Virus record (IMG/VR): IMGVR_UViG_3300046170_000202
Location: 1-30,454 of that record
Direction: 5' to 3' (one strand)
DNA from: a virus
DNA: 30,454 nt
The notes beneath the pieces were generated by a model, which ran no database searches, was not told where the DNA came from, and saw only the letters and a list, made by a program, of their open reading frames with translations. Positions 1 to 30,454 of the stretch are shown piece after piece (the first letter of the stretch is position 1; each line of letters starts with the position of its first letter). The position numbers were made by a program, and so were the translations under genes.

Positions 1-2
1 TA

Positions 3-905
3 GGAGAAATAAACGCTTACGTTTTATCGCGAATAGGGAGTAACCAGAAAACGAGCTTGCAGCACGGTGACATAAGCGGAGGCTCAACGACAAACGCAAC
101 CGCTTCTTTGTTCTACAAAAATATAGGGGAAGCGCGTTTCTTCCAGTTCTGGGATACTAATCTGAGCGGCAATAACTTCGTAAACGTTGATACCATAAGT
201 GATGCATTTAACGCATCTGCGGGGTCAGCTAAAATAACTAACCTTGGGAATGGTTGGAGGCGACTTGAATGGACGCGCCCCGATAGCGCCTCACAGAGCT
301 CTGGCAAAATTAGGTTGAGCCTTGCTGACTCGTTAGGAGACTCCAGAAATTCAAATTTCGCAGGAACAGGAGGAATCGCTTTTGCGGGAGTTCAGCTTGA
401 AGAAGGCGACGTAGCAACATCGTTCATCCCCACATCAGGCTCCACCGTGACGCGAGCCGCGGACGACCTTGAGATTACCGGCAGTGACTTCGACTTCTAC
501 AACCAAAGCGAGGGGACCACCTATGTAGAAACCGTCCCTAAGACTACAACCAATCTCCCACACATTTTTGAGTATCACAATTCTTCTGATGCAAACGCTA
601 ATCGAATGGGAGTTTACCTACCTAACGTAAGCTTGAATTTATATGTTAGGTCTTCAGGCACGACTACAGTAAGCTCATTCTTAGGTAATATCAATTTAAA
701 TCAACTAAACAGATTGGCAGCGAGTTATAAAGTCAATGATGTTTTAGGCTCGCTTAATGGAGAACCAGAAGTTGCAGACACAAGCGCGGCTATACCCAGC
801 GGGATTGATAAGATGCACATTGGAAACGTTTATAATTTTAATTTTCCACTCAACGGCCACATCAAGCGTCTCATCTACTGGCCTTATCACTCAGACTCTC
901 TATAA
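3..905 (+). CDS. Tail fibre/spike protein, C-terminal part (5' end outside the window)
   Basis: The frame is open from base 3, so the gene starts upstream; the TTG at 57 is only the first possible start inside the window. The protein has the pattern of phage head-spike/tail-fibre carbohydrate-binding modules: a GWRRLEWTRP segment, then GIAFAGVQLEEGDVATSF and IPTSGSTVTRAADDLEIT. A second beta-rich, concanavalin/LamG-like module follows (about residues 150-280 from the TTG), ending in HIKRLIYWPYHSDSL. Such proteins form the receptor-binding part of the tail. The family call rests on these phrases; the exact receptor cannot be told. A peptide in the next frame just after the stop (ITNGTQSINPDQPSDIW, stop at 953-955) could be a displaced C-terminus, but this is weak. 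The gp16-like gene at the right edge would be its neighbour in T7 order. Confidence 0.75.
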   Translation, partial: GEINAYVLSRIGSNQKTSLQHGDISGGSTTNATASLFYKNIGEARFFQFWDTNLSGNNFVNVDTISDAFNASAGSAKITNLGNGWRRLEWTRPDSASQSSGKIRLSLADSLGDSRNSNFAGTGGIAFAGVQLEEGDVATSFIPTSGSTVTRAADDLEITGSDFDFYNQSEGTTYVETVPKTTTNLPHIFEYHNSSDANANRMGVYLPNVSLNLYVRSSGTTTVSSFLGNINLNQLNRLAASYKVNDVLGSLNGEPEVADTSAAIPSGIDKMHIGNVYNFNFPLNGHIKRLIYWPYHSDSL

Positions 906-1057
906 CAAATGGCACTCAATCTATCAACCCTGACCAGCCCAGCGACATCTGGTGATGTTCTAGCAGAAGCCCTGACGACCGCTGATTTCCTTGAGCCGTT
1001 CCGGTTCTTCGCAATCTCTCGCGGGGTTCCAACAAAGGCGGCGATGCGAAACAAGAC

Positions 1058-1639
1058 GTGGCCCTAAACCAGCCTAAAGCGTTGTCGTTAATCAAGAATC
1101 CATCGGGCAACCTTGGTGGTTATCTTTATATTCCGAACGTCACTGGAAACTACGCGACTGGGCCGAGTGTTACCATTGGCTCCAACGAGACTTTTGAAGC
1201 TGAAGTTGACATGATTATTACTCAGCTTGGTAATTACATAATGCCGATTGGTGCTGGGGGTTGGACTGGTGGAATCGGTGTTTTGATTTGGGTAGGACGC
1301 GAAATTCGCGTGTTTAGTAAATCAGATGTCACAAATCTTTCAGCTCCCGTAGTCCCTTTGGACACACCATTTAATTTAAAATATGGATTTGATGGAACGA
1401 ATGTTTATGCAAAACTTAACGACCAGACTGTAACCTCTATAGCGGGCGGCTCTAACCAAGCTAACTCAATTACAAATGACTTACAGTTAAACCAACAGAC
1501 CCTCCGAAACAAGGCAACTACGCGATTCAAAAGGCCAAGCTCACGGTCAACAATGCGGTCGTCTTCGATTGTGACTTCAACGGTTCAACAAGCATTCGCC
1601 ACGGTGACACCAAGTTTAATTGTGTCGGCGGTCCGGTAA
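1058..1639 (+). CDS. Frame-2 segment of the split tail fibre protein
   Basis: This is the longest open stretch of the middle part of the split fibre gene. GTG 1058 is probably not a true start, because coherent protein sequence continues upstream in the same frame to about base 996 (RNLSRGSNKGGDAKQDVAL). It holds a beta-rich domain with YLYIPNVTGNYATGP near the start. The last 40 or so residues (after about 1500) become Arg/Ser-rich and are probably out of frame, since the frame-1 reading there (QGNYAIQKAKLTVNNAVVFD) is far more protein-like. Confidence 0.5.
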   Translation: MALNQPKALSLIKNPSGNLGGYLYIPNVTGNYATGPSVTIGSNETFEAEVDMIITQLGNYIMPIGAGGWTGGIGVLIWVGREIRVFSKSDVTNLSAPVVPLDTPFNLKYGFDGTNVYAKLNDQTVTSIAGGSNQANSITNDLQLNQQTLRNKATTRFKRPSSRSTMRSSSIVTSTVQQAFATVTPSLIVSAVR

Positions 1640-1686
1640 CTGTCAACCAGTCAGGGAATGACCCAGCGACGATTATCAAGAAGCCG

Positions 1687-2088
1687 GTGTTGAGGTTCGA
1701 TGGTGTTAATGACTTCATGGAAGGCTTGCTAAACCAGACGATTACTGATGGTTACATGTTCGCTGCGTTCAGTGTGCTTGGAGACGGTGGGGAAACAGCA
1801 GCACGAATTTTTGGCCTTAATAGTGAGGGTGTTCTTTCCGCAAACGCTGGTGGTGTAGAACTTCGAAGGGACCTTGCTACGCCAGACTTGATGGTTCGCT
1901 ACAACACAAACAATATCACAACACACAGTAATTTCTTTAACGACGAACGTGGTGATTATTTATTAGACACAAAAGTTTTAACTGGCTCTCAGAAAAGCAA
2001 AGTAAACAACGCTGACTTGTCTCTAGCTGCAACCGGACAACTTAGCTCAGAAGAGTTTATCATTGCGAGCTTAACAAACGGTACGTAA
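1687..2088 (+). CDS. Frame-1 segment of the split tail fibre protein (LamG-like)
   Basis: This open segment carries the concanavalin/LamG-type module that starts LRFDGVNDFMEG and continues with AARIFGLNSEG. The TTG start at 1687 is artificial: the same frame is open and protein-like from about 1483. The last codons (ASLTNGT, stop 2086-2088) probably overshoot a second break, because frame 3 continues with NKRYVTPAIDLEYLALFP. Such modules bind glycans on the host surface. Confidence 0.5.
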   Translation: MLRFDGVNDFMEGLLNQTITDGYMFAAFSVLGDGGETAARIFGLNSEGVLSANAGGVELRRDLATPDLMVRYNTNNITTHSNFFNDERGDYLLDTKVLTGSQKSKVNNADLSLAATGQLSSEEFIIASLTNGT

Positions 2089-2258
2089 CACCAGCCATCG
2101 ACCTAGAATACCTCGCACTCTTCCCTGCGACCATCACCGACGCCCAAGCTGACGACGTTCGTAATTATATTAATAATAGGAACAACGTGTTCGACCTAAA
2201 GGACGGCTTTGGCTACTACTTCTTTGACCCGCAGATATTCCCATCGTTGACCCGCTGA

Positions 2259-2458
2259 TTTCATGGTTCACTGGAACGGTAGTATTGTTGGCTCGGATCA
2301 ATGGCGACACTGACGCTTCTGTTACCAACTGAGTCAACCGAACGACCAACCCACGGGATGGCTACACCGTTACCTTCGAACGACAACAGCTGACCACCTT
2401 GTTTGCAATCCATCAAGCCAAGCTGGCTGGCAAATCGTAGGCACGTCACTCGGAACCT
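2259..2458 (+). other. Coding remnant between two tail genes, stops in frame
   Basis: No intact gene is seen here. Frame 2 reads as plausible protein (ISWFTGTVVLLARINGDT, then GYTVTFERQQLTTLFAIH and ARHSEPLRIAWINDAVTEL) but carries TGA at 2330-2332 and TAG at 2438-2440. It runs straight into the following repeat protein, so this is probably that gene's broken 5' end. No promoter or terminator was recognised. Confidence 0.45.
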
Positions 2459-3781
2459 TTGCGTATCGCGTGGATCAACGATGCGGTCACTGAGTTAAAT
2501 CTTTTGGGTAACGCTGGAACTACACGGAGGGTAGGAGAATCTTTTGGTATGCTACTTTTACCAGAATCGGCGACAGGTGCTGACATCGAGGCGGCAAGGA
2601 AGCTTCTGATTGACCGAGGCGCGGCTGATTCAGTGGTTTCAGGCAGCTATGGGTCAGTGTGGAATAATAGAACAGACATTGTTGAATTTAGACATAGTAG
2701 TTTTCAAAATGCATTAAATTTAATTAAAGCTTTTAAGGGCCAAACCGCTCTCACCTCATTCAGCGCGATACATGCTGAAATCTGTACTAATTTTTCCCAA
2801 ACATGGCAAGACTGCTCCTCACTTCAACAATTTCCGGCGGGCGCCAAGCTAGGCACGGAGGCGACAGGCACCGTAATATTTGATAACGCATGGAACTCTA
2901 GTGGTATTACGTCGTTTAGCACACCGTTGCCTACAGCGACTTCAGTAAGTGTCGCATGGGGTTACTGTTCAGCTTTAGCTGAGTTCAATTTAGATTCATT
3001 GCCGCTAGTTTTAAACGTTTCTCAGGCTTGGCGTAACACCGGATTGACCAGTTTTAATACAAATTTACCCTCTACAAATACAGTGACCTTTGCGTGGTAT
3101 CAAGCTACATCACTAAGTTCATTTGGAGCGGTAGACATCAAGAGCTGCACTGACTTTAACAGCGCATGGCGGGATTGCTCGGCCCTTACATCATTTCCAA
3201 GCGGCGCAAAGCTAGGAACTTCGGCGAGCAATGTGAACTTTACGGCTGCATGGCGAAACACTGGACTTACAAGTTTCCCTAACGACATCGATTTAAGTAA
3301 AGGTAATAATTTCCATGCGACATGGCTTGGCGATCCAATAACTAGTTTTAGCACGCCCTTGCCCGCTGCTTTAGATATAAGTTACGCTTGGTATCAATGC
3401 TCTTCTTTATCTAGTTTTTCGACACCCGTGATAAAATCAGAAACTTTAGGGTTCGCTTGGTTAGGATGCAGCGCACTTACAGATTTTGCCGAAGGCTTGT
3501 TTGATAACTGGAATCCATCAATTATTTCCACCGGAATCTTTAATGGCACATGGGACGGCTGTACATCACTCACCGCAATCAGCGTGGAAAATATACTGGT
3601 CAGCATAGATGCATCAAACCAGCACGGGACAGACGACGGCACATCCACAGGCAATCCACTACAAGACAGCGGAATAGATATTGACTATGATGGAACGGCG
3701 CTCAGTGCCGCGACGAACACCGCAGTGGACTCACTCAAGGCCAAGGGCTGGAGCATCATTGTTAACAACGTAACACTTTAA
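2459..3781 (+). CDS. BspA/DUF285-type repeat tail protein
   Basis: The protein is built of about eleven degenerate repeats of 22-25 residues, each centred on an Ala/Thr-Trp pair followed by a short turn and a Ser-Phe step, for example TWQDCSSLQQF, AWGYCSALAEF, AWRNTGLTSF, AWYQCSSLSSF and TWDGCTSLTAI. This is the pattern of the BspA-like/DUF285 leucine-rich-like surface repeats (PF03382 type), found in adhesins and phage tail proteins. The likely role is a host-contact or fibre-associated protein. The TTG start at 2459 is uncertain: the frame is open to the TAG at 2438 and coding-like sequence lies beyond that stop. The ORF itself is uninterrupted, unlike its neighbours. Confidence 0.7.
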   Translation: MRIAWINDAVTELNLLGNAGTTRRVGESFGMLLLPESATGADIEAARKLLIDRGAADSVVSGSYGSVWNNRTDIVEFRHSSFQNALNLIKAFKGQTALTSFSAIHAEICTNFSQTWQDCSSLQQFPAGAKLGTEATGTVIFDNAWNSSGITSFSTPLPTATSVSVAWGYCSALAEFNLDSLPLVLNVSQAWRNTGLTSFNTNLPSTNTVTFAWYQATSLSSFGAVDIKSCTDFNSAWRDCSALTSFPSGAKLGTSASNVNFTAAWRNTGLTSFPNDIDLSKGNNFHATWLGDPITSFSTPLPAALDISYAWYQCSSLSSFSTPVIKSETLGFAWLGCSALTDFAEGLFDNWNPSIISTGIFNGTWDGCTSLTAISVENILVSIDASNQHGTDDGTSTGNPLQDSGIDIDYDGTALSAATNTAVDSLKAKGWSIIVNNVTL

Positions 3782-3784
3782 GTA

Positions 3785-4114
3785 ATGACAGACGAAACCC
3801 ATAGATTCTTCCGGTTCAGCAACGAAGCATCCTACGAGCAGCTTACGACCGCCGGAAACGAAGCCCGAGGTCTACCAGACGGCAACGGCACTGACAGGTG
3901 GTTGCACTGTGGGATAACACCTTTCTCGACCCTGAGACCAACAGCGACAGTTGTATTGTGTTAAGCGCAGTGGCATCCTTGAGACCGACGACTTTGACCT
4001 AGAGGGCATTCGAGGAAATCGACCTTGAGACTTACCTCAACAGCGTTACGCTGGGAGCCGCCTATCGAAGAAGACCTAGAGCTTCTGATGAACTTAACTG
4101 AACTACCTGACTAA
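3785..4114 (+). pseudogene. Small tail-region protein broken by frameshifts
   Basis: ATG 3785 follows the repeat gene by three bases and opens MTDETHRFFRFSNEASYEQL, then ARGLPDGNGTDRW. The frame then fails near 3900. Other frames continue with VALWDNTFLDPETNSDSCIV, LETDDFDLEG, EEIDLETYLNSVTLG and EPPIEEDLELLMNLTELPD, the last ending at TAA 4112-4114 in the starting frame. The breaks therefore cancel out overall. The stop overlaps the next ATG (TAATG), as expected for a working operon. The function is unknown. The acidic C-terminus and position suggest a small tail-fibre accessory protein or chaperone; this is a guess from context only. Confidence 0.5.
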
Positions 4115-4455
4115 TGGACGAACAACAAGAACCACTCACAGACATTGAGCAGTCCCGCGCTGACACAGGGTTTCGATACTATGTCGTTCAACCCGACGAA
4201 CTCTACACGGGACTTGTTGCAGCCGTAGATGCTGACCGGGCTATCCTAACAAACAAGGCACAACACTCACCGGACTACCACCTGTTGCTAAGCCTTGCTG
4301 AAGCCACTGATGGTCAGTGGACGACTTATAGCCATCGACTGCTGGAGATTCACCGCTAACGATGACGCGATGCTTGAAGATGCCGAGGGTGTCAAGAGCT
4401 TACTCAGTTAGAGTTCCTGGCGATCAAGCCTGAGCCTGAAGACGAGCTGGAATAA
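4114..4455 (+). CDS. Small acidic protein, C-terminal half frameshifted
   Basis: The intact first part (to 4359) reads MDEQQEPLTDIEQSRADTGF and on to HLLLSLAEATDGQWTTYS. After about 4345 other frames continue with FTANDDAMLEDAEGV and then QELTQLEFLAIKPEPEDELE, which ends at TAA 4453-4455 back in the starting frame. That stop again overlaps the next ATG (TAATG), so the repaired gene is probably about 113 residues. It is acidic with no recognised domain or membrane segment. It lies between tail genes and the lysis cassette. A tail-fibre assembly role is possible but not shown. Confidence 0.5.
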
Positions 4456-4631
4456 TGAATAACCATTTAACACACCCGATCACAGGAATGATAGCCAGCT
4501 CATGGTCAGCGATCTCGGCCTATTTTGACTACTTTGAAATGGCTGTTGGATTTATTTCGGCGGTCATAGCCCTGCTAATCGGAATACTTTCTTTGATAAA
4601 CCAATGGCGGAGGTTTAAAAAAGGCGAATGA
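4455..4631 (+). CDS. Holin-like small membrane protein
   Basis: This 58-residue protein has one strong hydrophobic segment (about residues 28-48: MAVGFISAVIALLIGILSL) followed by a basic tail, NQWRRFKKGE. Size, single or paired membrane segment, charged C-terminus and position at the head of the lysis cassette fit a small phage holin, which permeabilises the inner membrane and frees the endolysin. ATG 4455 overlaps the previous stop, and the stop (4629-4631) overlaps the next ATG. The class assignment is inference; an antiholin or pinholin is also possible. Confidence 0.6.
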   Translation: MNNHLTHPITGMIASSWSAISAYFDYFEMAVGFISAVIALLIGILSLINQWRRFKKGE

Positions 4632-4828
4632 TGAAGCTTTTGACAGCAGCGCTTCAAGCCTATGTCGCTTATACAAACTTAAAACTGAGGAGATATATTG
4701 ATGACCTGGAAGACGAAATTGATAAGCTGGCTAGCGTTGGGGATGCTGCTTCCGTCTTGCGGATTGAGCGCCTCTCAAGAAGAATTAAACGCGAGCAGCT
4801 ACGATCCTCCGGTGATAACTCTGACTGA
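4628..4828 (+). CDS. i-spanin-like small protein (Rz-type candidate)
   Basis: This 66-residue protein has a moderately hydrophobic N-terminus (LLTAALQAYVAYTNL) and then a charged, helix-forming coiled-coil-like region (RRYIDDLEDEIDKLAS ... RIERLSRRIKREQ). It overlaps the holin-like stop by four bases, and a lipobox protein is nested in its 3' half in another frame. A nested lipoprotein is the classic layout of Rz/Rz1 spanins. The membrane segment is weak for an i-spanin and the protein is short, so the call rests mainly on context. Confidence 0.45.
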   Translation: MMKLLTAALQAYVAYTNLKLRRYIDDLEDEIDKLASVGDAASVLRIERLSRRIKREQLRSSGDNSD

Positions 4829-4931
4829 TGGCCGGCTTTATACATTTCAAGAGGTTTCGATGATCGGTAGAGGCCAGAAGTATTATAGTCAGTATGTCTG
4901 GCAACGTGCATTAATTACCGGACAGAAATGA
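4701..4931 (+). CDS. o-spanin-like lipoprotein (Rz1-type candidate)
   Basis: Start ATG 4701 has a GAGGAG ribosome site eight bases upstream; the TTG at 4698 is less likely. The 76-residue product has a signal peptide with basic N-terminus (MTWKTK), a hydrophobic stretch (LISWLALGMLL) and a lipobox ending at Cys20 (LPSC), so it should be lipidated and carried to the outer membrane. It overlaps the upstream ORF by about 128 bases in another frame and ends four bases into the endolysin gene. O-spanins help disrupt the outer membrane at lysis. At about 56 residues the mature part is longer than lambda Rz1 and not proline-rich, so another small lipoprotein role remains possible. Confidence 0.5.
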   Translation: MTWKTKLISWLALGMLLPSCGLSASQEELNASSYDPPVITLTDGRLYTFQEVSMIGRGQKYYSQYVWQRALITGQK

Positions 4932-5533
4932 AATCAATATTTGAAAAGCTAATAGCTATTTTCTCGCGCAAACCAAAGCCGAGGATCAAGAAGGTATTGA
5001 TTTGTGTGGGCCACTCTAGAATGGGCGATAAAGGCGCTGTGAGCCGAGGCAACGTCAGTGAGTGGGCTTATAATCAATACGTGGCTGAAAAGCTACGAGA
5101 GAAGCTTACAGAGCGTTCTATATCATCAACAGTTATTTCCGAGACTCCATTTAAAAGCTATCACAAATCCTGCTCGTATTTAGCTGAACAATCTTGGGGG
5201 TTTGATTGCGTGATTGAACTTCATTTTAATTGTCATAGTCCTAGTGCTAACGGGTTTGAATATCTGTATTGCGCCGGAAGTAAAGAAGGACAGAAATTAG
5301 CAGAGGCATTTCGTAAAATCCACTCGGAGGTTGTGCCAGGTCAGAAGGATAGAGGCGTTAAGGCGATTAGCCAAGGAGGTAGAGGTTACAGGTTCTTATC
5401 AAAGACAAAGCCACCTGCCGCTATACTGGAGCCGTTTTTTGCTAGCAATGCCAAGGAGTGGGTTTTATTTGACGGCATGGAGTCAGAGCTAGCTCAGATC
5501 TACTGCGATGCTCTAGTTGATTACTTGGCGTAA
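4928..5533 (+). CDS. N-acetylmuramoyl-L-alanine amidase endolysin (Amidase_3 type)
   Basis: This protein cleaves the bond between N-acetylmuramic acid and L-alanine in peptidoglycan. Its 201 residues show the zinc amidase pattern: KKVLICVGHS with His29, Glu45 in NVSEWAYN, His99 in VIELHFNCH, and the catalytic Glu168 in AAILEPFF. The length is a single catalytic domain with a short basic N-terminal extension (RKPKPRIKK), no wall-binding domain and no clear signal peptide. It probably therefore needs a holin to reach the wall. ATG 4928 overlaps the lipoprotein stop (ATGA), placing it last in the lysis cassette. The family call is firm; the cell-wall chemotype of the host is not known. Confidence 0.88.
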   Translation: MKSIFEKLIAIFSRKPKPRIKKVLICVGHSRMGDKGAVSRGNVSEWAYNQYVAEKLREKLTERSISSTVISETPFKSYHKSCSYLAEQSWGFDCVIELHFNCHSPSANGFEYLYCAGSKEGQKLAEAFRKIHSEVVPGQKDRGVKAISQGGRGYRFLSKTKPPAAILEPFFASNAKEWVLFDGMESELAQIYCDALVDYLA

Positions 5534-5565
5534 AACACGAAATTAAAATAATTTAAGAAATTTAT

Positions 5566-5593
5566 TTGACTCGGTTCTATTTTTGACTACGTT
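5566..5593 (+). promoter_or_regulatory. Possible sigma70-type promoter before early genes
   Basis: The gap between the endolysin and the next gene is AT-rich and holds two TTGACT hexamers, at 5566-5571 and 5583-5588. The first is followed after 16 bases by TACGTT (5588-5593), a poor -10. The second has no fair -10. The site would drive the early operon. The gap has no clear terminator. Confidence 0.3.
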
Positions 5594-5624
5594 TCATTTA
5601 TCAGCGCAAGGCTGACCTAAAAAA

Positions 5625-5753
5625 ATGAAACTAATACAAGTTGACCAAGAGACACATCAGGCACTTAAGGTGCTTGCCGTTACAAAGGGAGTAAGCCTTA
5701 AAGACTTAGTCCAGAACCTGCTTAGCAAAGCATTAAAAGGAGCCAGAAAATGA
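5625..5753 (+). CDS. Ribbon-helix-helix-like small protein
   Basis: This 42-residue protein starts MKLIQVDQETHQALKVLAVT and continues KGVSLKDLVQNLLSKALKG. The strand-helix-helix pattern with a conserved 'KGVSLKDLV' turn matches short Arc/CopG/ParD-type DNA-binding proteins. Its stop overlaps the next ATG (ATGA). As the first gene after the lysis cassette it may regulate the early operon, but no target site is recognised. The fold is inferred from sequence pattern only. Confidence 0.55.
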   Translation: MKLIQVDQETHQALKVLAVTKGVSLKDLVQNLLSKALKGARK

Positions 5754-6007
5754 AAGAGCTTATGATTGGAGCTGCGATCTTTCTTAGTCTTTCCACGCTC
5801 GTTATGTGGGTGTTTGCTAGCTCGCGAGCAGTTGAGAAGGCTAGAATTCAAGAGATGGCTCACAAGCTGTATCTTCGTCCGAATTTTGAGCTTCTTGAAA
5901 TTAAGGAGCTTTTGATCGGCGGATATTACGAGTTGAGCGAATACGAGGTCGCTGAAAGAATTGAGGCAATCAACATTGCTTTAAACGCAAAACAAAGGAC
6001 ATACTAA
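5750..6007 (+). CDS. Small membrane-anchored protein of unknown function
   Basis: The protein is 85 residues with one N-terminal membrane helix (about residues 5-24, MIGAAIFLSLSTLVMWVFAS), then a charged, helical cytoplasmic part rich in Glu and Leu (FELLEIKELLIGGYYELSEY). No known family is recognised. It is translationally coupled on both sides: ATGA overlap with the ribbon-helix-helix gene and a one-base TAATG overlap with the next gene. A GGAGCC ribosome site precedes the start. Confidence 0.6.
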   Translation: MKELMIGAAIFLSLSTLVMWVFASSRAVEKARIQEMAHKLYLRPNFELLEIKELLIGGYYELSEYEVAERIEAINIALNAKQRTY

Positions 6008-6198
6008 TGGACATTTACGAAGAGAGTAAAAAGGCCGCGCTTATTAAAGACGAGGAACGAAAAGCCAGATACGCTCCTAGTGAGCGCTGGGACGCCATAG
6101 AAGCTGGAGTGGCCCGAATCAGGGCTAATGAGAGCCAGGAATACAAAGCGGCGCGAGAAGCCGCCTACGCGCAAGCTAGAAAGAACCTTGGACTATGA
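6007..6198 (+). CDS. Small charged helical protein, unknown
   Basis: This 63-residue protein is highly charged and predicted helical (KKAALIKDEERKARYAPSER, then AAREAAYAQARKNLGL). It has no membrane segment or recognised motif. It is coupled to both neighbours by short overlaps, so it belongs to the early operon. Many phages carry such small host-takeover genes; no specific role can be assigned. Confidence 0.5.
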   Translation: MDIYEESKKAALIKDEERKARYAPSERWDAIEAGVARIRANESQEYKAAREAAYAQARKNLGL

Positions 6199-6392
6199 AA
6201 ACCAAAACACAAAAGCGTCAGATATTAGCGCATTTAGAAAACGGTGGAAGCCTCACTACACTTGGGGCATTTAAAAAATTTGGATGCACCCGTCTTGCCG
6301 CAAGGGTTTTAGACCTACGCCGCGATGGGCATCCAGTAAAATCAGAGCGAATAAGCGTGAACGGAAAACACGTTTCAAAATATTCCATTTAA
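6195..6392 (+). CDS. Helix-turn-helix protein (HTH_39-like)
   Basis: This 65-residue protein reads as a single helix-turn-helix domain: KTQKRQILAHLENGGSLTTL, then GAFKKFGCTRLAARVLDLRR and DGHPVKSERISVNGKHVSKY. The phrase 'FGCTRLAARVLDLRRDGH' is typical of the short phage HTH_39 family (PF14090). It probably binds DNA; whether it regulates the early operon or helps recombination is unknown. It overlaps the preceding stop by four bases and is followed within a few bases by the annealing protein gene. Confidence 0.65.
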   Translation: MKTKTQKRQILAHLENGGSLTTLGAFKKFGCTRLAARVLDLRRDGHPVKSERISVNGKHVSKYSI

Positions 6393-6396
6393 CGAC

Positions 6397-7048
6397 ATGA
6401 ACGAAATAACACAACAAAAGAAGGGCAATGCTTTACAAGAGCTTGCAGAGCGATTGGGGCAGCAATTCAAAACGCACTGCTGAGATTTTAAAGGCTACAG
6501 CTTTTAAGAGCTGCAAGAACGATGAGCAGTTTGCTAGCCTTGTGATCGTAGCTAATACCTACGGCTTAAACCCTTTACTCAAAGAGCTTTACGCTTTTCC
6601 TGGTAAGGGCGGTGAAATTGTTCCAATCGTCTCTATTGACGGCTGGCTTCGGATTATTAACGACCATCCGCAAATGAACGGGATGAGCGAGGAGTGGGCC
6701 GAGGATGGGTCTTGGTGTGAAATCAAGATACACCGGAAGGATCGTGAGCATCCTACCACGCATCGGGAATACCTAGAAGAGGTCAAGAGAAACACTGAGC
6801 CTTGGAAACAACATCCTCGCCGGATGCTTAAATGGAAATCGATCATTCAATGTGGGCGCGTAGCCTTTGGGTTTGGCGGTATCCATGATGAAGATGAAGG
6901 ACGCGACATCGCTGGGTTCCGTGACGTAACGCCGGTCAAGCCGGTTACAGGAATACGAGAAATTGCGGTAAATCCTTTTGAGGATATTGTTGAGACCGAG
7001 AGCGAGCCTGATACAGAAGATCTTTTTAGTCAGGAGGTAACTAAATGA
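6397..7048 (+). CDS. bet: Redbeta/RecT-family single-strand annealing protein (Bet-like)
   Basis: This protein anneals complementary single strands during phage recombination, with the exonuclease encoded next to it. Phage Bet-family patterns are LVIVANTYGLNPLLKELYAF, then IVPIVSIDGWLRIINDHPQM, then TEPWKQHPRRMLKWKSIIQC and GRVAFGFGGIHDEDEG. The C-terminus is acidic (about residues 180-206). The continuous frame starts at ATG 6428, but ATG 6397 in the neighbouring frame gives a better N-terminus (MNEITQQKKGNALQELAERL). The two join if one G is removed from GGGG at 6456-6459, giving ERLGSNSKRTAEILKATAF. The N-terminus is therefore either frameshifted by sequence error or shortened. The gene ends in an overlap with the nuclease gene. 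Confidence 0.85.
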
Positions 7049-7686
7049 TCGTGCATGACGACATTAAACAAGGCTCGGAAGCTTGGGAGAAAGTTAGACT
7101 TGGACGGGCTACGGCTTCTCAGGCTAGTAATATCCTGACTCCTACCGGTAAGCTATCAGCTAGCAGGTTAAAGTATGCTCAGCAAATTGCGAGAGAATGT
7201 TATGCTGATGATCCTTATAAATTTATGGGGAACGCTGACACTGATAGGGGTCATGAAAATGAAGGCCCAGCCAGAGAGCTTTTTGAGTCAATGATGGGCT
7301 ACCAGGTCACTGAGGTTGGGTTTGTTACCCGTGACGATAAGATTATCGGATGCAGCCCTGATGGATTGATTATGGATGAAAATGGTGAATACACTATGGG
7401 CTTAGAAATAAAATCTCCCCGAATTGATGAACACACCGATTATTTAATTCAAGGAGTTTTGCCTAAAAAATACAAAATACAGGTGCATTGGAGCATGGCT
7501 ATCACGGGAATCAAGACGTGGTGGTTTATGAGTTATTACCGTGGAGTAAATCCTTTAATTGTTAAAGTCAAAGCTGACGAGTTTACGGAAGTAGTCTCAC
7601 GCGCTCAGGATGATTTCATCCCAGAATACCGAGAAATTTCCAAAAACGTAAAAGAAGCTTTGTTCGGAAAGGTGGTAATTCGATGA
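7045..7686 (+). CDS. YqaJ/lambda-Exo-type recombination exonuclease
   Basis: This is a PD-(D/E)XK nuclease that resects double-stranded DNA ends so the annealing protein can act. Its 213 residues show QGSEAWEKVRLGRATAS near the start, RGHENEGPARELFE with Glu73 (helix 1 region), GCSPDGLI with Asp106, and GLEIKSP with Glu121 and Lys123, the catalytic Asp/Glu-X-Lys set. A later motif, YKIQVHWSMAITG, with WWFMSYYRG matches the family's C-terminal block. A strong AGGAGGT ribosome site precedes ATG 7045, which overlaps the bet stop by four bases. The pair works like lambda Red alpha/beta. The family call is firm. Confidence 0.9.
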   Translation: MIVHDDIKQGSEAWEKVRLGRATASQASNILTPTGKLSASRLKYAQQIARECYADDPYKFMGNADTDRGHENEGPARELFESMMGYQVTEVGFVTRDDKIIGCSPDGLIMDENGEYTMGLEIKSPRIDEHTDYLIQGVLPKKYKIQVHWSMAITGIKTWWFMSYYRGVNPLIVKVKADEFTEVVSRAQDDFIPEYREISKNVKEALFGKVVIR

Positions 7687-7985
7687 CTATTGCAATGAAA
7701 AACCTAGTTGAATCCGAAAGGTGGAGGCGAGCAGGTGTTTCAACATATTACCGAAAGTCTTTGGTTTTAGCGACAGTCTGCGAACCTGGTATCTCAACAG
7801 AAGATTTAGCTGCGGTAATCGGAACGACCCGTGGATGTATTAACACTGCTGTTAGCCATCTTGTTAAAAAGAACCTTCTTCGCAAGGAGCTGATAAAATC
7901 GACAAAGTTTGGCGAGCCGAGGAAGATTAGGATTTACCCTACGCCTTACGCTAAAGATCTAGCAAACATTATTGAAACAGTATGA
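7683..7985 (+). CDS. Winged helix-turn-helix protein
   Basis: The protein is 100 residues with a MarR/GntR-like winged-helix pattern: GISTEDLAAVIGTTRGCINT, then AVSHLVKKNLLRKELI and a basic wing (KFGEPRKIRIYPTP). It overlaps the stop of the exonuclease and the start of the next nuclease gene by four bases each. It is therefore co-translated with recombination functions and may be a regulator or a DNA-binding accessory. No direct target is visible. Confidence 0.6.
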   Translation: MTIAMKNLVESERWRRAGVSTYYRKSLVLATVCEPGISTEDLAAVIGTTRGCINTAVSHLVKKNLLRKELIKSTKFGEPRKIRIYPTPYAKDLANIIETV

Positions 7986-8287
7986 CACGCTACGCCAAAC
8001 GGGTGGACGCCAATCACTCAGAAGTGGTTGCGGAGTTTAAGGAGCTTCTGCCCGAGGCTAGCGTATTTGATTTATCGGGCGCGGGAAGAGGCATTCCTGA
8101 CATCCTCGTGGGCTTAAATGGGTTTAACTACCTTTTTGAGATAAAGGACGGCTCCAAGCCTCCCAGCGCCCGTAAATTAACTAAAGCTCAACAGGAGCTG
8201 CACTCGACCTGGAAAGGTCAAATATGCGTGGTCCACAACGCCGGCCAGATGCTGGCGGAGATCGCGAAAACACAAAACACAAAATGA
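7982..8287 (+). CDS. VRR-NUC domain nuclease
   Basis: This 101-residue protein is a minimal PD-(D/E)XK nuclease of the VRR-NUC type. GIPDILVGLNG holds Asp40, and YLFEIKDG holds Glu53 and Lys55. The supporting LTKAQQELHSTWKGQICVVH block and the sequence SGAGRGIPD are typical. Such stand-alone phage VRR-NUC proteins are thought to act on branched DNA, possibly as junction resolvases; that role is known for the family but not proved here. It overlaps genes on both sides by four bases. Confidence 0.8.
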   Translation: MTRYAKRVDANHSEVVAEFKELLPEASVFDLSGAGRGIPDILVGLNGFNYLFEIKDGSKPPSARKLTKAQQELHSTWKGQICVVHNAGQMLAEIAKTQNTK

Positions 8288-9045
8288 TTAAGATTAATAA
8301 ATGGTCTCAGCTATTTGAGAATGCTGACACAAGAAAGAGACAGAGACTTGGCTGGTTTTTATCCCCATCGGGCTGCGATTCTCGCGGATACAGACGACTA
8401 ATGAGGAAAGGGAAGGACGGCATAGTGGCGTTTGGGGTTTTCCAAGCACTTTGTCAGGTGATGGCCACTTACTCAAAGGAGACACGAGCGAGCGGTGAAT
8501 TTCGTAACTCGGATGGGAGTGGCATGGAAGTGGCAGACATCTGGGAGATAACCCGCATGGAAGTGGCAGATGACTGGCAGGTCATTGAGAACCTAAAAGA
8601 AGTGGGCTGGATTTCATTGATAAATCAACAATCTGCCACCTCCGTGCCACCTCCGTGCCACCCTCCTGCCACCTCCGTGCCAGATAATTCTGGAATTGTT
8701 AAAGGAGAAGGAGAAGGAGAAGAAGAAGGAGAAGGAGAAGTTTTTTGTCCACAAGTGGACGATAAACAGATTTTATCTCAATTATGGGAATTAGCTCCAA
8801 AACTATCCAGACAACGATCATCAAAGAAACAGGTTTGGGATGAATGGAAAAAGATCAAAAAACCAGAGCGGCCTACGCTAGACGAGCTACTGGCCGCGAT
8901 TGAAGCTTGGAAGCAGTGCGATCACTGGACTAAAGAAAATGGAGAATACCAGCAGGGTCTTCACCTTTGGATCAAAAGAATGAGATGGCAGGACTTGCCA
9001 GAAAGAAACACGGAAGGAGACGGAATCTATGTCGCTGAACTATAA
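8284..9045 (+). CDS. Phage replication protein (lambda O/DnaT-like organiser)
   Basis: Start ATG 8284 overlaps the VRR-NUC stop (ATGA), giving 253 residues. The N-terminal part has the winged-helix-like pattern of phage replication organisers (FGVFQALCQVMATYSKETRA, then ITRMEVADDWQVIENLKEVG). A low-complexity linker follows: a Pro/Ser/Thr stretch and then KGEGEGEEEGEGEVF. The C-terminal domain (about residues 165-250: ILSQLWELAPKLSRQRSSKK, then GLHLWIKRMRWQDLPER) resembles the helicase-loader-interacting end of such proteins. It precedes a DnaC-like ATPase, the layout of lambda O-P. The linker DNA holds iteron-like repeats and a purine tract, so the gene may carry the origin. Its function is inferred from context and domain layout. 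Confidence 0.7.
   Translation: MIKINKWSQLFENADTRKRQRLGWFLSPSGCDSRGYRRLMRKGKDGIVAFGVFQALCQVMATYSKETRASGEFRNSDGSGMEVADIWEITRMEVADDWQVIENLKEVGWISLINQQSATSVPPPCHPPATSVPDNSGIVKGEGEGEEEGEGEVFCPQVDDKQILSQLWELAPKLSRQRSSKKQVWDEWKKIKKPERPTLDELLAAIEAWKQCDHWTKENGEYQQGLHLWIKRMRWQDLPERNTEGDGIYVAEL
8522..8570 (+). repeat. 16-bp direct repeat carrying GTGGCA
   Basis: GCATGGAAGTGGCAGA occurs perfectly at 8522-8537 and 8555-8570, 33 bases apart. Its core GTGGCA is the reverse complement of TGCCAC, the core of the 11-bp tandem units at 8634-8683. These are therefore likely inverted copies of the same binding site. The repeat forces a MEVAD...MEVAD duplication in the protein. Confidence 0.6.
8634..8683 (+). repeat. 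Tandem 11-bp iterons, candidate origin of replication
   Basis: The unit TGCCACCTCCG is present at 8634-8644, 8645-8655 and 8667-8677. A variant (TGCCACCCTCC) lies at 8656-8666 and a partial copy (TGCCAG) at 8678-8683. They lie in the linker part of the replication gene, as the lambda ori iterons lie in gene O. The unit is not a multiple of three, so protein-level repetition does not explain the array. Confidence 0.6.
8701..8740 (+). repeat. 40-nt pure purine tract next to the iterons
   Basis: All 40 bases are A or G, built from GGAGAA/GAAGAA units, and are followed by six T (8741-8746). Such a tract can unwind easily or form triplex DNA. In lambda an A-rich element next to the iterons plays the unwinding role. 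It encodes the Gly/Glu linker of the replication protein. Confidence 0.55.
8745..8760 (+). promoter_or_regulatory. DnaA-box-like site within a palindrome
   Basis: TTGTCCACA at 8745-8753 differs from the DnaA box TTATCCACA at one base. It overlaps a perfect inverted repeat, GTCCAC-AA-GTGGAC (8747-8760). It directly follows the purine tract and lies 835 bases before a gene for a lone DnaA domain IV. Binding is inferred. Confidence 0.4.
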
Positions 9046-9598
9046 TGAAATAAAAACTTGGCTAGCAAAATGGGGATTCCCATCTCGCCACATCGCTAAT
9101 TTAATGCAGATGCACGGCGATGGGCTAGGGAAAGCGCTGGAGCTTGAGGAGCGAGTAATAGGCGGTGATTGTTTGCTAATTTTATGCGGCGATCGTGGGC
9201 CAGGTAAAACTCAGATAGCGACCAAATGGGCTGAGATGGCAGCTAAGCGTGACCAAGGAAGTCGATATTTTAAGACTCACGACCTGTTAGGAATAATTAA
9301 ACAACAGTTTGAAGATGATAGGCAGTTAAAAGGAAAAGCCCGCGAGACTCTCCAGCAGGCCAAGAAAGTGTCACTGCTTATTTTGGACGAATGGTCCGAG
9401 CTAGCAGGAACTGATTGGGAGCAGAGAACGCTAACTAACCTTATTGACCATCGCTACGACAACCTTTTAGCGACCGTCATCATTACGAATCACAAACCGA
9501 ATGAGGCAGCGGCAGCGGTCGGAAGATCTATTTGGTCAAGAGCCGAAGAGACTGGTGGAGTGGTCAATTGTAACTGGAAATCTTACCGAAACAAATGA
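9029..9598 (+). CDS. DnaC-like helicase loader ATPase
   Basis: This AAA+ ATPase loads the replicative helicase at the origin. The 189 residues show Walker A GDRGPGKT (residues 54-61), Walker B LLILDEW with Asp120-Glu121, and a sensor-1-like TVIITNHKP near residue 150. The N-terminal 45 residues are short compared with full DnaC and may carry the helicase-binding segment. ATG 9029 overlaps the end of the replication gene and has an AAGGAG site upstream. The phage probably relies on host DnaB, since no helicase gene is seen. Walker A has Arg-Gly-Pro rather than the common x-x-G-x-G, but Gly-Lys-Thr is intact. Confidence 0.82.
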   Translation: MSLNYNEIKTWLAKWGFPSRHIANLMQMHGDGLGKALELEERVIGGDCLLILCGDRGPGKTQIATKWAEMAAKRDQGSRYFKTHDLLGIIKQQFEDDRQLKGKARETLQQAKKVSLLILDEWSELAGTDWEQRTLTNLIDHRYDNLLATVIITNHKPNEAAAAVGRSIWSRAEETGGVVNCNWKSYRNK

Positions 9599-9864
9599 GC
9601 GATCAGGAAAATATCGATACCGCGACAGCCATCATACATTGTGTCTGCGATAAATATAGCTTGACTAGTAAAGAAATCTTAAGCAATACGCGAACTAACA
9701 GAATAGCTCACCCGCGCATGATTGCGATGGCGTTAATTAGAAGACACACAACATTTTCAACAACAAAGATAGCAGAAATCTTTAGAAAGAGAGACCACGG
9801 GACTGTCCTCCATGCCACTAAAAGGTTTGGACATATTAACATTATGGAACTTACTCATGCCTAG
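9595..9864 (+). CDS. Stand-alone DnaA domain IV-like DNA-binding protein
   Basis: The 89 residues correspond to only the C-terminal, DnaA-box-binding domain of DnaA. The signature block is PRMIAMALIRRHTTFSTTKI then AEIFRKRDHGTVLHATKRF; RDHGTVLHA (66-74) matches the bacterial DnaA domain IV signature RDHTTVLHA closely. The AAA+ ATPase domain is absent. It lies between the helicase loader and the phosphoesterase, overlapping both. It may bind phage origin boxes, compete with host DnaA, or guide the loader; these roles are inferred. Confidence 0.85.
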   Translation: MSDQENIDTATAIIHCVCDKYSLTSKEILSNTRTNRIAHPRMIAMALIRRHTTFSTTKIAEIFRKRDHGTVLHATKRFGHINIMELTHA

Positions 9865-10912
9865 ACCAAGATTAACCGAAGATGAGATGCAGGTGTTAAA
9901 ACGCCTGAGATCCGGCGGCGCAATGACAGCGCTTATGGAAGAGTGCGATGAGGCCGGCATATCGCCAAGCTCGGTTAAGCATTTCTGGTATAAATCAAAG
10001 CGCATCAGCCTTTTCTCCAAAGCTGAGAACCTTAGCCTAGATGAGCTATTTGAGCCGGTTCTGGCCGATCTCAGGAAATACTCGCCAAAGTTCAAAGCGT
10101 TCAAACGCAAGAAAATCAAAGATGCCCACTGCCTAATACTTGATCCATCGGACATCCACGTTGGAAAGCTGGCGGTTGAGGAAGAGACGGGCAGTAACTA
10201 CAACGTAAGAGAGGCTGTAGCCTGCGTGGATCGCGGGATTGATGACTTGCTGCGGATGTCGCAAGGCTGGGAGATCGACCAGGTTTATATGGTGATCGGT
10301 AACGATTGTCTACATATTGACAGCCAGCGCCCAGTCACGACAGCCGGAACGCCTCAAGACATGGATGGTCTCTGGTGGCAGTCTTTCATCCAATGCAAAG
10401 ATCTTATGGTCAGGGCGATTGAGAGGCTGCTGCCTTACGCTAATGTCACGGTAATTCATTGCCCCAGTAATCACGATTACGTCGCGGGTTGGATGCTCGC
10501 CCAAACGCTCAAAGCTTATTTCCGAAAAAGCAAAAACGTCACATTTGACATATCGGTCAATCATCGTAAATACGTCAGATTCGGATCAAATATGCTCGGA
10601 TTTAGCCACGGGGATGGAGCGAAACTGGCAGATACGCCATTGCTCATGGCCCAAGAAGAGCCAGAGATGTGGGCAGCTACCAAGCACAGGACGATTTATT
10701 TACATCACCTGCACCATCGATCCGTGACCAGATGGCAATCTGCGAAAGATTATATAGGAGTGACGGCTGAGCATATTAGATCGCCATCCGGCACTGATAG
10801 CTGGCATCACAAGAAAGGATACGTGGGAGTCCCAAGGTGCGTTGAAGCCTTTATTCATCACAATTCTGATGGACAAGTTGCGCGATTAACTCATCATATT
10901 AAGAATGGATAG
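9857..10912 (+). CDS. Calcineurin-like metallophosphoesterase
   Basis: The preferred start is ATG 9857 (MPRPRLTEDEMQVLKRLRSG, 351 residues); an upstream ATG at 9812 would overlap the DnaA-like gene much more. An N-terminal helix-turn-helix-like segment (residues 5-55) precedes the metallophosphoesterase core. Metal-binding motifs are LDPSDIHVGK (Asp99, His101), VIGNDCLH, CPSNHDYVAGW, GFSHGDG and LHHLHHR, in the expected order. Phage enzymes of this type are often found in replication modules and may process DNA ends or nucleotides, but the substrate is unknown. The stop overlaps the next small gene. Confidence 0.8.
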   Translation: MPRPRLTEDEMQVLKRLRSGGAMTALMEECDEAGISPSSVKHFWYKSKRISLFSKAENLSLDELFEPVLADLRKYSPKFKAFKRKKIKDAHCLILDPSDIHVGKLAVEEETGSNYNVREAVACVDRGIDDLLRMSQGWEIDQVYMVIGNDCLHIDSQRPVTTAGTPQDMDGLWWQSFIQCKDLMVRAIERLLPYANVTVIHCPSNHDYVAGWMLAQTLKAYFRKSKNVTFDISVNHRKYVRFGSNMLGFSHGDGAKLADTPLLMAQEEPEMWAATKHRTIYLHHLHHRSVTRWQSAKDYIGVTAEHIRSPSGTDSWHHKKGYVGVPRCVEAFIHHNSDGQVARLTHHIKNG

Positions 10913-11105
10913 AGAGATCAGGGAGGCTTATGCTTCGTTAAAGCCCTGCGTTAAATGCGACGGATACCCCCGCTTCAGATATGAACCAGGCGCGACCTTT
11001 TCTTATTGCGTTAGAAATACTTCAGACTGCCCATGTCTCGCGGCAGCGCCAGATTACGATCCGGCTGAATTAGCGAGACGAATTAACAATAAAAATAAAC
11101 AATGA
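10905..11105 (+). CDS. Small zinc-ribbon-like protein (Lar-like?)
   Basis: This 66-residue protein has Cys pairs that could bind zinc: KPCVKCDGYPRFRY, then SYCVRNTSDCPCL. It ends in DPAELARRINN, a helical tail like that of Lar-type restriction-alleviation proteins, which have the pattern LKPCPFCGG...C...C...W. The Trp of the Lar tail is missing, so the family call is tentative. It overlaps the phosphoesterase and the SSB-like gene. Confidence 0.5.
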   Translation: MDREIREAYASLKPCVKCDGYPRFRYEPGATFSYCVRNTSDCPCLAAAPDYDPAELARRINNKNKQ

Positions 11106-11464
11106 GCGAAAGCATGAAAATAACAGGAAGCCTCCATTTGCTGGGGGATACGCAGACATTTAACTCTGGATTCACTAAGCGTGAGTTTGTGGTGAAAGTG
11201 GACGACGGTAAATTTGACCAATTCATTAAGTTGGAGCTAGTCAAGGATCGCATCAAAGAGATTGACGAGGCCAAGGTCGGCGACGAGATCACGGTGCATT
11301 TCAACATCCGAGGCCGCGAGCATGACGGGAGGTTCTTCAACAATCTGGTCGCATGGCGTATCGAAAGCGCCTCGCCTGCCACAAACGATCCTGGCGAAGC
11401 TTACAAAGCTAAAGCAGCGGCACTAGACGCCAGCACTGCTGATGCTGACGAGATCCCGTTTTAA
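11102..11464 (+). CDS. DUF3127 single-stranded DNA-binding-like protein
   Basis: This 120-residue OB-fold-like protein has the DUF3127 pattern: TKREFVVKVDDGKFDQFIKL, then ELVKDRIKEIDEAKVGDEIT and VHFNIRGREHDGRFFNNLVAW. It ends in an acidic tip, DADEIPF, like the protein-interaction tail of bacterial SSBs. It likely covers single-stranded phage DNA during replication and recombination. It is the last gene of the replication block and overlaps the zinc-ribbon gene by four bases. Family level is firm, function is inferred from fold and tail. Confidence 0.8.
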   Translation: MSESMKITGSLHLLGDTQTFNSGFTKREFVVKVDDGKFDQFIKLELVKDRIKEIDEAKVGDEITVHFNIRGREHDGRFFNNLVAWRIESASPATNDPGEAYKAKAAALDASTADADEIPF

Positions 11465-11474
11465 AAATTAATAA

Positions 11475-11867
11475 ATGAATGAGTTGGCACTATTTGCAGG
11501 GGCTGGAGGAGGAATCCTTGGAGGTATGTTGCGAGGGTGGAGAACCGTTGCCGCCGTTGAAATCGAAGACTACCCAAGAAGGGTTCTTCTGCAACGGCAA
11601 GCTGACGGCCTCTTACCTAGATTCCCTGTCTGGGACGATGTGCGAACCTTCAATGGAACAGAATGGAAAGGGAAAGTTGACATTATTACCGGAGGGTTCC
11701 CCTGCCAAGATATTTCATGCGCCGGAAAAGGAGCTGGAATTGACGGCGAGCGAAGCGGTATGTGGGGAGAAATGGCGCGAATCATTGGTGAAGTTCGACC
11801 TAGACACGTTTTCGTGGAAAAACTCACCAATGCTTGTGGGAAGAGGTCTTGCCAGAGTTGTTGGTGA
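11475..11867 (+). CDS. Methyltransferase N-terminal ORF (motifs I-IV)
   Basis: As sequenced, the N-terminal ORF is 130 residues. It contains the S-adenosylmethionine site (ALFAGAGG) and the catalytic GGFPCQDIS. The last 15 residues (after FVE, about KLTNACGKRSCQSCW) are out of frame and not methyltransferase-like. Alone it would lack the target recognition region and should be inactive. Confidence 0.65.
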   Translation: MNELALFAGAGGGILGGMLRGWRTVAAVEIEDYPRRVLLQRQADGLLPRFPVWDDVRTFNGTEWKGKVDIITGGFPCQDISCAGKGAGIDGERSGMWGEMARIIGEVRPRHVFVEKLTNACGKRSCQSCW

Positions 11868-12316
11868 CCTTGCCAAAATGGGGTTTAATTCAAAATGGGG
11901 TATTGTGGGAGCGCACCACGTTGCCGCGCCTCACAAGCGCGACAGAGTCTGGATCATGGCCAACACCGAGAAGTTGCAGCGCGATGGCAGCAAGGATAAC
12001 GCCAGAAAGTTGCCACAATCCAAAGCGGCATCCCAATCTAGAAACAATGGTTGGGAGGGCGATGTGGCCAACACCTTCAGCAAGAGATTGGAAAGATTCT
12101 CCAGGGATGGCGAAAAGCTCAATAAATCAGGACGGGACAAAACGAAACCGGTTAGACCAACTACCTCGACAGATTTATCACGAAAACCAAACTGGTGGTC
12201 TTCTGAACCCAAATTGGGTAGAGTGGCTAATGGGGTGGCCTGTAGGGTGGACAGACTTAAAGCCATTGGAAACGGACAAGTTCCAGCAGTGGCAGCGCTT
12301 GCATGGGATATTTTAA
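11834..12316 (+). CDS. Overlapping-frame ORF with a second methyltransferase-like C-terminus
   Basis: A 160-codon ORF overlaps the methyltransferase 3' half in a third frame. It is not a random shadow: it carries SWPTPRSCSAMAARITPES, MWPTPSARDWKDS and LLNPNWVEWLMGWPVGWTDL followed by KPLETDKFQQWQRLHG. That pattern is familiar from the C-terminus of other phage cytosine methyltransferases. The same bases in frame 1 encode the equally recognisable RVDRLKAIGNGQVPAVAALA. One of the two is thus the displaced version of the other, or both are used. The N-terminal 40 residues are probably not translated separately. The family link comes from memory of these phrases and is not computed. Confidence 0.5.
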   Translation: MWEEVLPELLVTLPKWGLIQNGVLWERTTLPRLTSATESGSWPTPRSCSAMAARITPESCHNPKRHPNLETMVGRAMWPTPSARDWKDSPGMAKSSINQDGTKRNRLDQLPRQIYHENQTGGLLNPNWVEWLMGWPVGWTDLKPLETDKFQQWQRLHGIF

Positions 12317-12368
12317 GCAAAGGAAATCACGCCTTAGAATAAAAAACTAAAAAAGTTTAAAATAGGTG

Positions 12369-12396
12369 TTGACGTTGGTTATCAGTGTGTCATTGT
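12369..12396 (+). promoter_or_regulatory. Possible promoter after the methyltransferase
   Basis: TTGACG at 12369-12374 is followed after 16 bases by CATTGT (12391-12396), a poor -10. It lies in the 63-base gap before the next gene. The motif TATCAGTGTGT at 12380-12390 lies in the spacer and recurs as TATTAGTGTGT at 13218-13228, so an operator function is possible. Confidence 0.3.
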
Positions 12397-12405
12397 CCCC
12401 CTGAC

Positions 12406-12808
12406 ATGACAGTAATTATTAAAGAAAGCCAAGAGGCCCAAGACCTCAGAGAGATAACTGAAGACATCATTGACCCGCAAAGGGGCAATTAACCTCGCAA
12501 TGGTTAAGCCTCACTTGCCTAGCTATTATAGCTTTAAAGCAATCAAGAAGGCTTTGGATTATGACGAGATTCGCGTAGTGATAGAGTCGGCTCTTTACGG
12601 CTCTGATGAAGATTACGAATACATCGTTTCTTATTCTGATGAATACATCGGGTGCGTTGAAGAAAGCCACAAATGTTTTGAAGACGCCAAGCGAGATTTA
12701 GACGCATTAAGCGAAATGAAGGAAGAGGGGCTTACTATACTTCGCGCAAAAGTTGGCGGCGATTATACTCATGCGCTAAATGGCAATCAATGGATTAAAT
12801 TTTGCTAA
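12406..12808 (+). CDS. Unknown acidic protein, probable G-run frameshift near its start
   Basis: ATG 12406 opens MTVIIKESQEAQDLREITED but stops after 28 codons. The next frame carries a long ORF, with possible starts TTG 12470 and ATG 12500: MVKPHLPSYYSFKAIKKALD, then ALYGSDEDYEYIVSYSDEYI, ending at 12808. Removing one G from GGGG at 12482-12485 joins them as DIIDPQRAINLAMVKPHLP, giving one protein of about 133 residues. It is acidic and helical in its C-terminal half, with no known family. If the break is real, the working gene starts at ATG 12500. Confidence 0.5.
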
Positions 12809-12828
12809 AACACCAAACCACTAAGAAT

Positions 12829-13059
12829 ATGACAACACCATTAGACATCGCTTTTATTGAAATTCGCAAGTTTGAAAAGACTCTAAAACTAGATTTTGAT
12901 TACATTAGGTATGACGCTGACGCCGACACAATGTGGCTTACCCAAGAGGACGACGAGACAGCAATTATTTACCTTGATCCCCGCCGCTACGCTCACCTGT
13001 TTGCCCATGTAATGGACGACTTGACCGATTGCTACGGATATAAACAAATTGAACTTTAA
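12829..13059 (+). CDS. Small acidic protein, unknown
   Basis: ATG 12829 gives 76 residues; an upstream TTG at 12802 is less likely. The protein starts MTTPLDIAFIEIRKFEKTLK and continues FDYIRYDADADTMWLTQEDD and PRRYAHLFAHVMDDLTDCYG. It is strongly acidic and soluble, with no motif I recognise. It sits in a loose cluster of small genes between the methyltransferase and terminase; DNA-mimic or host-control roles are possible but not supported by a specific signal. Confidence 0.5.
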   Translation: MTTPLDIAFIEIRKFEKTLKLDFDYIRYDADADTMWLTQEDDETAIIYLDPRRYAHLFAHVMDDLTDCYGYKQIEL

Positions 13060-13064
13060 ACACA

Positions 13065-13145
13065 ATGAACATCCAAGAGATCATTCAGTCAGCTATTTTC
13101 GTAGCCATTTTAATCCTTATGGCATGGGCCGGAGGACAACCGTAA
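13065..13145 (+). CDS. Very small membrane peptide
   Basis: This 26-residue ORF, MNIQEIIQSAIFVAILILMA then WAGGQP, is essentially a single membrane helix. It starts five bases after the previous stop. Such tiny membrane peptides are common in phages and may affect host membranes or superinfection. Its translation is not proven, since the upstream sequence (TTTAAACACA) has no strong ribosome site. Confidence 0.35.
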   Translation: MNIQEIIQSAIFVAILILMAWAGGQP

Positions 13146-13152
13146 AAACACC

Positions 13153-13180
13153 TTGACGCTTTGTGAGAATTAGATACAAC
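13153..13180 (+). promoter_or_regulatory. Candidate promoter upstream of a short terminated transcript
   Basis: TTGACG (13153-13158), 16-base spacer, TACAAC (13175-13180). A start would fall near 13187, just before a small hairpin and a strong terminator at 13234-13269, so the transcript would be only about 80 nt unless it reads through into the terminase genes. Confidence 0.4.
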
Positions 13181-13186
13181 CTTTGG

Positions 13187-13269
13187 AGCAGCTTGCTGCT
13201 TTGTGTTTAATTCATATTATTAGTGTGTAACAACCGGTCTGAGTATTTAGTTGCTCAGGCCGGTTTTTT
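13187..13269 (+). ncRNA. Possible short RNA or leader before terminase
   Basis: Between a promoter-like site and a strong terminator lies about 80 nt with no ORF. It begins with a perfect inverted repeat, AGCAGC-TT-GCTGCT (13187-13200). It may be a small RNA, an attenuator leader for the late operon, or just the end of the early operon. Only structure is seen. Confidence 0.3.
13234..13269 (+). terminator. Rho-independent terminator between early and late genes
   Basis: A 10-bp stem (CCGGTCTGAG 13234-13243 with CTCAGGCCGG 13254-13263, one G-U pair) has a 10-base loop and is followed directly by six T (13264-13269). It separates the early gene block from terminase, 18 bases before the small terminase ATG. 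Confidence 0.9.
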
Positions 13270-13286
13270 GTGCTTATTCTAAGAGC

Positions 13287-13652
13287 ATGGCAGGAGGTAG
13301 GCCGACAAAATACAAACCAGAGTTCTGCGACATTGCTATTGAGTGCGGTAAGCAAGGCATGGGCAAGGCTGAGATCGCGTCTAAGCTAGGAGTCGTAAGG
13401 GAGACGCTATGGGATTGGGGCAACAAGAAGCCTGAGTTTTCTAACGCCCTAAAAAGAGCTTACGAGGAGGGGCTGTCTTGGTGGGAGCGTAAAGGGCGTG
13501 AGGCCACGTTTGGAGGGGTTGAGGGATTTAACTCTACTAGCTACATATTTCAGATGAAGAACCGCTTTAAGGAGGATTGGAGAGACAAGCACGATCACTC
13601 CGTAGAGGTCTCAGGAGAGATTGAGATCGTGATCGGAGGAGAGGATGAGTGA
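13287..13652 (+). CDS. terS: Terminase small subunit
   Basis: ATG 13287 (121 residues) is preferred over the TTG at 13251, which lies inside the terminator. The N-terminal helix-turn-helix region is typical: MAGGRPTKYKPEFCDIAIEC, then GMGKAEIASKLGVVRETLWD and WGNKKPEFSNALKRAYEEG. These proteins recognise the packaging site and recruit the large subunit. The C-terminal stretch with EVSGEIEIVIGGEDE resembles the oligomerisation and large-subunit-contact tail of this family. It overlaps the next gene by eight bases. The gene lies one small ORF before terL, the usual order. Confidence 0.8.
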   Translation: MAGGRPTKYKPEFCDIAIECGKQGMGKAEIASKLGVVRETLWDWGNKKPEFSNALKRAYEEGLSWWERKGREATFGGVEGFNSTSYIFQMKNRFKEDWRDKHDHSVEVSGEIEIVIGGEDE

Positions 13653-13899
13653 GGTGACATTTGAAGAGGTTGAGAAGCTTGGCCAGGTTGAGAGCTACCT
13701 AGAGGCTGAAGGCTTCCACAACATCACCTCATTTGCTGAGATTACTGAGGGCGAGAGGATGATAGTAATGATCGCTTCAGATACTCCTAAAGAAATTAAC
13801 GTCTTCGGCATTTGCTGGAGCGCGGATCATTTTCAGAAACTCACTGTTAGCGATATTCGCAACTATTTTATGACCGCATATGGCGACGAACAAGACTAG
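13645..13899 (+). CDS. Small unknown protein between the terminase genes
   Basis: This 84-residue acidic protein starts MSEVTFEEVEKLGQVESYLE and ends VSDIRNYFMTAYGDEQD. A GGAGGAG ribosome site lies just upstream. It overlaps terS by eight bases and terL by twenty, so it is part of the packaging operon. The middle (GERMIVMIASDTPKEINVFG) looks like a small beta-rich fold. No family is recognised; a packaging accessory role is only inferred. Confidence 0.55.
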   Translation: MSEVTFEEVEKLGQVESYLEAEGFHNITSFAEITEGERMIVMIASDTPKEINVFGICWSADHFQKLTVSDIRNYFMTAYGDEQD

Positions 13900-15184
13900 A
13901 CTAACGCTGAAGCCTCGGAACTGGGTTAGACCATACCTACAACGGACAGAGGACAGGGCCTGCTTAGTGGTGCATCGAAGGGGCGGCAAGAGCTTCGGAT
14001 GTCTGCAGGATCTAATCCTTAAATGCCACACCCATACGCGCAAAGGGTTGAAATCATCGCCTTTGCGCTACGGATACTTTGCTCCCACACAAGCGCAGGC
14101 CAAAAAGATTGCTTGGAGCTACCTCAAGACCTTCACTCATCAGATACCTGGTGTGATCAAGAACGAGTCGGAGCTATGGATTCGATTCCAGAACGGGGCA
14201 GAGATCGGGCTGTATTCCGGTGAGAACTACGAGCGAGCAAGGGGACTCTACTTTGATGGTGTAGTATTGGACGAATATGCCGACATTCCACCAGATGCGT
14301 GGGAGTCAGTCATAGAACCGTGTCTTTTAGACTACAAAGGTTGGGCCACGTTTGTTGGGACGCCCAAGGGTAAGAATGCCTTCTGGAGAGTCTACCAGCA
14401 CTCGCTCAAAGACCCTGAGTGGTTCTCCCTCTGTCTAAAAGCATCTGAAAGCGGTCTTATCCCGCCTGATCAGCTAGATAGGATGAAAGCTACAAGAGAG
14501 AGCAACGTGTTTGAGCGGGAGTTTGAATGCTCGTTTTCATCTGATATACCTGGCACGATTTACGCCAAAGAGGTAGAAGATGCGCTGAGGCTAGGTCATG
14601 TTTGCGACTTTGAGCCTAATCGTGGTCCGGTATGGACGACTTGGGACATCGGATCGCCACAGAACACTGCTGTCATCTATTGGCAGATTGATGGGATGAG
14701 GAGAACGGTCATTGACTGCGACATATCAGCCGGCATGACGCTAGAGGATCGTGTAGGTCATATGCAGGCCAAAGGATTTAGCTATGGCGGTCACTTACTT
14801 CCACATGACTCGGCAGCTAGACAGCCTAATGGACTGACATTTGCAGAGGAGTTACGGAAGGCTGGCCTGTCAAACGTGCAGACAATTCCTAGAACGCATG
14901 ACAAGGAACTGCGGATTAACGCGACCAAGAAGGCATTTCCGAATATTTGGTTTAGAGATAAGCCAACTACGCATCTCAGGGACGCTTTAAGCCAGTTTCA
15001 TTACAAGGAAGCTACCGATGGAACGGGATGGATCACAAACAAGATCTCTCACGGTTGGGAGTCTCACCCATCTGACGCATTCTCAATGCTAGCAGAGGCA
15101 GAGCTGCACGATATGCTGACAGATCAACAGTCACACGCTAAGCGCCGGCGTAGGCCACGCATCAATGCAGGATCTGGATACTAA
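13880..15184 (+). CDS. terL: Terminase large subunit
   Basis: The large terminase drives DNA into the prohead and cuts it. Its 434 residues show the ATPase half, with a Walker A-type loop VVHRRGGKS (residues 30-38), Walker B VVLDEYAD with Asp131-Glu132 and a following VGTPKGKN coupling motif. The nuclease half has Asp256 in TTWDIGSPQN, HDSAARQ, and Asp399 in HPSDAFSM, matching the RNase H-like terminase nuclease. The length is slightly short for the family but all catalytic motifs are present. The gene ends before a strong promoter-like site. Confidence 0.93.
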   Translation: MATNKTRLTLKPRNWVRPYLQRTEDRACLVVHRRGGKSFGCLQDLILKCHTHTRKGLKSSPLRYGYFAPTQAQAKKIAWSYLKTFTHQIPGVIKNESELWIRFQNGAEIGLYSGENYERARGLYFDGVVLDEYADIPPDAWESVIEPCLLDYKGWATFVGTPKGKNAFWRVYQHSLKDPEWFSLCLKASESGLIPPDQLDRMKATRESNVFEREFECSFSSDIPGTIYAKEVEDALRLGHVCDFEPNRGPVWTTWDIGSPQNTAVIYWQIDGMRRTVIDCDISAGMTLEDRVGHMQAKGFSYGGHLLPHDSAARQPNGLTFAEELRKAGLSNVQTIPRTHDKELRINATKKAFPNIWFRDKPTTHLRDALSQFHYKEATDGTGWITNKISHGWESHPSDAFSMLAEAELHDMLTDQQSHAKRRRRPRINAGSGY

Positions 15185-15213
15185 AGTGTCGCTTGCTTGA
15201 TATTTAAAGATAG

Positions 15214-15242
15214 TTGACATATTTACGCAAAAAGCGTAATAA
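15214..15242 (+). promoter_or_regulatory. Strong sigma70-type promoter with a palindrome in its spacer
   Basis: TTGACA (15214-15219), exactly 17 bases, then TAATAA (15237-15242). The spacer holds the inverted repeat TTACGC-AAAAA-GCGTAA (15223-15239), which overlaps the -10 and may be an operator. It lies in the only gap between terL and the portal operon, seven bases before the next ATG. A nearly identical copy of the -35 and left arm (17 of 18 bases) lies at 15555-15572 inside the portal gene. Confidence 0.75.
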
Positions 15243-15248
15243 GCGCGT

Positions 15249-15446
15249 ATGGGATTCCTTAGTCCAAAGCCTCCGCCTCCCCCGCCGCCCCCAGCATCAC
15301 CAGACGTTGGCCGCACTGAAGCAAAGAAGATTGCCAAGCGTAAGCGGAAACGCAGCATGAGTGAGTCTAGCTATGCTCAGTCAACTAGAGGCGGAGCCGT
15401 TAATCCAAATTACTCGACGGGTAGTAAGACAGCACAGGGTCAATGA
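15249..15446 (+). CDS. Small proline-rich protein upstream of portal
   Basis: This 65-residue protein starts MGFLSPKPPPPPPPPASPDV, has a basic block (KKIAKRKRKRSMSES) and ends GGAVNPNYSTGSKTAQGQ. Small Pro-rich proteins of this type are often encoded just before the portal in podovirus-like genomes; their role is unknown, possibly in head assembly. The start lies a few bases after the promoter -10, so the transcript may be leaderless or the true RNA start upstream. It overlaps the portal ATG by four bases. Confidence 0.6.
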   Translation: MGFLSPKPPPPPPPPASPDVGRTEAKKIAKRKRKRSMSESSYAQSTRGGAVNPNYSTGSKTAQGQ

Positions 15447-17089
15447 TTGACGAGAACGTAGATACTATTCTCAGGAAGGCTGATTCGCTTGAGAGTGAGC
15501 TTAATGCCTTTAAGTCTCACTGGGATCTGACTGCGAAGTATTTTAAGCCTCAGCTTGATATATTTACGCAAACTCCCCAGTCGCCTGACGTTACCGGATT
15601 CTCTGGCTTGTATGACACTACCGGCATTGAGAGTCTAGATACCTACTCTAACGGCATGATTGCCGAGGTATTCTCGTCAAATGAGAAATGGATGATCTAC
15701 ACGCCCCAAGATGACCACGAGGTCGATGATGCGGGCCGGAAATGGTATAACAAATGTTCTGAGCTAGCTTTAACCGCTCTTGGTCGCAGTAACTTCTACC
15801 AGTCAATCAAGCCGGTCGTCACCGATATGGGATGCGGTGGCACTGGATCATTGTATGTTGAGCGAGGAAATAAGAAGCTACTCAAGTTTTGTTATGACCG
15901 TCTAGGCACATTTGCCATTGAGAAGGATGGCGAGGGAGACATTCGGACCGAATACCGGTGGCTGACTATGACTGCCTCGGAAATGGCAGATAAGTTTGGC
16001 GAGGACAATCTAGGTAAGAAGGCCAAGGCGTCATTAAATGACATGAAGAAGGGTGGTGAGAAAACTCATTTCACCGTGATCCATGCTTGCTTTCCTCGCA
16101 ACAAGAACGGGATCGAAGCCAAGAACAAGCCATTCGCCAGCATCTACGTCTGCAAAGAAGACAGAATGATTTTAGAGGAAGGTGGATATGATTACTATCC
16201 ATTCGCCTCACCAAGAGCTGAGATCTGGAACGACTACAATTACGGTCTAGCGCCAGCATCCAAGGCTCTACCAGCAATGAGAGAGCTAAACAAGCTCCGT
16301 AGAGATGTCCACGAGGGCGTAGCTCTCCAGGTCAAACCACCTTGGCTAGTGCCATCAGACTCAGTAGATGAGATCTCAACACGGCCTAATGGCGTGACAG
16401 TCTTTGATGAGCGCAACGGGATGAAGCCCGAGCAGATGAGGCTCTACAACGACATTAACGCCGGCATGGTATTGATGGAGAACGTGACAGAGCAGGTCCG
16501 TGGGTTCTTCCACGCCGCTCTATTTGAGGCTGTAGCTCAGAAGGACAAGCAGATGACAGCCAGAGAGGTTGCCAGTATTGAAAACGCTGCTCTTCGTCGC
16601 TTCCTGCCTAACTTCAACCAGATCACTACAGAGCTAACACCAATCTTTCAGAACGTGTTCCTGCTTCTGTTTAATGAAGGAGTGTTCCCAGACCCACCTG
16701 AGTCTGTAAAGCTTTACCCTGATGGCCCAATGAATGCCGGTATCGTGCCGCTTCCAAAGGTTGAGTTCACCTCGCGCATTGCTCTAGCGATAAGGATGAT
16801 CGAAAACAACGCTATTGACCGCACTATTGAGCGGATTATGCCAATGATTCAGATCGCTCCAGAGCTTGCCGACAACTTTGACCTTGACCAGATGCTTAGA
16901 GATAGCGCCCGCAATGACGGTATTTCTGAGGATGTCATCAAGAATCTTCAACAGGTAATCGAACAGCGCGAGGCCCGCGCAGCAGAGATGGCTCAACAGC
17001 AGCAGATGATGATGGCTCAACAAGCTGCCAGCGCTGCCAAGGACGCCAGCCAGGTCGATCCTGAGAAGCTTCAAGGCATGATGCAATAA
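15443..17089 (+). CDS. Portal (head-tail connector) protein, T7 gp8-like
   Basis: The portal forms the ring through which DNA enters and leaves the head and on which the tail is built. At 548 residues it matches the T7 gp8-like 'head to tail connecting protein' family: SHWDLTAKYFKPQLDIF near the start, then GLYDTTGIESLDTYSNGMIA and a core with YGLAPASKALPAMRELNKLR. The clip/stem region contains PPWLVPSD and RPNGVTVFDE, and the C-terminus QQQQMMMAQQAASAAKDASQ is Gln/Ala-rich, as in related portals. It is coupled to its neighbours by overlaps at both ends. Confidence 0.88.
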   Translation: MIDENVDTILRKADSLESELNAFKSHWDLTAKYFKPQLDIFTQTPQSPDVTGFSGLYDTTGIESLDTYSNGMIAEVFSSNEKWMIYTPQDDHEVDDAGRKWYNKCSELALTALGRSNFYQSIKPVVTDMGCGGTGSLYVERGNKKLLKFCYDRLGTFAIEKDGEGDIRTEYRWLTMTASEMADKFGEDNLGKKAKASLNDMKKGGEKTHFTVIHACFPRNKNGIEAKNKPFASIYVCKEDRMILEEGGYDYYPFASPRAEIWNDYNYGLAPASKALPAMRELNKLRRDVHEGVALQVKPPWLVPSDSVDEISTRPNGVTVFDERNGMKPEQMRLYNDINAGMVLMENVTEQVRGFFHAALFEAVAQKDKQMTAREVASIENAALRRFLPNFNQITTELTPIFQNVFLLLFNEGVFPDPPESVKLYPDGPMNAGIVPLPKVEFTSRIALAIRMIENNAIDRTIERIMPMIQIAPELADNFDLDQMLRDSARNDGISEDVIKNLQQVIEQREARAAEMAQQQQMMMAQQAASAAKDASQVDPEKLQGMMQ

Positions 17090-17307
17090 TGGACAGACAT
17101 ACACATAACGGGAAGGTTGTTAAAACTCTCCTGTCTACCACAGAAGGGGACGCGCTGTTGGAATGGATGAAAGTAAAATTTCAGTTCGACCAGCCGGTGT
17201 TCAAAGCAGAAGACGACTACAACGAGACATCCGCGAAACTACGCGAAGGTGGCCGTCACGTAATCATAGAACTAGAGAACCTAAAACCAAGAAACCCAGA
17301 TGATTGA
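17089..17307 (+). CDS. Small head-region protein, unknown
   Basis: The 72 residues read MDRHTHNGKVVKTLLSTTEG, then DALLEWMKVKFQFDQPVFKA and KLREGGRHVIIELENL. The layout loosely recalls small phage proteins of the Bbp19 type found between portal and scaffold, but the match is only suggestive. It overlaps the portal stop by one base (TAATG) and the next gene by eight bases. Confidence 0.55.
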   Translation: MDRHTHNGKVVKTLLSTTEGDALLEWMKVKFQFDQPVFKAEDDYNETSAKLREGGRHVIIELENLKPRNPDD

Positions 17308-17647
17308 TCCAAGACTATTTAAACTAGTTGGCGACAAGTTCATTCGACAGACCGACATGAAAGAGATCGCCACGCTTGTAGACGGCGAGGTTACAGGTCT
17401 TCACCACAAGCAGGAGAAGTTCCGAGAGACTCTAGAAAATCTAATAGGTGACGCATCACCAGTAGAGGTTGAGGTTTCTATTAAGCAACCTAAGACAAAA
17501 CGGTCTAAAAAGGATGCTCCGGCAGAATATTTCACTAAACGCATGGGCGGGAAGTCAGCTCAGGTAGTTGAGTGGAGACGCGAGAACTGGAGCGCGAAGC
17601 AGTTCAAGGACGAATATGGCGATCTATTTACAGAAGAGAATCTATGA
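17300..17647 (+). CDS. Head-region protein, unknown
   Basis: This 115-residue protein has a charged N-terminal half (LFKLVGDKFIRQTDMKEIAT) and a basic linker (KQPKTKRSKKDAPAEYF). It ends with VVEWRRENWSAKQFKDEYGD. No family is recognised. It is coupled to both neighbours and lies directly before the scaffold, so it may be an assembly or head-decoration accessory. Confidence 0.5.
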   Translation: MIDPRLFKLVGDKFIRQTDMKEIATLVDGEVTGLHHKQEKFRETLENLIGDASPVEVEVSIKQPKTKRSKKDAPAEYFTKRMGGKSAQVVEWRRENWSAKQFKDEYGDLFTEENL

Positions 17648-18582
17648 GACAATACGAATTGATTAGAAACGAAGAAGGAGGAGATGCTGGCGGCGGTGCT
17701 GCCGTAGCTGACCCTACAGAAGAATACGGCTCAGACCCATCAACCCCGCCAACCTTTGACGCATCAGGAATGTTTGATGCAGATGGTAGGTTTCAAGAGA
17801 TTGGAGACCGGTTTAAGAACGACAGCGTCGATGCTGACTACATTAACCGCAACTTCAAAGGCAAGAGTCCATCTGACCTAGCAAAGATGCTCAAGGATAA
17901 CCAGACGGCAGCGCGAGCAAAGTCAGTCAGTTACCCAGGAGCAGACGCCACCGATGAGGATTGGAGTCGATTCCGTGAAGCTGCCGGTGTGCCAGAGAGT
18001 GCAGACCAAGTGATGCCGGAAGACTTTGAAAGCTTCCAGAACGCTACCGGATGGACTGAAGAGGTTGCAACTCCAGTAGTTGATGCTTTAATCCAGTCAG
18101 GAGCGCCAGGACCAGCAATTACTGCCGGACTAGCGGCTGTTCAAGAAGCAGCAGCAGCACAAGCCGAACAATGGCAGGCAGAGGCCCAAGAGCGACGAGA
18201 AGCCGGCAAACAGCAGCTTTTAGAAGCATTTGGAACTGAAACCGATGCTCGCGTTAACGGAGCGACTGTTGCAGCCGAAAAGCTCGGAATCCAAGCTGGA
18301 CTAAGTCAGGAGCAGATTGAAGGCGTCAAGCAGGTAGTATCTCAGATTGATAGCCCAGAGCTTACTAGGATGTTTGCTCACTTAAGCGATGCAATCTCAG
18401 AGGCTTCCTACCGAGGCCCAGGTCAGACAGCCAAGGTCGATGACTTCCGAGGACCAGCCGAAACAGCTCAGGCAATCATGGAAGATAGCCAACACCCAAT
18501 GCACGCTAAGTTCATGGCCGGCGACGATGCTGTTCACAAACACGTTGATACTTTGCTAGCAAAAGCGAGAGATATTGCTTAA
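17644..18582 (+). CDS. Scaffolding protein
   Basis: The preferred start is ATG 17644 (312 residues), which overlaps the previous stop by four bases; the longer ORF from 17572 would run through the end of the previous gene. The protein is acidic in its first half and predicted helical, with EEYGSDPSTPPTFDASGMFD, then WTEEVATPVVDALIQSG and a helical core AAQAEQWQAEAQERREAGKQ. It ends in a short basic C-terminus, as expected of T7-type scaffolds that guide capsid assembly and leave before DNA filling. A terminator follows after 40 bases. Confidence 0.8.
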   Translation: MRQYELIRNEEGGDAGGGAAVADPTEEYGSDPSTPPTFDASGMFDADGRFQEIGDRFKNDSVDADYINRNFKGKSPSDLAKMLKDNQTAARAKSVSYPGADATDEDWSRFREAAGVPESADQVMPEDFESFQNATGWTEEVATPVVDALIQSGAPGPAITAGLAAVQEAAAAQAEQWQAEAQERREAGKQQLLEAFGTETDARVNGATVAAEKLGIQAGLSQEQIEGVKQVVSQIDSPELTRMFAHLSDAISEASYRGPGQTAKVDDFRGPAETAQAIMEDSQHPMHAKFMAGDDAVHKHVDTLLAKARDIA

Positions 18583-18622
18583 CAAATTTCTAGGTGGTCT
18601 CTCTCTTCCCATCTAGCACCGA

Positions 18623-18661
18623 GCCTCCTCCTCTTAGTCATGTCAGAGGGGGAGGCTTTTT
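18623..18661 (+). terminator. Rho-independent terminator after the scaffold gene
   Basis: A 12-bp stem (GCCTCCTCCTCT 18623-18634 with AGAGGGGGAGGC 18645-18656, one G-U pair) has a 10-base loop and is followed by TTTTT (18657-18661). It ends or trims the portal-scaffold transcript ahead of the capsid gene. Confidence 0.92.
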
Positions 18662-18663
18662 GT

Positions 18664-18691
18664 TTGACTAAATTGATATTTTAGCTTAGAA
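18664..18691 (+). promoter_or_regulatory. Possible promoter for the capsid gene
   Basis: TTGACT (18664-18669), 16 bases, TTAGAA (18686-18691), just after the terminator. If used, it gives the capsid its own transcript with a long leader. The -10 is moderate, so confidence is limited. Confidence 0.4.
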
Positions 18692-18866
18692 GGCTATCCA
18701 TGACAGCTTACCTAGCTTGCTAGACCTGTCTATACAGCCCCAATTTGGCCGCCCTACATACGCCCCTCGCATGGCCTACCAGCATTAGCTGCCCCAATTT
18801 TAGAGGTTTCCGTTCACAGACAGCGGCTTTCGTGAACCAAAACAAAAACCTAAACCTTAAAATATT
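18692..18866 (+). promoter_or_regulatory. Capsid leader with repeats and hairpins
   Basis: This gene-free leader holds a 12-base inverted repeat CTAGC-TT-GCTAG (18712-18723), the direct repeat GCCCCAATTT at 18737-18746 and 18791-18800 (54 bases apart), and a GTTCAC/GTGAAC stem (18812-18817 with 18832-18837). The sequence near the ATG (AACCTTAAAATATT) has no clear Shine-Dalgarno. These could tune capsid mRNA stability or translation; only the elements are seen. Confidence 0.4.
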
Positions 18867-19787
18867 ATGCCAGTTAGTCCAACACTCGCGCTGATCGATC
18901 AGTATCAGCCTAAATTTGAAAGTCAGTGGCGTCGTCTTGCCCAGCAGGTCGATAGCCGTCTTAGCGGCGCTGTTAGCGTCAACTCCAACTGCACCGGTGA
19001 GGTAAACTACCGCGACCAGATTAAGCCTATTGACGTTTCGTCACTTGGCACTCCTAGTCAAAACCGCATTGCTGCAACCGCAATCTCTGAAATCGAAACT
19101 CAGAAGCGCGCTAACTACCCTGAGAAGTTCCAGGCTGTTAAGCACTTTGACGAGTTTGACGAGGTGTGGCTTGCAGAGCAATCGAAGCCCACATCACAGA
19201 CCTTCCTTGAGTTTAAGGCAGGATTTAACCGCAAGATGGATGATCTCATCATTGCCGCTGCTACCGGAACTGCAAAGACCGGTAACAATGGCGCTGTAAG
19301 CACTGATCTTCCAACTGGCCAAGTTATCTCTGTCGATACTGGAGGCACTGGGTCTGGAATGAACCTTGCAAAAATCCTTGATGCTAAGCAGCTCATGGAA
19401 GAAAACGAGGTATTCGGCCAAGACATTGACGGTGATGACGCTTACCTTGTGCTTAACGCCAAAGCCCTTCGCGGTCTTTATGATGAAGCTAAGATCACTT
19501 CTAGTGATTATGCCGGAGAACTCCAAGCTCTCTATAACGGAGAGATTGACCAGTTCCTTGGTTTCAACTTCATTCGTACCGAGCGCCTTGCAGTCGCTTC
19601 CAATGTTCGCACTTGCTTTGCTTTTGTGAAGTCAGGTATCGCACTTGATATTTGGCAGAATCCTAAGTTTAAGCTTAGCGAGCGTAACGACTTCAATGAT
19701 GCCGCCCAGCTTCGCGGAACTGCCGCAGCAGGAGCCACTCGCCTTGAGGAAGTCAAGGTTGTAGAGATTCCTTGCGACGAGTCCTAG
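18867..19787 (+). CDS. Major capsid protein
   Basis: This 306-residue protein occupies the position of the major capsid, following the scaffold and flanked by terminators. It starts MPVSPTLALIDQYQPKFESQ and has a helical N-terminal arm. The core includes KHFDEFDEVWLAEQSKPTSQ and TFLEFKAGFNRKMDDLIIAA, then LVLNAKALRGLYDEAKI. It ends VEIPCDES. The pattern resembles the 'Phage_capsid_2'-like HK97-fold capsid proteins of podovirus-like phages. It has no fused decoration domain. Terminators on both sides suggest a separately controlled, highly expressed gene. Family naming is by position and pattern. Confidence 0.85.
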   Translation: MPVSPTLALIDQYQPKFESQWRRLAQQVDSRLSGAVSVNSNCTGEVNYRDQIKPIDVSSLGTPSQNRIAATAISEIETQKRANYPEKFQAVKHFDEFDEVWLAEQSKPTSQTFLEFKAGFNRKMDDLIIAAATGTAKTGNNGAVSTDLPTGQVISVDTGGTGSGMNLAKILDAKQLMEENEVFGQDIDGDDAYLVLNAKALRGLYDEAKITSSDYAGELQALYNGEIDQFLGFNFIRTERLAVASNVRTCFAFVKSGIALDIWQNPKFKLSERNDFNDAAQLRGTAAAGATRLEEVKVVEIPCDES

Positions 19788-19808
19788 TCCATAGCAACCA
19801 CAACCAAG

Positions 19809-19848
19809 GGTCCGTCTGTCTTTCGGGGCGGGCGGGCCTTTCCTTTTT
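19809..19848 (+). terminator. Rho-independent terminator after the capsid gene
   Basis: A 12-bp stem with four G-U pairs (GGTCCGTCTGTC 19809-19820 with GGCGGGCGGGCC 19827-19838) is followed by TTTCCTTTTT. The T tract runs into the ATG of the next gene at 19849, so that gene has no Shine-Dalgarno and depends on read-through. Confidence 0.8.
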
Positions 19849-20469
19849 ATGAGCAAGATCATTACCGACATCGACATCGCCAACCAAGCGCTTGGCTATT
19901 TGGGAGAGCAGACAATTGCAACAATGTCTGAAAACACCAAGGAGGCACGGCAAGTCTCGCTCCACTTTGACCAGACGCTCCGTGAGATCATGGAGAAGCA
20001 TAGGTGGTCAGTAGGCCGGAAACGAACTAGAATGACGCTATTCGGCGCAACACCAGATTTCGGGTGGTCTTACGCTCACATTATCCCAGAAGACTGTCTT
20101 AGGGTCTTAGATTTGTTTGAGCTTTCAGAAGAGACGCCCACACCAAACCCAGTTCCTATTCGCAAGTTTGAAAAGGAGCCTGGGCTTATCCTTAGCAACA
20201 TTAAGCATTGCGGCCTAGTCTACATCAAAGAGGTAATCTCATCAGATCTATCACCACTTCTTGTTAAAGCTCTAGCAATCAAGCTGGCATCAAAGCTAGC
20301 AATTCCCCTCGGTGAGTCCAGACTGGCCGGCGATCTATCTAATATGGCCGACAATGCCATCAAAGACGCATGGCTGAGCGACGCAAGACAGTCACGATCA
20401 GGAGAAAACTCTGACTTCCTCCAAAGATCTGAAGAAAACCACGCCGAAAGCGGAAGATACAATGCCTGA
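19849..20469 (+). CDS. Tail tubular protein A (T7 gp11-like)
   Basis: This protein forms the upper tail ring below the portal. Its 206 residues begin MSKIITDIDIANQALGYLGE, then ATMSENTKEARQVSLHFDQT and LREIMEKHRWSVGRKRTRMT, the hallmark helical pattern of T7 gp11 and gatekeeper-like proteins. Later AHIIPEDCLRVLDLFEL and KALAIKLASKLAIPL fit the same fold. The length is close to T7 gp11 (about 196). ATG 19849 directly follows a terminator T tract without a ribosome site, which is unusual. Its stop overlaps the next ATG. Confidence 0.85.
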   Translation: MSKIITDIDIANQALGYLGEQTIATMSENTKEARQVSLHFDQTLREIMEKHRWSVGRKRTRMTLFGATPDFGWSYAHIIPEDCLRVLDLFELSEETPTPNPVPIRKFEKEPGLILSNIKHCGLVYIKEVISSDLSPLLVKALAIKLASKLAIPLGESRLAGDLSNMADNAIKDAWLSDARQSRSGENSDFLQRSEENHAESGRYNA

Positions 20470-23128
20470 GTTTTTGCAGTCTAACTTTAATGGTGAGTGG
20501 TCTCCGCTCATGCTTGGCCGTGTAGAGCTGTCACGATACGCTACATCGCTAAGAACGATGGAGAACTTTGCCCCGACCATACCTGGCGGTGCGAGAAAGC
20601 GACCTGGCACTGAATACATTGGCGAGGTTAGAGACTCATCAAAGAAAACACGGCTTGAAAGCTTTACGTTTTCTAATGAGGAATCTTATTTGCTGGAATT
20701 TAGCGATATAAAGTTACGGTTCTGGAGAAACGGGGTGTTATTAGGCGATATTAAAACAACTCCTTACACTGAGGATGATGTGTTTAGCCTTAGAATGACA
20801 TCAACAAACGACATTGTCTATATTGCCTCGCCTAATCATGCTCCCTACAAGCTAACCAGAACATCTGACACTACGTTTGATTTTGCAGCGCTTGAGTTTG
20901 AGAACCAGCCGTTTGAAGATCAGAATTTAACAACGACAACAATCACACCTTCTGGGACAACTAGCTCGGTAACACTTACTTCGTCTGCTCCTTTATTTGT
21001 GTCTGAAATGGTGGGAAGTTCTTTTGAGATAACTCATTTAAAAGCAAGAGAGGTTTATGAAACCACCGCTGATAGAACTAATGGTAGCTATGTTGTTTGG
21101 AATTCAACAGGAACTTATTCTCAAGGAGATATTATTTTAGATCAGACTGGAGGAGCATTAGATTACTATTTGTGCATTTCTGCTTATAACGGACATAATA
21201 ATCCAAATAATGATCCTATTTCTAACTATCTTTCTAACTTTGAAGCTGGGATTATTGCAAAAGACAAAAATAATAACTCTATTAACTATTATGTAAGAGG
21301 TGAGTGGACACTAAGGACTGAGGGAAGCTGGAACAATGAGTGGGTTTTACAAGAGTCTTATGATAATCAATCTACTTGGACAACAAGGCATTCATTGGTT
21401 TCTGATAATGGTTCTGATAATTACACGAGAGAAGGAGATGAGACAGGAAATCCTGTTTGGTTAAGACTTATTCTTTTTAGTGGAAACAGTGAAAGAGACC
21501 CCGTTACCTTTACTATTGCAGAAACAGAAATATCTGGGGAAGTGTTGATCAACTCTGTTAATACAGGCAACAATACCGCAACCGCTACTGTTGTTGCCAC
21601 AAAACCTTTGTTTAGCACTGATGCTACAAGTCTTTGGGCTGAGAATGAATGGAATCCTAGAAAAAAGTATCCTAAGCAGGTGTTCTTTAAAAACAACCGG
21701 CTTTGCTTTGCTTCTACTAAAGCAGACAACCAAGCTATTTGGGGAAGCGAGGTAGATAAATGGGATAACTTTAAGCGTGGCATACAAGAAGACTCGCAGC
21801 CATTTAAAGACGTTCTAAGGACCGGCAACCAAGATCCGATACAATGGGTATCTGAGCAGTCAAAGACGCTTCTGGGGCTATCCTCGCAGATAAGAAACCT
21901 AACCGGTGAAGACGGGTCATCTATTCTAGCGCCAGGTAAAAACAGCTCGGCAAGACAAGCCGGTCGCGGCGCTGCTGACCTTGAGCCTGTAGAGGTTGAT
22001 GACTTTACATTCTACGTCCAGCTAGGAGGCAGGATCATCAGAGGTCTCACAAACGATTATGAGCGGGGCGTTTACGCTGCTGCTGATATGACTAGAGAGG
22101 CTGAACACGTAACAAGAGGTGGCGTCAAGCAAATGGCGTTTCAGCTAAACCGTGTTTCTACGCTCTACGCCGTCACAGGAGAGGGTATTGCTGCCTGCTT
22201 AGTGTTTGATCCAGAAGTGGAGAAAATGGGCTGGTATCGCCTCAAAACGCAAGGAGGGACAATTGAGTCAGTTGCTATCCTTCCAGCTACCGGAGAAGAA
22301 GACGAGGTCTACTTTGTAGTAAAGAGAACCATCAACGGAAGCACCAAGCGCTACATTGAGAGGCTAAAGAACGATCAGATTAGAATCCAAGATGACGGCC
22401 TACAGGACGATATGTTCTATGTCGATTGCGGCACTACGATTACCGGAGCTAATATTTCTACAAATTCCACAACTAATGTTACTACAATTGCTGGATCGAC
22501 TCACCTAGAAGGTAAAGAAATACAGATTCTTTTAGACGGGGACTATTTTGGCAAGAAAACAGTAAGCAGCGGGTCTGTTACGATACCTACTATTACTAAT
22601 GATGATTTCAATAACGCATCTTCATACAAAGTCGGGGATCGCGTAAGGTTTTTGTCTAGTGGAACCTATACTTACTTTGTTTGTGTTCTTGCATACACTG
22701 GAGGTGATTCTTCGCAAACTGATCCGGCATTAGCGGTAGATTCAAATTCAAATGCATACTTTGCTGCTAGCAAGGCAACTTGTGGCTTATCTATTGAAGC
22801 TAAGCTGTGGCCAATGCCGTTAGAGGGCATTACAGCGTCAGGAACGACCTCTGGAGACAAAAAGCGAGTCAAAGAGATTACGATTGACGTTATGAACTCA
22901 CTCGGAATCCAGACAAAAGACTCACCAGATGACACTAAGGAGCCTACAGATCTTACTCCAAGACAGTCTGATGCAGACCTTGGATCATCGCCGGCACTAT
23001 ACAGCGGCAAGCTTGAAGTCAGAAATACTTTGCCAAGATCGTTTGATGGTAATGTTTTTTATCAATCAGATATTCCTTTTGGCGTATTTATCCGTAACAT
23101 CATTACTAAATGGGAGAAGACCAGCTAA
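20462..23128 (+). CDS. Tail tubular protein B (T7 gp12-like) with carbohydrate-binding inserts
   Basis: This forms the tail nozzle, through which DNA leaves the particle. It has 888 residues against 794 in T7 gp12. The N-terminal part is typical: SNFNGEWSPLMLGRVELSRY, TIPGGARKRPGTEYIGEV and FTFSNEESYLLEFSDIKLRF. Later FKNNRLCFASTKADNQAIWG and ERYGVYAA-like beta-propeller steps follow. Two extra modules of chitinase-type carbohydrate-binding pattern are inserted, at about residues 210-257 (YSQGDIILDQ ... YYLCISAYNGHNNP) and 718-758 (YKVGDRVRFLSSGTY ... TDPA). The DNA around 21.0-21.7 kb is more AT-rich than its flanks, suggesting a swapped-in module. These inserts may add host glycan binding to the nozzle. 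Confidence 0.85.
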   Translation: MPEFLQSNFNGEWSPLMLGRVELSRYATSLRTMENFAPTIPGGARKRPGTEYIGEVRDSSKKTRLESFTFSNEESYLLEFSDIKLRFWRNGVLLGDIKTTPYTEDDVFSLRMTSTNDIVYIASPNHAPYKLTRTSDTTFDFAALEFENQPFEDQNLTTTTITPSGTTSSVTLTSSAPLFVSEMVGSSFEITHLKAREVYETTADRTNGSYVVWNSTGTYSQGDIILDQTGGALDYYLCISAYNGHNNPNNDPISNYLSNFEAGIIAKDKNNNSINYYVRGEWTLRTEGSWNNEWVLQESYDNQSTWTTRHSLVSDNGSDNYTREGDETGNPVWLRLILFSGNSERDPVTFTIAETEISGEVLINSVNTGNNTATATVVATKPLFSTDATSLWAENEWNPRKKYPKQVFFKNNRLCFASTKADNQAIWGSEVDKWDNFKRGIQEDSQPFKDVLRTGNQDPIQWVSEQSKTLLGLSSQIRNLTGEDGSSILAPGKNSSARQAGRGAADLEPVEVDDFTFYVQLGGRIIRGLTNDYERGVYAAADMTREAEHVTRGGVKQMAFQLNRVSTLYAVTGEGIAACLVFDPEVEKMGWYRLKTQGGTIESVAILPATGEEDEVYFVVKRTINGSTKRYIERLKNDQIRIQDDGLQDDMFYVDCGTTITGANISTNSTTNVTTIAGSTHLEGKEIQILLDGDYFGKKTVSSGSVTIPTITNDDFNNASSYKVGDRVRFLSSGTYTYFVCVLAYTGGDSSQTDPALAVDSNSNAYFAASKATCGLSIEAKLWPMPLEGITASGTTSGDKKRVKEITIDVMNSLGIQTKDSPDDTKEPTDLTPRQSDADLGSSPALYSGKLEVRNTLPRSFDGNVFYQSDIPFGVFIRNIITKWEKTS

Positions 23129-23514
23129 CCTTGAAACCTTATTTTCCAGAACATTATCCATTGCTTTGCCAATGGTGGGACTCACACGGCTCTCTGAGGG
23201 CTAGTAGGTCTGATTTGGAGTCTGGTATAGGATTGTTGGCAGAAAGCGATTCTAGGCCCGTTGGAGCGTGTTTCTTGTATGTTACAGGAGCGCTTGGGTT
23301 TATTGAGGCTATGGTTATTAGCCCTGACTCAACTGTGTCCAAGTCTAGAAAGATTGCTGACACTTTATTTAAGGAGTTACAAAAGATAGCCAAGGCAGAA
23401 GGCGTCAACAAGCTAATCGCTTTTGTTCAGTCTAAAGGCATGGTCAGGGAGTGTTCTCGCTCAGGTTTTACACAAGTCGGGCCACCTATGGCGCAAATGG
23501 TTCAAACAATATAA
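23110..23514 (+). CDS. GNAT-family acetyltransferase-like protein
   Basis: This 134-residue protein has the GNAT pattern: an N-terminal strand-helix (LKPYFPEHYPLLCQWWDSHG), GLLAESDSRPVGACFLYVTG, then FIEAMVISPDSTVSKSRKIA. An acetyl-CoA-loop-like segment precedes LFKELQKIAKAEGVNKLIAF. Phages of this type often carry a small GNAT gene between the tail tube and internal virion genes. The substrate is unknown. It overlaps the tail tubular B gene by 19 bases. Confidence 0.75.
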   Translation: MGEDQLTLKPYFPEHYPLLCQWWDSHGSLRASRSDLESGIGLLAESDSRPVGACFLYVTGALGFIEAMVISPDSTVSKSRKIADTLFKELQKIAKAEGVNKLIAFVQSKGMVRECSRSGFTQVGPPMAQMVQTI

Positions 23515-23518
23515 AGAA

Positions 23519-24013
23519 ATGGGACTTCCAAACATTTTAATGGGCGCTGCAACTGCAATGAAAGCGGGTGCATCAATTCAACAAGGGCAGATGGCAATGC
23601 AGTCTGCTAGGTATAATGCGAGAGTTATTGCGCGGCAGGCTGAGCAGGAGGCAGAAGCTTCGTTAGAAAGCATGGCTCGCAAGAGAACTGAAAACGAAAG
23701 AGCGTTATCATCGATTAAACTCCGTATGCAAGAGTCTGGACTTGATACGACTCAGGGATCTAGCGCGGATTACTTTGATGAGGCCACTTCAAGACTTGAA
23801 TTACAGATTTTAGACGAAGCTAGGCAGATGTCATTTAGAGATAAGGCAAGGCGCAACGAAGCTCAGATGCAGATCTACCAAGGAAAAGTAGCAAGAGCTA
23901 ACGCGCAAGCTACAGCAATGGGCCAGCTTATAGGAGGAGCAGCTAGGATTTCTAGCAAAATAAAAGCCATAGAGGACGCAACTCCAGGATTTAGTAAAAC
24001 AAAAACTTTTTAA
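23519..24013 (+). CDS. Internal virion protein (T7 gp14-like position)
   Basis: ATG 23519, five bases after the GNAT stop, gives 164 residues; the longer ORF from 23423 overlaps the GNAT gene heavily. It starts MGLPNILMGAATAMKAGASI with a hydrophobic, Ala/Gly-rich N-terminus. Long charged helices follow (RYNARVIARQAEQEAEASLE, then RLELQILDEARQMSFRDKAR), then AMGQLIGGAARISSKI. Composition and position match the small ejected core protein of T7-like phages (gp14), which sits in the outer membrane during DNA entry. Sequence similarity to T7 itself is low. Confidence 0.7.
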   Translation: MGLPNILMGAATAMKAGASIQQGQMAMQSARYNARVIARQAEQEAEASLESMARKRTENERALSSIKLRMQESGLDTTQGSSADYFDEATSRLELQILDEARQMSFRDKARRNEAQMQIYQGKVARANAQATAMGQLIGGAARISSKIKAIEDATPGFSKTKTF

Positions 24014-24016
24014 GTT

Positions 24017-25648
24017 ATGCCACAATTACCAAATTTAACAGGGCCAGCAGTCCCTCCAGAGCAGGCAGCAGGAATCAGAGTTGGAGTCCCTTCTACTTCT
24101 GGTCTGCAAGCAATAGCACAAGCTGTTGGATCGGTAGGCGAGGAAATGCACGCTGCTAAGATGGAAATCTTGCAAGAGCAAAACAAAATTGACGTTTTGC
24201 GAACTGAAAGCGAATACGGCGCTTTTATGGAGGCTGAGCAGCAAAAACTTAACTTTAATAATCCTTCTAGCTGGGACGATCAGTTAACAAAAGCATCAAA
24301 AGCATTTAAGGACTCCCTAGCCTCCAAGAATCTATCTGCTGACGCAATGAGTTCTCTTAATACGAGGCTTATGGCGTACGAGCAGAAGATTATGAGAAGC
24401 GCACAAAGAGACGCTCGCCTTGCTCAAGTTCAAATTATATCTGGAGAGTTTCAGAACCGGCAAGATTCTTATCTAAAAAACAGGGATTATGAAGGAGCTA
24501 TAGAGAACCTTAAAGAGTCAGCGTATAGCCTAAAGATGCAAGATCACGAAGTGGAGAGTCGTGTATCAAAAATTAGAGAACAACAAACCTTAGATGCATT
24601 GCAAGATGCTGCATACGATGGGAATGTTGCTGTTTTTGAAAAAGACATACCTGGTATTTCAAAGGCTCAACAAAGAGCATTAAAGTCATCGGCAGAAAGC
24701 GCTTTAGCTAAAAAGAAAAGAAACCAATCTATTGCTGCAATGGATGGTATTTATGCGAATTCTATTAACACAAAAGAAGATATTCTTCGCGTAGCTCCAG
24801 ACCTAGGCGCGGCGCAAACAGCAAAGCTTCTTGGTGTTATTGAGGGTAGAGACAGCGATGAAAGAAACAGAATTATCGCTACTCCAGAATACCAAAAACA
24901 ATTAATTGGAAATGTTTCTGCACTTATACGAGACTATGATCCAAACGGAGAAGATGCGGATGCTAATTTTATTAACATACTAGATCTGTCAGAACAGATT
25001 CAAAGCAGTAACTACAAAACTCATTTGCAAGACAAGATTGAAAAAATTCGCGACGCAATAGTTGAAGAAGAAAAGTCAATAAACGATTATGGTTACAATT
25101 TAATTGATGATTTTGTTTTAGAGCAAAAACCCAAAGCTCCCCCAAGTTTAGCTTTAGGAGTTTCTAAAGCTGAAGGGATTTTGGAAAACGAAACTGATTT
25201 AAAATTATTTGGGTTTAAAGCAGAACACGCTAAAAAAATAGCGGAAGCTGCAAAATCTGAGGCAGAGGCCAAAATGGATGAAGCTATAACTTACAGGGGG
25301 CCAGCTTCTGAGTATTTGTTTCGTAGGTATTATAGAAGCGGTCAAAAAGCAGTTGCAGATTTCAGCCAAAAAGATAGGGCTATATTTCAAGCTATTATGG
25401 AGATTAAGCCAGACAGCTTTCAGGTTGTTGACCCTGCATTTATTGAGCAATACGAAGAAGATGTTAAAAAAGCAGAACTAAAAAAAGAAAAGATTTTAGG
25501 AGAAGCCAAAATTGAGCTTTCAAAATTTTTAGCAACGCAAAAGGACGCAACAAGAGAGCAAGTTTTTGATTTTGTCAAAGGTCATTTTGATTACAAGAAA
25601 TCAGGAGATCTTTCTGACAAAAATTTACTGGCTCCTCGCCCAAAATAA
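24017..25648 (+). CDS. Internal virion protein (T7 gp15-like position)
   Basis: A long helical protein (543 residues) encoded in the gp15 position. It starts MPQLPNLTGPAVPPEQAAGI and is rich in Glu, Lys, Gln and Ala with coiled-coil-like stretches (GEEMHAAKMEILQEQNKIDV, AKKIAEAAKSEAEAKMDEAI). The pattern of the first 100 residues (AVGSVGEEMHAAK ... QLTKASKAFKDSLASK) is common in internal virion proteins. It would be ejected into the host to help form the DNA channel across the periplasm. It starts three bases after the previous stop. No enzyme motif is seen. Confidence 0.7.
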   Translation: MPQLPNLTGPAVPPEQAAGIRVGVPSTSGLQAIAQAVGSVGEEMHAAKMEILQEQNKIDVLRTESEYGAFMEAEQQKLNFNNPSSWDDQLTKASKAFKDSLASKNLSADAMSSLNTRLMAYEQKIMRSAQRDARLAQVQIISGEFQNRQDSYLKNRDYEGAIENLKESAYSLKMQDHEVESRVSKIREQQTLDALQDAAYDGNVAVFEKDIPGISKAQQRALKSSAESALAKKKRNQSIAAMDGIYANSINTKEDILRVAPDLGAAQTAKLLGVIEGRDSDERNRIIATPEYQKQLIGNVSALIRDYDPNGEDADANFINILDLSEQIQSSNYKTHLQDKIEKIRDAIVEEEKSINDYGYNLIDDFVLEQKPKAPPSLALGVSKAEGILENETDLKLFGFKAEHAKKIAEAAKSEAEAKMDEAITYRGPASEYLFRRYYRSGQKAVADFSQKDRAIFQAIMEIKPDSFQVVDPAFIEQYEEDVKKAELKKEKILGEAKIELSKFLATQKDATREQVFDFVKGHFDYKKSGDLSDKNLLAPRPK

Positions 25649-25683
25649 AAAAGCTTAACAGGCAATACGAATAATCTAAAAAC

Positions 25684-27300
25684 ATGGAACCTGACTATCA
25701 AGGACAGCCAATAACAACTCCTGACGCGCCTCCATTTGTGCCAGGTGTAACAGATCAGAGGTATACTCCAGAAAAAGAGAAATCTACTGAGCCTATGACA
25801 GTTCCTGATGATCCTCCGTATATTGAAGGGATTACAGATGAAAGGTTTGCTCCAAAAGTTGAAGAATCTGCAGAAATTAAAAATAAACAGGAAAAACTTG
25901 ATTATAATCAGTTGTTAAAAGATGCAGAAAACAATATTTCTGATGTTATAAATTTTGACGATTCTGTTCAAGAAGAGCCTCAATTGTCCCAAATTGAAAG
26001 TGAAAAGCTTGTTGCTCAAAACAACTGGGTAAGAGAGTCTTTAGGTAATATTGATAGCGCTCTTTTAGATTACGAAAACTTTTCTCCACAGTCGAGCAAG
26101 TCGGTCAAAAACCAAGCATTAATTAGAGCCACTATGGAGGTAGAGCTTGGTTATGACCCTCCAACAATCTCTGAATACGAAATAGGCAGAGGACAAGCTT
26201 ACAAGCAATTATTTGGCAAAGATCTTTCTGAAGATTTAGGAGATCCTGAGCAAGCTTTTGTTATCGCTTTAACTAATAGGGCTACAGAGAAAAGAGATCA
26301 AGTTGCTTTCAATGAAACTATTCGTAACGAGGCTTTGCTTTCAGCATTAACTGGATGGAGTAAATATGACGCTTCATGGGGTGAGGCAGCTAAAGCTGAT
26401 CCTGTTTATCAAAAAGATCCAGCAGCAGCCGCTAATAAATTCAAATCGTTTAAGCAAGCTTTTGAAGATGAGTTTAATGATGTTATACCTATTGTCAGAA
26501 ATCTTGATAAGTTTATTAGGAATAATGACATGGATTCTTCTTTGCGTTTAATAGAAGATTTAGACGAAGAAGAATTTTCAAGAACCGCTAAACTTTTAGG
26601 TTTTATTGAGAAGCAGACCTTGGCAACTAAAGGAGAAGAGGGGCTTTTGTCTAACTTGGCCAAGTCTACGGGAAGAGATTTTGAAAGCTTTTCAAGAAAG
26701 TTTAAAGAAGGTTTTTTTGATTTATTGTCAGGCATTTCTGCTGGTTCTACTGGAGCAGATTTTGTAGCCGAAGACGTTCTTTATCGCGATAAAGTTAATG
26801 GGTTTTTAGCTGAGATTAGAAGGTTTAGAGATCAGCGTGATCCAATTAAACTTTTAGCAGAAGAAGATACCTTTTTATCTAGTGCCGAAAAAGCATTGTA
26901 TGCCACTCCTGGCGTTGGATTTAGTATTGCCGGAAGTATTTTAACTGGGCCTGCTGGAACAATGGGTCTTCTTATGGAGTCAAACCAAGAAGATTACTAT
27001 TTGAGAGCAATAGACGCTGGTGTTTCTAGAGAGGAGTCTAACAAACTTGCAACTACTGTTGGGTCTCCAATTGCGTTACTTCAGTTTATACCTGAGCGAA
27101 TTGGATTAGGGGCAGTAACTAGAAAGCTTCCTGTTTTAGACAATGTGGTTAATAAGATTACTCAAAAACATTTTAGGGTAACTTTACAAGCGTTAGCTAG
27201 AAGTGGAGCAGAGACCACAACTGAAGAAATCCAAGCAATTCTTTCAGAAGTTGGAAATGACGTTTTAAATGGGCTTAAAAAGCGACATACCAGAAGCTGA
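25684..27300 (+). CDS. Large internal/polyvalent virion protein, N-terminal segment
   Basis: This is the first open segment (538 residues) of a very large gene in the T7 gp16 position. It begins with two copies of a Pro-rich unit (TPDAPPFVPGVTDQRYTPE and VPDDPPYIEGITDERFAPK). Long acidic helical stretches follow, then a hydrophobic region (GVGFSIAGSILTGPAGTMGL) and helices such as LIRATMEVELGYDPPTISEY. The frame fails near 27283 (GLKKRHTRS is out of frame). The next frame continues DIPEADWDAHWDNFGSRNLE and later frames join the next segment. As an ejected protein it would enter the host with the DNA. No lytic transglycosylase motif is seen in this part. Confidence 0.7.
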   Translation: MEPDYQGQPITTPDAPPFVPGVTDQRYTPEKEKSTEPMTVPDDPPYIEGITDERFAPKVEESAEIKNKQEKLDYNQLLKDAENNISDVINFDDSVQEEPQLSQIESEKLVAQNNWVRESLGNIDSALLDYENFSPQSSKSVKNQALIRATMEVELGYDPPTISEYEIGRGQAYKQLFGKDLSEDLGDPEQAFVIALTNRATEKRDQVAFNETIRNEALLSALTGWSKYDASWGEAAKADPVYQKDPAAAANKFKSFKQAFEDEFNDVIPIVRNLDKFIRNNDMDSSLRLIEDLDEEEFSRTAKLLGFIEKQTLATKGEEGLLSNLAKSTGRDFESFSRKFKEGFFDLLSGISAGSTGADFVAEDVLYRDKVNGFLAEIRRFRDQRDPIKLLAEEDTFLSSAEKALYATPGVGFSIAGSILTGPAGTMGLLMESNQEDYYLRAIDAGVSREESNKLATTVGSPIALLQFIPERIGLGAVTRKLPVLDNVVNKITQKHFRVTLQALARSGAETTTEEIQAILSEVGNDVLNGLKKRHTRS

Positions 27301-27415
27301 CTGGGATGCTCACTGGGACAATTTTGGCTCTAGAAATCTGGAAACATTTCTTATCTATTTCTCCATATGCTTCATTAGGGGTCTTTTGTTAGAGATAGAG
27401 GTGTAGACAAATCAA
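27301..27415 (+). other. Frame-broken link within the large internal virion gene
   Basis: Coding sequence continues through this stretch but changes frame at about 27283, about 27350 and at TTTT 27384-27387. With one T removed it reads GVFVRDRGVDKSIAMANEAS then TDELVASGYE. No separate gene is seen. Confidence 0.5.
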
Positions 27416-29149
27416 TTGCCATGGCTAATGAGGCAAGCACTGATGAGCTTGTTGCAAGTGGATACGAAGAAAGAAAAAGTTCAGAACTTTCAAGAATCAG
27501 AGGATATTGGCAAACGCAAAGCGTTTTTTGAGATGCTTGAGTCTCAAGACCCCACAAGACCGGAGACTAAAGAAGCAGTTGCTAATTTAGCCAAGCTGAA
27601 CGAAATGGCTAAGAAAACTCAAGCAGAGTTTAGTCAGTTAAGAATTTCGCCTGGTGTCAGAATGGACCCTAAAAAGAAAGGGTATGAAGTTTATAATACA
27701 GAAAGTGGCGATATTATCGCTACCTTAGAGACTGCTCAACAGGCTACAGAAACTGTGTTTGAAATCTTTGGCGTAAAGGAAAGCCAGAGACAGGCAGCGT
27801 TTGACGAGCTGCTTTCTAAGTTTGAGGCTGGCAGGCTTGATGTAGATGAGTCTGGGGAAATGGTGGAGATTGAGACTCGGACGTTTACGCAAGCTGACGC
27901 TTTAGTTGAACTACCTGGATCAGATGCTCGCATTGAGACTGAGGCTAAGCTTATTGAGCAAAGAAACGGCGGGACAGGAGAAGTAACCGAAGAGGTCATG
28001 TCTGGAGGCCAGACTATTTTTGGTGTTTATATACCTGCTGGTCAGATGGGCCGCAAAGAAGCTGCCACTAAGATTTTCAATGGATCAAGTATTTTAACGC
28101 TTATACATGAGCGAGGTCATGGCAAACGAAGGATATTGATGGCAAATGGCAAATGGTCTAGGTCTCAGCAAATTGGATCTCTTAAAGCCCTAGATGGAAT
28201 GCTTGATGAGGGAGATAGGTTTCTTCCGGCTACTTTTGATGAAATGTCAGAAAGTAATCAAGAAGTAGCTTTAGATGAAGCTGTCGCGGAACTAGCCGAG
28301 GTGTTAGCCCTTAGAACGCGAAATGGAAAGAAGTCTAAAATGAGACAGCTTCTTAGTAAAAACCTTTCAGCAATGGTTCGTTCGCGTAGGCCTGGCGCGG
28401 TTCAGCTAAAAGCATTTGTTGACGCAATAAAAGAATTTTTCGGTTTAGCGCTTCGCAGGGCAGCAGTAATGAAAAAGGCAGAACGAGAAGGGAAACTTAG
28501 CTCTGTCCAGCTTGATGCTCTTTCCGATATGCTTGTTGGCAAAACTTCGCAGGAGTCATTTGAATCAGAGCGTGATGCCGTGCCTGTTCAGATGGTAGAC
28601 GGGAAAATGGTAGATGTGCCGTATTCTTTAGCAGAAGATGTTAAGCCTTACAAAGATAGAGACGGAGACGAGCAAGGAGAACCTCTTACTGAAACAGAAA
28701 TTAAAGAAGGTATTGAAGATGAGCCTGGGACTTTAGCCGATGTTGAGATCGATGATGATAAACTTGCCGAAATTGGTTTTGAGGGTGATCAAGTTTCGTT
28801 TAGTCTTTCGCCAGAATGGAAAACATTAAAACCTTCTGACGTTAAAGGTAAAAAATTATTTGGGTTTTACGCCGACAGAATGAGGGTTGGCACTTACAAA
28901 GGATTAGACCCTAAGTCGGGAATTTCTATAGAATGCCAAGGAGGAATTGATTACCCTCTTCATCATAAAGGAGCGGCATGGGCAGTTAGCAGCGATAGTA
29001 TGCACTCTGGAATTGCTAATGCTGCTGACGCTAGAGATGGGCTGGCTTTGGTTTTTGCTTATCAGACAGGAAATATTACAGGGAATGAAACCTTTGCGAT
29101 GGCGTATACTGAAGAGCTTAAATGGGGCAATAAAGTCAGGGGCTATTAG
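27416..29149 (+). CDS. Large polyvalent virion protein, middle segment with HExxH motif
   Basis: The ORF start (ATG-like at 27416) is artificial. Convincing coding begins by about 27505 (DIGKRKAFFEMLESQDPTRP). Then comes a helical linker and LTLIHERGHGKRRILMANGK at 28094-28153. HERGH (28106-28120) fits the zinc-protease HExxH motif, with a downstream acidic helix (LDEAVAELAEVLAL) that could give the third ligand. A further domain follows, KKLFGFYADRMRVGTYKGLD and AAWAVSSDSMHSGIANAADA, whose style is familiar from large polyvalent phage proteins. The frame fails after about 29120, where the next frame continues NGAIKSGAISEKKALEILNK. The protein may process host or virion proteins after ejection; that is inference. 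Confidence 0.65.
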   Translation: MPWLMRQALMSLLQVDTKKEKVQNFQESEDIGKRKAFFEMLESQDPTRPETKEAVANLAKLNEMAKKTQAEFSQLRISPGVRMDPKKKGYEVYNTESGDIIATLETAQQATETVFEIFGVKESQRQAAFDELLSKFEAGRLDVDESGEMVEIETRTFTQADALVELPGSDARIETEAKLIEQRNGGTGEVTEEVMSGGQTIFGVYIPAGQMGRKEAATKIFNGSSILTLIHERGHGKRRILMANGKWSRSQQIGSLKALDGMLDEGDRFLPATFDEMSESNQEVALDEAVAELAEVLALRTRNGKKSKMRQLLSKNLSAMVRSRRPGAVQLKAFVDAIKEFFGLALRRAAVMKKAEREGKLSSVQLDALSDMLVGKTSQESFESERDAVPVQMVDGKMVDVPYSLAEDVKPYKDRDGDEQGEPLTETEIKEGIEDEPGTLADVEIDDDKLAEIGFEGDQVSFSLSPEWKTLKPSDVKGKKLFGFYADRMRVGTYKGLDPKSGISIECQGGIDYPLHHKGAAWAVSSDSMHSGIANAADARDGLALVFAYQTGNITGNETFAMAYTEELKWGNKVRGY

Positions 29150-29395
29150 TGAAAAGAAAGCATTAGAAATTTTAAACAAAGTTCGTGATCAAGGTGTTAA
29201 AAACTACACGACCTGCCCAGAAAAACGCTCAAAGAAAAGAAAATGAAAGCGCTAGAAAAAAGGGTAAGTCTCCTAGTGTTAAGGAGCTAGCGCCTTGGGC
29301 AAAAAAGAATAAAAAACGATTGGAAGTCTATCGATCAATTTTTTAGTTCTCTCTTAAAAGAAAATGGAGGAACTTTTGATAGTCGTGGCTCTAAA
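29150..29395 (+). other. Frame-broken part of the large polyvalent virion gene
   Basis: Coding continues in changing frames: AISEKKALEILNKVRDQGVK, then QKNAQRKENESARKKGKSPS with VKELAPWAKKN, then NDWKSIDQFFSSLLKENGGT. Breaks lie near A-rich runs around 29220 and 29310. No stand-alone gene is supported. Confidence 0.5.
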
Positions 29396-29965
29396 ATGTT
29401 TTCTACAAGTTTAAACGTAAAAGGAAATGTCACTGCTCAAAAACTTGGAGCGACCGCTTATGTAAAGCAAGGAATGCCTGATGTTACTCGCATGATTGAG
29501 TTAATGGAGGTTGATAATACGCGAGACATTAATACTGGAGACGTATTAGGAATTGTTAGTATTGAAAAAGGGCAAGCGAAAAATGTAACTTCAGCAGAAG
29601 ATTTAGGAGTAGCTCCACATAGAAGTTACCCAATGATTCTCAAAGGCAAACCTTATGGTAAGCTTCCAAAACGGGTTAATGTTCTTGATATTTTTAACCC
29701 AAGAAAAGGCGCGCTTCCTTTAGCTGGCGAAGTTCTTAAATTTAAAGATGAGGGTCGCGTAGCAGGTTTAGAAGAGGTTAGCTTCTCCCTCGGCCGGGCC
29801 GAAGTCACGCCGACAGACAATACCCAAACTTTCCCAACTAAGGATGGCGGGGTTGTTGGGCCTGCTAGTTTTTCAATTTCTGCTTTCCACGGCACTCCAC
29901 ACAAAGTTGATAAATTCAGCACTGAGCAGATCGGCACGGGCGAGGGCGCTCAGGCGTACGGCTAG
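29396..29965 (+). CDS. Large polyvalent virion protein, C-terminal segment with ART-PolyVal domain start
   Basis: The frame is open from about 29294; the ATG at 29396 is internal. The segment carries GATAYVKQGMPDVTRMIELM and the linker GAEV-like stretch, then the start of an ADP-ribosyltransferase domain: AFHGTPHKVDKFSTEQIGTG then EGAQAYG. This is the signature of the ART-PolyVal family (PF18760), normally followed by W/HGLYFA. The frame ends in TAG at 29963-29965, exactly where the conserved aromatic residue (often Trp, TGG) is expected, and coding continues after it. The domain, if made, would modify host targets with NAD. Family assignment rests on this motif. Confidence 0.7.
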   Translation: MFSTSLNVKGNVTAQKLGATAYVKQGMPDVTRMIELMEVDNTRDINTGDVLGIVSIEKGQAKNVTSAEDLGVAPHRSYPMILKGKPYGKLPKRVNVLDIFNPRKGALPLAGEVLKFKDEGRVAGLEEVSFSLGRAEVTPTDNTQTFPTKDGGVVGPASFSISAFHGTPHKVDKFSTEQIGTGEGAQAYG

Positions 29966-30454
29966 GGACTTTACTTTGCTCAGGAGAAAGAGGAGGCACA
30001 ACAATATCAAATCAATCTAGCTTATCACCAAGATGGTATTAACGGAAGACAAAGGAACGACGAATACCAAATATAATACAGCTGGAAAATAGTGTAGATG
30101 AACAAATCAAAGAGGGTTGGAAAGGCTAAGATGCAAAAAAATCCTGACTTATGAAATGATGAAGAACAGGAATAAAGCAAAAAAGAATTAGATATTTGAA
30201 AAAATCAAAATACGAGACAAGGCTCCCTCTACACCGTAGAACTCAACGTCGAGCAGGACGAGCTTCTTGATTGGGATAAGCCGATGAGTGAGCAACCCAA
30301 GGTAGTTCAAGAAAATCTTCGCGAAATGGTAGAAGACTACTCTAAAGATTTCCCTCGCACCGCAGATGAAATCAACGGCGGCGAGATTTATTCTGAGTTT
30401 GTTGACAGAATGAATCTACAAGAAGGTCAGGAGGGCATAGCGTCAAAATCTCTT
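29966..30454 (+). pseudogene. Rest of the ART-PolyVal domain, broken and running off the window
   Basis: After the TAG the same frame reads GLYFAQEKEEAQQYQINLAY HQ to TAA 30074-30076, the expected continuation of the ART domain. Further breaks follow up to about 30200. Frame 2 is then open to the window end: QGSLYTVELNVEQDELLDWD, KPMSEQPKVVQENLREMV and so on, again typical of ART-PolyVal (the 'LYTVEL...LLDWDKP.SEQ' block). The gene is therefore incomplete on the right. Several indels plus a nonsense codon suggest either poor sequence at the window end or decay of this toxin-like domain. Confidence 0.6.

Follow-up and report, generated by a model that had tools for sequence, protein, structure and literature searches.

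Two nested +1 reading frames in a phage genome as the likely subunits of a C5 cytosine methyltransferase

The question raised by this locus is why a single segment of phage DNA should read, in two overlapping frames, as proteins related to cytosine methyltransferases. The window, meaning here the whole stretch of DNA analysed, corresponds to an entire IMG/VR record of 30,454 bases, in which tailed-phage terminase, head-tail adaptor and tail genes are present. A preliminary description had drawn attention to positions 11930-12342, where both frames were taken to encode recognizable C5 methyltransferase C-termini, and had proposed that these were alternative ends of one ancestral protein, generated either by overprinting or by a frameshift leading to two products. 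Both frames are indeed present, but the arrangement extends well past that segment and is of a different nature. Instead of alternative C-termini, the region 11475-12342 contains the genes of two proteins, whose frames are related by +1: alpha, which is a C5 methyltransferase, and a second one, denoted here as beta ("B"). Their conserved starts are found 4 nt apart (the alpha ATG at 11475 and the beta ATG at 11479), and beta is wholly nested inside alpha.

The two frames and the extra base in the window

In translation, the frame 11479-12342 reads APHKRDRVWIMAN...RVDRLKAIGNGQVPAVAALAW, and the neighbouring frame 11834-12316, open for 160 codons as had been stated, reads MWPTPSARDWKDS...LNPNWVEWLMGWPVGWTDLKPLETDKFQQWQ and also contains WPTPRSCSAMAA. 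The first frame gave significant matches to PHROG 363 and 32758, and the second to PHROG 1008, 26627 and 35493, the latter being likewise significant and independent of those of the other frame. When each frame was compared by tblastn with 50,697 phage records, both led to the same loci, which they matched in different frames (examples are Acinetobacter phage OQ471969, the record MW202733 and Salmonella phage S9-5). Homologs thus exist for both frames and not for a single one, in agreement with the preliminary description. The features of the locus are as follows:

11475..11487, + strand: paired start ATGAATGAGTTGG, with the alpha ATG at 1 and the beta ATG at 5 (MNEL / MSW) and codon bias at alpha codons 2-4
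11475..11867, + strand: alpha N-terminal piece with motifs I-VI (FAGAGGG, GFPCQD); PF00145 6e-19, PHROG 363 3e-38
11479..11822, + strand: beta N-terminal piece (MSWHYLQG...SPAKIF...KFDLDTFSWK), matching PHROG 1008 and overprinted on alpha motifs I-VI
11807..12316, + strand: beta C-terminal piece, with a putative target recognition region WPTPRSCSAMAA...MWPTPSARDWKD followed by the tail; stop at 12316
11818..11822, + strand: A5 run with one extra base that disrupts both ORFs, absent in L001, L002, L003 and L004
11824..12342, + strand: alpha C-terminal piece (ENSPML..., motif VIII, neutral linker, motif X)
11926-11952, + strand: alpha motif VIII (APHKRDRVW)
12203..12256, + strand: beta motif IX (LNPNWVEWLMGWPVGWTD), by hhalign to the canonical motif IX
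about 12244-12306, + strand: alpha motif X (RVDRLKAIGNGQVP)

In the window record, alpha starts at ATG 11475, goes out of frame at the A run and stops at 11867. A single surplus base in the A run at 11818-11822 is the sole reason why the alpha N-terminal part (11475-11867) occupies a third frame, and the same base explains why the ORF finder joins the reading 11479-11822, which matches the N-terminal part of PHROG 1008, to the frame carrying motifs VIII-X. Indeed, over 6482 bases the window and the otherwise identical L002 show 0 mismatches and two one-base insertions, both in the window, and in L001-L004 the two ORFs are uninterrupted over their full length (288 residues for alpha and 278 for beta in L001). 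A frameshift does exist in this record, but it is a one-base insertion located upstream of 11930-12342. The second insertion, a C at 12474, falls near the start of a small ORF (12470-12808).

Distribution of the pair and selection on the second frame

Viral loci retrieved with the alpha N-terminus only carried a beta homolog in the +1 frame in 79 out of 79 cases, beta being interrupted by a stop in one of them (L143), and bacterial and archaeal genome loci retrieved with the beta profile had beta within an alpha gene in 80 out of 80. Beta was in +1 with respect to alpha in 163 of 163 loci. The pair was also present throughout a batch of 18 cultured-phage loci picked by similarity to either frame (18/18), whose hosts belong to about 15 genera, including Bacteroides, Lactobacillus, Pseudomonas, Salmonella, Klebsiella, Mycobacterium, Gordonia, Vibrio, Porphyromonas, Synechococcus, Nodularia, Stenotrophomonas, Microcystis, Escherichia and Paenibacillus. 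The split layout was found in three members (Zaka, Lilbooboo and ICleared) of a smaller phage set, picked by the alpha N-terminus; two others (Streptococcus Javan117 and Curvibacter PCA1) have a canonical or divergent gene that lacks beta, and Lactococcus CHPC1175 is a mixed case. Across 20 host genomes, the canonical C5 methyltransferases presented chance-level +1 stops and no beta, and the phage-type ones all had it; among plasmids, alpha matched in 376 records and beta in 3. Stand-alone beta genes were found neither in viral or genome contigs nor in phages or plasmids. The pair thus recurs among the phages of numerous bacterial groups, and it has been widely mislabelled or overlooked.

The +1 frame of 161 loci contained 274 stops, a number that fits roughly two flanking stops in each locus, versus 907 expected from the synonymous-codon permutation of alpha, and the +2 control frame showed no such deficit (2446 observed versus 2223 expected). 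Moreover, the similarity of beta between diverged loci was 7-17 SD above the synonymous-permutation null. With changes classified according to what they do in each of the two frames, the +1 frame of 59 independent pairs yielded a dNN/dNS of 0.44 (0.37-0.51) and a dSN/dSS of 0.35 (0.32-0.40), and the +2 frame 1.43 and 1.01, respectively, all of them being ratios of uncorrected counts with few doubly synonymous (SS) sites. The +1 frame of other ORFs from the same loci, which served as a control, gave values that are somewhat below 1 too (0.86 [0.77-0.96] and 0.74). The alpha linker contained 0 stops, versus 306 expected from permutation of the beta codons, which does not count as evidence since the loci had been preselected for an intact alpha ORF. 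Beta is under purifying selection, and both frames are open, conserved and constrained.

The beginning of beta is strongly conserved. The alpha Asn2 codon is AAT or AAC in a proportion of 135:2, versus 557:915 elsewhere in the genes; GAG occupies codon 3 in 141 cases and GAA in 8, and codon 4 (Leu4) ends in TG in 135 of 164. This codon choice at alpha positions 2-4 preserves the beta ATG-AGY-TGG (MSW) start. The beta ATG is maintained even where alpha begins with GTG or TTG, a combination in which beta holds its ATG four bases on and which is common (e.g., L028, L047 and L211); such alpha starts suggest that beta might be made at a higher rate. As a change from AAT to AAC at alpha codon 2 would be silent for alpha and would abolish the beta ATG, this reading is directly testable.

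Motifs carried by each chain and how the pair may work

The constraint is unevenly distributed along the two proteins. Among 38 pairs, alpha was tightly constrained over motifs I-VIII (0.18, which corresponds to motifs I-VI, and 0.26), with beta being less so (0.58, again for motifs I-VI, and 0.50). From motif VIII to the tail, alpha was approximately neutral (0.94 [0.81-1.06]) and beta constrained (0.39 [0.30-0.51]). Contrary to what had been proposed, the two tails belong to two different proteins, and past motif VIII the alpha frame is a near-neutral linker. It is in this part that ordinary C5 methyltransferases carry their target recognition domain, or TRD (PMC3404938).

Alpha matches the PF00145 profile (3e-31) and contains motifs I, IV (PC), VI (EN), VIII (RxR) and X of the C5 methyltransferases. 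In 91 sequences P76 C77, E115, R155 and R157 were invariant, and N116 and the GN of motif X nearly so. A TRD and a motif IX are missing from this chain, as indicated by hhalign, by the pLDDT values and by the neutral variable region. The AlphaFold2 model of alpha displays residues 1-170 mostly with a pLDDT of 87-98, residues 179-259 with about 43 and a motif X helix reaching 96, that is, a complete large domain without a recognition domain, and its best PDB matches were M.HaeIII and M.HhaI over about 171 columns, which correspond to the large domain. In hhalign comparisons, the canonical-enzyme profile covered motifs I-VIII of alpha and, with a weak match, motif X, but found no counterpart of motif IX there. 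Its only alignment with beta placed the beta tail on motif IX, with a score of 19.0 versus a maximum of 15.8 in 120 column-shuffled beta profiles (0/120 reached it), although this alignment is short and its E-value by itself is 0.13. In the window, beta motif IX is immediately upstream of the alpha-frame motif X and overlaps with it. The AlphaFold model of beta alone, based on an alignment without three rows from phage records, was poor (mean pLDDT 58, pTM 0.27) and found no fold match. As beta also gave no match in Pfam, NCBIfam, PADLOC or PDB sequences, the candidate identification of beta as a restriction enzyme or other known enzyme was discarded.

Natural variants provide a further clue. 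A regex count over 261 loci revealed motif X in the alpha frame together with motif IX in beta in 221 of them, motif X in the beta frame only in 8 and in both frames in 0, with each of the remaining loci failing one pattern. In L136, L065/L067, L050/L152 and L053, alpha stops shortly past motif VIII (203-266 residues), and beta, which is longer there, has in its own frame the recognition region followed by motif IX and by a motif X such as RVDRLKAIGNGQVP. Similarly, in the actinobacteriophages Krili, Geodirt, Zaka, Lilbooboo and ICleared, beta contains the TRD, IX and X in one frame and the genes are staggered; in Krili, Zaka, Lilbooboo and ICleared, both genes bear the annotation 'DNA methylase' or 'DNA methyltransferase'. 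This complementary placement of motif X would represent, at the level of sequence comparison, the strongest hint that both chains form one enzyme. The Lactococcus phage CHPC1175 (L302, 1230-1724) displays another combination, in which alpha has canonical motifs IX and X in frame and the +1 ORF has a canonical recognition-domain start (LSDILEENVDEKYFLS), a stretch of 30 residues with 60% identity to the canonical recognition domain (E 5e-8).

Considering these observations, we find it likely that a C5 cytosine methyltransferase made of two polypeptides is encoded at this locus, with both of its subunits in overlapping +1 frames. In the proposed model, alpha would be the catalytic large domain, made of motifs I-VIII with motif X packed back onto it, and beta would supply the target recognition region and motif IX. 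The order in the DNA (I-VIII, TRD, IX, X) would then be the canonical one, with the TRD-IX segment being read in the other frame and alpha passing through it as an unstructured linker leading to motif X. Beta would be translated from ATG 11479, bind alpha, in an assembly that we infer, and complete the DNA-recognition side, thus being presumably needed for methylation, and the pair may methylate the phage's own DNA against host restriction. Concerning its origin, the N-terminal half of beta was probably overprinted on alpha motifs I-VIII, since the family of alpha is older and wider, and the TRD-IX part may be an old domain shifted to the other frame by compensating shifts. From the two routes initially contemplated, the existence of two products and the overprinting, for this half of beta, are retained, but a frameshift does not appear to be their normal source.

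An alternative is that beta is a real overlapping protein with a function of its own, such as a regulator or an anti-restriction protein, and not a methyltransferase subunit. Its own conserved start and constrained N-terminal half would suit such a protein, as would the lack of an assigned fold and of any Pfam, NCBIfam or PADLOC match. However, alpha is devoid of a TRD and motif IX whereas the beta tail aligns with the latter, stand-alone beta genes were not found among the sequences searched and, in 8 loci, motif X is present in beta and absent from alpha, which is sensible only if beta completes alpha. We therefore regard a separate function as unlikely.

Poly-C runs are found at the junction between motif VIII and the recognition region in four contigs (C11 at 3422 in L089 and at 2326 in L096, C10 at 3491 in L100 and C18 at 59 in L279). 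With C11, the N-terminal part of alpha runs into the beta tail, and with C10 the N-terminal part of beta runs into the alpha tail. These runs possibly reflect phase variation or an assembly error. They would also be compatible with programmed frameshifts that fuse the two frames into a single chain (alpha I-VIII, beta TRD-IX and alpha X) of exactly canonical order. Such a chain, however, would need two shifts in opposite directions, and it would have no use for the strongly preserved beta ATG and MSW start or for the constraint on beta upstream of the junction, so that this possibility appears quite improbable. Finally, that the second frame is a passive, untranslated shadow of a conserved methyltransferase gene, as could be thought from the confinement of beta to methyltransferase genes and from a 'DNA methyltransferase' label that can stem from the overlap, is contradicted by the codon-permutation, start-codon and selection tests and by the lack of beta in canonical methyltransferases, which led us to reject it as having a negligible probability.

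Returning to the two-subunit model, a broader proposal would be that these loci constitute a very widespread class of phage C5 methyltransferases with catalysis and recognition in overlapping frames, whose specificity or activity would phase-vary in some lineages through the poly-C runs (C10, C11 and C18). We consider this extension conceivable, though doubtful.

Relation to known systems and annotations

The closest precedent is M.EcoHK31I, whose small polypeptide, according to what Lee, Kam and Shaw reportedly described in 1995, comes from another reading frame of the large gene. Beta is read in this way in the window, and M.EcoHK31I is likened to it by its described layout. In this enzyme, from E. 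coli HK31 (YGGCCR), the large polypeptide contains motifs I-VIII and X, motif IX is found in a second, smaller one, and the predicted TRD was assigned to the large subunit (PMC3404938). The window likewise has motif IX in a separate chain, with the large one holding motifs I-VIII and X. It differs in that selection and structure place the TRD in the small polypeptide, in that beta covers almost the whole alpha gene and in that the layout is spread over phages of many hosts. In the case of M.AquI (CYCGRG), the large subunit carries motifs I-VIII and part of the variable region, and the small one the rest plus motifs IX-X (PMC3404938). The actinobacteriophage loci L286, L287, L299, L300 and L304, as well as the variants L050, L053, L065 and L136, have the layout of this enzyme. 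In contrast, the window and most of its relatives keep motif X in alpha and have fully nested genes, motif X being in the small subunit in the 8 related loci mentioned above and in further actinobacteriophages.

With respect to annotated families, alpha belongs by profile match to the PHROG 363 / PF00145 C5 methyltransferases, but without motif IX or a folded TRD. Beta or its tail matches PHROG 1008, 26627, 35493, 27243 and 31772, which are labelled 'DNA methyltransferase' or of unknown function and do not record the overlapping partner. The same nested ORF was noted by the depositors of the Paenibacillus larvae phages Sitara and Lily as a 'g59/g62 internal gene', which was annotated as hypothetical, with no link to methyltransferase motifs or to other phages. 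The ShiLan paper, also considered as a precedent, concerns an HNH ORF within an insertion in a phage methylase and is a different matter. No description of a phage-wide overlapping C5 methyltransferase pairing was found in the searchable literature, consistent with the remark in the preliminary description. As far as this literature goes, the breadth among phages, the near-complete nesting and the evidence for a recognition region read in beta are new.

To our knowledge, double-stranded DNA phages seldom have genes that overlap over their full length on the same strand. If the two-subunit model is true, many of the phage C5 methyltransferases that figure as single genes in annotations would be half-enzymes, with their recognition subunit unannotated or mislabelled (PHROG 1008), and this could account for failed expression or specificity assignment of phage methyltransferases. 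The locus would also offer a natural system, in which selection restricts a DNA segment in one frame and leaves it free in the other, for studying the origin and upkeep of overlapping genes.

Three individual loci deserve a brief comment. In L033 (2643-3386), an in-frame stop near 2964 breaks alpha and beta remains open. In the prophage of E. coli ECCTRSRTH03 (L298, 601-1770), alpha appears in RefSeq as two incomplete pseudogene pieces, and both frames are open on translation. In the Escherichia phage vB_VIPECOMC04 (L295, 1175-1987), what is annotated as 'DNA methyltransferase' (phrog_1008) corresponds to the beta frame, and no annotation covers the alpha frame.
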